From contig NZ_LMUY01000151.1 in assembly GCF_009765685.1 (NCBI RefSeq), positions 62,001 to 126,000 of the forward strand: a DNA stretch of 64,000 nucleotides. The letters run 5' to 3'. Below, one piece after another: positions 1-64,000 of the stretch (position 1 is its first letter; each line of letters begins with the position of its first letter). The notes beneath the pieces are model-generated. The model worked only from the letters and a program-made list of their open reading frames with translations, did no database searches and was not told the DNA's origin. This stretch comes from Acidisphaera sp. L21 (lineage in GTDB: Bacteria > Pseudomonadota > Alphaproteobacteria > Acetobacterales > Acetobacteraceae). A program made the translations under genes and the position numbers.

Positions 1-778
1 AGCCCTCGGTGAGGTAGGCGGCGACGATGATCGGCGGGGCGCCGTTGGGCGGGAATAGCAGCCCGGCGTCGTTGCTGGTGCGGAAGTCGCCGGTGCCGGT
101 CTTGTCCGCCACCTGCCAGCCGGGGGGCAAGCGGGCACGCAGGCGGGCGTCGCCGACCTGGTTGCCGCGCAGCCAGCCCAGCAGGGACGCCTTGGCCGGT
201 GCGGGGAGCGCGTGGCCGAGTGTGAGCGCCTGGATGTCGGCGAGCATCGCGGCGGGGGTGGTGGTGTCTCTGACGTCGCCGGGTTTTGCCTCGTTCAATG
301 CGGTTTCCCAGCGATCCAGCCGGGTCATTTCGTCGCCGAGCGTGCGGAGATACCTCGTGAGCCCGGCGGGGCCGCCGATGATGTGCAGCATGAGGTTGCC
401 GGCGGTGTTGTCGCTCTGGCTCAGGGCGGCGGCGCAGATGGCGTCCAGCGTCATGCCGTCCGTGTCGGCATGGGGCGCGGTCAAAGGGGAGTGGACGACC
501 AGATCGTGCTTCGGGAAATGGATGCGGCGCTGCAAGCCGGCGACGCCGACATGCGCCAGGACTGCGCCGGCCGTCGGCAGCTTGGCGGTGCTGCACATCG
601 GGAAGCGCTCGTCCTGCCGGTAGCCAGCGGTGCGGCCGGTCGCGGTGTCCAGCACGGCGACGCCCAGGCGTCCGCCACGACGCGCCTCGATTGCGGCAAA
701 GACCTGGGGCAACCCGTCCGGGGCGGCCGCTGCCAGCAACCCTGCCCCGGCCGCCAGGAGCGCCCGACGGCCGATCAT
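1..778 (-). CDS. class A beta-lactamase (C-terminus beyond left edge)
   Basis: Periplasmic serine beta-lactamase that hydrolyses beta-lactam antibiotics. Reading leftward from ATG at 778, the 259 visible residues contain every class A signature in order: S63-T-A-K66 (SxxK nucleophile), S122-D-N124, an omega-loop E158 in W-E-T-A-L-N, and K226-T-G228. The N-terminus (M-I-G-R-R followed by an Ala/Leu stretch) looks like an export signal, possibly of the twin-arginine type. Roughly the last 25-35 residues of a normal 285-295-residue enzyme lie outside the window. Its ATG overlaps the TGA of the MoxR-type gene by one base (TGATG), so the two are probably translated together. No AmpR-type regulator is visible beside it. 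Confidence 0.93.
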   Translation of the reverse strand, partial: MIGRRALLAAGAGLLAAAAPDGLPQVFAAIEARRGGRLGVAVLDTATGRTAGYRQDERFPMCSTAKLPTAGAVLAHVGVAGLQRRIHFPKHDLVVHSPLTAPHADTDGMTLDAICAAALSQSDNTAGNLMLHIIGGPAGLTRYLRTLGDEMTRLDRWETALNEAKPGDVRDTTTPAAMLADIQALTLGHALPAPAKASLLGWLRGNQVGDARLRARLPPGWQVADKTGTGDFRTSNDAGLLFPPNGAPPIIVAAYLTEG

Positions 779-1623
779 CAGCTGCCGCGGCGGTTCAGGA
801 AGGCCAAACGCTCGAACAGATGCACGTCCTGCTCGTTCTTTAGCAGTGCGCCGTGCAGCGGGGGGATGACCAAATGGGGGTCGTTGGAACGGAGCGCCTC
901 GGCGGGCATGCTCTCGATCATCAGCAGCTTCAGCCAGTCGAGCAATTCGCTGGTGGCGGGCTTCTTCTTCAGGCCGGGGATCTCGCGGATCTTGAAGAAG
1001 ACATTCAGCGCCTCGCGCGCCAGGTCCTGTTGCAGGCCGGGGTAATGCGCCTCGACGATGCGGTCCATCGTGTCGCGGTCGGGGAAGCGGATGTAGTGGA
1101 AGAAACAGCGGCGCAAAAAGGCGTCCGGCAGCTCCTTCTCGTTGTTGGAGGTGATGATCACCACGGGGCGATGCTTGGCCGAGATGGTCTTCTGCGTCTC
1201 GTAGACGTGGAACTGCATGCGGTCGAGTTCCAGAAGCAGGTCGTTGGGGAATTCGATGTCCGCCTTGTCGATCTCGTCGATGAGCACGACGGCCTGCTCG
1301 TCCGCGTCGAACGCGTCCCATAATTTGCCGCGCACGATGTAGTTGGAGATGTCGGCCACGCGGGCGTCGCCCAACTGGCTGTCGCGCAGGCGGGAGACGG
1401 CGTCGTATTCGTAGAGACCCTGCTGCGCCTTGGTGGTGGATTTGATGTGCCACTCGATCAGGTCGCGACCGAACGCCTTGGCGACCTCGTGCGCCAGGAC
1501 GGTCTTGCCGGTGCCGGGTTCGCCCTTGATCAGCAGCGGGCGCTGCAGGGCGACGGCAGCGTTGACCGCCACCTCCAGGTCGCGGGAGGCGATGTAGCTT
1601 TCCGTGCTCTTGAAACGATCCAA
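778..1623 (-). CDS. MoxR-family AAA+ ATPase
   Basis: Cytoplasmic AAA+ ATPase of the MoxR group, whose members work as chaperones or maturation factors, usually with a von Willebrand A (VWA) protein. With a TTG start at 1623 the product is 281 residues. A good ribosome site (GGGGAG, six bases upstream) favours that codon, and the frame further upstream is low-complexity antisense of the divergent gene. Walker A is G34-E-P-G-T-G-K-T41 and Walker B is at about 111-119 with D116-E117. A sensor-1 asparagine lies in I-T-S-N-N and an arginine pair in F-L-R-R-C-F. A CoxE-like VWA protein, its usual partner, is at 12025-13215 rather than adjacent. The exact client is unknown. Confidence 0.92.
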   Translation of the reverse strand: MDRFKSTESYIASRDLEVAVNAAVALQRPLLIKGEPGTGKTVLAHEVAKAFGRDLIEWHIKSTTKAQQGLYEYDAVSRLRDSQLGDARVADISNYIVRGKLWDAFDADEQAVVLIDEIDKADIEFPNDLLLELDRMQFHVYETQKTISAKHRPVVIITSNNEKELPDAFLRRCFFHYIRFPDRDTMDRIVEAHYPGLQQDLAREALNVFFKIREIPGLKKKPATSELLDWLKLLMIESMPAEALRSNDPHLVIPPLHGALLKNEQDVHLFERLAFLNRRGS

Positions 1624-1689
1624 TACCTGCTCCCCTGCAACCCGATCGGCGCGTTCGCCGTTGCCGAAGCGAAGCAACGGATCGCGCGC

Positions 1690-2568
1690 ATGCTGGGCAA
1701 CACCTGGACTCTGATCAAGGCAAGCGTCAACGGCTACATCGAGGATAACGCGCTGAGCCGGGGCGCCTCGATCGCGTATTATACGGTGTTTTCGCTGGCG
1801 CCGGTGCTGGTCATCATCGTGGCGATCGCTGGGATGGCGTTCGGGGAGGACGCGGCGCAGGGGGCCCTGGCACGGCAGATCCAGGGGTTGATGGGCCATG
1901 ATGCCGCGGTGGCGATCCAGGGGATGGTGCGCAGCGCCTGGCTGAGCGGGTCCAGCACGCAGGCCACCATCATCGGCGCGGTGACGCTGCTGGTGACGGC
2001 CAGCGGCGTGTTCGGGGAGATGCAGTCGGCCCTGAACGCGATCTGGCGGGCGGAGCCGAAGGGGACGACGGTGGGTCGGCTGGTGCGGGCGCGGGCGACG
2101 AGTTTGGGGTTGGTGGCGGCGCTGGGGTTCCTGATGATGGTGAGCCTGGTGGTGAGCACGGCGATTGCCGCCGTGCAAACCTATGTCGGCGGCTTTTTGC
2201 CGGAGGCGGCGCTGCTGATCCGGGTGCTGAACTTCGCGATCTCGTTCGCGCTGACCACGGTGCTGTTTGCGGCGATCTACAAGATCCTCCCCGACCGGCG
2301 GCTGCACTGGAAGGATGTGGGGATCGGCGCCGTCGTCACGGCGCTGCTGTTCGATATCGGCAAGACGCTGATCGGGATCTACCTGGGCACGACGGCGGTC
2401 GCCAACAGCTTCGGCGCGGCCGGGGCGCTCGCGATCGTGCTGCTGTGGGTTTATTACTCGTCGCAGATCTTCCTGCTGGGGGCGGAGTTCACGCGCGCCT
2501 ATGCGGAGATGCACGGCAGCCGTAGCGAGGCCGCCGTGCCGCTATCGGCTACGCCGCCCCGGCGCTGA
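1690..2568 (+). CDS. YihY/BrkB-family inner-membrane protein
   Basis: Polytopic membrane protein of the YihY/virulence factor BrkB (UPF0761) family, once annotated as ribonuclease BN; its real activity is not established. With ATG at 1690 it has 292 residues. The segment with A-S-I-A-Y-Y near residue 30 precedes the first membrane helix, as in the family. About six hydrophobic segments follow, and the last contains L-W-V-Y-Y-S-S-Q-I, a hallmark of these proteins. The frame is open further upstream, but that part is antisense to the MoxR-type gene. It is divergent from that gene with a 66-bp gap, and its last 20 bases overlap the end of the convergent rppH. Confidence 0.88.
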   Translation: MLGNTWTLIKASVNGYIEDNALSRGASIAYYTVFSLAPVLVIIVAIAGMAFGEDAAQGALARQIQGLMGHDAAVAIQGMVRSAWLSGSSTQATIIGAVTLLVTASGVFGEMQSALNAIWRAEPKGTTVGRLVRARATSLGLVAALGFLMMVSLVVSTAIAAVQTYVGGFLPEAALLIRVLNFAISFALTTVLFAAIYKILPDRRLHWKDVGIGAVVTALLFDIGKTLIGIYLGTTAVANSFGAAGALAIVLLWVYYSSQIFLLGAEFTRAYAEMHGSRSEAAVPLSATPPRR

Positions 2569-3040
2569 AGCGGGCGAAGGACACGGCCAGCACCCGGTAG
2601 ATTTCGAGCTTGAACGGGACGGCTAGGGCTGGGAGTTCGACCAGATCGACCCAGCGCCAAGCGTCGAATTCGGGGTGCGGGTCGAGGTCCAGCCGGATGT
2701 CGGAATCCTGACCGTCGAAGCGTAGGGCAAACCAGCGCTGTTTTTGGCCGCGGTATTTGCCGCCGAGAGCGCGGCCGATCAGTTCCGGCGGCAGGTCGTA
2801 GGTGAGCCAGTCCGGGTGTTCGCCGATGATGGTGGCCTTGGCGGTGCCGACTTCCTCCTCCAACTCACGCAACACGGCGCCGCGTGGGTCCTCGTCCTCG
2901 TCGATGCCGCCCTGGGGCAGTTGCCAGCCGCCGGGTGCGCCCTCGGCATTCGGCAGATCGGCCCGGCGGGCGACGAAGACCTGTCCACGCGCGTTGAACA
3001 GGGCGGCGCCGACATTGGGGCGGTAGGGTAACTCGGTCAT
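2549..3040 (-). CDS. rppH: RNA pyrophosphohydrolase RppH (Nudix)
   Basis: Nudix hydrolase that removes pyrophosphate from the 5' end of mRNA and so starts RNase E-dependent decay. At 163 residues it has the size of alphaproteobacterial RppH. The Nudix box is complete at residues 44-65: G44, E50, R58-E59 and E62-E63 then G65. The N-terminal Y-R-P-N-V-G and the W-Q-L-P-Q-G-G segment are typical of RppH rather than of general MutT proteins. The ATG at 3040 overlaps the stop of the upstream deacetylase by four bases (ATGA), so translation is probably coupled. The EnvC-CtpA-deacetylase-RppH order is common in alphaproteobacteria. Confidence 0.93.
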   Translation of the reverse strand: MTELPYRPNVGAALFNARGQVFVARRADLPNAEGAPGGWQLPQGGIDEDEDPRGAVLRELEEEVGTAKATIIGEHPDWLTYDLPPELIGRALGGKYRGQKQRWFALRFDGQDSDIRLDLDPHPEFDAWRWVDLVELPALAVPFKLEIYRVLAVSFARFSAGAA

Positions 3041-4125
3041 TTCGTGACGTTCCGTGCCAGCAATGCGCTGACGGGTACCAGCGCCACACCCCGCGCGTCT
3101 AGCTCGCGCGCCCAATTCAGCACTCGCTCGGTAGTCACCGGGCGGACGCGGCCGACCAGGCCGAGCACGCGGTCGCCGTCGCGGGCGCGTTTTTCCAACT
3201 CGGCGAGGCGGGCATCGATCTCCGCGGGCTCCTGCAGGTCGTCGATGACCAGCGTGGTGGTGACGATTGGGCCAGCCGGCTTGCCGGGGGCGGTGCTAGG
3301 TCGGGGGTCGACATACATCAGCCCGCGATCGGCCAATTGCTTCAGCACGGCGCCCATGGCGACGGTGGAGGCGGCAAACCGCTCCCCCCGCAGGCCGTCG
3401 GACGCACCGGTCAAGCCGACTTCGCCCTGCATGCGGGACAGTGCCCATTCCAGGTTGCGGTCGTTATCGGATTGGTCGACGCCGGTCATCAGTGCACGGA
3501 CGCCGGAATTGTTCAGCGGGTAGCCCTGGCTCTCCATCGGCAGGGTGACGAAATACTCGTGCCCCTTGGCGCGGGCGTCGGCCAGCAGGGGGGCGGGGTC
3601 CTTCGTGTAGGGGGAGATGCCGAGCGAGACGGCGGGCGGCAGGCTGGCGATGGCGGCGCGGCTATCGGTGTCGGACATGCCGAAGCCCACAACGAGCAGC
3701 GCAACCCGAGGCCGCTTATCCGACGCGTCGAAGGGCCGGGCATAGACCCGCATGGAGGTCCGGCCGTCCGGGCCAAGCCGCGGCAGCTTCGCGCCCGGGA
3801 AGTCCGGCGCGGGTTCTTGCAGGGCTGGATCGGGCCCGGGAATCGTGCCGGGCGGCGTAGCGACGCGGGTGGCCGATTCGGCGTGGGGGGCGTCCGGCGC
3901 ATGGGGTTCCGCGACGGGGTGCGCGGCGCGGTGTGCGGCCTCGGGCCCCGCAGCAACCGGATGCGCCTCGGCCGGGTGGGGCGCCGGGTGGCCGGTGGGC
4001 GGGCCGAGATATTGCAGCGTGCCGCCACCGGCGGCGACCACCACCAGGATGGCTGCCCAAGCGATGCCGAGCGTCCGCCAGCCTTTGCCGCCCACCATCA
4101 TTCGGGGAGGCTTCACCCCGGCCAC
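3037..4125 (-). CDS. divergent polysaccharide deacetylase family protein
   Basis: Member of the divergent polysaccharide deacetylase (YibQ/DUF610-type) family, envelope proteins with a deacetylase-like fold and uncertain catalysis. The 362-residue product, read from GTG at 4125, has one N-terminal membrane segment (about 17-35). A Pro/Ala/His-rich linker follows to about residue 95, then the conserved domain with V-A-L-L-V-V-G-F-G-M-S and, later, Y-V-D-P-R-P and I-D-D-L-Q. An internal ATG-ATG at about residue 9 is an alternative start. It lies 15 bp after ctpA and overlaps rppH by four bases, in a conserved cell-wall cluster. Confidence 0.88.
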   Translation of the reverse strand: MAGVKPPRMMVGGKGWRTLGIAWAAILVVVAAGGGTLQYLGPPTGHPAPHPAEAHPVAAGPEAAHRAAHPVAEPHAPDAPHAESATRVATPPGTIPGPDPALQEPAPDFPGAKLPRLGPDGRTSMRVYARPFDASDKRPRVALLVVGFGMSDTDSRAAIASLPPAVSLGISPYTKDPAPLLADARAKGHEYFVTLPMESQGYPLNNSGVRALMTGVDQSDNDRNLEWALSRMQGEVGLTGASDGLRGERFAASTVAMGAVLKQLADRGLMYVDPRPSTAPGKPAGPIVTTTLVIDDLQEPAEIDARLAELEKRARDGDRVLGLVGRVRPVTTERVLNWARELDARGVALVPVSALLARNVTK

Positions 4126-4140
4126 GGCGCGCCCCGAACG

Positions 4141-5529
4141 CTAGCGGTCGGCGTGGCGCTGCTGCTGCGTGGACATGGCGCGCACCACCGCCAGACCCTG
4201 CTGCAATTGGAAGTCCGTCTCCGGCTTGGTCGCGTCGAAAGCGGGCCAATTTTCCGGCGGCAGCTTGGGGATGGAGCTGGCGATCGGCGGCAGGTCCGCG
4301 CGCGGAGCGGCCGGGGTGTTGGGCGTGCCCCCCTCGTTGGTGAGCACATGGTTCAGATCGGCCTCCCGCTCCGGCCCGAAATGCGCGGTCTCGGTGCGGC
4401 TGGCGGCGACGGGCACATCTGGCGTGATGCCCAGGCCCTGGATCGACCGGCCCGATGGCGTGTAGTAGCGCGCCGTGGTCAGCCGCATGGCGCCATTGCC
4501 CGGCAGCGGAATGACGGTCTGGACCGAGCCCTTGCCGAAGGTCCGCTGGCCCAGGATGACCGCGCGGTGATGGTCCTGCAGCGCGCCGGCGACGATCTCG
4601 CTGGCGGAGGCGCTGCCGCCATTCGTCAGCACCACGACCGGCAGGCCGCCCGTGATGTCGCCGGGCTTGGCGTTCCAGCGCTGGCTGTCTTCCGGATGGC
4701 GGGCGCGGGTGGAAACGATCTCACCCTGCTCGATAAAGTCGTCGGAGACGCTGACCGCCTGATCCAGTAGCCCGCCGGGGTTGTTGCGCAAGTCCAGCAC
4801 TATGCCGTGCAACTTGTCGCCCATCTGCTGGCGGAACTTGGCCACGGCGGCGCGAAGGCCCGAGTCGGTCTGTTCGTTGAACTGCGTCAGCCGGACGTAG
4901 CCGATATCGCCCTCCAAATGGCTCTTGACCACCTGGATGCGGATGACTTCGCGGTTCAGCGTCAGCTCGATCGGCTTGTCGACGTTCTCGCGCTTGATCA
5001 CCAGATGGATCGGGCTGTTTGGCGGGCCGCGCATCTTGTCGACGGCGTCGTTCAGCGACAGGCCTTGGACCGTGGTCTTGTCGATGGTGGTGATCAGGTC
5101 GCCGGCCTTGATCCCGGCGCGGGCGGCGGGCGTGTCGTCGATTGGGGAGACGACCTTGATGATGCCGTTTTCCTGCGTCACTTCCAGGCCCAGACCGCCG
5201 AACTCACCGTGGGTTTGCACCTGCATGTCGCGGAACGACTTGGCGTTCATGTAGGAGCTGTGCGGGTCGAGCCCGGTCAGCATGCCGTTGATCGCGTTTT
5301 CGACCAGGTCGCGGTCGTTCACCGGCTCCACATACTCGGCGCGGATGCGGTCGAACACATCGCCGAACAGCCGCAGCAGGTTGTAGGTGTCGGTCTTGCC
5401 GCTGGCGTTCTGCGCCTGCGCCGTGCCAATCGCCCAGATCGGCGTGCCGGTGAGCAGGCCGCTGGCGGGGCCGACGGCGACGCCGGCGATGAATGCGGCG
5501 CCCACGAACAGCCCGGAACGGAACTTCAT
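4141..5529 (-). CDS. ctpA: carboxyl-terminal processing protease (S41)
   Basis: Periplasmic PDZ-containing serine protease of family S41 that trims or degrades envelope proteins, including cell-wall hydrolases. It has 462 residues from ATG at 5529, which has a GAGGGG ribosome site; the frame continues upstream but has no better start. A signal peptide ends near residue 39 (A-Q-A then Q-N-A). The PDZ domain covers about 105-185, and the catalytic Ser-Lys pair is read as S309 (in G-G-S-A-S-A-S-E) and K334 (F-G-K-G). The preceding gene encodes an EnvC-like amidase activator, consistent with a shared role in peptidoglycan turnover. Confidence 0.95.
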   Translation of the reverse strand: MKFRSGLFVGAAFIAGVAVGPASGLLTGTPIWAIGTAQAQNASGKTDTYNLLRLFGDVFDRIRAEYVEPVNDRDLVENAINGMLTGLDPHSSYMNAKSFRDMQVQTHGEFGGLGLEVTQENGIIKVVSPIDDTPAARAGIKAGDLITTIDKTTVQGLSLNDAVDKMRGPPNSPIHLVIKRENVDKPIELTLNREVIRIQVVKSHLEGDIGYVRLTQFNEQTDSGLRAAVAKFRQQMGDKLHGIVLDLRNNPGGLLDQAVSVSDDFIEQGEIVSTRARHPEDSQRWNAKPGDITGGLPVVVLTNGGSASASEIVAGALQDHHRAVILGQRTFGKGSVQTVIPLPGNGAMRLTTARYYTPSGRSIQGLGITPDVPVAASRTETAHFGPEREADLNHVLTNEGGTPNTPAAPRADLPPIASSIPKLPPENWPAFDATKPETDFQLQQGLAVVRAMSTQQQRHADR

Positions 5530-5605
5530 GCGTAAATCCCCTCGGCGCCCGCACGGCGCGGAACACAACCGTCAGCCTCGCACATAGAGTGTCTCTGTGC
5601 CACCG

Positions 5606-6886
5606 TCACGAGCGACCGCGTAAAAATGGCGCAGGATTAATGGGCTGACCCTTCTGGCGCAGCTCCAAATACAGCAGCGGCCGGTTCGCGGTGCTGCGTG
5701 GATCCCAGGATGGCATGACGCCGACCGGTTCGCCAGACTGAACCGGATGGCCGACGGCGACGTCCAGCCGGTCCAGCCCAGCCAGCACGAAATGGTAGCC
5801 GCCGCCGCAATCGACGATCATCAGCTGGCCGAAGGAGCGGAACGGGCCGGCGAAGACCACTTTGCCATCGCACGGGGCGGAGACGCGAGCGGCCGGGGGC
5901 ACGGCGTAGGAGATGCCGCTGGTGGTACCGGCGTCGCCGGGTTCGCCGAATGCCTTGACCACGCTGCCGGCAACTGGCGCGCCGACCTGGCCTTTCGCGT
6001 CGCCGAGGCCGGGGCCTGCGGGCTGCGCCAGGGCCAGTTGCCTGCGCCGGGCATCGGCGGCAGCAGCGTCCTGGCGCTGACGCTCGGCCAGGGCGGCGTC
6101 GGCCCGGGCCTTCGCCTCATCCTGGCGGCGGGTGGTGTCGAGCTGGGTGAGCGCGGCGCGCAGCGTCTCGGCCTGGCCGGCCTGGTCGGCGGCGCGCTGG
6201 GCGGCGGCGGCCGCAGCGTCCTCGGCGTCCTTGCTGCGGGCCTTGGCTTCGGAAATCTGCTGGTCCAGCCCGGCCGCCTGGGCAAATTGGGCGGCTTGCG
6301 CGGCGGTCAGATGGCGCTCCTGCATGGCCATCGCCTCCGCCAGCCGCGTTACCTCCGCTTGTTCGGCCCGAACTGCCTCGGCATCGGCCTCCAACTGGCG
6401 GGCCATGCCTTTCAGCACCAGCAGCCCGGTCAGCGAGGATTGGGCGCTGCCGGGCACCGCCAGCAGGGTTTCCGCCGGGTAGAGCGACAAGCGCTCGATC
6501 AACGGGAGCAACGGCCCGAGTTCGGCGGAGCGGGCGGCTAATCGCGACTCCGCCTCGGCCCGGCGGCGTGCCAGGTCGCTCATGGTCGTGGCGGCGTCGG
6601 CAGTGGCCTGTTCCAGCGTGCGGAGGGAGGCGGTGGTGGTGACGCGGGCCTGGGCCAGGCGCTTTGCGTCGATCTCCGCCTGATGCTGGCGGGCGGCAGC
6701 GGCGCGGCTGGCGGCGAGTTCGGCCGCGCGCTTCTGTTCTATCAGGGTCAGCTGGGCCGGCGTCGGCTGGGAAGCCGCCATCAGCCACAGTGCCAGCGGT
6801 GCGCCGAGGGCGCGCCCGTACGAAAAGAGCCGGGGGGGTGCCCCGGCCGCCGTTACATCACCCGGATCGGCGACCCGTCCATCCAA
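5606..6886 (-). CDS. EnvC-like murein hydrolase activator, degenerate LytM domain
   Basis: Periplasmic coiled-coil plus LytM/M23-like protein; such proteins activate septal amidases rather than cut peptidoglycan themselves. An Ala/Gln/Glu/Arg-rich coiled coil covers about residues 45-285 and the LytM-like domain about 305-420. The M23 zinc ligands are not recognisable: the position of the first His reads T-S-G-I-S-Y, the HLS-like site reads Y-H-F-V-L-A-G-L, and the terminal HxH reads L-Y-L-E-L. That suggests an activator, like E. coli EnvC. The start is uncertain. ATG at 6886 gives 426 residues with a weak signal segment (about 20-40) and overlaps the upstream dehydrogenase by 34 bp; ATG at 6781 would remove the export signal. 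Confidence 0.85.
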   Translation of the reverse strand: MDGRVADPGDVTAAGAPPRLFSYGRALGAPLALWLMAASQPTPAQLTLIEQKRAAELAASRAAAARQHQAEIDAKRLAQARVTTTASLRTLEQATADAATTMSDLARRRAEAESRLAARSAELGPLLPLIERLSLYPAETLLAVPGSAQSSLTGLLVLKGMARQLEADAEAVRAEQAEVTRLAEAMAMQERHLTAAQAAQFAQAAGLDQQISEAKARSKDAEDAAAAAAQRAADQAGQAETLRAALTQLDTTRRQDEAKARADAALAERQRQDAAAADARRRQLALAQPAGPGLGDAKGQVGAPVAGSVVKAFGEPGDAGTTSGISYAVPPAARVSAPCDGKVVFAGPFRSFGQLMIVDCGGGYHFVLAGLDRLDVAVGHPVQSGEPVGVMPSWDPRSTANRPLLYLELRQKGQPINPAPFLRGRS

Positions 6887-7800
6887 GCGACCAAATTCTC
6901 CACAGTGTCCTTGAAGAATATCGCATAAGTCTTTGACGTAACGAAGCCTACATGTGGCGAGGCCACCACATTTCCAAGCGTGCGTAGCACGTTATCCACA
7001 GGCAGCGGTTCGACGTCGTATACGTCCAGCGCGGCGCCGGCGATCGCCTTGCGTTCCAGCACGTCGATCAGCGCCGCTTCATCGACCAGCGGCCCGCGGG
7101 ACGTGTTGACCAGCCATGCCGTCGGCTTCATCAGCGCCAGGTCCGGCGCACCGATGATACCGCGGCTCCGATCCGACAGCACCAGATGCACGGTCAGGAA
7201 ATCCGCCTCTTTCAGCAAGGTTTCCTTGTCGACCAGGCGCACGCCAACGGCCGCGGCCGCCTCGGCGGTCAGGTTCTGGCTCCAGGCGATGGCGTTCATG
7301 CCGAAGGCCAAGCCGACCTTGGCCACGGCCTTGCCGATACTGCCCAATCCCATCAGGCCCAGCGTGCTGCCGCGTAGATCGGCGCCGACCGCGACCTGCC
7401 AGCCGCCATTGCGGAAGGAGGCGATCTCTTCCGGGATGTGCCGGGCAGCGGCGTGCAGCAGCGCCCACGTCATCTCGATCGCACCCGACGCGTTGTAGCC
7501 GGTGGCGCTGACGGCGATGCCGCGGTCCTTCGCCGCCGCCATGTCGATCGAGGCGTTGCGGGCGCCAGTGGAGCTGATGAACTTGAGGTTCGGCAAACGC
7601 TCGAGAATGGCACGGGGCAGCGGCGTACGTTCCCGCATGACGGCGATGGCGTCGAATGGCAGCAGGCGCTGAACCAGGGCATCCGGGTCGGCGAGGTTGT
7701 CGCGGAAAATCGAGATGTCCGCGCGGGTTTTTACGGGCGCCCAATCGGCGTAGTCGAACGCGACGCCCTGGTAGTCGTCGAGAACAGCGATCTTCGTCAT
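6853..7800 (-). CDS. D-2-hydroxyacid dehydrogenase family protein
   Basis: NAD(P)-dependent oxidoreductase of the D-isomer 2-hydroxyacid dehydrogenase family; the substrate cannot be told from sequence. It has 315 residues from ATG at 7800, with AAGGA about seven bases upstream. The Rossmann glycine motif G-L-G-S-I-G lies near residue 150. The catalytic set is present: Arg in N-T-S-R-G-P-L-V-D, Glu in D-V-Y-D-V-E-P-L, and His in A-S-P-H-V-G-F. The 23-bp gap after the protease-like gene places it in the same leftward run, though it has no obvious functional link to its cell-wall neighbours. Confidence 0.9.
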   Translation of the reverse strand: MTKIAVLDDYQGVAFDYADWAPVKTRADISIFRDNLADPDALVQRLLPFDAIAVMRERTPLPRAILERLPNLKFISSTGARNASIDMAAAKDRGIAVSATGYNASGAIEMTWALLHAAARHIPEEIASFRNGGWQVAVGADLRGSTLGLMGLGSIGKAVAKVGLAFGMNAIAWSQNLTAEAAAAVGVRLVDKETLLKEADFLTVHLVLSDRSRGIIGAPDLALMKPTAWLVNTSRGPLVDEAALIDVLERKAIAGAALDVYDVEPLPVDNVLRTLGNVVASPHVGFVTSKTYAIFFKDTVENLVAWMDGSPIRVM

Positions 7801-7823
7801 GGGACGTCCTTGGCTGACTGTGG

Positions 7824-8795
7824 TCAGTGCATTCGGGGAGATTTCAGCAGCGTCCGGCGGTCCACCGTAGCGATGCTGACGGGGAGTTGGCGTTCGTCGC
7901 GGCGTACCATCAGCGTCACCTTGGAGCCGGCCGGCCCGCAGGCCCAAACGCCGCGCCACAGGCCGGCCAAATCGGTCACTTCCTCGTCCTCGACCGACAG
8001 CACGTGGTCGCCAGTGCGCAGACCGGCGCGATCGGCCGGGCCACCATCGGCAAGGCCGCCGATCACCACTGTTTCGTCATCTTCCATGGCGTAGACGCCC
8101 AACCAAGGGCGTGCCGGGCGGTTCACCTGGCCGAAGCGGCGGAGATCGCCCAGGATCGGCGCCAGCATGTCGATCGGGACGATCATGTTCATGTCGTGCC
8201 GGCGGCCCTTGCCGTCGCCCTGCTGCAGGATCAGCGAGCCGACGCCCAGCAGTTTGCCGTCCTGGCCGATCAGCGCGCCGCCGCCCCAGAAGGGATGGGC
8301 CGGGGCGGTGAAGATCGCCTCGTCCAGCAGGTATTCCCAATAGCCGGCGAATTCCTGCCGGCCGACGACCTTGGTCTCGATCGCGCGGCGGCGACCGCCG
8401 GAGGAGGCGAACAGCACCGAATCGCCCAGCTTGACCCCGGCGCTCTCACCGAATTCCAGCTTCGGCAGGTTCAGCTTGCCCAGCGGCTGCACCAGGCCGA
8501 ACCCGGTCTCACCATCGAAGGCGAGCGCGTGGCCCGGCGTCGCCTTGCCGTCGGCGGAAGTGATCCAGACCGTCTCCGCCTCGGTGATCAGGTAGCCCAT
8601 GGTGAGCAGGAGCCCATCATCCCCGATCACCACGCCCGAACCCTCCCGCTCCGTCCCGAGGGCGGAGGCGGTGAAGGCGTCGGACGGTGCGGTGGCGCGC
8701 AGGCCCACGACGGCGCTGAGCACCTTGTCGAGGTCGAAGCTGTAATCAGCCGAGTCGGGCTGAAGCTCCGACGGGATGTCCCACTCTTTGGCCAT
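7824..8795 (-). CDS. S1C (HtrA/DegP)-like protein lacking the catalytic triad, with PDZ domain
   Basis: Two-domain protein of 323 residues: a trypsin-like HtrA-type fold (about 48-205) and a C-terminal PDZ domain (about 225-305). The fold is clear from G-S-G-V-V-I-G-D-D-G near 52-61 and D-G-K-L-L-G-V near 179. All three catalytic residues appear to be replaced: the His site (normally in L-T-N-N-H-V-V) reads L-T-M-G-Y68-L-I, the Asp site reads T-G98-F-G, and the Ser site (normally G-N-S-G-G-P) reads F-W-G171-G-G-A. There is no signal peptide, unlike periplasmic DegP. It is therefore probably a cytoplasmic binding or scaffold protein. Its ATG lies one base after the aldehyde dehydrogenase stop. 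Confidence 0.85.
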   Translation of the reverse strand: MAKEWDIPSELQPDSADYSFDLDKVLSAVVGLRATAPSDAFTASALGTEREGSGVVIGDDGLLLTMGYLITEAETVWITSADGKATPGHALAFDGETGFGLVQPLGKLNLPKLEFGESAGVKLGDSVLFASSGGRRRAIETKVVGRQEFAGYWEYLLDEAIFTAPAHPFWGGGALIGQDGKLLGVGSLILQQGDGKGRRHDMNMIVPIDMLAPILGDLRRFGQVNRPARPWLGVYAMEDDETVVIGGLADGGPADRAGLRTGDHVLSVEDEEVTDLAGLWRGVWACGPAGSKVTLMVRRDERQLPVSIATVDRRTLLKSPRMH

Positions 8796-8796
8796 G

Positions 8797-10308
8797 TCAG
8801 GCGTAATTCACCATGATGGTCTTCTTATGCATGAAATGCTCCAACATGGCTTCTAGGCTGGCTTCCTTGCCGAGGCCGCTGCTTTTGACGCCGCCATAGG
8901 ACAGGTTGGCCTGCACGACCAGGTTCTGGTTCAGCTGTACGAGGCCGGCCTCCAGCCGATGCGCCAGTTCCATCCCGACCTTGAGGTTGTTGGTCCAGAC
9001 GGAGGCGGCGAGGCCGTATTCGGTGCCGTTCGCCTTGGCCAGCACTTCCTCCACCTCGTCGAACGGGAAGATGCAGGTGACGGGGCCGAAGATTTCTTCC
9101 TGCACCAGCGGGCTGTCGTCCGGCAGATTGGTGAAGATATGGGGGCGGATGAACAGGCCCTTCTTCAACGCCGGGTCGCTGGGCATGGCGGAACAGGCGC
9201 GGCCGTCGGCACCCGCGGTGGCCTTGCCCTGGTCGATGTATTTCTGGACCTTGCCGAATTGTTCCTTGCTGATGATCGTGCCGATATCGGTCTTCTCATC
9301 CAGCGGGTCGCCCATGACCATGGCGTCCACACGCTCCGCCATCGCATCGACGAAGCGCTGGAAGATCGGGCGTTCCACGTAGATGCGGCTGGCGGCGGTG
9401 CAGCTTTGCCCCTGGCGGGTGAAGCGCATCGAGGTGAGTGCGCCGGCGACCGTCTTCTCGAAATCGCAATCGGCGAAGACCAGCATGGGGGATTTGCCGC
9501 CCAGTTCCAGCGTAACCGGGATCAGCTTTTCCGCAGCGGCCTTGGAGACGATGCGGCCGACTTCGACGCTGCCGGTGAAGGTGACTTTGCGCACCTTCGG
9601 GTGGGCCACCAGGGGGGCGCCGCATTCCGGGCCGAAGCCGGACAGCATGTTGTAGATTCCGGGGGGCAGAATGCGGTTCACCAGCTCGCAGACGCGGAGC
9701 ACGGTCAGCGGTGCTTCCTCGGCCGACTTCACCACCACCGCGTTGCCGGCGACGAGGGCTGGGGCGACCTTCAGCGCCATCAGCAGCATCGGCACGTTCC
9801 AGGGGATGATGGCGCCGACGACGCCCAGTGGCTCGCGGATGGTCACGGAAAGCACGTTCGGGGCGAAAGGCACGGTTTCGCCCTTCAACTCGCCGCCCAG
9901 GCCGCCGAAAAACTCGAAGATGTCGGCGATCGTGTTCGCCTCGACCCGGCTTTCGGTGCGCAGGGCCTTGCCGGTTTCGAGCGCGATGAGGCGGGCGAGT
10001 TCTTCCACATGCTCGCGCAGGAGGGCGGCGCATTGGCTGACCAGGGCGCCGCGCTTGCGGGAGGCCATCTTGGCCCATTCCTTCTGCGCGGCGTCGGCGA
10101 CCTGCACGGCGGCGTCCACGTCGGCGGCATCTCCCTCGGCAGCGCGACCGATCTCCTCCCCGGTGGCGGGGTTGACCACGGCGAAGGTCTTGCCGGATTT
10201 CGGCGGCACGAAGCGGCCGCCGATCAAATGGTGGCCGGACATTGCCTGGGCCAGGCGGCGCTCGTCGAGGATCGGGGCCTCGGCAGTGGATTGCGGACGG
10301 TCCAGCAT
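8797..10308 (-). CDS. NAD(P)-dependent aldehyde dehydrogenase
   Basis: Aldehyde dehydrogenase superfamily enzyme oxidising an aldehyde to its acid; substrate unknown. It has 503 residues from ATG at 10308, preceded by GGGAGG seven bases upstream, which decides against the upstream TTG at 10323. Catalytic residues are N171 (I-P-W-N), E268 (T-L-E-L-G-G-K) and C303 (G-Q-S-C). The two-domain architecture is full length. It is the first gene of the leftward run and is divergent from a CoA-transferase gene (85-bp gap), so both could be controlled from that gap. Confidence 0.93.
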   Translation of the reverse strand: MLDRPQSTAEAPILDERRLAQAMSGHHLIGGRFVPPKSGKTFAVVNPATGEEIGRAAEGDAADVDAAVQVADAAQKEWAKMASRKRGALVSQCAALLREHVEELARLIALETGKALRTESRVEANTIADIFEFFGGLGGELKGETVPFAPNVLSVTIREPLGVVGAIIPWNVPMLLMALKVAPALVAGNAVVVKSAEEAPLTVLRVCELVNRILPPGIYNMLSGFGPECGAPLVAHPKVRKVTFTGSVEVGRIVSKAAAEKLIPVTLELGGKSPMLVFADCDFEKTVAGALTSMRFTRQGQSCTAASRIYVERPIFQRFVDAMAERVDAMVMGDPLDEKTDIGTIISKEQFGKVQKYIDQGKATAGADGRACSAMPSDPALKKGLFIRPHIFTNLPDDSPLVQEEIFGPVTCIFPFDEVEEVLAKANGTEYGLAASVWTNNLKVGMELAHRLEAGLVQLNQNLVVQANLSYGGVKSSGLGKEASLEAMLEHFMHKKTIMVNYA

Positions 10309-10393
10309 CGGTTTGCCTCCCAAGGCGGTCTGCTTGTAAGCCGAATGATGACAATGGCCCCGTGATGCGGGCCGGGCAAGCGGGAGCGCGTGA

Positions 10394-11602
10394 ATGGAGC
10401 AGCCTCAGGGTCCACTGCATGGTGTGACGGTGTTCGATCTGACGCGGGTGTTGGCCGGGCCGACCTGCGTGCAGATGCTGGGCGATTTGGGTGCGGACGT
10501 GATCAAGGTGGAGAAGCCCGGCAGCGGCGACGACACGCGTGGGTTCGCCCCGCCGGTGATGCCGGGCACGCAGGAGAGCGCGTATTTCGTCGGCGTGAAC
10601 CGGAACAAGCGGTCGGTCACGTTGGACATCGCCACGCCGGAGGGCCAGGCGTTGGCGCTGCGGCTGATCGAGCAATCCGATATTCTGGTGGAAAACTTCA
10701 AGGTCGGCGCGCTGGCGAAATACGGCCTGGGCTACGAGCAATTGCACGCGAAATTCCCGCGGCTGGTCTATTGCTCGATCACCGGGTTTGGGCAGACGGG
10801 GCCGTATGCGCCGCGCCCCGGCTATGACAGCCTGATCCAGGCGATGGGTGGCGTGATGAGCCTGACGGGTGAGCCGGACGGGCTGCCGCAGAAGGTCGGC
10901 GTGCCGGTGGCGGATTTGTTCGCCGGGCTATACGGCTGCATCGGCGTGATGGCTGCCCTGCGTCACCGCGATGCGACGGGCGCCGGCCAGCAGGTCGATA
11001 TCGGCATGTTGGACACGCATGTGGCCTGGTTGGCGAACCAGGGAATGAACTACCTGGCCACCGGGGAGAACCCGGCGCGGCTGGGCAATCAGCATCCGAA
11101 CATCGTGCCCTATCAGGTAGTGCCGACCGAGGATGGCTTCATGGTGCTGTCGATCGGCAACGACCCGACATTCAAGCGGTTCTGCGATGCGTTCGAGCTG
11201 TCGCATCTGCTGGAAGATCCGCGGTTTGCCACCAACGCCGCCCGCGTGGCGAACCGCGCTTTCGTGACCGAGACGTTGAACCCGGTGATGAAGCAGCATC
11301 CGACGGCCTGGTGGATGGAGAAGCTGGAGGCGCTGAAGGTGGGCTGCGGCCCGATCAACACGCTGGAGCAGGTCTTCGCCGACCCGCAGGCGGTGGCGCG
11401 CGGCGTGGTGGTGCAGATGCCGCACGCCGCGACTCCGGACGGGGTCAAAGTCATCGCAAACCCGGTGCGGCTGAGCGAGACGCCGGTCGGCTATCGCCTG
11501 CCGCCGCCGATGCTCGGCGAGCACACGGATTCGGTGCTGACGGAGCGGCTGGGGCTGTCGGAGGCGGAGATTGGGGCGCTTAGGAACAAACGCGTGATCT
11601 GA
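10394..11602 (+). CDS. CaiB/BaiF family (class III) CoA-transferase
   Basis: Class III acyl-CoA transferase, moving CoA between carboxylic acids by way of an aspartyl-CoA thioester. The 402 residues match the family length. The N-terminal L-A-G-P-T-C-V-Q-M-L-G-D-L-G-A-D-V-I-K-V-E motif is canonical, and the catalytic Asp is D145 in R-P-G-Y-D-S-L. A GGGAG site precedes the ATG at 10394. Divergence from the aldehyde dehydrogenase suggests a shared carboxylic-acid or aldehyde catabolic role, but the substrate is not known. Confidence 0.93.
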   Translation: MEQPQGPLHGVTVFDLTRVLAGPTCVQMLGDLGADVIKVEKPGSGDDTRGFAPPVMPGTQESAYFVGVNRNKRSVTLDIATPEGQALALRLIEQSDILVENFKVGALAKYGLGYEQLHAKFPRLVYCSITGFGQTGPYAPRPGYDSLIQAMGGVMSLTGEPDGLPQKVGVPVADLFAGLYGCIGVMAALRHRDATGAGQQVDIGMLDTHVAWLANQGMNYLATGENPARLGNQHPNIVPYQVVPTEDGFMVLSIGNDPTFKRFCDAFELSHLLEDPRFATNAARVANRAFVTETLNPVMKQHPTAWWMEKLEALKVGCGPINTLEQVFADPQAVARGVVVQMPHAATPDGVKVIANPVRLSETPVGYRLPPPMLGEHTDSVLTERLGLSEAEIGALRNKRVI

Positions 11603-11624
11603 GGCGAATCTCACCCACAGAGAC

Positions 11625-11653
11625 TTGTTGCTTACATGAAGCATTGATACAAA
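11625..11653 (+). promoter_or_regulatory. candidate sigma-70-type promoter
   Basis: TTGTTG (11625-11630), a 17-base spacer and TACAAA (11648-11653) lie in an AT-rich patch just before the small secreted-protein gene at 11685. The match was found by eye, and the -35 hexamer is imperfect. Confidence 0.4.
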
Positions 11654-11684
11654 TTTAAGGAGTGAACGTCTTTTAGGCAGAAGC

Positions 11685-12020
11685 ATGATGCAGCGCGTGA
11701 CTATTCCGGGGATGTTGGCGGTAGCGCTGGTGGTGGGTATGTCGCTTCAGCCGGCCGCCGCATCGTCTAATCCTTGCGCTGAGCGCATGGTGGTCGATGC
11801 GCTGGTGACCAATTTCAATGCCACGGAGGCTGCACAGTCACGGGCATTGAAGATGGTGGCAGTGTCGCAGATGGCGACGCTGGGAAGGATCGACGGCAAG
11901 CTGTTTTGCCACGGCGTGGTGCTGGACAGTGAAGGTGCCGTCACCCCGATGACGATCACCATGGCGCATAACCCAACTGGCAAGATTGCCTGGATTCTGC
12001 GGCTGGATGACGCGGCTTAG
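11685..12020 (+). CDS. small secreted protein of unknown function
   Basis: Family not recognised. The 111-residue product has a clear signal peptide (hydrophobic core about 8-20, probable cleavage after A-A-A near residue 26). The mature part is about 85 residues with two cysteines (C31 and one near C75), which could form a disulfide. Two adjacent ATGs at 11685 and 11688 are possible starts. A strong Shine-Dalgarno-like AAGGAG lies about 25 bases upstream, too far to be the normal site. The gene stands alone between a CoA-transferase and a convergent VWA protein. Confidence 0.75.
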   Translation: MMQRVTIPGMLAVALVVGMSLQPAAASSNPCAERMVVDALVTNFNATEAAQSRALKMVAVSQMATLGRIDGKLFCHGVVLDSEGAVTPMTITMAHNPTGKIAWILRLDDAA

Positions 12021-12024
12021 CCGC

Positions 12025-13215
12025 TCAGCGGGTTAGTTCGCGGGCCATGTCGTCCAGGCCGGCGACGGTCAGCGGGAACATCCGCTTTTCCATCAGCGCG
12101 TGGATCATGCCGATCGACTGGGTGTAGCCCCAATCCGGCTTCGGCGTCGGGTTCAGCCAGGCGCTGCGGCGCCAGTGCGCGGTCATGCGGTTGAGCCAGG
12201 CGCTGCCGGGTTCCTCGTTCCAATGCTCGACACTGCCGCCCTTCATGGCGACTTCGTACGGGCTCATCGTGGCATCGCCGACGAAGATGGCGCGGTAATC
12301 GGCGCCGTAGGTGCGCAGCAATTCCGTGGTGGCGATGGAGCTTTCGGCACGGCGGCGATTGTCGGTCCACACCCGCTCGTAGGGGCAGTTGTGGAAGTAG
12401 AAGAACGACAGGTGCTTGAACTCGCTGCGGGCGGCGGAAAATAGCTCGGCCGAGGTCTTCACGTGATCGTCCATCGAGCCGCCGATGTCCAGGAACAGCA
12501 ACACACGCACGGTGTTGCGTCGCTCCGCCTGCATGCGCAGGTCCAGCGTGCCGGCGTTGGAGGCGGTGGCGTGGATGGTGCCGGGCAGGTCGAGTTCGGT
12601 CGGCACACCGGTGCGGGCGAAGCGGCGCAGGCGGCGCAGTGCGACCTTGAGGTTGCGGGTGCCAAGTTCGACGGAATCGTCCAGGTCGCGAAATTCGCGC
12701 TTGTCCCACACCTTCACCGCCCGGCGGTTGCGGCTGGTGTCCTGGCCGATGCGGACGCCCTCGGGGTTGTAGCCATAGGCGCCGAAGGGCGAGGTGCCGG
12801 CCGTACCGACCCATTTGGAGCCGCCTTGGTGGCGTCCCTTCTGCTCGGCCAGGCGCTCACGCAGGGTTTGCATCAGCTTTTCGAAGCCGCCAATGGCCTG
12901 GATTTGGGCTTGTTCTTCCTTGGTCAGCAGTTTTTCGGCCAGGCGGCGCAGCCATTCTTCCGGGATCTCGGCGGAGACGCCTTCGGCACCTGGTTCGCTG
13001 GTGGCTTCCAGGCCCTTGAAGCAGGTGGCGAACACGCGGTCGAACCGATCCAGGTGCCGCTCGTCCTTCACCAAGGCGGCGCGGCTGAGGAAGTAGAAAT
13101 CGTCCACGCTGTAATCGGCCACACCGGTCTGCATCGCGCCCAGCAGGGCGAGATACTCCATGATGGAGGCGGGCACGCCGGCCTGGCGCAGCGAGAGGAC
13201 GAAGTTGGTGAACAT
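12025..13215 (-). CDS. CoxE-like VWA-domain protein
   Basis: Protein with a CoxE-like von Willebrand A domain; such proteins pair with MoxR ATPases in metal-centre or complex maturation. It has 396 residues. The N-terminus (F-V-L-S-L-R-Q-A-G-V-P-A-S) is the conserved family start. The region around 130-165 is basic and glycine-rich, and the VWA domain begins near residue 235 with a metal-site motif D243-I-G-G-S247, so the usual middle Ser is Gly. The MoxR-type ATPase encoded at 778-1623 is the likely partner although it is about 10 kb away. The stop is four bases from the convergent small secreted-protein gene. Confidence 0.9.
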   Translation of the reverse strand: MFTNFVLSLRQAGVPASIMEYLALLGAMQTGVADYSVDDFYFLSRAALVKDERHLDRFDRVFATCFKGLEATSEPGAEGVSAEIPEEWLRRLAEKLLTKEEQAQIQAIGGFEKLMQTLRERLAEQKGRHQGGSKWVGTAGTSPFGAYGYNPEGVRIGQDTSRNRRAVKVWDKREFRDLDDSVELGTRNLKVALRRLRRFARTGVPTELDLPGTIHATASNAGTLDLRMQAERRNTVRVLLFLDIGGSMDDHVKTSAELFSAARSEFKHLSFFYFHNCPYERVWTDNRRRAESSIATTELLRTYGADYRAIFVGDATMSPYEVAMKGGSVEHWNEEPGSAWLNRMTAHWRRSAWLNPTPKPDWGYTQSIGMIHALMEKRMFPLTVAGLDDMARELTR

Positions 13216-13279
13216 GACGAGCTCAGCTTAGGCAGGGGCAGCGGGGCTTGTCACATTCCAGAGGCGAGCAGGCGATGGG

Positions 13280-14800
13280 CTAGCCGGCCGAGCGGAGGCG
13301 GCGGAGGGTGTGGCCCTCGGCCCAATCCAGCTCCTCCTCCAGATGCTGGAACGTGCTGTCGCCGATGACCAGGCTGCGGCGTAGTTCCAGCAAGCGATGC
13401 CGTTTGGCCGCGATCACCTGCAGGGTAAGGTTGTGGCGGTCGGCCTGGGAGGTGCCAGCGTCCTCGAATTCCGCCAAGAGGGCGGCAGCGTGCTGGCCGG
13501 GTGCGGCGTGCAGCACCAGCAGGGCGGCGGAGGAGACTTCGTGCCGGGCCAGCGACAACTCACGGGTGATGGCGCCGTCATCGTCCAGGCGCATCCAGCG
13601 GAGCAGTGGGGCCAGCGTGACGCCCTGGATGACCAGCGTGCCCAAAACCACGGCGAACGCGGCGGCGACCAGCAGATCGCGATAGGGAAAGGCCGGCGTG
13701 TCGCCGACTGCGACGGGCAATGCCAGGGCGGTTGCCAGCGTGACGATGCCGCGCATGCCGCACCAGGAAACGACGAAGGCGCCATTAGCCGGCGCCCGCA
13801 TCGTGCCGTTGCGGCTGAATTTCCGCATGAGGGTGGTGAAACCCATCACCCAGGCCATGCGCGCCAGCACGCAGGTCAGCAGGATAGACCCCGCAAAGAT
13901 AGCGAACTCCGCGGCGTGACCGTGCAGCCGTTCCAGCACACCGCGGAGTTGTAGGCCGATCAAAATGAAGGCCAGCGCGTTCAGCACGAACACCGCGACC
14001 TCCCACACCGCGTAGGAGGCCCGGCGGTGTTCGGCGCCCAATCGGCCGGGGGCCAGGCGGGCGATGGTGATGGCGTAGAACACGGTGGTGATGACGGGGG
14101 AGACGCCCAGCCGCTCGGCCAGGATCCAGACGGCGAAGGTGCCAACGAATTGGGTGACGACGGACACGGCAATATCGTGCGCCGGGCGGACCAGCAGGAG
14201 GTAGAGGCGTGCCGTGACGAAGCCAAGCACGGCGCCGCCCAGGCAGGTGACCAGCAACAGCCACCCGGCCATCCAGATGGAGAACGCGCCGCCCGCGACG
14301 GCCGACAGCGCGACCCGGTAGATCAGCAGCGCGCTGGCGTCGTTCAGCAGGCTCTCGCCCTCCAGGATCACCATGACCCGGTGCGGTGGCGATAATTGGC
14401 GCAGCACGGCGGTGGCGGCGGAGGCATCTGGCGGGGCGACGATGGCGCCGAGGGCGATCGCGACCGCCCAGGGCATGTCCGGCACCAGCAGCCGCGCCAC
14501 GATCGCGACCGCGATCACCGTGACGCCGACTGCGATCAGCACCAGGCTGGTGACGGGGCGCCAGTTCGCCTTCAGGTCCCGGGGCGAGGCGTCGAAGGCC
14601 GCATCCATCAGGGTGGGGGCGACGAACAGGGCCAAGGCCAGTTCCGGGTCCAGCCCAGGGTCGGCGCCGGTGGGCAGCAGCGCCAGCGCGGCGCCGGCGA
14701 CCGCCAGCAGCGCCGGGTAGGGCGTGCCGATGCGCTGGGCGATCACGGTCAGGACCGCCCCGGTCAGCAGCAACACCAGGACGAGTTCGAATAGCTGCAT
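13280..14800 (-). CDS. CPA1-type Na+/H+ (cation/proton) antiporter
   Basis: Inner-membrane monovalent cation/proton antiporter of the CPA1/NhaP type, used for pH and sodium homeostasis. The 506-residue product has about 12 hydrophobic segments up to about residue 400. Typical signatures are A-I-V-A-P-P-D-A (substrate-site Asp), L-E-G-E-S-L-L-N-D, and W-C-G-M-R-G-I-V-T-L-A in the eleventh segment. A charged cytoplasmic tail of about 100 residues follows. It is transcribed leftward, between the VWA-protein gene and a NIPSNAP gene. Confidence 0.92.
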   Translation of the reverse strand: MQLFELVLVLLLTGAVLTVIAQRIGTPYPALLAVAGAALALLPTGADPGLDPELALALFVAPTLMDAAFDASPRDLKANWRPVTSLVLIAVGVTVIAVAIVARLLVPDMPWAVAIALGAIVAPPDASAATAVLRQLSPPHRVMVILEGESLLNDASALLIYRVALSAVAGGAFSIWMAGWLLLVTCLGGAVLGFVTARLYLLLVRPAHDIAVSVVTQFVGTFAVWILAERLGVSPVITTVFYAITIARLAPGRLGAEHRRASYAVWEVAVFVLNALAFILIGLQLRGVLERLHGHAAEFAIFAGSILLTCVLARMAWVMGFTTLMRKFSRNGTMRAPANGAFVVSWCGMRGIVTLATALALPVAVGDTPAFPYRDLLVAAAFAVVLGTLVIQGVTLAPLLRWMRLDDDGAITRELSLARHEVSSAALLVLHAAPGQHAAALLAEFEDAGTSQADRHNLTLQVIAAKRHRLLELRRSLVIGDSTFQHLEEELDWAEGHTLRRLRSAG

Positions 14801-14839
14801 CGCGCTACGCCCGGCGCGGCGGCCGGGTCGCCGCCCGGC

Positions 14840-15166
14840 TCAACGCACGCTGGAGAACGCGGTCGGCACCATCAATTCGCTGACGATATTGGCCACGATG
14901 GGGCCATCCTTTTCAGATTCGGCTCGCTTGGTGTTCCATTCCGGGTCGGCTTGGAAGGCGGTCCACTTCTGCTCCCGCTCGGCAAGGCTCTCCCAGGCGA
15001 GCATGTACGTCAGCGTCATGTTGGAACTGCCGATCAAGGTGGTCCAGAAACCGGCCTGCCTTATGCCATGGCGCTCCCAGATACCGAGGGTCGTGCTCTC
15101 GAAGCGCTTCAGGAGCGCGGGCAGGCGGCCTGGTAGGCAGTGATAGATGCGAAGTTCGTAAATCAT
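14840..15166 (-). CDS. NIPSNAP family protein
   Basis: Small dimeric alpha/beta-barrel protein of the NIPSNAP family; the biochemical role is unknown. From ATG at 15166 (GGGAG six bases upstream) it has 108 residues. Family features are the opening M-I-Y-E-L-R-I-Y, the G-R-L-P-A-L-L-K-R-F helix, and L-A-W-E-S-L-A-E-R followed by W-x-A-F. The start is divergent from the AsmA-like gene with an 85-bp gap. Confidence 0.88.
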   Translation of the reverse strand: MIYELRIYHCLPGRLPALLKRFESTTLGIWERHGIRQAGFWTTLIGSSNMTLTYMLAWESLAEREQKWTAFQADPEWNTKRAESEKDGPIVANIVSELMVPTAFSSVR

Positions 15167-15251
15167 GGCCGGGCTCCCGATACAGTTGACGGTAACATGC
15201 GCGGGCGCGCGACTGCCTGCAACCGGCTGCGGTGGGGGGCGTTCGCGTCCC

Positions 15252-17315
15252 ATGCCCAGCGACACCATGCCAGCCCCACCCCGCCGCAGCCGCCATATCT
15301 GGGCCTATGTGCTCGGCACGGTCGTGGTGGCGACCGTCGCGGCTGTGGCGCTGTGGGATTGGGACTGGTTCCTGCCGATCGTCGATGCGCAGGCCAGCTC
15401 GGCGCTAGGTCGCAAGGTGACGGCGCAGCATCTCCATGTGCAGCTTGGCCGCACCACGGTCGTCGTCCTGGACGGCGTAAAGATTGCCAGCGCGGACGGT
15501 TACCAGACGGACAAGCCCTTCGCCACTGCGGATCGTCTAACGGTGCAAGCGGACGTCATGGCGTATATTCACACGCGCCAAATCGTCATTCCGCAGATTG
15601 TCGTCGACAAGCCGGTGATCGATGCGGAGCAGAATGCCAAGGGCGAAGCGAATTGGCCGGCGCCTGCCAGTTCGTCCACGCCAACCGACAAGCCGGCCGA
15701 CCCGGATGCCGGGCCGAAGATCGGCCAGTTGGTGATCAAAGATGGCTCTGCCCATGTGGAGATCGCCAAAGTGAAGGCGAATTTCGACCTGGACATCGCG
15801 ACCCGGGCAGGTGCGGCGGCGGGCGATGGCGGGTCTAATGCCGGGCAGATCGTGGTAAAGGCGAAGGGGCGATACGCGAACCAGCCGATTACAGGTGAAC
15901 TGGTCGGCGGCGCGTTGCTGTCGTTGCGCGACACGTCGCAGCCCTACCCTATCGATCTGCACATCGCGAACGGCCCGACGCGGGTGGTGCTGACAGGCTC
16001 GGTGAAGAACCCGCTGAACTTCGCCGGCGCGGATTTGAAGCTGCAATTCAGCGGGCCGGACATGGCGCTGCTGACGCCGCTGACCGGCGTGCCGATTCCG
16101 GAGACGCCGGCCTACTCGATCGCCGGCAAGCTGGATTATGCCGATAAGAAGGTGCGCTTCACCGGGTTTACCGGGCGGTTGGGCAATAGCGACCTCAACG
16201 GCGACATCCTGGTCGATCCGACGCGGGAGCGGCCGTTCGTGGACGCGAATTTGTTCTCCCGCCGGGTAGAGTTGGCCGATCTGGGCGGATTCATCGGCGA
16301 AACGCCCGGGCGCAAGGGCGAGGCGAACCAGAGCGCGCAGCAGAAGACCGAATTGGCGAAAAAGGAATCGAGCGACCGCATCCTGCCGGACACGCCGATC
16401 AACCTGCCGAAGCTGAACATGGCCGACGTCAAGCTGCGGTACAAGGGTGCGCATATCGAGGGGCGGTCGGTTCCGTTGGATAATATCGTCGCCAATCTGG
16501 ACATCACAAACGGTCGCGTGGTGCTGAACCCGCTGTCGTTCGGCGTGGGCACCGGGCAGATCGCGATCGCCACCGACCTGCAGCCGGTCGGCAAGAACGT
16601 GAAGGCGAATGCGAGCGTCGAGTTCAAGCGCGTCGACCTGGCGCGGCTGCTGTCGGCTACGCACCTGGTCGAGGGTGCAGGGGCGATGAGCGGGAGTGCG
16701 CGGCTGGATTCGACCGGTGATTCCCTGGCATCTCTGCTGGGACATGGCGATGGCGGGCTGAAGCTGGGAATGTCCGGCGGCAATCTGAGCGCATTGCTGG
16801 TCGACATCGCCGGGTTGGCATTTGGCAATGCCATTCTGTCGGCGCTGGGCATTCCGCAGCGGGCGGATCTGCAGTGCTTCGCGGCGGATTTCGTGCTGAA
16901 CAAGGGCCAGATGAGCACGCGGACGATGATCCTGGACACGAGCGAGGCGCGGGTGCAGGGCACGGGTGGTGTCAACCTGGCCGACGAGACGATCGACTAC
17001 ACTCTGTCCACGGCGACGAAGCATTTCTCGGTTGGCTCGCTGCCGACGCCGATCGACATCAAGGGCAAGCTGAGCAGTCCCGGGATCCGGCCGCATATTG
17101 GTCCGTTGGCGCTCCGTGGCGGGGCTGCGATCGGGCTCGGCGTGCTGTTCCCGCCGGCGGCGCTGCTGCCCACGATCCAATTCGGCACTGGCGACGATGA
17201 CGTGTGCAAGACGGCAGAGGCGCCGATAGCTCGCAGCACGCCGGCGTCCATCCCGTCCCCGGGTGCGGCCGTGCGCCGGGGCCGGCCTGCCCCACGTCGC
17301 GTGGCGCGCCGCTAG
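15252..17315 (+). CDS. AsmA family protein
   Basis: Large envelope protein of the AsmA/TamB-like group, thought to influence outer-membrane lipid and protein assembly. From ATG at 15252 it has 687 residues; ATG at 15267 is an alternative. One N-terminal membrane anchor (about 13-33) is followed by a long beta-rich periplasmic part. The AsmA C-terminal region is recognisable at about 535-660, with G-G-V-N-L-A-D-E-T-I-D-Y and I-K-G-K-L-S-S-P. The tail is basic and proline-rich. A second AsmA-family gene is at 38325-40490. Confidence 0.9.
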   Translation: MPSDTMPAPPRRSRHIWAYVLGTVVVATVAAVALWDWDWFLPIVDAQASSALGRKVTAQHLHVQLGRTTVVVLDGVKIASADGYQTDKPFATADRLTVQADVMAYIHTRQIVIPQIVVDKPVIDAEQNAKGEANWPAPASSSTPTDKPADPDAGPKIGQLVIKDGSAHVEIAKVKANFDLDIATRAGAAAGDGGSNAGQIVVKAKGRYANQPITGELVGGALLSLRDTSQPYPIDLHIANGPTRVVLTGSVKNPLNFAGADLKLQFSGPDMALLTPLTGVPIPETPAYSIAGKLDYADKKVRFTGFTGRLGNSDLNGDILVDPTRERPFVDANLFSRRVELADLGGFIGETPGRKGEANQSAQQKTELAKKESSDRILPDTPINLPKLNMADVKLRYKGAHIEGRSVPLDNIVANLDITNGRVVLNPLSFGVGTGQIAIATDLQPVGKNVKANASVEFKRVDLARLLSATHLVEGAGAMSGSARLDSTGDSLASLLGHGDGGLKLGMSGGNLSALLVDIAGLAFGNAILSALGIPQRADLQCFAADFVLNKGQMSTRTMILDTSEARVQGTGGVNLADETIDYTLSTATKHFSVGSLPTPIDIKGKLSSPGIRPHIGPLALRGGAAIGLGVLFPPAALLPTIQFGTGDDDVCKTAEAPIARSTPASIPSPGAAVRRGRPAPRRVARR

Positions 17316-17317
17316 GC

Positions 17318-17535
17318 TTACAGGCGGATACGTCCGGCGGCCGAAAGCGCCAGGAGAACGCCAGACACCTGCATGGATTGGGGCAGGATGCCGCTGCCGA
17401 GGCCCGCGAGGATCTCGGCCACCGGGCGGCACTGCACCGTCATTCCGACCTCGCCGTGGTCCAACCGAGGCGCGGCGACCCGGCGCGCATCGGATGCCAG
17501 GACGGTGTGCACGCGGTTGGTCTGGTTGGCGGGGG
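17318..17535 (-). pseudogene. possible decayed fragment of an NnrS-like membrane protein
   Basis: The 245-bp gap between the AsmA-like gene and the phosphatase gene holds an uninterrupted minus-strand reading of about 70 codons ending in TAA at 17318. It runs from about N-R-V-H-T-V-L to A-A-G-R-I-R-L. It faintly resembles the G-R-V-I-P-x-F-T-R-N-A region of NnrS-type haem/copper membrane proteins. No start codon or remainder of such a gene is present, because upstream the frame runs antisense through the phosphatase. This is a memory-based resemblance only, and the stretch may be plain intergenic DNA. Confidence 0.2.
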
Positions 17536-17560
17536 CGAAAAGATCGGCTACGCCTGGGAT

Positions 17561-18307
17561 ATGCCAGACATCGACCCGCCCCACTCGATCGTTCTCGAAG
17601 GCGCCTCCAATGTGAGGGATATTGGCGGCTATCGAACATCGGATGGCAGGCGAGTGCGGCGCGGGCTGGTGTTTCGCTCGGCGGCGCTGGCCAAGCTGAC
17701 CGAGGCGGACCTGGCCACCATCCAGGCATTGGGCCTGCGCACGATCTGCGATTTCCGCGGGGCGGAGGAAAGTGGGCGGGCGCCGACGGTAATCCGGGAC
17801 GTGCCGATCGTGGCGCTGCCGATCGAACCGACCGTGGGCGCCGGGCTGCGCGATATCCTGGCGACCAAGGAAGCCACTGGCGAGGCGCTGTTCGCAGTGC
17901 TGGAACGCGCCTACGCCGCCTACGCGCTGTCCAGCAACTTGCAATATCAGCGGCTGTTCGGCCTGTTGCTGGAGGGTGGGATGCCGCTGTTGTTCCACTG
18001 CTCAGCCGGGAAGGACCGCACCGGGTTCGGCGCGGCGATGCTGCTGACCATGCTGGGCGTGCCGTGGGACATCGTGGTTGCGGATTTCGAGGCGACGAAC
18101 ACCCTGTGGCGGCGCGACACGGTGCCGAATGACGACCTGCCCGCATCCGTGCGCGAATCGCTGTTGCGGGCCAATCCGTTATTGCTGACCGCGGCGTTCG
18201 ATGCTGCGCGCCGGCAATATGGCTCGATCGACACCTATTTGGCCGAGGCGCTCGACCTTGGCCCAACGCGGCAAGCCCGGTTACGGGAGCTGCTTCTGGA
18301 GGCCTGA
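17561..18307 (+). CDS. tyrosine-protein phosphatase (atypical, PTP-type loop)
   Basis: Protein-tyrosine or phosphoinositide phosphatase of the bacterial Y_phosphatase3 type. It has 248 residues from ATG at 17561. The N-terminal N-V-R-D-I-G-G-Y-R-T and R-G-L-V-F-R-S-A motifs are characteristic. The catalytic P-loop is H-C-S-A-G-K-D-R-T-G (Cx5R with Cys nucleophile and Arg) near residue 148. The frame is open further upstream, but no conserved sequence lies there. The enoyl-CoA hydratase gene follows after two bases. Confidence 0.92.
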   Translation: MPDIDPPHSIVLEGASNVRDIGGYRTSDGRRVRRGLVFRSAALAKLTEADLATIQALGLRTICDFRGAEESGRAPTVIRDVPIVALPIEPTVGAGLRDILATKEATGEALFAVLERAYAAYALSSNLQYQRLFGLLLEGGMPLLFHCSAGKDRTGFGAAMLLTMLGVPWDIVVADFEATNTLWRRDTVPNDDLPASVRESLLRANPLLLTAAFDAARRQYGSIDTYLAEALDLGPTRQARLRELLLEA

Positions 18308-18309
18308 GA

Positions 18310-19092
18310 ATGTCCGACTTGCTTGAGACCATCGACGGCGGCGTTGCTGTGTTGACGTTGAACCGCCCCGATCGGCTGAACGCGCTGAGCGACGACATGG
18401 TGCGCGGGCTGATTGCGGCGCTGACCCGGCTGGGTGCCGACCCGGCGGTCGGCTGCATCGTGCTGACGGGCGCGGGGCGCGGCTTCTGCGCCGGCGGCGA
18501 CGTCAAGCGCATGGCCGGCGCGGTCGAGACGACCATGGAGGAACGGCAGGAGGGCCTACGCGGCAAGCACGAATCGGTGCGGCTGCTGCGGACCATCGGA
18601 AAGGTGGTGATCGCCGCAGTGAACGGCCCGGCGGCTGGTGCCGGCATGGGGCTGGCGCTGGCCTGTGATCTTCGCATTGCCGCCCGCAGCGCCAAATTCC
18701 GTACCGCCTTCGCAGCCGTAGGATTCTCCGGCGATTTCGGCGGCTCCTGGTCACTGACCCGGCTGGTCGGGACGGCGAAAGCACGGGAAATGTACTACCT
18801 GAACACGCCGGTGGACGCGGCCGAGGCCGAGCGCCTGGGCATGGTCACGCGCGTGGTGGATGACGCCGTGCTGATGGAAGAGACCATGACCATGGCCCGG
18901 CAGATCGCCAGCGGGCCAACGGTCGCGTTCTCGTACATGAAGCGAAACCTGCATGCGGCCGAGACCGAGCCGATGCAGACGGTGCTGGACATGGAGGCAC
19001 TTGGCCAGGCCCGGAATTACCTGACCGAGGACCACAGGGAAGCCGCCAAGGCCTTTGTGGACAAGCGCCCGCCCGTGTTCAAAGGCCGTTGA
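18310..19092 (+). CDS. enoyl-CoA hydratase/isomerase family protein
   Basis: Crotonase-fold enzyme acting on acyl-CoA thioesters; exact substrate unknown. It has 260 residues, with a ribosome site GGAGG inside the end of the phosphatase gene. The oxyanion-hole regions are G-R-G-F-C-A-G-G-D-V near 58-67 and N-G-P-A-A-G-A-G-M near 105. The acid residue region reads V-G-F-S-G-D-F-G-G-S, with Asp where PaaG-like isomerases have Asp. This suggests an isomerase/hydratase of the PaaG type rather than a classical FadB-like hydratase. It is in line with the phosphatase and 2H phosphoesterase genes and touches both. Confidence 0.9.
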   Translation: MSDLLETIDGGVAVLTLNRPDRLNALSDDMVRGLIAALTRLGADPAVGCIVLTGAGRGFCAGGDVKRMAGAVETTMEERQEGLRGKHESVRLLRTIGKVVIAAVNGPAAGAGMGLALACDLRIAARSAKFRTAFAAVGFSGDFGGSWSLTRLVGTAKAREMYYLNTPVDAAEAERLGMVTRVVDDAVLMEETMTMARQIASGPTVAFSYMKRNLHAAETEPMQTVLDMEALGQARNYLTEDHREAAKAFVDKRPPVFKGR

Positions 19093-19619
19093 CGCCGGGC
19101 GGCGCGCTGCCGTCGCTGATCTTGACCGCGCTGCTGGACCCCGTCTCACAAGACCGATTCCAGGTGGCGCGGCAGCATCTATTCCCGCCGGAGCGCAACC
19201 AGGTGCCGGCGCACGTCACCCTATTCCACCAGTTGCCGGGCGCGGAGGAGGCATCCATCAGCCGCCTTGTGGCGACGGTGTGTGAGGGGCGGGCGCCCTG
19301 CCCTTTCGCCACAACCAGGTTGCGCTTTCTGGGATTTGGCACTGCTTATCTGTTGGATATGAGTGCGGTCTCGGACATCCGAGAGCACCTCGCAGCGGCG
19401 TGGGAGCCCTGGTTGACGCCGCAGGATCGCCGGGTCTGGTCCCCGCACATCACCGTGCAAAATAAGGCAGCGCCGGATGAGGCAAAGCGCGTTTTTGCCA
19501 AATTGCAGGCGACATTCCAAGTCGAGCGCGGCGCCGTCATCGGGCTGGCGCTGTGGCGCTATCTTGGTGGGCCATGGGACTTGTTGGTGCGCTGTCTATT
19601 TACTGCAACAGAGTGTTGA
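19089..19619 (+). CDS. 2'-5' RNA ligase family (2H phosphoesterase) protein
   Basis: 2H phosphoesterase of the RNA ligase/cyclic phosphodiesterase type, acting on 2'-5' or cyclic phosphate bonds in RNA or nucleotides. It has 176 residues, with both catalytic H-x-T motifs: H-V-T-L near residue 42 and H-I-T-V near residue 119. The TTG at 19089 overlaps the enoyl-CoA hydratase stop (TTGA), giving translational coupling; no ATG is available near the conserved N-terminus. Its link to the two genes before it is positional only. Confidence 0.8.
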   Translation: MTPGGALPSLILTALLDPVSQDRFQVARQHLFPPERNQVPAHVTLFHQLPGAEEASISRLVATVCEGRAPCPFATTRLRFLGFGTAYLLDMSAVSDIREHLAAAWEPWLTPQDRRVWSPHITVQNKAAPDEAKRVFAKLQATFQVERGAVIGLALWRYLGGPWDLLVRCLFTATEC

Positions 19620-19622
19620 GTC

Positions 19623-19651
19623 TTGTCAGCGTCCGCGGTAATCACCTAGAT
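19623..19651 (+). promoter_or_regulatory. candidate promoter of the histidine kinase gene
   Basis: TTGTCA (19623-19628), a 17-base spacer and CTAGAT (19646-19651) lie upstream of the GTG at 19707. Found by eye; the -10 is only moderate. Confidence 0.35.
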
Positions 19652-19656
19652 TTGAA

Positions 19657-19675
19657 GTTATAGCAATGCTATCAC
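19657..19675. promoter_or_regulatory. inverted repeat, possible operator
   Basis: Arms GTTATAGCA and TGCTATCAC around a central A form a 9-base inverted repeat with one mismatch; the inner six pairs (ATAGCA/TGCTAT) are perfect. It sits just downstream of the candidate promoter and 32 bases before the kinase start, a typical place for an operator. It is too short for a terminator and has no T-run. Confidence 0.4.
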
Positions 19676-19706
19676 GTGCTGTGCGGGCCGAGCGGAGGAC
19701 CTCAAC

Positions 19707-20882
19707 GTGATGAGCCGGGCTGCCGAACCACGGTCCGTGGCAGAGATCGAGCTGACGGTCCGGTTACAACAACAGGAACTCGTCGCATCATTCGGCATGT
19801 TTGCCTTCCGTGGCGCCGAATTGGACAGCGTGTTGGACCAGGCCTGCGAGGTCGCGGCGAAGGGTTTGAACACCGCGTATTCCAAGGTGCTGGAATATCG
19901 CCCCACCACACAGGATTTCTTGCTGCGCAACGGCGTTGGCTGGCGCGAGGGCGTCGTCGGTCGCGTGGCGCTGGGTGCGGATCTGGCCAGCCCGGCAGGG
20001 TTCGCGTTGCGCACCAAGATGCCCGTCGTGTCCAATCATCTGACGCAGGAGGCGCGGTTTCGCACGCCGGCGGTGCTGGCCGAGCACGGCATCCATCGCG
20101 CGATCAACGTCATCATCGAGGTGGAGGGCAGCCTGCCCTTCGGCGTGCTGGAGGCCGATAGCTCCGACCGGTATCAATTCACCGTCCACGATCTGTCGTT
20201 CATGCAGGCGCTGGCAAATATTTTGTCCGCCGCCATTACCCGGCAACGCCAGAGCGTCGTCCAGCAGGAGTTGCTGCAGCAGAAGGACATGCTGATGCAG
20301 GAGGTTCATCACCGGGTGAAGAACAATCTGCAACTGGTCCATACGATGCTGCATCTGCAAGCCCGCGGCATTCCGGATGGCAGCGAGAAATCCCGCCTGC
20401 AGGAAGCTGCCAGCCGAATCATGTCGATCGCCGCCGTGCATCGTCGCCTGCACGAGGAGGGGGCGGTCGAACGGGTGGAACTTGCCTCCTACCTCGAGGG
20501 GCTCATGGCCGATATGAGCGAGTCGCTTGGCGCTGCGATGGCGGAACGGCCGATCGCGCTGGACGTCGATCCGATGAAGCTGCCGTCGGAACACGTGACG
20601 CCAGTCGGGCTGATCACGGTGGAGATGATCACGAACGCCCTGAAATACGGCGCAGGCGCCATTGCCGTGCGGGTGCGCAAGACCGATCTCGGCGTCGACA
20701 TCAGTGTGCAGGATGACGGCGCTGGCTTTCCCGACGACTACAAGCCGGGGAGCGGCGCCAGCCTGGGCATGCGGTTGATCGCGGCGTTGGCCCGGTCCCG
20801 CGACGCCATCAGCGTCGGCAGGACCGAGGGCGGGACCATCGTTACCGTTCGGGTGTCGTTTTCGCAGGCAAAGAGCCCCTAA
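19707..20882 (+). CDS. sensor histidine kinase (GAF, HisKA_2, HATPase_c)
   Basis: Soluble sensor kinase of 391 residues. A GAF-like sensory domain covers about 40-180. A short helix leads to the HisKA_2 motif E-V-H-H202-R-V-K-N-N, with H202 the likely phosphoacceptor, and the ATPase domain runs from about 290 with an N-box E-M-I-T-N-A-L-K-Y-G and a G1 box D-D-G-A-G-F. No membrane segment is seen, so the signal is probably cytoplasmic. The GTG at 19707 (next codon ATG) has GGAGG eight bases upstream. No response regulator lies nearby, so it is an orphan. Its last 41 bases overlap the convergent MFS gene. Confidence 0.93.
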   Translation: MMSRAAEPRSVAEIELTVRLQQQELVASFGMFAFRGAELDSVLDQACEVAAKGLNTAYSKVLEYRPTTQDFLLRNGVGWREGVVGRVALGADLASPAGFALRTKMPVVSNHLTQEARFRTPAVLAEHGIHRAINVIIEVEGSLPFGVLEADSSDRYQFTVHDLSFMQALANILSAAITRQRQSVVQQELLQQKDMLMQEVHHRVKNNLQLVHTMLHLQARGIPDGSEKSRLQEAASRIMSIAAVHRRLHEEGAVERVELASYLEGLMADMSESLGAAMAERPIALDVDPMKLPSEHVTPVGLITVEMITNALKYGAGAIAVRVRKTDLGVDISVQDDGAGFPDDYKPGSGASLGMRLIAALARSRDAISVGRTEGGTIVTVRVSFSQAKSP

Positions 20883-22242
20883 CCGGCTGGCCGGCCCGCA
20901 GCCGCATCAGGCTGGCCAAGGCCCCGCAGGCGGCGAAACCGGCGGCGACCAGCAGCGTGATCGTCACCCCGCGCTGCACCAGGCTGAACACCAGCGCCAC
21001 CAGCGCCGCGCCGAAGGTCTGTCCCAGTAGCCGGGCCGTGCCCAGCATACCACTGGCCCCGCCAGAGCGGTGCAAGGGCGCCGAGGTGACGATCGCCCGG
21101 TTGTTGGGCGATTGGAAGAAGCCGAAGCCGAGGCCGCATATCGCCATGCGCAGCCCGATGCCGACGGGCCCCGCATCCACCGGCATGGTGGCCAGCAACA
21201 GCAATCCCACGGCGAAAGTCGACATGCCGATGCCGCCCAATATGCCGGCGGAATAGCGATCGGCCAGGCGCCCGGCGATCGGCGCCATGATCGCGGTCGC
21301 GACCGGCCAGGGCGTCATCAGCAACCCGGTTTGCGTCGCGGTCCAGCCAAGCGTGCCTTGGAGATGAAAAGGCAGCGACACGAAGGCTAGCGTTGCCGAG
21401 GCGAAGGAGAGGATGGACGTCATGATCGACATGCGGAACAGCGGGATCCGCAGCAGATCCACCGGCAGCAACGGAGCCGAGCGATCCAGTTGCCGCCGCA
21501 CCAGCAACACGCCGAGCACGATGGCGACGGCCACTTCGATCAACGTCCCGACGATGCCCTCGCCATGGGCGTAGCCATCCACCCCCAGCACGAGCAGCCC
21601 GAGGGTGAGCGCATTCAACACCGCGCTGGCGACGTCGAACCGGCTGTTGCCGCGCGGGGTCAATGGCAGGGTGCGATTGGCGATGGCAAAGGCGATGAGG
21701 CCGAAGGGCACATTGATCGCGAACAGCCACTGCCAGGTGGATACGGCGAGGATGCCGGAGGCGACGGTCGGGCCGAGAGCCGAGCAGGTGGCGGCGATGA
21801 GCGCGTTGATGCCCATGCCGCGACCCAGCATCGAACGCGGATAGACGTATCGGGTGAGCGCAGAGTTCACCGACATGATCCCGGCGGCGCCCAGCCCCTG
21901 TAACACGCGCGCCGCCGTCAGCATCGCCAGCGAGTTGGACATCGCACAGGCCAGCGAGGCGATGGTGAACACCGCAAGCCCGGTTTGATACACCCGGCGG
22001 TAGCCGTGGATTTCGCCCAGCGAGGCCAGCGGCAGCAACGAGACGGTGACGGCGAGTTGGTACGCGTTGATCACCCAGATGGAGGCGGCGGGCGTGGCGT
22101 GCATATCGATGGCGATGGTCGGCAACGCGATGTTGGCGATCGCCCCATCGATCACCGCCATCGCGACAGCCAGCCCGATGGTCAACACGGCCCAATATCG
22201 CTGCGGCAGGGGTACGCCGTCTTGCAGGGTGGATGCGCTCAT
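20842..22242 (-). CDS. MFS transporter, DHA2 (14-helix, EmrB-like) type
   Basis: Inner-membrane drug/proton antiporter of the major facilitator superfamily. It has 466 residues with about 14 hydrophobic segments. Motif C-like D-G-A-I-A-N-I-A-L-P-T-I lies in the first helix, as in EmrB/QacA-type exporters, and motif A-like G-E-I-H-G-Y-R-R-V-Y follows helix 2. Substrate unknown. No partner membrane-fusion gene or TetR/MarR regulator is adjacent. Confidence 0.92.
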   Translation of the reverse strand: MSASTLQDGVPLPQRYWAVLTIGLAVAMAVIDGAIANIALPTIAIDMHATPAASIWVINAYQLAVTVSLLPLASLGEIHGYRRVYQTGLAVFTIASLACAMSNSLAMLTAARVLQGLGAAGIMSVNSALTRYVYPRSMLGRGMGINALIAATCSALGPTVASGILAVSTWQWLFAINVPFGLIAFAIANRTLPLTPRGNSRFDVASAVLNALTLGLLVLGVDGYAHGEGIVGTLIEVAVAIVLGVLLVRRQLDRSAPLLPVDLLRIPLFRMSIMTSILSFASATLAFVSLPFHLQGTLGWTATQTGLLMTPWPVATAIMAPIAGRLADRYSAGILGGIGMSTFAVGLLLLATMPVDAGPVGIGLRMAICGLGFGFFQSPNNRAIVTSAPLHRSGGASGMLGTARLLGQTFGAALVALVFSLVQRGVTITLLVAAGFAACGALASLMRLRAGQPVRGSLPAKTTPER

Positions 22243-22313
22243 CCCCCCGGTTTACGAGCGCAGTCCGGCAGACGGAAGTAGGCACGGCAACATAAGGACG
22301 GTGAGCGATTGAC

Positions 22314-23099
22314 CTATGATAGGCTTTCCATGCCGCCATCGATGCTCAGTGCCTGTCCGCTGATCGTGGCGCCGAATGGGCTGGCAAGATATAGCGCCAT
22401 ATTTGCGATATCCTGCTGCGTGACGAAGCATCGCAGACTGACGGGCAGCAGCGCACGTTCGGTCTGTTCATTGTCACCGACGCCGAGCGCCAGCGCCTTG
22501 TTGCGGATGACGCTTCGGATGCGCGGCCCCTCCACCAGGCCGGGGAGCAAAGCGTTTACGCGAATGCCGTCCTGCCCCAATTCGATCGCCAGGCTGCGGG
22601 TGAATCCGACCACGCCCCATTTCGCCGCGGCGTAGGGCGAGCGTAAGGCGAATCCAAACTTCCCGGCGGCGGAACTGAGGTTGATGATCGAGCCGCCGCC
22701 CGCTGCACGCAGCGCCGGCACCGCACGCCGGGCACAATGGAACTGGCTGGCAAGGCAGATCTGCAACGTCGCGTCCAACTCCGCCGGGTCAAGCTGTTCG
22801 ACCGGTTTGGTTGGGCCGGCGATGCCGACATTGTTGACCAGCACATCCAGCCCGCCCAGTTCGGCCAGGGCGGCATCCATGAAGCGATCGAGGTCGCCGG
22901 ACTTGGCCGCATCGGCAATCATACATGGGTATGGACACGTGGCGAGTGCAGCCTCATCGATGTCGGAGACATAGGGACGGGCGCCGGCTGCGGCAAAGCT
23001 GTCGGCGATGACCCGGCCGATTCCACCGGCTCCGGCGGTGATCGCCACCCGCAGACCATCCAGCCGCACCGGCAATGGTGTCGTGGCACCTTCCGTCAT
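22314..23099 (-). CDS. SDR family oxidoreductase
   Basis: Classical short-chain dehydrogenase/reductase of 261 residues from ATG at 23099. The cofactor motif is A-G-A-G-G-I-G, followed by N-N-V-G-I-A. Catalytic Ser is in I-I-N-L-S-S, and Tyr/Lys in Y-A-A-A-K. The C-terminus has the usual S-G-Q-A-L-S-I-D-G-G-M. The substrate cannot be inferred. It is divergent from another SDR gene, separated by 124 bp. Confidence 0.9.
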   Translation of the reverse strand: MTEGATTPLPVRLDGLRVAITAGAGGIGRVIADSFAAAGARPYVSDIDEAALATCPYPCMIADAAKSGDLDRFMDAALAELGGLDVLVNNVGIAGPTKPVEQLDPAELDATLQICLASQFHCARRAVPALRAAGGGSIINLSSAAGKFGFALRSPYAAAKWGVVGFTRSLAIELGQDGIRVNALLPGLVEGPRIRSVIRNKALALGVGDNEQTERALLPVSLRCFVTQQDIANMALYLASPFGATISGQALSIDGGMESLS

Positions 23100-23223
23100 G
23101 GTCGCTCGCTTTTCTATCTTCGTTGCACATGATTTCGGCGCCGTAAAAGCATAGGTCAAGTCTCGCCTCATCGAGACCTGCATGACATAATAGGCAAAAC
23201 TTAACTTCTGGAACCTTCACTCA

Positions 23224-24063
23224 ATGGCTGTCAGCGTCGTAACAGGTGCCACCGGGGGCCTTGGCCGCTGGATTGGGTTGGGGTTGGCGCGGGCCGGGCA
23301 TACGGTCATCTTGGTCGGGCGCAGCCGCCCCGCCGGGGAAGCCGCGATGCAGTGGATTGCGCAACAGGTGCCGACGGCGCGGCTGGAATTGCTGATCGCC
23401 GATTTGTCGCTGATTGCCGCCACTCGCCAGGCTGCAATGCTGATCGATGCGCGGTTTCCCGAAATCGACCTGCTGGTCAACAATGTCGGGACGTTCTGCA
23501 CGACGCGCGAAGTGACGGAGGAAGGGCACGAGCGCGTGCTGGCCACCAACCACCTATCCGCCTTCGTGATGACCCGCGCCTTGGTCCCGGCCTTGCGCGC
23601 CGCGGCCAAGACCGCTGGGAGCGCCCGCATCGTCAACATCGGCTCGTCCGCCTCGGATCGTGCTGGCATTGAGCCGGACGATCTGGAGGGCAAGCGTCGC
23701 TGGGGCATGGTGCGGTCGTACAGCCAGTCCAAACTGGCGATGATGATGACCAGTTTCGGCTGGGCCGCGCGGCTGGAGGGCACGGGCGTCGTGTCCAACG
23801 TGGTGCACCCCGGTGCGGTCGCGACCAAGCTGGTGCGGGCGTCGGGCGCGGTTGGGCTCGCCTGGCGGGCGATGTCACCGTTTCTGCTGTCGGAGGAACA
23901 GGGGGCCGACTCGCCACTGCATGCCTGCCTGGCACCGGAGTTCGCCACGCTGAATGGCGTCTACGTGAAGCACCGCCGGCCGGTGCGGGCCAATCGCCGG
24001 ACCGAGAACAAGACGCTGACCGACCGGGTTTGGAACGCTACGGAGACGCTGGCCGGCGGATAG
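23224..24063 (+). CDS. SDR family protein, retinol-dehydrogenase-like
   Basis: NAD(P)-dependent oxidoreductase of 279 residues from ATG at 23224. T-G-A-T-G-G-L-G-R-W at residues 7-16 is the nucleotide-binding motif, N-N-V-G-T-F follows, and the catalytic Y-S-Q-S-K is near residue 166. The sequence style (L-V-G-R-S-R, A-T-N-H-L-S-A-F, V-V-H-P-G-A-V) resembles the extended-tail retinol dehydrogenase/WWOX-like group. Its last 26 bases overlap the convergent third SDR gene. Confidence 0.9.
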   Translation: MAVSVVTGATGGLGRWIGLGLARAGHTVILVGRSRPAGEAAMQWIAQQVPTARLELLIADLSLIAATRQAAMLIDARFPEIDLLVNNVGTFCTTREVTEEGHERVLATNHLSAFVMTRALVPALRAAAKTAGSARIVNIGSSASDRAGIEPDDLEGKRRWGMVRSYSQSKLAMMMTSFGWAARLEGTGVVSNVVHPGAVATKLVRASGAVGLAWRAMSPFLLSEEQGADSPLHACLAPEFATLNGVYVKHRRPVRANRRTENKTLTDRVWNATETLAGG

Positions 24064-25108
24064 TCCGCAACGCCAGCGCTCCGGCGGCGCGGGATTGGTG
24101 GGTGAACCACTGATACAGACTGCGCCGCCGCGCCCGCCCGCCAAACGCGCCATGCACCGGGGAGGCGTGGTCGGCCGGTTCGAACAAGGTCGGCTGTTCC
24201 AGCGACGCGTGACCGGGGTCTCGGGTGAGTTGCCCGTCGAACCCCAGCCGGGACATCAGGTAGGCGACCAGACGGGGTGACACCCTTGTCGCCAGCGAGA
24301 ATGCGAGCGCCGTGCCGCTGACGATCACTTCCGGGCAGCCCGTCATCGCGGCCTGGTAGATACCGGCAGCGATGATTTCCGGTTGGTAGACCGGGGGCGC
24401 CGGGCGGGCGGGCCAGCCCATATGGGATGTCGCATGCGAGAAGAACGGCGTGTTGACCGCGGGCGGGAATACCGTGCTCACCCGGATCGGGCTGCGCGCC
24501 ATCGTCAGTTCCGCCTGCAGCGCCTGAGCGAACCCGCGGACCGCCGCTTTGGCGCCGGCGTATGACGACATCAGCGGCAGGCCATGGAAGGCGGAGGCGG
24601 AGCATACGTTGACGATGGTGCCGGCATTGCCGGGCTGCATCAGCGCCAGTGCGATCCGGCAGCCATTCACCGTGCCGCCGTAGGTGACGGCCGTCACCCG
24701 ATCATACTCATGCGCCGGTACGGCCGTGAACCGGCCGTAGACGCCATTCCCGGCGCAGTTGATCCACAGATCCGGCACGCCCAGTTGGGCCACGATCGCG
24801 TCGGCGGCGAGGCGGAGCGCCTTGCTGTCGCTGACATCGGCAGATGCGGTGGCGGAGTCAGCGCCCGCCTGTTCGATATCCGCGGCGGAGGCAGCCAGCC
24901 CGGCGGTGCCGCGCGCGATGATGCCGACCTTCCAACCGTGCCGCGCAAACAAGGCCGCCGTGCAGCGGCCGATGCCGGATGACCCGCCGGTGATGATTAC
25001 AACTCTGGCCCGGCGGGTCAGGTTCGGTACTCCTGCATCGAATCGTGATTGTCGCCGCTCGTTAAAGGCGTCTGGCGGCGTAGGGTTTCCCGCGGGGTCA
25101 CTCGACAA
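24038..25108 (-). CDS. SDR family oxidoreductase with C-terminal extension
   Basis: Short-chain dehydrogenase of 356 residues, longer than the usual 250 because of an extra ~100-residue C-terminal part. T-G-G-S-S-G-I-G-R-C near residue 41 and Y-A-G-A-K near residue 190 are the cofactor and catalytic motifs. The C-terminal part holds L-A-T-R-V-S-P-R-L and a basic tail, as in other long SDRs of uncertain role. The TTG at 25108 overlaps the end of pbpC by 11 bases. No ATG or GTG lies before the conserved domain, so the start is uncertain, but translational coupling to pbpC is plausible. Confidence 0.82.
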   Translation of the reverse strand: MSSDPAGNPTPPDAFNERRQSRFDAGVPNLTRRARVVIITGGSSGIGRCTAALFARHGWKVGIIARGTAGLAASAADIEQAGADSATASADVSDSKALRLAADAIVAQLGVPDLWINCAGNGVYGRFTAVPAHEYDRVTAVTYGGTVNGCRIALALMQPGNAGTIVNVCSASAFHGLPLMSSYAGAKAAVRGFAQALQAELTMARSPIRVSTVFPPAVNTPFFSHATSHMGWPARPAPPVYQPEIIAAGIYQAAMTGCPEVIVSGTALAFSLATRVSPRLVAYLMSRLGFDGQLTRDPGHASLEQPTLFEPADHASPVHGAFGGRARRRSLYQWFTHQSRAAGALALRTIRRPASP

Positions 25109-27263
25109 TGACCGCCACCGGCTTGGACACGCCCGCCGCCAAGGGCAGGCGGATCTGGAAGTGATGGCGGCCCGGGGTCATCGGCCAAAACAGCGGCGCG
25201 TCCGGGGCGGTGGTTGCGACGGGCTTGCCATCCACCAGCCACACGATCTGCGGCACTGGCGGGTCGGCGGTGGCGCGCAGTACTAGGCGGTTCAGCGCGG
25301 GCGGCGCCTCCGGATTGCGCCAGACATGGGTGTCCGGGTCCGGCTGCGTGATCGATAGGTGTGGAGTGGGCGGCGCGGCGGGGTGGGTGGCGCCGGGGCG
25401 CACCCACTCGGCCAGCTTTTCGTCGCAGCCCGGGCCGGCGCGCTGGCCGGTGCCGGTGCAGAGTTCGGTTTCCTCGCGGCCCGGCGGGGCGGCGAAATCG
25501 CCAGCCAGCAGGTCGCTGCGGCCGACGCCGTGCAGGCGCAGCATGATGGATTGGGCCAGCAACGCCGCCGCTCGGCCACCGCTCAGCTGGCTCATCGGCC
25601 CGGCATCGGCGCGGCCGATCCACACGCCGACCAGATAATCACGCGACCATTCCAGCGTCCAGGCGTCACGGTAGCCCTGCGAGGTGCCGGTCTTCAGCGC
25701 CACGGCGAAGGGGAATTCGGACGAGCCATAGCGCGGGAAGGAGGGCAGCCGGGCCAGCGGGTCGCTGAGGAAGCGGCCGACGAGGCGGGCGGAGTCGATG
25801 GAGATGACGCGGTGCGGCTCGGGCGCCGGGCCGGCGAACCAGCGGAGGTCGGCGGCCATGCCGTCCTCGGCCAGGGTTGCGTAGGCGCGCATCAGGCGGT
25901 CCAGCGAGGTGGGGAGTGCGCCGATCGCCATGGCAAGGCCATAGCGTTCCGCCGGGCTGGTCAGGGCGTGCAGCCCGATGGTGCGGAGAAAGGCGAAGCT
26001 GTCCGTCAGGCCGATGTGGCGCAGCAGGTTGGTCGCCGGGACGTTGCGGGAGTTTGCCAGCGCCTGGCGGGGCAGGAGCGGGCCGAGGAAATCGTGATCG
26101 GCGTTGCTGATGCCGGCCGCACCCTCCGGCAGGTCGGCCATGACGTCCTGCGGTGCGATCACCTGGCGATCCAGGCCCAGCGCGTAGAGGAACGGCTTCA
26201 GCGTGCTGCCGGGGGAGCGGAGGATGGCGGAGTAGTCGATCGCACCGCCGGGCTGGCTGGCGAACCCGGCGGAGGCGACATCGGCCAGCACCTCGCGCGT
26301 GTGGCGGCGGACCACCATGACGGCGACCTGCTGCGCGCCATCCTGCTGCCAGGCGCGGAGTTGGCGGGTGGCGGTGGCGGTGACCCAGCGCTGCATCGGC
26401 GCATCCAGCGTGGCGCGGACCATGCCGCCTGCGGGGGCGAGCGTTTGCAGCCGGAGAGCCAGTTGGAGGAAGGGTGGACGACGCCGGGTTGGGACGGTGG
26501 CGAGCGTGGCGAGGTCGGCCAGCGCGGCATCCCGGTCCTTTGGCGACAGGTCCATGCCGGCGATGGCCAGCCGGGCGCGGGCGGCGGCGCGCGAGCGATG
26601 ACGGTGCAGCGCCATGCGGCCCGGCGCCTGTGGGATGGCTGACAGGATCGCCGCCTGCGCGACGGTGAGGTCCTCGGCCGGCTCGTCGAAATACCAGCGG
26701 GCAGCGTGGGCGATGCCATGGCTGTTCTCGCCGTACGGGGCCAGGCGGAGATATTGCGCCAGCACGGCGGCGCGGCCGTATTCGGCAGTCAGCGCCAGGG
26801 CGGTCCCCGCCTCCACCGCCTTGGCCCATAATGTGCGTGGGCGGGGGTGCTGCATGCGGGCGACCTGCATCGCCACGGTGGACGCGCCGGAGCCGTGGCC
26901 GCCGGTTATGTGCTGCCAGGTGGCCCGCAGCACGGCGGCCGGGTCGATCCCGGGATGGGACCAGAAGCGCCGATCCTCCAACGCCAGGGTGGCGGCGACC
27001 ACGCGCGGCGGCGGGTCGACCGGCCAGTAGCCGTAATCCACCTGGCGGCCGCCATCCGGGCGCAACGATTCGTGCCCGGCCTGGGTGAGAAATCCACCGT
27101 CGCGGTCCGTGATGAAGGCCGTGGGCGGGGGCGCGACGAGGCGAACATCACCTCCGACTGCCACGCCCCATACGGCGACCAGCCCCACTGCCCCGGTGAG
27201 CAGCAGCCGAACCACTCCATCCCGCAGCAGCAGCCAGCCCGTGCGCAAACCCCGAATCCTCAA
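25098..27263 (-). CDS. pbpC: penicillin-binding protein 1C
   Basis: Bifunctional class A penicillin-binding protein of the PBP1C type, in the inner membrane with catalytic domains in the periplasm. The 721 residues comprise an N-terminal membrane anchor (about 17-37) and a glycosyltransferase 51 domain with E96 in L-A-L-E-D-R-R-F. The transpeptidase has S353-T-L-K356, S-R-N and K-T-G-T-S (near 525). A C-terminal PBP1C-specific beta domain (about 620-721) follows. TTG at 27263 is the most upstream start; TTG at 27248 has better-spaced GAGG and is an alternative. The alpha-2-macroglobulin gene that often accompanies pbpC is not in this window. Confidence 0.93.
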   Translation of the reverse strand: MRIRGLRTGWLLLRDGVVRLLLTGAVGLVAVWGVAVGGDVRLVAPPPTAFITDRDGGFLTQAGHESLRPDGGRQVDYGYWPVDPPPRVVAATLALEDRRFWSHPGIDPAAVLRATWQHITGGHGSGASTVAMQVARMQHPRPRTLWAKAVEAGTALALTAEYGRAAVLAQYLRLAPYGENSHGIAHAARWYFDEPAEDLTVAQAAILSAIPQAPGRMALHRHRSRAAARARLAIAGMDLSPKDRDAALADLATLATVPTRRRPPFLQLALRLQTLAPAGGMVRATLDAPMQRWVTATATRQLRAWQQDGAQQVAVMVVRRHTREVLADVASAGFASQPGGAIDYSAILRSPGSTLKPFLYALGLDRQVIAPQDVMADLPEGAAGISNADHDFLGPLLPRQALANSRNVPATNLLRHIGLTDSFAFLRTIGLHALTSPAERYGLAMAIGALPTSLDRLMRAYATLAEDGMAADLRWFAGPAPEPHRVISIDSARLVGRFLSDPLARLPSFPRYGSSEFPFAVALKTGTSQGYRDAWTLEWSRDYLVGVWIGRADAGPMSQLSGGRAAALLAQSIMLRLHGVGRSDLLAGDFAAPPGREETELCTGTGQRAGPGCDEKLAEWVRPGATHPAAPPTPHLSITQPDPDTHVWRNPEAPPALNRLVLRATADPPVPQIVWLVDGKPVATTAPDAPLFWPMTPGRHHFQIRLPLAAGVSKPVAVIVE

Positions 27264-27342
27264 TCCTGCGATGACGCTAGCCGCAGCACGGGGAAAAGCG
27301 TAGCACCCGGTATAGCCTCAGGCTGTCCCACCGCTTGCGGCG

Positions 27343-28284
27343 ATGGGAGTGTTGATCGTGCCGAATGCGTTCTCACCCGGATTTTCGCCGGATTCCGACC
27401 GCCCGATCCCGTATATGGACCGCACGCGCGACTTCTACCGCGCCATCGGGTTCACGGTGCCATATCGCTGGGCCTCGTTTGCGGAGGTGCCGTTCACGCC
27501 TCTGCACAAGACGCTGGCCGAATCCTGCGTCGCACTGATCACGACCGCCGCGCCGTTCGACCCGGCAAAGGGCGACCAGGGGCCGGGCGCGCCGTATAAC
27601 AGTGCGGCGAAGTTCTTCACGGTCTATTCCGGCGATACGGCGGCCGAGCACGATCTGCGCATCTCCCACGTCACGTATGACCGCACCCATACCAGCGCCG
27701 TGGACCAGGCGAGCTATTTCCCGCTGCGCGCCCTGCGCGATGCGGTGGTGGCCGGGCGGATCGGGCGGGTCGCGGCGCGGTTTCACGGCGCACCCACCAA
27801 TCGCAGCCATCGCGCCACGATCACCACCGACGCGCCAGAGATCGTGCGCCGCAGCCAGGAGGATGGGGTGGATATCGCGGTGCTGGTGCCGAACTGTCCG
27901 GTTTGCCACCAGACCCTCTCCCTCGTGGCGCGGCAGTTGGAGGCGGCGGGCATCCCGACGGTCATCATGGGGTGCGCCAAGGACATCGTGGAGCATTGCG
28001 GCGTTCCGCGGTTCCTGTTCAGCGACTTTCCGCTGGGCAATGGCGCCGGCAAACCGGGGGACCGCTCGACACAGGACTTCACGCTGGGGTTGGCGTTGCG
28101 GGTGCTGGAAACCGCGCCGGGTTCGCGCACGACTGTGCAGTCCCCGTTGCGCTGGGCGGACGATGCGGCGTGGAAACTGGATTTCTCAAACGTCGACCGC
28201 ATCGCGCCCGAGGAATTGGAGCGCCAGCGGGCCGAGTTTTTGGCGCAGAAGGCGGTCGCGCACGCCGTCCGCGCAGCCAGTTGA
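27343..28284 (+). CDS. glycine/betaine/sarcosine reductase selenoprotein B-like protein
   Basis: Homologue of the GrdB subunit of clostridial glycine/sarcosine/betaine reductases, found here in a proteobacterium outside that pathway. The 313-residue product has Y-M-D-R-T-R-D-F-Y near residue 24 and F-A-E-V-P-F-T-P-L near 46-54. A redox-like C185-P-V-C188 stands in V-P-N-C-P-V-C-H-Q; all codons there are ordinary cysteines, so no selenocysteine is needed. The function of these short GrdB-like proteins is unknown. ATG at 27343 is the most upstream start. GTG at 27358 has GGGAG eight bases upstream and may be the true one. Confidence 0.85.
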   Translation: MGVLIVPNAFSPGFSPDSDRPIPYMDRTRDFYRAIGFTVPYRWASFAEVPFTPLHKTLAESCVALITTAAPFDPAKGDQGPGAPYNSAAKFFTVYSGDTAAEHDLRISHVTYDRTHTSAVDQASYFPLRALRDAVVAGRIGRVAARFHGAPTNRSHRATITTDAPEIVRRSQEDGVDIAVLVPNCPVCHQTLSLVARQLEAAGIPTVIMGCAKDIVEHCGVPRFLFSDFPLGNGAGKPGDRSTQDFTLGLALRVLETAPGSRTTVQSPLRWADDAAWKLDFSNVDRIAPEELERQRAEFLAQKAVAHAVRAAS

Positions 28285-28366
28285 GACGCGTCTGCCGCAG
28301 TAACACCTTAGTTCTCGGGGCGTGATATCCGGGGTCCCGTAACATCGGCGGCTGTGCGGTCGACGC

Positions 28367-29497
28367 ATGATGGGAGAGATCCGACAACTCACCGGCCTAC
28401 GCGGCGTCTGCGCGTTAATAGTCGTGATTGGACATTACGCCAGCGGTGAAAATTCGTTTCTAATTTACTTTACGTTTCAGAACGTGGTGGTCGACGTCTT
28501 CTTCTGCCTCAGCGCCTTCACCTTGTGCCTGGTGTATGGCGCGGGGGGTCGGGGGACGCTGCGGCTGGGGGCATTCGCGGGTGCGCGGGTGGCGCGGATC
28601 TATCCGGTGTATTTGGTGACGCTACTGATCACCATCGTCGTGCAGCGTTCGTGCGACCCGGCACCCTTGGCGACCTCGCACCTGTTGGGCCAGGCGTTGC
28701 TGCTGAACGCCCTGCCAGTGCCCGGTTTGGCGGGGGCGTGGAACAACCCGGCCTGGTCCGTCTCGGTGGAGGCGTTTTGCTATGCGCTGGTCTTCCCGTT
28801 GGCGTTTCGCGCCAGTCGTCGCCTGGCCGCGAGGCCACGGTTGGTGGCGGTGCTGCTGGCGGTCGCCGTGGCGGCTGACTACATCGCGTTCCGCTACTAT
28901 TTCGACATCCGGGCGCTGCTGATCGGGGCGGGGCCGCCGGAGCGTGCAGTCGCCTATTGGATGCCGCTACTGCGTGGGGTGTCGATGTTCGCGGGCGGGT
29001 GGCTGGCCTACCTGCTGTGGCTGCGCGGGCCGGCATGGGCGGCGATCATGGGCATGGCGACCGATGCGGTGGCGGTGCTGATCGTCATTCTCGCCATCTG
29101 GGCGGCGCCGCAGCAGATGGAGTTGCAGATGCTCGTGCTGCTGGCCCCATTGCTGGTCGCCGGGTTGATGGACGGCACATCCGTGACGGCCCGGTTGCTG
29201 GCGACGGCCCCGGCGGTGTGGCTCGGACGGGTGTCGTTTTCGCTCTATCTGATCCATCAGCCGGTGCTGCTGGCGTATGGGGCATTCGATTCTTCACATG
29301 AGGGGATGCGGCGGTTCGTCGTGCCGCTGGCCGCGACTGCGGTGATCGCGCTGGCACTGTTCTACGGCGTGGAGATGCCGATGCGCCGGGTGCTGAGGCG
29401 GGTGCTGGTGGCGCCGGGGCTCGCCCACTCTGGCCTAACCCAGATAGGCGGTCCGCACCGCCTCGCTATCGATCAGCTCCGGCCCGGGGCCGGCTAG
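28367..29497 (+). CDS. acyltransferase 3 (OafA/ExoZ-like) family protein
   Basis: Integral-membrane acyltransferase that O-acylates surface polysaccharides or other glycans. It has 376 residues and about ten hydrophobic segments. The family opening R-Q-L-T-G-L-R-G-V-C-A-L lies at residues 5-16, with the catalytic His in V-I-G-H-Y at about 21-25. R-V-A-R-I-Y-P-V-Y near 75 and W-S-V-S-V-E-A-F near 128 are further family motifs. Substrate unknown. The last 63 bases overlap the convergent livF gene, so the C-terminus may be loosely conserved. Confidence 0.9.
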   Translation: MMGEIRQLTGLRGVCALIVVIGHYASGENSFLIYFTFQNVVVDVFFCLSAFTLCLVYGAGGRGTLRLGAFAGARVARIYPVYLVTLLITIVVQRSCDPAPLATSHLLGQALLLNALPVPGLAGAWNNPAWSVSVEAFCYALVFPLAFRASRRLAARPRLVAVLLAVAVAADYIAFRYYFDIRALLIGAGPPERAVAYWMPLLRGVSMFAGGWLAYLLWLRGPAWAAIMGMATDAVAVLIVILAIWAAPQQMELQMLVLLAPLLVAGLMDGTSVTARLLATAPAVWLGRVSFSLYLIHQPVLLAYGAFDSSHEGMRRFVVPLAATAVIALALFYGVEMPMRRVLRRVLVAPGLAHSGLTQIGGPHRLAIDQLRPGAG

Positions 29498-30145
29498 GAC
29501 GATCTCGCCGGACTGCAGCACGTAGGCCATCTGGGCGATTTCCAGCGCCATGTAGGCGTTCTGCTCCACCAGCAGGATCGTGACACCGAGTTTGTTAATC
29601 GCGACGATGGTTTCGAACACCTGGTCCACGAAGCGGGGGGCCAGGCCCATGCTGGGCTCGTCCATCAGCAGGGTGCGGGGCTTGGACATCAGGGCGCGGC
29701 CCATGGCGAGCATCTGCTGCTCGCCGCCGGAGAGCGTGCCGGCGAGTTGGGTCATGCGTTCGCGCAGGCGGGGGAATAGGCCCAGCACTCGGTCCAGATC
29801 TTCGGCCAACTCACCCCGGGGGCTGCGGCGGCGGAAGGCACCCATGCTGAGGTTCTCGCGCACCGTCAGGCGGCTGAAGACGCGGCGGCCCTCGGGCACC
29901 TGCACGAGGCCGAGCGGTACTAGATCGTGCGGGGGGATGGTGGTGACGTCGCGGCCGTCCAGGGTGATGCGGCCCTGGGTAAGCGTGCGCAGGCCGCAGA
30001 TCGCGTTCAGCGTGGTGGTTTTGCCGGCACCGTTGGCACCGACGACGGCGCAGATCGTGCCCTCGGCGACTGAAAGGGAGACGCCGCGGAGGGCGCGGAT
30101 GTTGCCGTAGGCGACGTGCAGGTCATCGGCGGCGAGTGCGCTCAA
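29435..30145 (-). CDS. livF: branched-chain amino acid-type ABC transporter ATP-binding protein LivF
   Basis: Second ATPase of a HAAT-family ABC importer. It has 236 residues: Walker A G-A-N-G-A-G-K-T-T, signature L-S-G-G-E-Q-Q-M, Walker B T-L-L-M-D-E-P-S-M-G-L-A-P, the LivF-type form. It is the last gene of the leftward operon. The TTG at 30145 overlaps the LivG stop (TTGA). The transported substrate need not be an amino acid, since this family also imports amides, urea and aromatic acids. Confidence 0.93.
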   Translation of the reverse strand: MSALAADDLHVAYGNIRALRGVSLSVAEGTICAVVGANGAGKTTTLNAICGLRTLTQGRITLDGRDVTTIPPHDLVPLGLVQVPEGRRVFSRLTVRENLSMGAFRRRSPRGELAEDLDRVLGLFPRLRERMTQLAGTLSGGEQQMLAMGRALMSKPRTLLMDEPSMGLAPRFVDQVFETIVAINKLGVTILLVEQNAYMALEIAQMAYVLQSGEIVLAGPGPELIDSEAVRTAYLG

Positions 30146-30945
30146 CCCTGGCGCTCCAGCGCGTCCATGCCGTGCTTGGCGGCGCGGGCGCCCAGGTAGG
30201 CGGCGATGACCGCCGAGTTCTCGCGGATTTCGGCGGGCGTGCCCTCGGCGATGCAGGCGCCGTGGTCGAGCACGGTGATGCGCTCGGAAATGCCCATGAC
30301 GACGCGCATCTGGTGCTCGATGAGGATAATGGTGAGGCCGAACTCGTCGCGCAGGCGGCGGATGAGTTCGAGCATGGCGTGGCTTTCCACGGGGTTCATG
30401 CCGGCGGCTGGCTCGTCCAGCAGGAGGAGGACCGGGTCGATGGACATGGCACGGGCGATTTCCAGGCGGCGTTGGTCGCCGTAGGGCAGATGCCGGGCCA
30501 GGCGGTCGCCGCGGCCGACCAGGCCCACGGCGGCCAGCAGGGCGGTGGCGCGGGCGATGGTGTCGCGGACCTTGCGGTGGTGGGCGGGGGTGGCGAACAG
30601 GGCGCCGAGCAGGGATTCAGGGGATTTCGCGTCCAGGCCGACCATGATGTTCTCGATGGCCGTCAAATCCGGGAACAAGCGAATATTCTGGTAGGTGCGG
30701 GCGATGCCGTGGCTGGCGACCAAGTCGGGGCGCAGGCCGTCGATGCGGGCGCCGTTGAGGTAGATCTCCCCAGCGCTGGGCTTCACGAAGGAGGTGAGGC
30801 AGTTGAAGAGCGTGGTCTTCCCTGCCCCGTTCGGGCCGATGATGGCGTGGATGGCGGCCTTCGGCACGGCGAGGTTGACGTTGTCGATCGCCAGCAGGCC
30901 GCCGAAGCGTTTGCTGATACCGGTAGCGGAGAGCAGCAGCGTCAT
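30142..30945 (-). CDS. livG: branched-chain amino acid-type ABC transporter ATP-binding protein LivG
   Basis: First ATPase of the importer, 267 residues. Walker A is G-P-N-G-A-G-K-T-T and Walker B is L-L-L-L-D-E-P-A-A-G-M-N-P. The LivG-specific G-I-A-R-T-Y-Q-N-I-R-L-F segment lies near residue 80. The signature motif is altered to L-P-Y-G-D-Q-R-R, as usual for LivG. The ATG overlaps the LivM stop by four bases (ATGA). Confidence 0.93.
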   Translation of the reverse strand: MTLLLSATGISKRFGGLLAIDNVNLAVPKAAIHAIIGPNGAGKTTLFNCLTSFVKPSAGEIYLNGARIDGLRPDLVASHGIARTYQNIRLFPDLTAIENIMVGLDAKSPESLLGALFATPAHHRKVRDTIARATALLAAVGLVGRGDRLARHLPYGDQRRLEIARAMSIDPVLLLLDEPAAGMNPVESHAMLELIRRLRDEFGLTIILIEHQMRVVMGISERITVLDHGACIAEGTPAEIRENSAVIAAYLGARAAKHGMDALERQG

Positions 30946-32573
30946 AGCGCCTCCCGCTGGCGGATGGCCTTGGGGCTGAGGCCGTCCGGCTTCAGGCGGA
31001 CCACAGCGATGACGACGATGCCGTAGATGAGGTAGCGGTATTCGCCGAGGTCGCGGAGGACTTCGGGGGCGCCGATGAGGGCGGCGGCGCCGATGATGAC
31101 GCCGGGCAGGCTGCCGATGCCGCCGACGACCAGGATCGCCAGCACGTTCACCGAGACGAGCAATTGGAAGCTTTGCGGGAAGACGGAGCCGACCATCCCG
31201 GCGAAGATGCCGCCTGCGAGGCCAGCGAACCCGGCGCCCATCGTGTAGGCAGAGAGTTTGACGCCGACGAGGTTGATGCCGAGGGCTTGGGCGACATCCT
31301 CGTCCTCCCGCACCGCCAGCCAGCGGCGGCCGAGGCCGGAATGCTGCAGGCGCCAGGCGATGTAGCCGGCGGCGGCGGCCATGATCGCCGTCATGTAGAA
31401 CAGCCGTGTGGGGGAGCTGAGGACGAAGCCGAACAATGCGGGTTTGGGGATGTTGACGATGCCCTGGGCGCCGCCGAGTTCTGGCTTCAGCATGTCGGAG
31501 AGGACCAGCACGCGGATGATCTCGCCCAGGCCGAGCGTGGCGATGGCGAGGTAGTCGCCGCGGACTTTCAGTACGGGGAGGCCGAACAGGAACCCGGCCA
31601 GGGCGGCGAAGGCGATGGAGAATGGGAGGGCGGCGAAGAAGGTCAGGTGGCCGCCTGCCCCGGTTGCATCCGCCGTCAGCAGGCCCACGGTGTAGGCGCC
31701 GACCGCGAAGAAGGCGACGAAGCCGAGGTCGACCAGGCCGGCCAGGCCCAGCTCGATATTCAGGCCCAAGCCCATGAGGGTGTAGAGGCAGACCAGCATC
31801 ATCACCTGGGCGACGAAATCGTTGGTCAGCGCTGGGAGGGCGAGCAAGACGAGGAGGCAGAGCAGGCGGGCGCCGAGTTTTACCCGGGGGGGAAGCTGGG
31901 CGTATCGGGCGGCGCCGGGACGTATTGTGACGAGCGCCCCGATCGCGGCGGAGACGGCGGCGCCGGCGGGGAGCAGGCCGTCATAGGTGAAACCCCAATC
32001 GTCCACACCGCCGAGGCCGCCGAGAATGCCACGGATCAGTTCGCGCAGCAGGCCGGCGCAGACGACGCCGCCGAGCGCGCCGAGCACGATGCGGCGGGGG
32101 ATGGGCCCGCAGAGGACGAGGCCGGCGCCGACCAGCGCAGCGCAGGCGCCGGATGCGGCCAGGACCAAGGCAGCCTGGTCGTCGGGCAGCAGGAAGCCGA
32201 CCCGGTTCAGCGTGACCGGGGTGAGCGAGACCAGCATCCAGCGCAGATTGGCCCAGCGCGCGACGACCACCAGGGCCTGCACCAGGCCGCCCGCCACGGC
32301 CCCGGAGATGAGGGCGACGATTAGCACCGACGCCATTCGCTGCCGCCGGGCCAGCACCGCGCCGCCGGCCAGGGCAGCGGCGAGCATCAGGGAGTGGCCG
32401 ATATCCAGCACGCCGACCACCATCGCCCGATCGCTGAACTGGCCGAACAGCCCGACGAGGACGGTGAAGGCGCAGACGACTGCGACGGAGATGGTCACGT
32501 TCACCGCCGGGCGCAGGCCGCCGGGGAGTGCGATGGGTCGCCGGGCGACGCCCTGGGCCAGGTCGCTCGCCAC
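30942..32573 (-). CDS. livM: LivM-type ABC permease with extra N-terminal membrane region
   Basis: Permease subunit of the importer. From GTG at 32573, five bases after the livH stop, it has 543 residues; GTG at 32606 is possible. Ordinary LivM is about 300-450 residues. The C-terminal ~310 residues are the permease, with G-L-G-L-N-I-E-L-G-L-A-G-L-V-D-L-G near 280 and the A-L-G-I-N-L-V-G-V-K-L-S coupling segment near 435. About 230 residues before it form six or seven hydrophobic segments with no recognised domain, including a region like a second, degenerate permease half. This may be a fused or expanded N-terminal domain. Confidence 0.88.
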   Translation of the reverse strand: MASDLAQGVARRPIALPGGLRPAVNVTISVAVVCAFTVLVGLFGQFSDRAMVVGVLDIGHSLMLAAALAGGAVLARRQRMASVLIVALISGAVAGGLVQALVVVARWANLRWMLVSLTPVTLNRVGFLLPDDQAALVLAASGACAALVGAGLVLCGPIPRRIVLGALGGVVCAGLLRELIRGILGGLGGVDDWGFTYDGLLPAGAAVSAAIGALVTIRPGAARYAQLPPRVKLGARLLCLLVLLALPALTNDFVAQVMMLVCLYTLMGLGLNIELGLAGLVDLGFVAFFAVGAYTVGLLTADATGAGGHLTFFAALPFSIAFAALAGFLFGLPVLKVRGDYLAIATLGLGEIIRVLVLSDMLKPELGGAQGIVNIPKPALFGFVLSSPTRLFYMTAIMAAAAGYIAWRLQHSGLGRRWLAVREDEDVAQALGINLVGVKLSAYTMGAGFAGLAGGIFAGMVGSVFPQSFQLLVSVNVLAILVVGGIGSLPGVIIGAAALIGAPEVLRDLGEYRYLIYGIVVIAVVRLKPDGLSPKAIRQREAL

Positions 32574-32577
32574 CTTG

Positions 32578-33654
32578 TTACGCCCGTGCCGTGGACAGAC
32601 GCTCACCCAGCAGGCCGCGGGGGCGGAAGATCAGCACCATCACCAGCATGGTGTAGGCAATGGCGTCGCGCAGTTGGTAGGGCGCGGTGACGCCAAGGCC
32701 CTCGAGGAAGGCGGCGGGGCCGAGGCTTTCCACGAGGCCGAGCGCGTAGCCGCCGAGCATGGCGCCGGGGATGTTGCCGATGCCGCCGAGGACGGCGGCG
32801 CCGAAGCCCTTCACGCCCAGGAAGAAGCCCATGAAGAAGGAGATCTGCTTGAACACCAGCCCGTAGAGCAGCCCGGCGATGCCCGCCAGCGCGCCGCCGA
32901 GCGCGAAGGTGAAGACGATCACCCGGTCGACGTTGATGCCCATGAGGGTGGCGGCGTCCTTGTCCTCCGCCACGGCGCGCATGGCGGTGCCGATACGGGT
33001 GCGCATGACGATGAGGGTGAGCACGATCATGGTGAGCACCGCGGCGGCCACCACGACCAGTTGGACGCGGGGGACGGAGAAGCCGGCGAAGGCGACGATG
33101 CCGTCGATGCCGGGCATGGTGGGGAAGGATTTGTTCTGCGCGCCGAACATGCCGCGCGCCGAGTATTCCAGCACGAAGGACAGGCCCAGCGTGCTGATGA
33201 GTGGCGCCAGGGAGCGGCCGCGGCGAAAGGGGCGGTAGGCAATCCGCTCCCCCAAGATGGCGATCCCGGCGGAGACGGCGATGCAGACGATGACGGCGAT
33301 GGTGAAGCTGATCACCGGGTAGGCATTGAGGATGCCGGCGCGGTTACAGGCGATGAGCGAGAAGCAGGCGGCGTAGGCGCCGAACATGAAGACGTCGCCA
33401 TGGGCGAAGTTCACCATGCGCAGGATGCCGTAGACCATGGTGTAGCCGAGCGCGATCAGGGCGTAGATCGCCCCGATCGTCAGCCCGAAGGCGAGGAAGG
33501 AGAACCATTCCTCCCGCCCGTAGCGGGGGTGGAGCAGGCCGGCGACGAAGCCGGTGCCCACCACCGCCAGAACCACGATCCGCAACGCCAGCAGAAACCA
33601 ATCGACGGCGGTGGCGCGGCGGAGCCAGTCCTGTAGAAACCCGGCCTGCGGCAT
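32578..33654 (-). CDS. livH: LivH-type ABC permease
   Basis: Second permease of the importer. It has 358 residues, a little longer than usual because of an N-terminal ~45-residue segment with a membrane helix. The LivH signatures are Y-A-L-I-A-L-G-Y-T-M-V-Y-G near 65 and N-F-A-H-G-D-V-F-M near 82. L-M-G-I-N-V-D-R-V-I near 240 and G-G-I-G-N-I-P-G-A-M near 295 follow. The livK stop-to-start spacing and the close livM gene show one operon. Confidence 0.93.
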   Translation of the reverse strand: MPQAGFLQDWLRRATAVDWFLLALRIVVLAVVGTGFVAGLLHPRYGREEWFSFLAFGLTIGAIYALIALGYTMVYGILRMVNFAHGDVFMFGAYAACFSLIACNRAGILNAYPVISFTIAVIVCIAVSAGIAILGERIAYRPFRRGRSLAPLISTLGLSFVLEYSARGMFGAQNKSFPTMPGIDGIVAFAGFSVPRVQLVVVAAAVLTMIVLTLIVMRTRIGTAMRAVAEDKDAATLMGINVDRVIVFTFALGGALAGIAGLLYGLVFKQISFFMGFFLGVKGFGAAVLGGIGNIPGAMLGGYALGLVESLGPAAFLEGLGVTAPYQLRDAIAYTMLVMVLIFRPRGLLGERLSTARA

Positions 33655-33659
33655 CCCGG

Positions 33660-34916
33660 CTACGGGTAGACGTGCTTGGGGTTCACGCCGATCTTGAAGC
33701 TGCTGGGGTCCCCGCTGGTGTATTCGAAGACGGCGAAGTGGGAGGCGCCGCAGTCGCCGAACTTGTCGCAGCTCAGCTTGCCGGTGATGCCATCGAGGTC
33801 GGTGGTCGCCATCAGCGCGTCGCGTAGCGCCTTGCGACCGATATAGGTGTCGCCGGCCGCGTCGGTCTTCGCCACCTTCTCGATCGCGGTCATCATCGCC
33901 AGGGCAGCGTCGTAGCCGTTGCCGTGGAAGCCGCCGATCGGGTCCTCGCCGAACTTCGTCTTGTACTTGGCCAGGAAGTCGCCGTAGCGCGAGCCCATCA
34001 GCTTGGGGTCGTTGTCGATGCCGGTGAGGCGGTAGCCGATGGCGCTATCGCCCGCGGCCTCGAGAAACGAGGGGGAGAGCACGGCGTCGGTGCCCAGGAC
34101 TGGCACCTTGGCCATGCCGGGCACTTCCTTTTCCTGCCGGGTGAGGTAGGCGGAGGCGCCGGTGAAGATCGGGGCGAACAGCAATTCGGGCTGCGAGGTG
34201 CCGATGCGCGTCAGCACCGGGCGCAGGTCGGTGTCGGAGGGGGAAATCGCCTCGGCCGCGACGATGGTGCCGCCGGCGGCCTTGAATTGCTTGGCGAAGG
34301 CGGTGGCCAATTCCTCGGCGTACAGGCTGCCGTCGTGCAGGGTGGCGGCCTTGGTCACCTTCAGGGACTGGGCATATTTCACGGCGGCAGCAGCGGCGTT
34401 CAGATCGTTGTAGACGAAGCGGACGATGCCCTGCAGGCCCATCGGTCGATCGGCCGCGGTCAATGCCGGGGCGGTGGCGCTGGTGACGGCCTGTGGCATG
34501 CCGGCATTCCAAAGGATGGGCGAGCCACCGCGGGATTCGGACGAGCAGGCGGTGCCGATGACGCCGACGACCTGCTTGTTGGCGGCAATGCGGGTGGCGC
34601 CGGTCTGGCCGCCTTCCACGCTGCACTGGCCGTCCTCTGGCAGGTATTTGATCGGGTGGCCGACCAGCATGTTCTTGTGGTCGTCGAACGCGATCTCCGC
34701 CCCGCGAGAGGCGTCGACGCCGAGCGACAGGTCGGGGCCGGAGAGGACCAGGAGGGCGGCGATGAGAATCGGTTGGCCCTTGGGGATTTTCACCACGCCG
34801 ACATCGTCGGTGACGGGGCCTACGGTCTCTGCCCGGGGATGCCCGGCGAGGATCGTGGTGGCCAGGCAGGTCACGGCGAATCCGCGCAGGACGGCGCGGC
34901 GCAGACGGGTGGTCAT
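33660..34916 (-). CDS. livK: periplasmic substrate-binding protein of the Liv-type importer
   Basis: Type I periplasmic binding protein that delivers substrate to LivH/LivM. From ATG at 34916 (GGGAG ten bases upstream) it has 418 residues; ATG at 34925 is too close to the ribosome site. A signal peptide covers about 1-30. The mature protein has C98 and C124, placed like the disulfide of LivJ/LivK, and a ligand-site motif G-T-A-C-S-S-E-S-R. Substrate is not predictable by eye. It is preceded on the same strand by a monooxygenase gene at a distance of 75 bases. Confidence 0.92.
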   Translation of the reverse strand: MTTRLRRAVLRGFAVTCLATTILAGHPRAETVGPVTDDVGVVKIPKGQPILIAALLVLSGPDLSLGVDASRGAEIAFDDHKNMLVGHPIKYLPEDGQCSVEGGQTGATRIAANKQVVGVIGTACSSESRGGSPILWNAGMPQAVTSATAPALTAADRPMGLQGIVRFVYNDLNAAAAAVKYAQSLKVTKAATLHDGSLYAEELATAFAKQFKAAGGTIVAAEAISPSDTDLRPVLTRIGTSQPELLFAPIFTGASAYLTRQEKEVPGMAKVPVLGTDAVLSPSFLEAAGDSAIGYRLTGIDNDPKLMGSRYGDFLAKYKTKFGEDPIGGFHGNGYDAALAMMTAIEKVAKTDAAGDTYIGRKALRDALMATTDLDGITGKLSCDKFGDCGASHFAVFEYTSGDPSSFKIGVNPKHVYP

Positions 34917-34991
34917 TCTGGCCATTCTCCCTCGGGCAAACCCGGAGCGGGTTCGGAACGAGCGGGACGAAGCAAGGCTTGTGCCAGGACG

Positions 34992-36335
34992 TTATTCTTC
35001 CGCCAAATTCTCGCGCAGGGTGCGACCCTTGTATTCGGTGCGGAAGCGGCCGCGGCGCTGCAGTTCGGGCACCAGCAGGTCCACGATCGCGATCAGGTCA
35101 CCCGGCATCGACACGATGTGGCCCAGCATGAAGCCGCCGCGGCTGCCGGTGGCCTCGAAGGCTTCCTCCATGCGGTCGGCCAGTTGGGTGGGGGTGCCGG
35201 CGAAGGTCGTGTCCCACGAGGTGGCGAAGCGGCGGCCGTGGTCGAAGAACTCCTCCCGCGTGATTTCCACATCGGGGCCGATCTGCTGCGATAGCTCGTG
35301 CACCAGGCCCATGGGGGAGGCGTTGGCGGCGATGATGTCGTGGTGCAGTTGCCGCAGGGAGAAGCGTTGCGGCAGGGTCGAGAAGTCGTAGGCGGCGTTG
35401 TACGATAGGTAGGCCCCCACGGCATCCGCCGGGACGGCATCGAGGAGGAGGTCACGTCTGGCGTGGGCCTCGCGCTCGGTTTCGGCGACGACGATGGGGG
35501 TTTGCCAGAGGATACCGACGGTTTGGGGGTCGCGGCCTTGCTCGGTGAGCGCCTGGTCCAGGGCGATGCGCTGCTTCACCTGGAGCGGCAGCGCCATGTC
35601 GGCGCCGAACACGTGGTCGGCGACGTAAGCGGAGGCGCGAATGCCGCGGGGGGAGCCGCCGGCCTGGATCAGCACCGGGCGGCCCTGGGGCGAGGGCGGG
35701 GTGTTCAGCGGGCCTTGCACCTTGAAGAACCGGCCGGCGTGGCGGACGTCGTGGATTTTCGCCGGGTCGCCGACGCGGCCGGTGGCGCGGTCCCATAGCA
35801 TGGCGTCGGGCTCGGCACTGTCCCAGAGCAGGCGGCATACGTCGACGAATTCCTCCATGCGTTCGTAGCGGCTGCCGTGCTCCATCAATTCGTCGAAGCC
35901 GAAATTGGCGGCGTCGGCCGGGCGGGTGGAAGTGACGAGGTTCATGGCGATGCGGCCGCCTGTCACGTGGTCCAGCGAGTTCATCAGCCGTGCGGTGTAA
36001 TACGGGTGCATGAAGGTGGAGGAGTAGGTGAGGCCGTAGCCGATATGCTTGGTGACCCGGGACATGGCGACCATGATCGGGTTCAGATCCTGACGTGGCC
36101 AGTTCATGCCCCACTCGATGGCGGCGTCGCGCGAGCCGCGCCAGGTGTCGGGCACGCCGGTGCCATCGCCGGAGAAAATCATGTCGAGACAGCCGCGCTC
36201 GGCAATGCGGGCGACATCTTCATACATCGTGACATCTGGGAAGGTTCGACCCTCCCACGAACCCGGCATCCGCCAGCGGCCGCCCATATGCGTGTAGGAG
36301 AAATCGAACCCGAGATGCATGCGCGGCTTCGCCAA
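34992..36335 (-). CDS. LLM-class flavin-dependent monooxygenase (NtaA/SnaA/DszA type)
   Basis: FMNH2-dependent monooxygenase of the bacterial luciferase-like superfamily, in the NtaA/SnaA/DszA/SoxA subgroup that oxidises aminopolycarboxylates, sulfur heterocycles or similar compounds. It has 447 residues. Subgroup motifs are S-G-D-G-T-G near 55, Y-G-L-T-Y-S-S-T-F near 98, G-R-I-A-M-N-L-V-T-S near 125, and P-V-L-I-Q-A-G-G-S-P-R-G near 224. Start TTG at 36335, with AAAGGGA upstream; ATG at 36320 is possible. It needs a flavin reductase, which is not in the window. It appears to head the importer operon. Confidence 0.9.
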   Translation of the reverse strand: MAKPRMHLGFDFSYTHMGGRWRMPGSWEGRTFPDVTMYEDVARIAERGCLDMIFSGDGTGVPDTWRGSRDAAIEWGMNWPRQDLNPIMVAMSRVTKHIGYGLTYSSTFMHPYYTARLMNSLDHVTGGRIAMNLVTSTRPADAANFGFDELMEHGSRYERMEEFVDVCRLLWDSAEPDAMLWDRATGRVGDPAKIHDVRHAGRFFKVQGPLNTPPSPQGRPVLIQAGGSPRGIRASAYVADHVFGADMALPLQVKQRIALDQALTEQGRDPQTVGILWQTPIVVAETEREAHARRDLLLDAVPADAVGAYLSYNAAYDFSTLPQRFSLRQLHHDIIAANASPMGLVHELSQQIGPDVEITREEFFDHGRRFATSWDTTFAGTPTQLADRMEEAFEATGSRGGFMLGHIVSMPGDLIAIVDLLVPELQRRGRFRTEYKGRTLRENLAEE

Positions 36336-36541
36336 GGGCGGTTTTTCCCTTTAAATTGGTCATGTCTGGCCGAAAGCTGGTGCCGACACTCTGGCCGGGC
36401 GGGACTCAGCAAGATCGATGCCGCTGGTTTTAGGCGTCAGTCAGGTTAAGTGTTCGAAATCTACTTGATTGGTTTTCCGCTTCAGCCAACATAGGCACGG
36501 AGAGGGGGCATCTCGCCCCGTCACGAGGAAACCCATAGGCC
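36336..36541. other. divergent spacer between monooxygenase and Bax-inhibitor-1 genes
   Basis: A 206-bp divergent spacer with no open frame of note and clearly higher A+T than its surroundings. It probably holds promoters for both directions; one candidate for the rightward gene is listed separately. Nothing else is recognised. Confidence 0.5.
36465..36493 (+). promoter_or_regulatory. candidate promoter of the Bax-inhibitor-1 gene
   Basis: TTGATT (36465-36470), a 17-base spacer and AACATA (36488-36493) lie about 50 bases before the ATG at 36542. Eye match only; weak -10. Confidence 0.3.
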
Positions 36542-37312
36542 ATGGCCTACACTCCTGATTTTCGGTCGTATGCGCCGGCCAGTGCTGCGAGCACCGCGGC
36601 GCTAGACGCCGGGCTGCGCGCCTACATGCTGCGCGTCTACAACTGGATGACGTCCGGCCTACTGCTGACCGGCATCGTCGCCTACGGGGTGGCGCATACC
36701 CAGGCGATCAATCTGTTCTACCCGATGGTGCAGACACCGTTCGGCATGCATCGCACGCAGGGGCCGCTCGCGATCGTCGCGATGCTGGCGCCGCTGGCCT
36801 TCGTGCTGGTGCTGTCGTTCGGCGTGAACCGCCTGTCGCGCACCGCCGTGCAGGGCATCTTCTGGGCATTCTGCGCCGCGATGGGCGCGAGCCTGACGTC
36901 GATCTTCCTCGCCTATAGCGGCGAATCGATCGTGCGGACCTTCTTCATCACGGCGGCGACCTTCGGTGCGATGAGCCTGTTCGGCTACTCCACCAAGAAG
37001 GACCTGACGGGCATGGGCTCGTTCCTGATGATGGGCCTGTTCGGGATGATCCTGGCCAGCGTGGTCAACATCTTCATCGGCAGCAGCGGCCTGCAGTTCA
37101 TGATCAGCATCGTTGGCGTGCTGGTGTTTACGGGCCTCACCGCCTACGACACGCAACGGATCAAAGCAACCTACGCGCAGTTCGCCTATTCCGAGGGCAC
37201 GGATGAGGCTGGCAAGCGCAGCGTGTATGACGCGCTGAGCCTCTACTTGAACTTCATCAACCTGTTCATGCTTCTGCTTCAGCTCACGGGCAATCGCAGC
37301 AGCAACAACTAA
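36542..37312 (+). CDS. Bax inhibitor-1/YccA family membrane protein
   Basis: Seven-helix membrane protein of the Bax inhibitor-1 (TMBIM/YccA-YbhL) family, known as Ca2+-leak channels or FtsH-interacting modulators. The 256 residues include the N-terminal Y-M-L-R-V-Y-N-W-M-T-S-G-L-L (residues 28-41). The conserved C-terminal Y-D-A-L-S-L-Y-L-N-F-I-N-L-F precedes the last helix. A GAGGAAA site precedes the ATG. A strong terminator follows, so it is a single-gene unit. Confidence 0.94.
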   Translation: MAYTPDFRSYAPASAASTAALDAGLRAYMLRVYNWMTSGLLLTGIVAYGVAHTQAINLFYPMVQTPFGMHRTQGPLAIVAMLAPLAFVLVLSFGVNRLSRTAVQGIFWAFCAAMGASLTSIFLAYSGESIVRTFFITAATFGAMSLFGYSTKKDLTGMGSFLMMGLFGMILASVVNIFIGSSGLQFMISIVGVLVFTGLTAYDTQRIKATYAQFAYSEGTDEAGKRSVYDALSLYLNFINLFMLLLQLTGNRSSNN

Positions 37313-37328
37313 GCCGGTATCGGTAAGG

Positions 37329-37361
37329 AAGGCTCCGGGGCGCAGGCTCCGGGGCCTTTTT
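37329..37361 (+). terminator. Rho-independent terminator
   Basis: Stem AAGGCTCCGG (37329-37338) pairs with CCGGGGCCTT (37349-37358) over ten pairs with one G-U, loop of ten bases, followed by a short T-run. It lies 17 bases after the Bax-inhibitor-1 stop and abuts the convergent acyP stop, so it may also serve the leftward operon, though the opposite T-run is poor. Confidence 0.85.
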
Positions 37362-37630
37362 CATGCCCGGCGGATGAAGCCGGGTTCGATGGGCGGTTCG
37401 GCCCAGTCTTCCTCGATCTTGGTGACGGAGGCCATGCGGGGGCCGCGGCGGCAGGCGCGCAGCAATTCCTCCACCGCGTCCAATTCGCCGTAGACCAGCG
37501 CCTCCACCGCGCCGTCGGCACGGTTGCGGACCCAGCCGACGACGCCGAGGGAACGGGCCTGCACCACCATCCAGTCGCGGTAGCCGACGCCCTGCACCCG
37601 GCCGGCAATGACCACCCGCTTGGCCCTCAT
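37361..37630 (-). CDS. acyP: acylphosphatase
   Basis: Small enzyme that hydrolyses carboxyl-phosphate bonds. It has 89 residues from ATG at 37630. The catalytic Arg is R18 in [10 protein letters not shown] and the catalytic Asn is N36 in W-V-R-N-R-A-D-G. The stop of the ATP12-type gene overlaps its ATG (ATGA), so translation is coupled. Confidence 0.93.
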
Positions 37631-38328
37631 CGCACCAACTCCATGAAGCGCGCGGCATCGGCAATATCGGTGGCGACCTGGCCCTGCCGAAGCTCCGCCG
37701 CATCGTCGGTGCCCCATTGCTCGATCTGGAACAGTTCATCCACGCGGGCGGTGACGTGGGCGTTTGCGGGCGTGATCTCCCCGCGGGCCAGGGCCAAACC
37801 GAGCACGAGGCTGCCCAAGGCCGGCACGGCGATGCCCAGGCCGGCGAGCACCCAGCCGCTTTCCGCCGCAACGGCGCGGCGCAGCGCTGCGAGGGCCGCC
37901 GGGTGTTGCTTCACGTGGATGATGCCCGTGGTGACGGTGAGCACTGCCCCTACTTCACGACGCGACCAGTCGAGCCAGGGGCGCCACGCGGTTTCCTGCC
38001 GTTCGACGAGCGCGGGCGGGGTGTCGGCCCAGTAACAGATGAGATCGGTTTCGCCATAGGCCGCGATGGCCGTCACGACGGCGCTGGTGTCTGGCACGAT
38101 GCGAAGCTGGGCGGTGCCGGCAAGCCGGGTCAGCGGTACGTCGGTGTAGTCCATCACGCCGGTGGCTTGCCCGGCCGCTTGCCACTCGGCCGCGACGGCC
38201 TCGGCCAATCCATGTTGCGGCACCAGTAACGCCGGGCCGTCCGGAAGGCGCAGCGGTTTGCCATCCAGTTGTACGCCCCAGCCTTCGGGCGAGGCGATTG
38301 CGCGTGCCTCGGTCCAGACGCGCTTCAT
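37627..38328 (-). CDS. ATP12-family F1-ATPase assembly chaperone
   Basis: Chaperone of the ATP12 family, which binds the alpha subunit of F1-ATP synthase during assembly and is found in alphaproteobacteria and mitochondria. It has 233 residues. Family features are [12 protein letters not shown] near residue 16, L-A-E-A-V-A-A-E-W near 41-49, and E-T-D-L-I-C-Y-W-A near 92. It overlaps the AsmA gene by four bases upstream and acyP downstream. The position after rplQ-RarA-RluC is the usual alphaproteobacterial arrangement. Confidence 0.9.
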
Positions 38329-40490
38329 CGCAGCAGGCTCCGCAGCAGATCGGCGGGCTTGGGCGGCTTACCGGCGGCGGCCTCGGCCGGCAGTGGGCCG
38401 GCGCGGCCGTCGCGGGCGGCGGTGAGCTCGGCGGTGCAGTTCTCCGCCGAGCCGGCCAGGCCGCCGATCACCACGCCAACGCGGCCCGTGCCGTTGGCGG
38501 CGTCTAGCGCCGCGGTGGGGTGGCGTATGGACCCGTCCAGCCGCACGGGCGCGGACACGCCTGCCCCGCCCAGCCGCAGCAGGGGGCGTAGACGCAGCGC
38601 CATCGTCTCGTCGGACAGGTTCACCGTGCCCCCACCCTCCAACAGCAGGCGCGACGTGTCGAGCTTCAACGCGGGCAAGCTGATTTGCCCAGCCCTTGCA
38701 TCCGCCTGGATCGCAAGGCAGCGCACGTGGCTGCGACCGTTCGTGTCGAGCCTGGCGCCGGCCATACGCATGATGTCGCCCAGGGCAGCCGATAGGGCGG
38801 CGTTCGATACATCGCCATCGACCAGAGCGATCCCGACATGCCCGTCCAGAGTCGCCGCCAGCGCGTGCGGCGTGGCGCCGGTGGCGTGCAAGGCGACATC
38901 CAACTCCGCCGTGGCGTCCGATCCGGTGGGGAGGCCGAATGCCTGCATCAGCGGATCCAGCGCGAAGGCGGCGGAGCGTAGAGCGAGTGCCACGGGCGGC
39001 GCCGGGGCATTGGCGTCGGCGCTGGCGGAGAAATCGACCCGCCCCTCCGGCGCTTGGACCGAGGCCGGATCGACCCGCAAGGCGCCGTTCTGCAGCACGA
39101 TATGGCCGGTGGCGTTGTGGTACTCCGCGCCACCCAGCCGCAGCGTGGCGATGGAGAGCTGCAAATCCGCATCTGCCGCGTTCAAACGGGCCCATGGCAG
39201 CGGCGTGTCGGAGAACACCCGGGCTGGCGCGAGCGCAGCGGGCGGGGCGTTCGGCGCGGGGGCGGTTGGCGCTGGTGCCGCTGCGGGCGCGGGGCGTGCG
39301 AAGACCGTGCGGATCGCATCGAGGTCGAGCCGGTTGGACACCAATGTTCCGCGCAAGGCAGGCCGCGGGGCGGACAGGACGGCCAAATCGCCTGCTGCAT
39401 CACCGAACGCCGACGACACGCTGAGCCCGCGCAGCCCAGCGCCGGTCGTGCCGGCCGGGACCAGGCCGCTGCCGATCTTCCAGGGCGCGCCGGCCATGCT
39501 GCCATCCGCATCCAACCGCGCGGGCTGGCCGGCGGGCCAGGTGAGCGACAGATGGCCCAGCGTGGCGCCCGGCATGTATCGGCCCAGATCGGACGCGCCC
39601 AGATGCAGCGACACATCCTGCGGCAACCCGCCGGCTGCGGGCAGCGTGGCAGCAAACTGGATATCGTGCAGCGCTGGCCAATCCTGGCGCTGCAGCAACC
39701 CGCCCAGTTGCGCCAGGTCTGGGACCGCGCCCTCCACCCGGCCAGACAGCGTGCGGGCGACGGGGTCGGCCGTGCCCGTTACGGCGAGCGTTGCGTTGCC
39801 GATCGCGGCCACGAGCTTCACCGGCCATGGACCGGCGACTGCCCCGGTCAATTGCGGGATGGTGCCGAGCGTCGCATCCAGCGTGACCGCCGTTCCGGAT
39901 GATTGCGCCTGGGCCACCAGGTGCACCGGGCCGTCGCCGCCCTGCAGGGTGGCGCTGGGTAGATCGGCGACGATCGTCCGGCCAGTGACGCCGTCATGCC
40001 AAGTGACCCGGCCGGCATCCACGACCAGCCGGTCCAATATCGTCTGCGTCCGCGTGCCCGGCGTGGATGGCGATTGGGTGGCGCTGGGCGCCGGGGCCGC
40101 GCGTTCGAACTGCCAATTGCCGCGGCCATTCGCATCCGTCTCGATCAGGATATCGGGCCGCACCAGCGTTACCTGGGCCAGTTCTACCCGGTGCGACAGG
40201 AGCGGCAGCAGCTTCACCTGGAACTCGACCCGGCCCGCCGTCGCCATCGCGGGGCGGGAGCCACTCGGCATATTGGCGAAGGACACGTCCTCCGCCTCCA
40301 GCGTGGGGGTGAGCGACCAGCCGAGCCGCACGGGGCCGGCCAAGGTCAGGTCCCGGCCGGTGGCGCGGCGGACGGCTTCGACGATGCGGTCCTTCTGCCC
40401 GTTGGGGTCGAAGGACAATGCGACGCCCGCCACGGCTGCGATCACCACAACGGGCACCGCCGCGATCGCCACAACCCAGCCCTTCTTCAT
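38325..40490 (-). CDS. AsmA family protein
   Basis: Envelope protein of the AsmA family, presumed to affect outer-membrane assembly. It has 721 residues: one N-terminal membrane helix (about 5-25), then a typical AsmA N-terminal domain with N-G-Q-K-D-R-I-V near 30 and G-R-D-L-T-L-A-G-P-V near 45. A Pro/Ala-rich stretch lies near 390-420 and the AsmA_2-like C-terminal domain near 535-690. Translation of the following ATP12-type gene is coupled through an ATGA overlap. Confidence 0.9.
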   Translation of the reverse strand: MKKGWVVAIAAVPVVVIAAVAGVALSFDPNGQKDRIVEAVRRATGRDLTLAGPVRLGWSLTPTLEAEDVSFANMPSGSRPAMATAGRVEFQVKLLPLLSHRVELAQVTLVRPDILIETDANGRGNWQFERAAPAPSATQSPSTPGTRTQTILDRLVVDAGRVTWHDGVTGRTIVADLPSATLQGGDGPVHLVAQAQSSGTAVTLDATLGTIPQLTGAVAGPWPVKLVAAIGNATLAVTGTADPVARTLSGRVEGAVPDLAQLGGLLQRQDWPALHDIQFAATLPAAGGLPQDVSLHLGASDLGRYMPGATLGHLSLTWPAGQPARLDADGSMAGAPWKIGSGLVPAGTTGAGLRGLSVSSAFGDAAGDLAVLSAPRPALRGTLVSNRLDLDAIRTVFARPAPAAAPAPTAPAPNAPPAALAPARVFSDTPLPWARLNAADADLQLSIATLRLGGAEYHNATGHIVLQNGALRVDPASVQAPEGRVDFSASADANAPAPPVALALRSAAFALDPLMQAFGLPTGSDATAELDVALHATGATPHALAATLDGHVGIALVDGDVSNAALSAALGDIMRMAGARLDTNGRSHVRCLAIQADARAGQISLPALKLDTSRLLLEGGGTVNLSDETMALRLRPLLRLGGAGVSAPVRLDGSIRHPTAALDAANGTGRVGVVIGGLAGSAENCTAELTAARDGRAGPLPAEAAAGKPPKPADLLRSLLR

Positions 40491-40514
40491 GCGCGCTCCC
40501 TGGCGTAACCGCCC

Positions 40515-41513
40515 CTATCTAGGATCGCGCAGCAGCCGCGTCACCGCCGGGGCGGACGGGGCTTGGAATCCCAGGGTGTTGAAGCTGTCGCGCATGTGGG
40601 GCGGCAGGTCCGCCGCGACCTCCAACGTGCCGCCCGCCGGGTGCGGCAGCAGGATCGAGCGGGCGTGCAGATGCAGCCGGTCGGCCAATCCCTCCACGAA
40701 GCTGCCGCCGCTGCCGTTGTCCCGCGGTTCCGAGTATTTCTCGTCGCCGACGATGACGGTGCCGAGGCTGACGCAGTGCACGCGGAGCTGGTGCGTGCGG
40801 CCGGTGAGCGGTTGCAGTTCCAGCCAGGATAGCTTGCGACCGGCGGCGTCCAGCAGGCGGTAATTGGTGTAGGCGCGCTGGCCTTCCTTGTCCTTGCGGT
40901 CGGTCGCCACCGTGCGGTCGCCGAAAAGGCCGGTCACGCGCTTCAGCGGCTGGTCGATCTGGCCGGATTCCGGGTTCGGATTGCCGACGACCACGGCCCA
41001 GTAGGTCTTCTCCACCTCCCGCGTGCGGAAGGAGGCCGCGAGTTTGGCGGCCATGCCGGGCGTGCGGGCGAGCACGATGACGCCAGAGGTGTCCCGGTCC
41101 AAGCGGTGCACCAGGCGGGGGCGGTCGCCGCCATCGCGCAGGGCGTCCAGCATGCCGTCCAGATGGCGGGTAATGCCAGGGCCGCCCTGGGTTGCCAGGC
41201 CGGAGGGCTTGTTCAGCACGATCAACTGGTCATCGCGATGGAGCACCATGCGCTCCATCTCCTTCACGTCGGCGGCGGTGACGCTGGGGGGGCGCTCGTC
41301 GGGGGCGGCGGGCATGCCGGGGGGGACGCGCACGGCCTGGCCGGGCACCAGACGCGCCGATGCCTCCACCCGGCGGCCATCGACGCGGATCTGGCCGGTG
41401 CGGCACAGCTTCTGCAACGCGCCCTGCGTCAACGCCGGGTAGTGCCGGCGCAGGAAGCGGTCGAGCCGGATGTCGGCATCGTCGTCGGAAACGGTTTGGA
41501 TGGTCACGCCCAT
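40515..41513 (-). CDS. RluA-family (RluC/RluD-like) 23S rRNA pseudouridine synthase
   Basis: Converts uridines of 23S rRNA to pseudouridine. It has 332 residues: an N-terminal S4 domain (about 13-75) and a catalytic domain with H-R-L-D-R-D-T-S-G near residue 135 (catalytic Asp after R-L). Later come G-R-T-H-Q-L-R-V-H and the P-H-P C-terminal motif. The RluC-type gene usually lies here in alphaproteobacteria, but RluC and RluD cannot be told apart with certainty by eye. Confidence 0.92.
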   Translation of the reverse strand: MGVTIQTVSDDDADIRLDRFLRRHYPALTQGALQKLCRTGQIRVDGRRVEASARLVPGQAVRVPPGMPAAPDERPPSVTAADVKEMERMVLHRDDQLIVLNKPSGLATQGGPGITRHLDGMLDALRDGGDRPRLVHRLDRDTSGVIVLARTPGMAAKLAASFRTREVEKTYWAVVVGNPNPESGQIDQPLKRVTGLFGDRTVATDRKDKEGQRAYTNYRLLDAAGRKLSWLELQPLTGRTHQLRVHCVSLGTVIVGDEKYSEPRDNGSGGSFVEGLADRLHLHARSILLPHPAGGTLEVAADLPPHMRDSFNTLGFQAPSAPAVTRLLRDPR

Positions 41514-41524
41514 GGCAGTCCTAC

Positions 41525-42886
41525 CTAGCCTTCATCTTGAGGGTCAGGTTTGACGCTCGCCACACGCTCGCGCCGCAAATTGGCCCAGTGTGCCATCCGC
41601 TTACCCAATTCCCGTTCGAACCCACGGTCGACGGGACGGTAGAAATTCTGTCGCTCGATACCCGGCGGGAAGTAGTCCTGGCCGGAGAACGAGTCTTCCG
41701 CATCGTGGTCGTAATCGTACCCGGCGCCGTAGCCGAGGTCCTTCATTAGCCGGGTCGGGGCGTTCAGGATGTGGCTGGGGGGCGCCAGGCTCCCCGTTTC
41801 CTGCGCGGCGCGCATCGCTTGGCCGAGGCCGACGTAGAGCGCGTTCGATTTCGGGGCTGAGCCCAAATACACCACGGCCTGCGCAATCGCCAATTCGCCC
41901 TCCGGGCTGCCGAGCCGCTCGTAGATCTCCCACGCCGTCAGGGCCTGCACCACGGCCTGGGGGTCGGCCAGGCCGATATCCTCGGAGGCGAAGCGGACCA
42001 GGCGGCGGGCGATGTAGCGCGGGTCCTCGCCGCCGGTGATCATGCGGCCATACCAATACAGCGCCGCATCCGGGTCCGATCCACGCAGGGATTTATGCAG
42101 GGCGGAGATGAGGTTGTAATGCTCCTCCCGGTCCTTGTCGTACAGCGCGGCGCGTTTGGCCAGCAGGCTGGAAAGAGCAGCCGGGTCGAGGGCCGGGCTG
42201 TCGGCCGGCAGGGCCTGCAATTGCTCCGCCATGTTCAGCAGATACCGGCCGTCGCCATCGGCCATGGCGCGGAGGGTCATGCGGGCGTCTTGCAGCAGCG
42301 GCAGGGCATGGTCGGCCTCGGCGCGGGCCAACAGCAATTCCAGCGCGTCGTCATCCAGCCGGCGCAGCACCAGCACCTGGCAGCGCGACAGCAATGCGCC
42401 GTTCAAGGCGAAGGAGGGGTTTTCGGTCGTCGCGCCAACCAGCACGACGGTGCCGTCTTCCACCACGGGCAGGAAGCCGTCCTGCTGGGCGCGGTTGAAG
42501 CGGTGGATCTCGTCTACGAACAGCAGGGTCGATTGGCCGGTGGCGCGGCGGCGCTTGGCTTCCTCAAACACTCGTTTCAGGTCGGCAACGCCGGAGAAGA
42601 CGGCGGAGAGTTGGACGAAATGCAGGCCGGCTGCGGTCGCCAACAGACGGGCGATCGTCGTCTTGCCGACGCCGGGTGGGCCCCAAAAGATCAGCGACGC
42701 CAGCGAACCACGGGCGAGCATCCGGGTGATGGTGCCCTCCGGGCCGAGCAGGTGGTCCTGCCCGACAACATCGGCCAGCGTCTGCGGCCGCAGCCGGTCG
42801 GCCAGGGGGCCGTCGGGCGAGGGGGCGAACGGGGCTGCGTCGTCCTCCGGCGTGCCGAACAGGTCTTGGGGCGGCCGCCGGGCCAT
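41525..42886 (-). CDS. rarA: replication-associated recombination protein RarA (MgsA)
   Basis: AAA+ ATPase acting at stalled replication forks. It has 453 residues: Walker A G69-P-P-G-V-G-K-T76, Walker B L-L-F-V-D-E-I-H-R-F-N (Asp near 129), and the RarA-specific tetramer and C-terminal domains with Y-D-Y-D-H-D near 405 and Y-F-P-P-G near 420. The ATG shares a base with the stop of the upstream secreted-protein gene (TAATG). Confidence 0.95.
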   Translation of the reverse strand: MARRPPQDLFGTPEDDAAPFAPSPDGPLADRLRPQTLADVVGQDHLLGPEGTITRMLARGSLASLIFWGPPGVGKTTIARLLATAAGLHFVQLSAVFSGVADLKRVFEEAKRRRATGQSTLLFVDEIHRFNRAQQDGFLPVVEDGTVVLVGATTENPSFALNGALLSRCQVLVLRRLDDDALELLLARAEADHALPLLQDARMTLRAMADGDGRYLLNMAEQLQALPADSPALDPAALSSLLAKRAALYDKDREEHYNLISALHKSLRGSDPDAALYWYGRMITGGEDPRYIARRLVRFASEDIGLADPQAVVQALTAWEIYERLGSPEGELAIAQAVVYLGSAPKSNALYVGLGQAMRAAQETGSLAPPSHILNAPTRLMKDLGYGAGYDYDHDAEDSFSGQDYFPPGIERQNFYRPVDRGFERELGKRMAHWANLRRERVASVKPDPQDEG

Positions 42887-43368
42887 TAGGAAATGGCGGC
42901 GGTGCAGGCCGGACCCTGTTGCACATCGTTCGTGCCGGTGCCGGTTTCGTCCTGCAGGGTGAATAGGACGTCGCCCAAGGTCAGCGCCGCCAGGATCGAG
43001 CTGTCATAACCCGCGAGCGTGCCGCCATTGTCGATTGGATGAGTGGAAAGGCCGCCATTCGCCTCCCGCGTGACCAGCTTGCCGCACAGGGTGAAGCCCA
43101 GCTTCGGCATCAGCGGCACCGCTACCGTGAAGCTGTCCTCCGGATGCGCCGCATCCACGTGCAATGTGCCGGCGAGAACGCCCGAAAAGTAGACGGCGAT
43201 CGTCTCTTCCTGCTGGGTGGTGCCCAGCCGGTCGACGACGGTGAGTGTCGTTTGGCGTGGACCCGCCTTGAGCGCCGGGTCCGGAGCCGTCGTCTGAGCC
43301 ATGGCAACGCCGCCGGCCAGAAGACATCCGGCCGCGGCGACGAGCGCTGCGCGGCCGGTCAGCCTCAT
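42886..43368 (-). CDS. secreted protein of unknown function
   Basis: Family not recognised. It has 160 residues from ATG at 43368. A signal peptide ends near residue 24 (A-M-A then Q-T-T). The mature part has a beta-rich look and two cysteines (near C96 and the penultimate region, C156) that may form a disulfide. It lies directly after rplQ, where many alphaproteobacteria have a DegP-type protease gene, and overlaps rarA by one base. The low-complexity start of the frame upstream of 43368 is discounted. Confidence 0.72.
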   Translation of the reverse strand: MRLTGRAALVAAAGCLLAGGVAMAQTTAPDPALKAGPRQTTLTVVDRLGTTQQEETIAVYFSGVLAGTLHVDAAHPEDSFTVAVPLMPKLGFTLCGKLVTREANGGLSTHPIDNGGTLAGYDSSILAALTLGDVLFTLQDETGTGTNDVQQGPACTAAIS

Positions 43369-43372
43369 CGAA

Positions 43373-43792
43373 TTACGCAGCCTCGTCCGCGACAGCTTCC
43401 GGACGGGGGCCGCTATCCTTGCCCTTGGCCGTCGGGTCACGCTCGACCAGTTCGATCACGGCCATGTCGGCCGCGTCGCCATAGCGCATGCCAGCCTTCA
43501 GCACGCGGGTGTAGCCACCCGGCCGCGCCTTGTACCGGGTCGCGAGCGAATCGAACAGCTTGGCGACGATCTTTTCGTCGCGAAGCTGCGCGTAGGCCTG
43601 GCGCCGGGCATGCAACCCGCCACGCTTGCCGAGGGTAATCAGCTTCTCCGCCACTGGCCGAAGCTCCTTGGCTTTCGGCAGAGTGGTGGTGATCTGTTCA
43701 TGCTTCAGCAGCGCGACGGCCATGTTGCGGAACATGGCGAAGCGATGGCTGGTCGTGACGCTGAGCTTGCGGCCGCTCACACCGTGACGCAT
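43373..43792 (-). CDS. rplQ: 50S ribosomal protein L17
   Basis: Large-subunit protein near the peptide exit tunnel. It has 139 residues, with the signature [10 protein letters not shown] at the start, R-x-M-F-R-N-M-A near 20, and L-G-K-R-G-G-L near 55-61. The C-terminal extension is charged and longer than in E. coli, as is common in alphaproteobacteria. Last gene of the alpha operon, 12 bases after rpoA. Confidence 0.97.
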
Positions 43793-43804
43793 CTTCTTAT
43801 ATCC

Positions 43805-44839
43805 TCAAAAAGGCTCATCTAGCCGTTTGGCTAGGTCTTCGATGTTCTCCGGCGGCCAGCCGGGGACAGTGATCCCGAGAGTGAGGCCCATATTGGTCAG
43901 GACCTCCTTGATCTCGTTCAGCGACTTGCGGCCGAAGTTCGGGGTGCGAAGCATCTCTTGCTCCGACTTCTGCACCAGATCGCCAATATAAACGATATTG
44001 TCGTTCTTGAGGCAGTTGGCCGAACGGACCGACAACTCCAACTCGTCCACCTTGCGGAGCAGGTTGCGGTTGAAGGGCAGATCGTCGTGGTGCTCTTCGG
44101 CGCGCAACTGCTGCGGCTCGTCGAAGTTGATGAACAGCTGCAACTGGTCCTGCAGAATGCGGGCAGCGAGCGCCACCGCGTCTTCAGGCGTCACGGCGCC
44201 ATTCGTTTCGACCGACAGCAACAGCTTGTCGTAGTTGGTGAGGTTGCCAACACGCGTCGGCTCAACGCGGTAGGACACGCGGCGCACCGGCGAGTAGATG
44301 CTATCGACCGGGATCAGCCCGATCGGGGCATCTTCCGGGCGGTTGCTGCTAGCGGGCTCGTAGCCCTTGCCCAAGTTGACCGTGAACTCCATGCCCAGCT
44401 TCACGCCCTCGTCCAACGTGCAGAGCACGAGGTCGGGGTTCATGATGTCGATGTCGTGCCCGGCCTGGATCTGGCCGGCCCGCACTTCACCGGGGCCTGT
44501 CGCGGTCAACACCATGCGCTTCGGACCTTCACCGTGCATGCGGAGCGCCAATTGCTTGACGTTCAGCACGATGTCGGTGACGTCTTCACGCACGCCTGGG
44601 ATGCTGCTGAACTCGTGCAGCACGCCATCAATCTGGACGGCCGTCACCGCGGCGCCCTGCAGGGACGACAGCAGGATGCGGCGGATAGCATTGCCCAGCG
44701 TCATCCCGAAGCCGCGCTCCAGCGGCTCCGCTACGACCAGCGCAGTGCGCGACGGGTCGGAGCCGGGCTCGAACTCCAGCTTCTCCGGCTTGATCAGCGA
44801 CTGCCAATTGCGCTGCATAACCGATGTGTCGTTTCTCAT
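43805..44839 (-). CDS. rpoA: DNA-directed RNA polymerase subunit alpha
   Basis: Assembly and regulatory subunit of RNA polymerase. It has 344 residues: N-terminal dimerisation domain (to about 235) with G-F-G-M-T-L-G-N-A near 40 and C-terminal domain with R-S-A-N-C-L-K-N and [16 protein letters not shown] at 44839 is used; a second in-frame ATG 21 bases downstream fits the usual Q-R-N-W-Q-S-L-I start and may be the real one. Confidence 0.97.
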
Positions 44840-44900
44840 GTCAATTCGGGCCCCGCGTCATAGGACGCGAAGCCCGCCTTTCATCGAATGCGGTCCGGAA

Positions 44901-45290
44901 TCAGACGCGGCGGCGCTTGCGCGGGCGACACCCGTTATGCGGGATCGGCGTCAGGTCACGGATCTGGGTGATGGAGAAACCGACCGCCTGAAGCGCGCGC
45001 AACGCGCTCTCACGGCCGGAACCCGGGCCATTCACCTCAATCTCCAAGGTCTCCATCCCGTGCTCGCGCGCCTTGCGGCCCGCGTCTTCGGCGGCGACCT
45101 GGGCGGCATACGGGGTAGACTTGCGGCTACCCTTGAACCCGCCCATGCCGGCGGACGACCAGGCGATGGTGTTGCCCTGGGCGTCGGTAATGGTGACCAT
45201 GGTGTTGTTGAACGTAGCGTTCACGTGCGCCACGCCGGAGATGATATTCTTGCGCTCCTTGCGACGGGGACGCGCGGGGGCTTTCGCCAT
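44901..45290 (-). CDS. rpsK: 30S ribosomal protein S11
   Basis: Platform protein of the small subunit. It has 129 residues from ATG at 45290. The conserved body is [11 protein letters not shown] and the C-terminal [15 protein letters not shown] is complete. The open frame upstream of 45290 is spurious. Confidence 0.97.
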
Positions 45291-45336
45291 GAGGTGATCC
45301 TGTCTTCGTACGAGTGTTCGGCGCGGCGCCGGATGC

Positions 45337-45714
45337 TTACTTGGTGACTTTCTTCTTGCCGGCGATCGCCACCGCCTTGCCCTTGCGGGTGCGGGCGTTG
45401 GTGTGGGTGCGCTGGCCGCGCACCGGCAGGCCACGGCGATGGCGCAGGCCGCGATAGCAGCCCAGATCCATCAACCGCTTGATGTTCATCGCCACTTCGC
45501 GGCGCAGGTCGCCCTCGACCCGGAACTCACGGTCGATCAGCTCGCGGATCTTCAGCACTTCTTCGTCGGAAAGCTGATTGACCCGGCGATCGTCTGGAAT
45601 TCCCAGCTTCTCGCAGATCCCGGCGGCCTTGGTTGGGCCGATGCCGTAAATGTAGCGAAGGCTGATCGTCACCCGCTTGTTAGTCGGGATATTCACACCG
45701 GCAATACGCGCCAC
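45337..45714 (-). CDS. rpsM: 30S ribosomal protein S13
   Basis: Head protein of the small subunit, contacting tRNA. It has 125 residues from GTG at 45714, which has AGGAGA six bases upstream and gives the standard A-R-I-A-G-V-N-I-P start. G-I-G-P-T-K-A near 31 and [16 protein letters not shown] near 90 are intact. First gene of the alpha operon, downstream of its own promoter. Confidence 0.97.
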
Positions 45715-45736
45715 GCTCGTCTCCTGGTCAAACCCG

Positions 45737-45763
45737 GGCTGCACGCCATCGCAGCGTGCAGCC
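45737..45763 (-). promoter_or_regulatory. hairpin in the rpsM leader
   Basis: Perfect 10-bp inverted repeat GGCTGCACGC/GCGTGCAGCC with a seven-base loop, 23 bases before the rpsM GTG. In mRNA sense a short U-tract (GGGTTTGACC) follows, too poor for a clear terminator. It could be an attenuator or the site where a ribosomal protein represses the operon, or simply a structured leader. Confidence 0.55.
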
Positions 45764-45855
45764 GGGCTGGTGGTCGGGGCGGCCTGCTCGCCTCAGCGCT
45801 GGGCCACCAATAATAATATGCGGGCGCAAACGTTGCCGTTGCGCCGGAGAGGGTG

Positions 45856-45883
45856 CTTATAAGGCGACCCGATACAGAGTCAA
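45856..45883 (-). promoter_or_regulatory. promoter of the alpha operon (rpsM-rpsK-rpoA-rplQ)
   Basis: On the minus strand TTGACT (45883-45878), a 16-base spacer and TATAAG (45861-45856). Both hexamers are strong for an alphaproteobacterium. It overlaps the adk stop and lies about 140 bases before rpsM, leaving a leader that contains the listed hairpin. Confidence 0.65.
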
Positions 45884-46569
45884 CGAACTTCAGTCACATC
45901 TAGGTGAACATGGTCGGTGGGCAGCGTTGCAAGCACCGATTCGATCGCTGCCGCAACCTCATCCATCGAGGCCATGCCGTCCAGCGTGTGCAGCCGGCCC
46001 GTTGCCTCGTAATGCGGCAGGATCGGCTTGGTCTGACGGTTGTAGACGTCCAGACGCTCCCGCACGGTTTCCCGGTTGTCATCGGGGCGGCGGATGAAGT
46101 CGGTGGAACCACACACGTCGCACACGCCAGCCTTGGCCGTCGGCTTGAAGGTGTCGTGGTAGCTGGTGCCGCATTTGGCGCAGGTGAACCGGCCAGCGAT
46201 ACGCTCCACTAACGCGGCATCGTCGACCTTCAGTTCGATGACGGCATCAAGTTCGAGCTTCAGCTCCGCCAACATATGGTCCAGCGCCTCGGCCTGGGCG
46301 ACGGTTCGGGGGAAGCCATCGAGGATGAAGCCGTTCGCACAATCCGGCTGGCGCACGCGGTTGGCCAGCATGTCGATGATGATGTCGTCCGAGACGAGGG
46401 CGCCAGACGCCATCACCGCGGAGGCACGCTTGCCGACGTCGCTGCCGGCTGCGACTTCGCTACGCAGCATGTCGCCCGTCGAGATCTGCGCGACGCCATG
46501 CCGCTCCTGCAGCCGCTTCGCCTGGGTGCCTTTTCCCGCGCCGGGCGGGCCGAGCAGGATGAGTTTCAT
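45880..46569 (-). CDS. adk: adenylate kinase
   Basis: Interconverts AMP, ADP and ATP. It has 229 residues of the long-lid type. The P-loop is G-P-P-G-A-G-K-G-T. The lid has a four-cysteine set C-A-K-C and C-D-V-C about 16 residues apart, as in zinc-binding adenylate kinases. The ATG overlaps the secY stop by four bases (ATGA), the conserved secY-adk coupling. Confidence 0.97.
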
Positions 46570-47912
46570 CGAGCCCTCCCGCGCACCTTCGACTTACGGA
46601 TCAGCCCCTCATACTGGTGCGCCAGCAAATGCGACTGCACCTGCGTCACCGTGTCCATGGTGACCGATACGATGATCATCAGGCTGGTGCCACCGAAATA
46701 GAACGGGACGTTGTAGTTGGCGATCAGAACCTCCGGCAGCAGACAGACCACGCAGAGGTAGAGCGCGCCGATAGTCGTGAGCCGGGTGAGGATGCGGTCG
46801 AAATAGTCGGCGGTGTTGCTGCCGGGGCGAATGCCGGGGATGAAGCCGCCGTACTTCTTCAGGTTATCCGCGGTCTCCTGCGGGTTGAACACCACGGCGG
46901 TGTAGAAATACGAGAAGAAGATGATCATGCCCGCGTAGAGCGCGAGGTATAGCGGCTGGCCATGGGCCAACTCCGTCGACAGCCAGCCAAGGATGGAGTT
47001 GGGGTTGCTCTGCCCGAAGCCGGCGATCGTCGCGGGGATCAGCAGGATCGAAGAGGCGAAGATCGGCGGGATGACGCCGGCGGTGTTCACCTTCAGCGGC
47101 ATGTGGGTCGAATCACCGCCGAACATGCGTTGGCCGACCTGGCGTTTGGGGTATTGCACCACGATCCGCCGCTGCGCCCGCTCCATGAACACGATGAAGG
47201 CGATGACGGCGACGGCGATCACCACGAAGGCGAGGATGAACACCGGCGACAGCGCGCCGGTGCGGCCCAGATCCAGCAGGGTGACGAGCGCGTGCGGCAG
47301 ATTGGCCACGATGCCGGCGAAGATGATGAGGCTGGTGCCGTTGCCCACGCCACGGGCGGTGATCTGCTCGCCGAGCCACATCAGGAACATCGTCCCGCCG
47401 GTCAGCGTCACGACGCAGGAGAGGCGGAAGAACAGGCCGGGGTCCAGCACCGCGCCTAGGCCTGCCCGGTCGTGGAATGCCTCCAACCCGACGGCGATCC
47501 CGTAGGACTGGAAGATCGCGATCAGCACCGTCAGGTAGCGAGTGTATTGGTTCAGCTTCTTGCGGCCGCTCTCGCCTTCCTTCTTCAGGGATTCGAGCGA
47601 GGGGATCGCCGCCGACATCAGCTGCACGATGATCGAGGCACTGATATACGGCATGATGGTGAGCGCGAAGACCGTCATGCGGCTGAGATTGCCGCCGCTG
47701 AACATGTCGAACATGCCCAGCACGCCGCCGCCCTGCTCCGTCATGGCGTGGCTCATCACGGAGCCGTCGATGCCGGGCACCGGCACGTAGCTGCCGACGC
47801 GATAGACAATAAGAGCACCAAGGGTGAACCAGATCCGGTTCTTCAACTCGGTGGCCTTGCTGAAGGCACCGAGGTTCATGCTGCCAGCCATCTGCTCGGC
47901 GGCCGAAGCCAT
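46566..47912 (-). CDS. secY: protein translocase subunit SecY
   Basis: Pore-forming subunit of the general secretion translocon in the inner membrane. It has 448 residues and ten membrane helices, from ATG at 47912 with a GGGGGAT-like site. N-R-I-W-F-T-L-G near 25 opens the first helix, and [12 protein letters not shown] and I-P-G-I-R-P-G are typical. The open frame upstream of 47912 is spurious. Its upstream spacer contains four palindromes. Confidence 0.97.
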
Positions 47913-47977
47913 ACGTCTATCCCCCAAGAACCCTCGGCATATAGTGTGCCGTGCGGATCGTTCTACGTGCAAGTCTC

Positions 47978-48086
47978 TGGGGGACACGCCCCCACGCCAC
48001 AACCGAAGGGTACTACCCTTCGGAAGCCTGGAATAAGGGGTGCCGGGGACTTACGCCCCCGGCCGGGATCAGGGGCGCCGCCCCTG
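47978..48086. repeat. four consecutive palindromes in the rplO-secY spacer
   Basis: Four hairpin-forming inverted repeats stand one after another: TGGGGG/CCCCCA (47978-47994); a perfect CCGAAGGGTA/TACCCTTCGG around one base (48003-48023); GCCGGGG/CCCCGGC (48042-48063); and CAGGGGC/GCCCCTG (48070-48086). The 177-bp spacer is unusual in an operon whose other junctions are a few bases. None is followed by a T-run in the minus direction, so they are not simple terminators. They may be a repetitive extragenic element, an mRNA processing or stability site, or a partial attenuator. Confidence 0.75.
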
Positions 48087-48089
48087 CCC

Positions 48090-48575
48090 TCATGCTGCGA
48101 CTGGCGCAGCCTTTTCGGCGACCGTCGTGGTCACTTTGCCGCCCGCCGCCTCGACCGCCGCCTTCGCGGAGGCTGACGCACCGGAAACAGTGACGGTGAT
48201 CGCGCGACCGATGACGCCGCGCGCAAGCAGCCGAACGCCGGCGACCCGTGCCAGGCGAACCAGCCCAGCCTTCTCCAGCGACTTCTCGTCGATCGACCCG
48301 GCGTCCAGCTTGCCGGCCTCTATCGCCTTGTCGATGGTGCCGAGGTTGATCGGCGCATATTCCGTGCGGAAGATGTTCTTGAAGCCGCGCTTCGGCAGAC
48401 GCCGATAGATCGGGAGCTGACCGCCCTCGAACCCATTCAGCGATACGCCCTCACGCGCCTTCTGACCCTTGACGCCCTTGCCGGACGTCTTGCCCTTGCC
48501 GGACCCGATGCCGCGGCCAACGCGCTTGAACTTCAGGCGTGAGCCGGGGTTGTCCCGTAGTTCGTTGAGCTTCAC
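48090..48575 (-). CDS. rplO: 50S ribosomal protein L15
   Basis: Large-subunit assembly protein. It has 161 residues, with the glycine-rich start [12 protein letters not shown] and [15 protein letters not shown]. The ATG overlaps the rpmD stop by four bases. The alanine-rich C-terminus is normal for alphaproteobacteria. Confidence 0.97.
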
Positions 48576-48769
48576 GACAGCTCCTCCACCCGCACCAGGT
48601 GATGCACCTTGCGGATCATGCCGCGCACCGCCGGGGTATCTTCCAACGTGCTGACCTTGCGAATCTTGTTCAAGCCAAGCCCGATCAGCGTGCCGATCTG
48701 CCCAGGCTTACGGCCCAGTCCGGAGGCGACTTGCACCACCCGAACCTGCTTCTTCATCGTATCAGACAT
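48572..48769 (-). CDS. rpmD: 50S ribosomal protein L30
   Basis: Small large-subunit protein. It has 65 residues from ATG at 48769. The family body [15 protein letters not shown] and L-N-K-I-R-K-V is clear. It overlaps the rpsE end by eight bases, and its stop overlaps the rplO start (ATGA). Confidence 0.96.
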
Positions 48770-49346
48770 CGGCTGCGGCCTCCGACTCCGGCGCATCGCG
48801 CTTGCCGAGGATATCGCTCACCTTCTTGCCGCGGCGGGCCGCGACCGAACGCGGGCTGGCGCAGCGGGCGAGCCCGGCGAACGTGGCCTTGACCATGTTG
48901 TGCGGGTTGCGGCTGCCAAGCGACTTGGCGACCACGTCATTGATGCCCAGCGCTTCGAAAACAGCGCGCATCGGGCCGCCGGCGATGATGCCGGTGCCGG
49001 CCTCAGCCGCCCGTAGCACGACCATGCCGGCGCCATACTCGCCATGCACGTCGTGGTGCAGCGTGCGGCCTTCCTTCATCGGAACGCGGATCATGGTGCG
49101 CTTGGCCCGGTCGGTCGCCTTGCGGATCGCCTCCGGAACTTCACGCGCCTTGCCGGCGCCGTAGCCAACGCGGCCTTTCTGATCGCCTACCACCACCAGC
49201 GCGGCGAAGGCAAAGCGACGGCCACCCTTCACCACTTTGGCGACGCGGTTGATCGTGACCAGCTTGTCGATGAGGTCGTCGCCGCCGTCACGATCGCGCT
49301 CGCGACTGCCGCGGTTACCGTCCCGGGATTCCCGTGCCATTGCCAT
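48762..49346 (-). CDS. rpsE: 30S ribosomal protein S5
   Basis: Small-subunit protein important for decoding accuracy. It has 194 residues from ATG at 49346, or 192 from ATG at 49340, which has better ribosome-site spacing (AGGGG). The N-terminal ~20 residues are an Arg/Asp/Gly-rich tail. [10 protein letters not shown] and the dsRBD-like core are standard, as is the later [10 protein letters not shown]. Confidence 0.97.
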
Positions 49347-49353
49347 TAGCCCC

Positions 49354-49716
49354 TTAGAACGCCAACCCGCCTTCGCGGGCGGCATCGGCCAGCGCTTTCA
49401 CGCGGCCATGGTACATATACATGCCGCGGTCGAACACCACGGCAGTGACGCCAGCGGCCACGGCACGCTCGGCCACCAGCTTGCCAACCGCGGCAGCGGC
49501 GGCCTTGTCGGCGCCGGTGCGCAGCGACTCGCGCAGATCCTTGTCCAGGCTGCCGGCCGCGGCCAGGGTCCGGCCCTGCGCGTCGTCGATGACCTGGGCG
49601 TAAATGTGCTTGCCGGAACGGAAGACCGACAGGCGCGGGCGCCCAGCCGACTTCTTCTTGAGCTGGTAGCGCAGCCGCTCGCGACGACGCTCCCGAAGAT
49701 CGCGTGGGGAGCTCAT
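49354..49716 (-). CDS. rplR: 50S ribosomal protein L18
   Basis: 5S rRNA-binding protein. It has 120 residues, with R-R-x-R-L-R-Y-Q-L-K-K near 10-21, [16 protein letters not shown] near 26-41, and the ending [12 protein letters not shown]. The ATG overlaps the rplF stop by four bases. Confidence 0.97.
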
Positions 49717-50246
49717 TTCTTCTTGCCTTCCTTACGGCGAATCGTCTCGGTCTCGTAGCGGACGCCCTTGCCCTTATAGGGCTCCGGCGGGCGATACGCG
49801 CGAATTTCAGCGGCCACCTGGCCAACCAGGCGCTTGTCGACGCCGGTCACCGTGATAGCGGTCGGGCGCGGCGTCGTGATCGTGATGCCCTCGGGCACCG
49901 GGTAGACCACGTCGTGGCTGAAGCCGAGGTTGATTACCAGATTGGGGCCGGTCACCGCAGCGCGGAAGCCCGTGCCCTGGATCTCCATCGTCTTGGCGTA
50001 GCCTGCGGACACGCCCTTGACCATGTTGGCGACCAGCGCGCGCGTGGTGCCCCACATCATGCGGGCCTCCCGCGTCGGGCCGTTCGGCGCGACGGAGAAC
50101 TTGCCGTCCTCCACCTTCGCCAACACGTTGTCGCGCAGCTGGAGCGACAGCTCGCCGAGCTTGCCCTTGGCCGTCAAAACGTTGTCGACGATCGCTATCT
50201 GAACACCGGCCGGGATCTCGACCGGATATTTACCTACCCGTGACAT
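49713..50246 (-). CDS. rplF: 50S ribosomal protein L6
   Basis: Large-subunit protein near the factor-binding site. It has 177 residues from ATG at 50246, which has a strong GAGGAGG site. [12 protein letters not shown] is the standard start, and the C-terminal [11 protein letters not shown] is complete. Confidence 0.97.
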
Positions 50247-50256
50247 ACCAGCCTCC

Positions 50257-50655
50257 TCAGAACACGCGGCACAGGACTTCGCCGCCAACATTGGCAGCGC
50301 GGGCCTCGGCATCGCTCAGCACGCCACGCGGCGTGGAGAGGATGGAGACGCCCAGCCCGGCATACACGCGCGGCAGCTCCTTGATCTTGGAGTAGACGCG
50401 GCGGCCCGGCTTGGACACGCGCGTGATCTCCTTGATGACGGGCTCGCCCTCGTTGTACTTCAGCTCGATCCGCAGCTGGCCAACGCCGGGACGCAGCTCC
50501 TCGGCGGAGAAGCCACGGATGAACCCCTCCCGCTTCAGCGCATCCAGAACATTCGCCCGCAGCTTGGACGCGGGCGCAACACAGCCAGCGTGACGAGCAC
50601 GCTGCGCGTTGCGAATTCGGGTGAGCATATCACCCAACGGATCCGACATGGACAT
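50257..50655 (-). CDS. rpsH: 30S ribosomal protein S8
   Basis: Central-domain small-subunit protein, the feedback regulator of the spc operon in E. coli. It has 132 residues. [13 protein letters not shown] near 5-17 and the C-terminal [12 protein letters not shown] are conserved. ATG at 50655 has GGGAG upstream; ATG at 50649 is possible. Confidence 0.97.
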
Positions 50656-50667
50656 CGCAGCGCTCCC

Positions 50668-50973
50668 TTACCAGCTCGCCTTGACCATGCCGGGGATCTG
50701 CCCGGCACTGGCGAGGTCACGCAGCGCGATACGGCACAGCTTGAACTTGCGATAATTAGCCCGCGCGCGGCCGGTCAGCTCGCAACGCAAACGGACGCGA
50801 ACCTTGGCGCCATTACGCGGCAGTTGCGCCAGCTTCATCGAGGCGTCGAACCGCTCCTCCACCGGAGCCTCGCGGTCCATCAGTACCGATTTGAGCACGG
50901 CACGCTTCGTCTTGTCGCGCGCTGCCATGCGCTCACGCTTGGCATTGCGGTTGACTTGGGAGACTTTCGCCAT
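50668..50973 (-). CDS. rpsN: 30S ribosomal protein S14 (zinc-free type)
   Basis: Small-subunit head protein. It has 101 residues and lacks the C-x2-C zinc pairs, so it is the C-minus form typical of proteobacteria. The end R[16 protein letters not shown] is canonical. There are 77 bases between it and rplE. Confidence 0.97.
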
Positions 50974-51050
50974 CGTCCACTCACTCCTTGGAACCTGCCG
51001 GACCGTGTCCAGGCGGTTTTCCTAAAACTCTGTTTAGGCCGAAGGCCCTG

Positions 51051-51638
51051 TTAGGCTGCCTTGGCCTGCGCACCCGTCTCGCCAGCGAACGGCACGTCGA
51101 AGGTCTTCAGCAGGGCCTTCGCCTCCGCATCCGTCTTCGCCGTCGTCACGAAGATGATGTCCATCCCGCGCACCGCGTCGATCTTGTCGTAGGCGATTTC
51201 CGGGAAAATGATCTGCTCCTTCAGGCCCATGGCGAAGTTGCCATTGCCGTCGAAGCCCTTATTCCCCGGGATGCCCCGGAAGTCACGCACGCGCGGCAGG
51301 GCGATGGTCACCAACCGGTCGAGAAACTCATACATACGCCGCTTGCGCAGCGTCACCTTGCAGCCGATCGCCAGGCCTTCGCGGATCTTGAAGCCCGCGA
51401 TCGCCTTCTTGGCCAACGTCTTCACCGGCTTCTGGCCGCTGATCAGCATCATCTCGGCCACGGCGGCGTCGAGCTTCTTCTGATCGCCGGCGGCTTCGCC
51501 AACGCCCATGTTGATGACGATCTTCTCCAGGCGCGGCACCTGCATCGGATTCTTATACCCGAACTGTTCCTGCAGGGTGGCACGACCGGTCTCGTAATAG
51601 CGGGCTTGCAGCCGCGCGATGTCCTTGGTCTCACTCAT
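51051..51638 (-). CDS. rplE: 50S ribosomal protein L5
   Basis: 5S rRNA- and P-site tRNA-contacting protein. It has 195 residues, about 15 longer than typical because of an Ala/Gly-rich C-terminal tail. [18 protein letters not shown] near 30-47 and the [12 protein letters not shown] end region are standard. Confidence 0.97.
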
Positions 51639-51639
51639 A

Positions 51640-51960
51640 TCAGCTCTCGATCACTTCGCCGGTCGCCTTGGCGACACGAACCTTGCGGCCACCGTCCAGC
51701 ACGCGGAAGCCAACCTTGGTCGGCTTGTCGCTCTTGGGATCGACAAGCATCAGGTTGGACAGATGGATCGGCCCTTCCTTCTCGATGATCCCGCTCGGCG
51801 CGCCCATGCCAGTCGCCTTGGTGTGGCGCTTGACGATGCGAACGCCACGCACGACGGCGCGCTCGTCCTTCGGCATCACCTGCAGCACTTCACCACGGCG
51901 GCCCTTATCGGAGCCGGTGATGACGACGACCTGGTCGCCCTTCTTGATCCTTGCGGCCAT
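51640..51960 (-). CDS. rplX: 50S ribosomal protein L24
   Basis: Assembly initiator of the large subunit. It has 106 residues, with the KOW motif [15 protein letters not shown] near 5-19. It begins two bases after the rplN stop. Confidence 0.97.
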
Positions 51961-51962
51961 GA

Positions 51963-52331
51963 TCAGAGCACCTCCGGCGCCAGGGAGATGATCTTCATGA
52001 ACTTGCGGCCGCGCAGTTCGCGCACCACTGGCCCAAAGATGCGGGTGCCGATCGGCTCCTGCTGCTTGTTGATGAGCACCGCAGCGTTGCGGTCGAAGCG
52101 GATCGCGCTGCCATCGTTGCGGCGCACCGGGAACGCCGTGCGCACGATGACGGCCTGGTGCACGTCGCCCTTCTTCACCTTACCACGCGGAATTGCTTCC
52201 TTGATGGACACGACGATAACGTCGCCGACCGAAGCCGTCTTACGCTTGGAACCGCCGAGCACCTTGATGCACTGCACCCGGCGAGCCCCGGAGTTGTCCG
52301 CAACGTCGAGATTGGATTCAACCTGAATCAT
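51963..52331 (-). CDS. rplN: 50S ribosomal protein L14
   Basis: Large-subunit protein at the subunit interface. It has 122 residues, starting [16 protein letters not shown], with R-x-D-G-S-x-I-R-F-D-x-N-A near 70 and the complete end I-S-L-A-P-E-V-L. Confidence 0.97.
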
Positions 52332-52341
52332 CTACCGGCTC

Positions 52342-52650
52342 CTAGACCTGGACGGGGGCATCGTGATGCGCCCCTGCCACGGCCGCGATTTCTGCCGGAA
52401 CGCCGCCGACGAGCTCACCATTACGCTCGAGCAGGATCCACGTCTTGCGCTTGCTGATCGGCGGGCATTCGACGATGCGCACGGTGTCACCCTCGACGCA
52501 GAGATTGGTCTCGTCGTGGGCGGCGTACTTCTTCGAGCGCCGAATGAACTTCTTGTACAGCGGATGCATCACGCGACGGCTGACCAGGACCGTGATGGTC
52601 TTGTCCATCTTGTCGCTGGTTACCCGCCCGGTTAGGACGCGCCTTGGCAT
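52342..52650 (-). CDS. rpsQ: 30S ribosomal protein S17, extended C-terminus
   Basis: Small-subunit assembly protein with an OB fold. It has 102 residues; the usual S17 ends near residue 80. The core [12 protein letters not shown] near 7-18 and K-Y-A-A-H-D-E near 41 are normal. The last ~22 residues ([10 protein letters not shown] onward) are an extra Ala/Val/His-rich tail. Confidence 0.96.
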
Positions 52651-52662
52651 CGTCCGACTCCC

Positions 52663-52869
52663 TTACTTCGCAGCGGCGGAGCGCTTGTGCTCCGCCATGA
52701 TGGTCTTCACGCGCGCGATGTCGCGGCGCACTTTCTTAACCTGGCCGATGCCCTCATTCTGCCCGGTCGCCCGCTGGAAGCGCAGGTTGAACTGCTCCTT
52801 CCGAAGGTCGAGCAGCATGGTGCCCAGCTCGTCCGCAGACTTCGCGCGGATGTCGGTCGCCTTTGCCAT
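52663..52869 (-). CDS. rpmC: 50S ribosomal protein L29
   Basis: Large-subunit protein at the tunnel exit. It has 68 residues, starting M-A-K-A-T-D-I-R-A-K-S. L-R-K-E-Q-F-N-L-R-F-Q near 28-38 and R-R-D-I-A-R-V-K-T near 48-56 are conserved. Confidence 0.97.
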   Translation of the reverse strand: MAKATDIRAKSADELGTMLLDLRKEQFNLRFQRATGQNEGIGQVKKVRRDIARVKTIMAEHKRSAAAK

Positions 52870-52871
52870 AT

Positions 52872-53288
52872 TCAGCCCTCCCCAAGCCGGGTGATGAACT
52901 TGGTCTTGATCGGCAGCTTCGCAGCACCCAGCGCCAGCGACGCCCGTGCCAGCTCGTTGGACACGCCGTCGATCTCGAACATGATGCGGCCGGGCTTGAC
53001 GCGAGCGACCCAGAATTCCGGGCTACCCTTACCAGATCCCATCCGAACCTCGGCGGGCTTCTGCGACACCGGCACGTCCGGGAAAATCCGGATCCAGACG
53101 CGGCCAGCGCGTTTCATCGACCGCGTGATCGCACGGCGAGCCGCCTCGATCTGGCGGGCGGTGACACGCTCCGGCTCAAGGGCCTTCAGGCCGAACGCGC
53201 CGAAATTGAGGGCTGTGCCGCCTTTGGCCAGCCCGTGGATCCGGCCCTTATGGGCTTTGCGGAACTTAGTCCGCTTGGGGGAAAGCAT
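52872..53288 (-). CDS. rplP: 50S ribosomal protein L16
   Basis: Large-subunit protein organising the A site. It has 138 residues, starting [31 protein letters not shown] near 70-89 is conserved, including the Arg at the hydroxylation site. Two bases separate it from rpmC. Confidence 0.97.
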
Positions 53289-53300
53289 GCTCGTCCGTCC

Positions 53301-53978
53301 TTAACGCTGCGGCGCCTGCTCGGCCGCGCGGCGATCCTGCGCCGAGGGGTCGTTCGCCAAGATCTCGCCCTTGAAGATCCAGACCTTCACGCCGCAAGTG
53401 CCGTATGTGGTCTTCGCGGTTGCCGTGCCGAAATCGATATCGGCGCGGAGCGTGTGCAACGGCACCCGACCCTCACGATACCACTCGGTCCGTGCAATTT
53501 CGGCTCCGCCCAGGCGGCCGCCGCAGTTGATCCGGATGCCCTGCGCGCCGAGACGCATGGCGGATTGCACCGCACGCTTCATGGCACGACGGAACGCCAC
53601 GCGACGCTCAAGCTGCTGGGCAATGTTCTCGGCCACCAGCACGGCATCGATCTCGGGCTTGCGGATTTCGACCAGGTTGAGGTTGACCTCGACCTTGGTC
53701 ATCTTCTGCAACTCCTTGCGGAGAACCTCGATGTCCTGGCCCTTCTTGCCGATGACGACGCCGGGTCGAGCGGCGTAGATCGTGACGCGGGGCTTCTTGG
53801 CCGGACGTTCGATCACCACACGCGACACGCCGGCGCCAGCGAGGCGCTTGCGTAGATGGGCGCGGAGCTTCAGGTCGTCATGCAGCAGCCGAGCGTAATC
53901 GCTGCCGGCGTACCAACGGCTGTCCCAGGTCCGGTTGATGCCGAGGCGCAGACCGATCGGGTTTACCTTGTGACCCAT
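53301..53978 (-). CDS. rpsC: 30S ribosomal protein S3
   Basis: Small-subunit protein at the mRNA entry. It has 225 residues with a KH domain ([11 protein letters not shown] near 73) and the S3 C-terminal domain containing [11 protein letters not shown]. The stop of rplV overlaps the start. Confidence 0.97.
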
Positions 53979-54376
53979 TATGCGGCTTCCTTCTCGGCTG
54001 CGGGCGCCTGGCGCTCGGCGACCACGATCTTCAGATGGCTGAAGAATTTCTCGATGCGGGACGAGCGACCACGGCCGCGGGCCATGAAGCGCTTCATCAC
54101 GATCGACTTGCCGACCTCGGCCCGGGTGACGACCAACTGGTCGACATCGAGCTGATGGTTGTTCTCGGCATTGGCGATCGCGCTTTCCAAGGTCTTCTTC
54201 ACCTGCTGGGCGATGCGGCGCTTGCTGAAGGTCAACGTTGCCACAGCCTGCCCGGCGGGCAGATTGCGGATCATGCCGGCGACCAGGTTCAGTTTGCGTG
54301 GGCTGACGCGGATGTTGCTCAGAACCGCCTGAGCCTCCGTCTCTGCCAGCGAACGCGGATGCTTGGGCTTGCTCAT
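53978..54376 (-). CDS. rplV: 50S ribosomal protein L22
   Basis: Large-subunit protein lining the exit tunnel, where macrolide resistance mutations occur. It has 132 residues, with [11 protein letters not shown] near 23-33 and the tunnel-loop G-R-G-R-S-S-R-I near 104-111. The ATG overlaps the rpsS stop by four bases. Confidence 0.97.
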
Positions 54377-54651
54377 CCCCGCTTCGCCTTCTTGTCCGAC
54401 GAGTGGCTGGAGAAGGTCCGGGTCGGCGAGAACTCGCCGAACTTGTGACCCACCATGTTCTCGTTCACCTGCACGGGCAGGAATTTGTGCCCGTTATAGA
54501 CCCCGAAGACGAGGCCTACGAACTGCGGCAGGATCGTGGAGCGACGCGACCAGATCTTGATGATCTCGTTGCGACCCGACGCGCGTGACGCCTCGGCCTT
54601 GCCCAGGAGGTACCCGTCGACGAACGGGCCTTTCCAGACGGAGCGTGCCAT
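54373..54651 (-). CDS. rpsS: 30S ribosomal protein S19
   Basis: Small-subunit head protein. It has 92 residues, with [11 protein letters not shown] at the start, [13 protein letters not shown] near 34-46, and [13 protein letters not shown] near 68-80. It starts one base after the rplB stop. Confidence 0.97.
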
Positions 54652-54652
54652 A

Positions 54653-55486
54653 TCAGTGCTTCCCCTTCGGACGGCGACGAATAATCAGCTTGTCGGTCCG
54701 CTTGTTCTCACGTGTCTTGTAGCCCTTGGTCGGCTTGCCCCACGGCGTGACCGGATGACGGCCACCGGAGGTCCGACCCTCACCACCACCATGCGGATGG
54801 TCGACCGGGTTCATCACGACGCCTCGGTTATGCGGGCGGCGGCCGAGCCAACGGGCGCGACCGGCCTTGCCCAGCGACTGGTTCTGGTTGTCCGGGTTGG
54901 ACACCGCACCCACCGTCGCCATGCACTCGGCCCGCACGATCCGCAGCTCACCGGAGGTGAGCTTGATCTGCGCGTAACCGGAGTCCTTGCCGACAAGCTG
55001 GGCAAAGGTTCCGGCGGCGCGCGCCATCTTGCCGCCAGCGCCCTGCTTCATCTCGATGTTGTGGATGATCGTCCCGACCGGGATCGCACCCATCGGCATC
55101 GCGTTGCCGGGCTTGATGTCGACCTTCGGCCCGGCGATCACCGCGTCGCCGATCTTCAGGCGCTGCGGGGCCAGGATATAGGCCAGCTCGTTATCCGTGT
55201 ACCGGATCAGCGCAATGAAGGCCGAACGGTTCGGGTCGTATTCCAGGCGTTCCACCGTGCCGAGCACGCCGAACTTGCGGCGCTTGAAATCGACGTAGCG
55301 GTATGACTGCTTGTGTCCGCCACCGCGGAAGAAGCTGGTCGTGCGGCCGTGGTTGTTACGGCCGCCGGTCTTGTTCTTGCCCTCGGTCAGCGTCTTGACC
55401 GGCTTGCCCTTCCAGAGCTCGCTGCGGTCGATCAGCACCGTGCCGCGAAGGCTCGCAGTGACCGGATTGTAATTCTTCAATGCCAT
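54653..55486 (-). CDS. rplB: 50S ribosomal protein L2
   Basis: Primary 23S rRNA-binding protein needed for peptidyl transfer. It has 277 residues; the conserved C-terminal [15 protein letters not shown] carries the functional His, and the basic end reads [10 protein letters not shown]. Confidence 0.97.
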
Positions 55487-55496
55487 CGCTAGCGCC

Positions 55497-55838
55497 TCAC
55501 GCGAGCCGCGCGGAGAAGTCGATCGACTGCCCCGGCGTCAGTTGCACGATCGCCTTCTTCACGTCCGAGCGGACGCCGGGCCGACCCTTGAAACGCTTCG
55601 TCTTGCCCTTCTGGACAAGCGTGTTCACGCCCAGGACGGTCACGCCGAACAGCGCTTCGACCGCCGCCTTGATCTCGGGCTTGGTCGATTCGAGCGAGAC
55701 ACGGAACACGACCTGGTTCTTGTCACCCAGCATCGTCGCCTTCTCGGTGATAACGGGAGCGCGGATGATGTTGAACATCGTCTCCTTCGACATCGTGGCC
55801 GCCTTCTTACGGGCGACCAAAACCTGAGCGGCGCTCAT
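55497..55838 (-). CDS. rplW: 50S ribosomal protein L23
   Basis: Large-subunit exit-site protein that docks trigger factor and SRP. It has 113 residues from ATG at 55838, which overlaps the rplD stop by four bases. An internal ATG 15 codons later would give the more usual length. [12 protein letters not shown] near 24-35 and [12 protein letters not shown] near 78 are canonical. Confidence 0.97.
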
Positions 55839-56485
55839 GCTGCGATCTCCTCCGGCTCGGCCTTGGTCGGCGACAGACGCTCCATCAGCGCGGCAACGCC
55901 GGCCGTGGTGATCGCCAGCACGTCGTGGCCGAGGATGTCATACACATTGGCGCCTGCGGTTGGCAGGATGTCGATGCGGTGCAGGTTGGCGGCGGAGCGC
56001 AGGAACATCTGGTCGACGGCGGCATCCACCACCAGAACCGAGGTCCAGCCCAGGCCGGCCAGCTTGGCCTTCAGCGACTTGGTCTTGCCGTCGCTGCCGA
56101 TGGCGGCGTCCAGCACGACCAGCTTGCCCTCGGCCTGCTTCTGCGACAGCGCGCTGATCAGCCCGAGACGACGAACCTTCTTCGGCAGGTCGTATTCGTG
56201 GCTGCGAACGACCGGGCCATGCACGCGACCACCGGTACGATACTGCGGCGCGCGCAAGCTGCCCTGACGGGCGTTGCCGGTGCCCTTTTGCTTGTAGGGC
56301 TTCTTCGTCGTGCCGGAGACTTCGCCCATGCCCTTGGTGGAATGGTTACCAGAGCGGCGCTTGGCGAGCTGCCAATGGACGACGCGAGCCATGATGTCGG
56401 CCCGCGGCGCCTGCGCGAAGATCGCGTCCGGCAGTTCGTGCTGGCCGGCGCTACCGCCGTCCAGCGTCTTGATCTCAACTTGCAT
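55835..56485 (-). CDS. rplD: 50S ribosomal protein L4
   Basis: Exit-tunnel protein and, in E. coli, regulator of the S10 operon. It has 216 residues from ATG at 56485, overlapping rplC by 11 bases. The long loop [15 protein letters not shown] near 60-75 and the [12 protein letters not shown] region near 94-105 are conserved. Confidence 0.97.
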
Positions 56486-57185
56486 CCGTCGTCTCCGCGG
56501 GCGTTGCCGCACTCTGCAACAGGCCGGCCGGGAACGGCGCGTCGGCATGACGTGCCTTCTTGATGGCGTCGCGCACCGTCACGAACTCACCCTTGCTGCC
56601 CGGCACCGCGCCACGCACCATCAGCAGGCCCTTGTCCGCATCGATGGCCGCAACCTGAAGGTTCAGGGTGGTGACACGCTCGACGCCGAGATGGCCGGCC
56701 ATCTTCTTGTTCTTGAAGGTCTTGCCCGGATCCTGACGGTTGCCGGTCGAACCATGCGAACGATGGCTGACGGACACGCCGTGGGAGGCCTCCAAACCAC
56801 GGAAGTTCCAGCGCTTCATGCCACCGGCGAAGCCCTTGCCCTTTGTGATGCCGCAGACGTCGATCCATTGGCCGACGACGAAATGCGCGGCAGACAGCGT
56901 TTGACCGCTCTCCAGCACTGCGTCGGCATCGACGCGGAATTCGCGCACGCGCTGCTTCGGCTCGACCTTCACACGGGCGTAGTGGCCCTTGTTCGGCTCG
57001 CTTACGTTCTTCACCTTGGCGCGGCCCCAGCCGAGCTGAAGGGCCGTATAGCCGTCCCGCTCCTGGGTGCGCACGTCGATAACCTGCACCTGGTCCAGGT
57101 GCAGCACGGTGACGGGCACGTGAGTGCCGTCTTCCTTGAAGACCCGGGTCATGCCCAGCTTCTTCGCAATCAGACCGGTTCGCAT
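56475..57185 (-). CDS. rplC: 50S ribosomal protein L3
   Basis: Early large-subunit assembly protein near the peptidyl transferase centre. It has 236 residues, starting [14 protein letters not shown]. The loop G-N-R-Q-D-P-G-K-T near 150 keeps the conserved Gln methylated by PrmB in other bacteria. A C-terminal Ala/Thr-rich tail adds about 20 residues. Confidence 0.97.
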
Positions 57186-57197
57186 TATCCCGATCCC

Positions 57198-57506
57198 TTA
57201 CAGCTTGATCTCGACGTCCACGCCGCTGGCGAGGTCGAGCTTCATCAGCGCGTCCACCGTCTGCGGTGTGGGCTCCACGATGTCCAGAAGACGACGATGG
57301 GTCCGAATTTCGAACTGCTCGCGGCTCTTCTTGTCCACGTGGGGAGAGCGGTTCACGGTGAACCGTTCGATATGCGTCGGCAGCGGAATCGGACCGCGAA
57401 CCCGCGCACCCGTACGCTTCGCCGTATTCACGATCTCCCGCGTGCTGTTATCCAGCACGCGGTGATCGTACGCCTTCAGGCGAATGCGGATGTTCTGGCT
57501 ATCCAT
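57198..57506 (-). CDS. rpsJ: 30S ribosomal protein S10 (NusE)
   Basis: Small-subunit head protein that also acts in transcription antitermination with NusB. It has 102 residues, with [12 protein letters not shown] near 4-15 and R-G-P-I-P-L-P-T near 37-44. It follows tuf by 38 bases. Confidence 0.97.
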
Positions 57507-57544
57507 GACTTCTTCTCAGTTCGCGATCCGACCCAAAACGGGTC

Positions 57545-58735
<1,191 letters not shown>

Positions 58736-58807
58736 CGTCTTGCTCCGTCGCCCCGCCCTGAGATCAGACTAGATGAGGGGTGGGTTCAGTTGGGGTGGTG
58801 GGGTTCG

Positions 58808-59284
58808 TTACCAGCGGTAGTGGCTGAAGGCCTTGTTCGCCTCGGCCATCCGATGGGTATCTTCGCGCTTCTTTACCGCGGACCCGCGGTTGTTCACGGC
58901 ATCGTTCAACTCGTTAGACAGCCGCTCTTCCATCGTGTGCTCGCCGCGCTTGCGGGCAGAGTCGATCAGCCAGCGGATGGCCAGCGCCTGACGACGCTCG
59001 GTCCGAACTTCGACCGGCACCTGGTAGGTGGCGCCGCCGACCCGGCGGGAGCGCACTTCGACGGCCGGCTTCACGTTGTCCAGCGCCGAATGGAACATCT
59101 GCACCGGGTCGGCCGCAGGGCCGCCCCGACGCTTCAGCACATCCAGGGCGCCGTAGACGATGCCTTCGGCGTTGGACTTCTTGCCGTCATACATCAGCGC
59201 GTTCATGAAACGCGTGATGACGGTGTCGCCGAACTTGGCGTCCGGCAGGATATCGCGCTTGACCGCGCGGCGGCGTCTGCTCAT
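58808..59284 (-). CDS. rpsG: 30S ribosomal protein S7
   Basis: Small-subunit head assembly protein. It has 158 residues, starting [10 protein letters not shown], with [11 protein letters not shown] near 26-36 and the end [15 protein letters not shown]. It follows rpsL by ten bases. Confidence 0.98.
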
Positions 59285-59294
59285 CGCTCTACCC

Positions 59295-59666
59295 TCACTT
59301 CGGCCGCTTGGCGCCGTACAGCGAACGACGCTGACGACGCTTGGCGATACCCTGCGTGTCGAGCACGCCGCGCAGGATGTGGTAACGCACGCCCGGCAAG
59401 TCCTTCACGCGCCCGCCGCGGATCAGCACGACGCTGTGCTCCTGCAGGTTATGACCCTCGCCAGGGATGTAGCTGACGACTTCGAACCCGTTCGTCAGGC
59501 GCACCTTGGCGACCTTACGAAGGGCAGAGTTCGGCTTCTTCGGCGTGGTCGTGTAGACGCGAGTGCAGACGCCGCGCTTCTGCGGGCAGGACTGCAGCGC
59601 CGGAACCTTGTTACGCTTCGGAGCCGGCTCACGGCCGTTCGCGATGAGCTGGTTGATGGTCGGCAT
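59295..59666 (-). CDS. rpsL: 30S ribosomal protein S12
   Basis: Decoding-centre protein. It has 123 residues. K43 and K88 are the wild-type residues whose substitution gives streptomycin resistance, and D89 is the site of methylthiolation by RimO in other bacteria. First gene of the str group here, read from a promoter about 190 bases upstream. Confidence 0.98.
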
Positions 59667-59689
59667 ACGGCCTCTCGTTCCTCATCCAC

Positions 59690-59709
59690 CGACGAGCCCA
59701 CGCTCGTCG
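59690..59709 (-). promoter_or_regulatory. hairpin in the rpsL leader
   Basis: Perfect 8-bp inverted repeat CGACGAGC/GCTCGTCG with a four-base loop, 23 bases before the rpsL ATG. It is not followed by a T-run. It could affect translation initiation or be a protein-binding site. Confidence 0.5.
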
Positions 59710-59853
59710 TCAAACCAAAACCGCACGGAGTGAGGCGATGCCCACCCGCGCGGTGTCCATACTGCATCCGGCCTTGGCTTCCCTGGTTTGGGAGGCGGCA
59801 CCGCACACTCTGGTGCAAACTTTCAGCGGACCCAGGGGTCTGCCGAGGGGCGC

Positions 59854-59882
59854 GTTGTATGAGGCGGGAGAGGCGGAGTCAA
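59854..59882 (-). promoter_or_regulatory. promoter of rpsL and the str-S10 genes
   Basis: On the minus strand CTTGACT (TTGACT at 59882-59877), a 17-base spacer and TACAAC (59859-59854). This fits the alphaproteobacterial housekeeping consensus well. Transcription from about 59847 would leave a leader of about 180 bases. Confidence 0.65.
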
Positions 59883-59979
59883 GCGCAACAGCCGCGAACT
59901 TAACTTTCCATGCGGCGGCGAATGCCTGCCATGTCTTGCCGGGGACTCAGCAGAGCGGGGGCGTACAGGTCCCACGCTG

Positions 59980-60003
59980 GTACTCGCAAGTACTCGCTAG
60001 TAC
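59980..60003. repeat. 10-bp-period repeats upstream of the rpsL promoter
   Basis: TACTCGCAAG and TACTCGCTAG follow each other and are closed by TAC, giving two overlapping inverted repeats GTACT-N4-AGTAC and GTACT-N4-AGTAC on one face of the helix. The centre lies about 110 bases upstream of the rpsL -35. It looks like a paired operator for a dimeric protein, but no regulator is known to me for this site. Confidence 0.45.
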
Positions 60004-60054
60004 AAGTGGCTGCGTCAAGGTTACAGAGGCGCCCAACGGGGCTGTAAGGGCTTC

Positions 60055-60085
60055 AAAACGCAACGAGGGGGCCGAAGCCCCCTCG
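60055..60085 (-). terminator. Rho-independent terminator after rpoC
   Basis: Nine-bp stem CGAGGGGGC/GCCCCCTCG closed by a TTCG tetraloop in the minus direction, followed by TTGCGTTTT. It lies 25 bases after the rpoC stop. The T-run is interrupted, but the stable stem and loop make it convincing. Confidence 0.8.
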
Positions 60086-60109
60086 CCGATCTCGTCTGGT
60101 GTAGCGGCG

Positions 60110-64000
<3,891 letters not shown>

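Follow-up and report, generated by a model that had tools for sequence, protein, structure and literature searches.

What are the four palindromes that lie between rplO and secY in Acidisphaera sp. L21, and do they belong to this gene border or to the genome at large? The window analyzed here is a stretch of 64,000 nucleotides in which rplO, encoding ribosomal protein L15 (48090-48575), and secY (46566-47912) are both carried by the minus strand. A first-pass annotation had noticed four hairpins within 47978-48086, and all four palindromes were recovered exactly at these positions. Read in the direction of transcription, arm 1 (48070-48086) has a perfect stem of 8 bp with a centre of 1 nt, arm 2 (48042-48063) a perfect stem of 7 bp that further inner pairs lengthen in the predicted structure, arm 3 (48003-48023) a perfect stem of 10 bp and arm 4 (47978-47994) a perfect stem of 6 bp, where the alignment to our models is least confident. 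All four lie on the minus strand, as do the left side of a central linker (48024-48041), which reads ACCCCTTATTCCAGGCTT and is aligned with near sequence in other copies of the same genome, and its right side (47995-48002), placed by the fold and the model alignment. The whole four-armed element occupies 47971-48090 of the minus strand, its matches to the covariance models R1 and R2 described below spanning 47971-48089 and 47973-48090, respectively. On the transcribed minus strand, it measures 119 nt and starts at the first base 3' of the rplO stop codon. The remaining spacer (47913-47970, minus strand) leads to secY, whose start lies about 60 nt beyond the element.

The minus strand of 47971-48089 is predicted to fold with -69.0 kcal/mol (z -3.36), a stability equalled by one of 200 dinucleotide shuffles and by one of 639 windows of the same length sampled across the 64 kb. 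The first-pass annotation had described a spacer interrupting an otherwise tightly packed operon: its hairpin content is indeed special, but its length is usual, the median rplO-secY spacer in relatives being 126 nt (99 distinct spacers). The remark that these hairpins do not look like terminators agrees with our search for a GC-rich stem followed by a U-tract, which returned no match in the spacer. No Rfam family reached its gathering score in the window, and copies of the element gave sub-threshold Rfam matches only, mostly miRNA-like ones to a long palindrome. The plasmid records searched gave nothing accounting for the element. The motif AGGGGCNNNGCCCCT occurs once in the window against 0.01 expected, and GGGGNNNNNCCCC by itself is at chance level (three occurrences against 3.5 expected).

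The annotation had further suggested a repeated extragenic element. A BLAST search of the spacer against its own genome (G000; 6.38 Mb in 162 contigs) gave no strong second copy and only the self match was convincing. The spacer was at first read as unique in the genome; this reading was wrong, since covariance models recover further copies that BLAST misses because they share structure more than sequence. Counting copies of the palindromes, as had been proposed, proved too narrow for the family: a loose pattern of AGGGGCNNNGCCCCT finds three places, two of which are built alike, one behind rplS and one between rpoB and rpoC. The rpoB-rpoC copy is well kept and lies on the same contig (G000:C101:126299-126414, corresponding to 64299-64414 in window coordinates), about 300 bp past the right end of the window. 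Independently, a stretch with several hairpins of similar kind was found in the rplO-secY spacer of a relative, G118, and this stretch is repeated in that genome with 41 scored matches. A half-palindrome pattern gave 276 matches in G118 (146+130) against one in the reversed control and 7+3 matches in the own genome against none in the reversed control; two of the latter ten are tRNA T-arms and were dropped.

Three covariance models were used. R1 was built from three own-genome and nine G118 copies and R2 from eight own-genome copies, both without the window copy, which is included in R3. R1 scores the window element at 45.2 bits (E 9e-6), the next best match in the 64 kb reaching 17.5 bits, and R2 scores it at 55.5 bits (E 7.4e-9 in its own genome). 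The plus-strand scores are nearly as high (44.5 bits with R1, 49.7 bits with R2) because the element is nearly symmetric. Over the own genome, R2 produced 71 strand matches merging to at least 32 distinct places at E<0.01, of which eight are its own training copies; with the best 150 candidates scored per genome, such totals are minimum values. Among the own copies with weaker scores (E 1e-5 to 0.01) there are half-elements, and some of these matches may be due to chance. Own-genome copies are 57-67% identical to the window copy and alike in architecture, the window element matching them in arm order, linkers and length. In a sequence-only alignment of the window copy with eight own copies, no dinucleotide shuffle out of 300 reached the score for seven of them, and three out of 300 did so for the eighth. 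The window copy lacks the arm cores GGACAGTCGTCC and GGACGACTGTCC that are typical of arms 2 and 3 in own-genome copies, and its arm 4 aligns poorly; the missing GGACAGTCGTCC core and the poor fit of arm 4 speak against membership of the family. In arms 2 and 3, the core sequence differs and the pairing is kept, which describes a core variant with the four-arm architecture intact. The view that the spacer holds a repeated element of this genome thus finds support in the number of places and in the recovery of the window copy by models that exclude it, and the window palindromes are very probably one diverged copy of a dispersed four-armed element. That they are unrelated, ordinary hairpins resembling the family merely through GC-richness and folding is very improbable: the lack of a strong second copy by BLAST and the presence of some hairpin in the rplO-secY spacer of many relatives would fit, and the scores of the held-out models, the shuffle tests and the equality of arm order, linkers and length with the own copies argue against it.

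In either direction, the element is ordered as arm 1, GACCC, arm 2, ACCC-linker-GGT, arm 3, GGGTC and arm 4. Arm 4 is roughly the reverse complement of arm 1, as arm 3 is of arm 2, and the element of about 115 bp is therefore an inverted pair of half-units, each consisting of a hairpin, GACCC and a second hairpin, disposed around a short linker so that both strands look nearly alike. Half-elements are also found among the copies. In the alignment of eight own copies (A4), 92.5% of cells are paired in the four-arm structure, and its covariation score exceeds those of all 500 shuffles and of all slid versions; the measure of further pair types did not exceed the shuffles (396 of 500). In a larger alignment (A8; 51 rows, both strands), 95.6% are paired and 28 of the 35 pairs have changed on both sides, counts that are biased towards the structure as this alignment was fitted to a model. 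A single long hairpin was considered as the kept structure and rejected, with 75.7% of cells paired on A4 and covariation at the level of shuffles. Four separate arms are kept via compensatory changes. Own copies are four-armed; among G118 copies, near-perfect palindromes of 105-107 bp occur (L207 1421-1525, L240 1501-1607), and some G118 copies have an extra central hairpin. The loops of arms 2 and 3, AGTC and GACT (A4 columns 37-40 and 80-83), are complementary and nearly invariant. These two arms of the own copies could kiss via their complementary 4-nt loops, which offer no variation to compare.

The copies lie preferentially at the 3' ends of genes. Genes were called with our own codon-usage script rather than taken from an annotation, and the own-genome set of 35 places includes three with E>0.01 (0.013, 0.17 and 0.77) and leaves out two fragment matches (E 1.8 and 5.4). 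Twenty-three of these places are convergent, 11 co-directional, none divergent and one at a contig end. The background of 424 gene pairs, from the window and 20 further stretches, comprises 61 convergent, 299 co-directional and 64 divergent pairs (15, 75 and 56, respectively, for gaps of at least 80 bp), making the convergent excess of own-genome copies highly significant (Fisher p 4e-11). In G118, 36 copies divide into 10 convergent, 25 co-directional, no divergent and one at an edge, and 20 elements from other genomes into eight convergent, nine co-directional, no divergent, two at an edge and one inside a called gene; these two counts exclude repeat views of one element, copies at or near contig ends and a second match in L138. 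Over all sets, the 86 copies with two called neighbours are co-directional in 45 cases, convergent in 41 and divergent in none. Of the 57 stop codons that adjoin own-genome elements, 36 fall within -10 to 15 nt of the element edge, and many of the others belong to half-elements into which the gene reads. For co-directional copies in other genomes, the upstream stop falls within the same range in 25 of 34 and the downstream start in four of 34. The element is tied to gene ends and not to gene starts. Own co-directional copies include those at rplO/secY, rpoB/rpoC, atpG/atpD and rplS/leuC. A ksgA-like open reading frame reads through a half-element at L266 2057-2177 (G000:C121:42956-43076), where its last residues, EDDRPLDTLG, are encoded, and several other reading frames likewise end in a half-element. 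G118 copies also occur at contig ends (L127, L130, L142, L148, L152 and others); element copies probably break assemblies, leading to underestimated copy numbers.

Named relatives of the window RplO are mostly from Acetobacteraceae, and we therefore take the surveyed family to be Acetobacteraceae. With R3 at E<=1e-5, the element was found in at least 46 of 120 genomes and at least 45 of 102 family genera, the best 31 candidates being scored per genome, so that counts are lower bounds and absence is a weak statement. Some genomes have only one to four R3 matches and several have at least 30; within a single genus (g33), G118 has at least 30 and G032 seven. At the rplO-secY site itself, 110 rplO loci were searched, our own included, and only our own genome and G118 carry the element at E<0.001; two other spacers (L032 and L125), at 22.5 and 17.2 bits in the R3 search, are doubtful cases. 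Such a distribution makes it plausible that the element entered the operon, as had been proposed. Among g33 genomes in which the site was examined, G118 alone has the element there and the others have a different hairpin or none, so that no clean insertion border and no target duplication is shown. The longest direct repeats flanking eight full copies measure 3-4 nt, which is at chance level. The rplO-secY spacers of relatives are often folded, with z<-2 against mononucleotide shuffles in 50 of 94 for the first 80 nt and in 52 of 94 for the last 80 nt; in contrast to many of them, the last 80 nt of the window spacer show no excess of folding (z -0.4). The element is not required at rplO-secY, where relatives lack it and many have other hairpins. 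Shortly before secY, a GGCGCC..GGCGCC hairpin was observed by a strict pattern in 32 of 99 distinct relative spacers (for example L048, L058 and L103), and in Acetobacter it is followed by a T-run. This hairpin seems absent in the window, Rfam matched no family in 20 relative rplO-secY loci, and in these relatives it may be a secY leader.

A protein of 200-220 amino acids could be connected with the spread of the element. The own genome gave 16 hits, which amount to 15 copies (loci L302 and L305-L319, on G000 contigs C155, C70, C67, C118, C75, C85, C135, C37, C101, C83, C100, C1, C134, C96 and C114), and the protein was also found in two of 119 other genomes searched. No Pfam, NCBIfam or PHROG family scored above cut-off, no solved structural relative was found, and the predicted model is all-helical with low confidence (pTM 0.35). 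Five of the 15 gene copies adjoin elements, far above the estimate obtained from 33 elements and 6000 genes, both assumed round numbers. On C155 and C118, an element flanks the gene on either side within an 835-bp homologous block, one of the C118 elements having an E of 0.77. This adjacency makes the protein a possible partner of the element, as a lead only.

What might such an element do at the end of rplO? We give an even chance to the reading that it is a REP/BIME-like repeat acting as a portable structure for mRNA 3' ends, in this case that of rplO, and are tentative, at slightly under even, about the mechanism alone, an action at the RNA level at the 3' end of a gene. The element would be transcribed with rplO, at its end. 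Its first stem, within a few nucleotides of the stop codon, would be in reach of the terminating ribosome and could slow its release, while the stable 3' structure would block 3'-to-5' exonucleases and thereby shield the upstream RNA. In this way, rplO and the preceding genes would have an mRNA life of their own, apart from that of secY-adk, with read-through into secY. The first-pass annotation had proposed that the element could set the secY/adk level. Its position favours a role at the rplO 3' end because co-directional copies hug the upstream stop and rarely the downstream start. The two thirds of own copies that are convergent speak against a 3'-end role, as a shared terminator or a role in supercoiling fits them equally.

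Several other explanations compete with this one. The element may be a passive or selfish repeat that spreads, through some enzyme or by recombination, and survives only where it is harmless just 3' of stop codons, with no effect on rplO or secY, which is less probable but credible. Copy number varies widely within one genus (276 half-palindrome matches in G118, and the unequal R3 counts of G118 and G032), only G118 among the g33 genomes has the element at this site, and a third of the paralogs of the lineage-restricted protein (5/15) adjoin copies, all as expected of a passive repeat. However, pairing kept through so many compensatory changes suggests structural selection, although selection for mobility would have the same effect, and promoter-bearing gaps of non-essential genes would tolerate insertion, yet none of 86 copies is divergent. 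A site acting at the DNA level, which would bind gyrase or a nucleoid protein and relieve supercoiling at gene ends in the manner of E. coli BIMEs, for which binding of gyrase and IHF is characteristic, is unlikely. It would account for the near-symmetry of both strands and for the strong excess between convergent genes, where positive supercoils meet, and E. coli REPs are described as gyrase targets in a passage of PMC3733652; an RNA accounts at least equally for the exact placement against stop codons and for separate arms that contain G-U pairs, and genomes with one to four matches could hardly depend on the element.

The operons rpoB-rpoC and atpG-atpD must be read through. Copies sit inside both, which makes strong or full termination unlikely and tells against a transcription terminator or attenuator lowering secY-adk, which would act in both directions where genes converge; the convergent excess and the strong hairpins would suit it, the missing U-tract would not, and we rate it a shade below the DNA-level site. 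A cis-regulatory RNA of secY, for instance a ribosomal-protein binding site, is the least probable of these readings. The hairpin conserved near the secY start of relatives would suggest it, but this is a different feature from the element, which abuts rplO and not secY, whose other copies follow unrelated genes with no link to secY, and which no Rfam family fits. Returning to the portable 3'-end structure, its most extended form is improbable as a whole: a family-wide four-armed 3'-end class, without RAYT and of neither GTAG nor CGTC type, would provide exchangeable mRNA-end modules behind stop codons, even in rpl, rpoBC and atp operons, with a spread tied to the 15-copy all-helical protein.

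The element was overlooked by plain BLAST and is located in the most conserved operons of the cell. It would represent an untagged four-armed REP relative in at least 45 of the 102 family genera sampled, despite the CGTC type being reported as missing from Acetobacteraceae in a passage of PMC3733652. How palindromes at 3' ends affect mRNA lifetime and the release of ribosomes is a long-open question. Related genomes offer a natural experiment on it, since a given gene border has the element in some of them and lacks it in others, so that this effect is directly testable.

Our literature search turned up no account of the present element in Acetobacteraceae. The family is not among the terms found in PMC2267715 and PMC6006769 by a term search, and palindrome counts for one of its members, Lichenicola cladoniae, are given in PMC12306157, whose relevant passages present no comparable family. 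MITEs resemble the element in being small, non-coding and dispersed with terminal inverted repeats; the direct repeats flanking its eight full copies do not exceed 3-4 nt, and no cognate transposase was identified by a search with PF01797. The integron attC end pair, RYYYAAC ... GTTRRRY, was found in none of the eight full copies. Among REP classes, the GTAG tag occurs at one of 32 arm positions in eight own copies, and the CGTC tag outside the hairpin at none of 32, CGTC being present inside arm 2 only. RAYT (Y1_Tnp, PF01797) was found in neither G000 nor G118 and in one of eight genomes searched (G032), the control being positive in 5 of 14. Since tags and RAYT were tested with these outcomes, we do not file the element as a GTAG or CGTC REP. 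In the passages of PMC3733652 devoted to the alphaproteobacterial, RPE-like CGTC REPs, these share with the element arms of 8-9 bp, 4-nt loops as in arms 2 and 3, inverted dimers and the lack of a known dedicated transposase, and the preference for convergent and co-directional gaps is described there for both GTAG and CGTC REPs. According to the same source passages, E. coli REP/BIME and GTAG REPs are likewise short palindromic units, often in inverted pairs, situated in co-directional or convergent gaps near or overlapping stop codons and now and then translated as the C-terminus of a protein. In a passage of PMC12306157 citing Liang et al. 2015, translation is reported to be lowered by E. 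coli REPs that lie at most 15 nt from a stop codon, and the element resembles REPs that slow ribosomes near stops (Liang, Rudd and Deutscher 2015, cited in the same passage) in having a stem at most about 15 nt from the stop. Its copies are dispersed palindromes at the 3' ends of co-directional or convergent genes, as in REPs, and its two inverted half-units alternate in orientation, as in BIMEs. Judged by analogy, the element works like a REP/BIME, from which it differs in having a double hairpin as its unit and four arms over a total of about 115 bp, with heavy turnover of the sequence and kept pairing.
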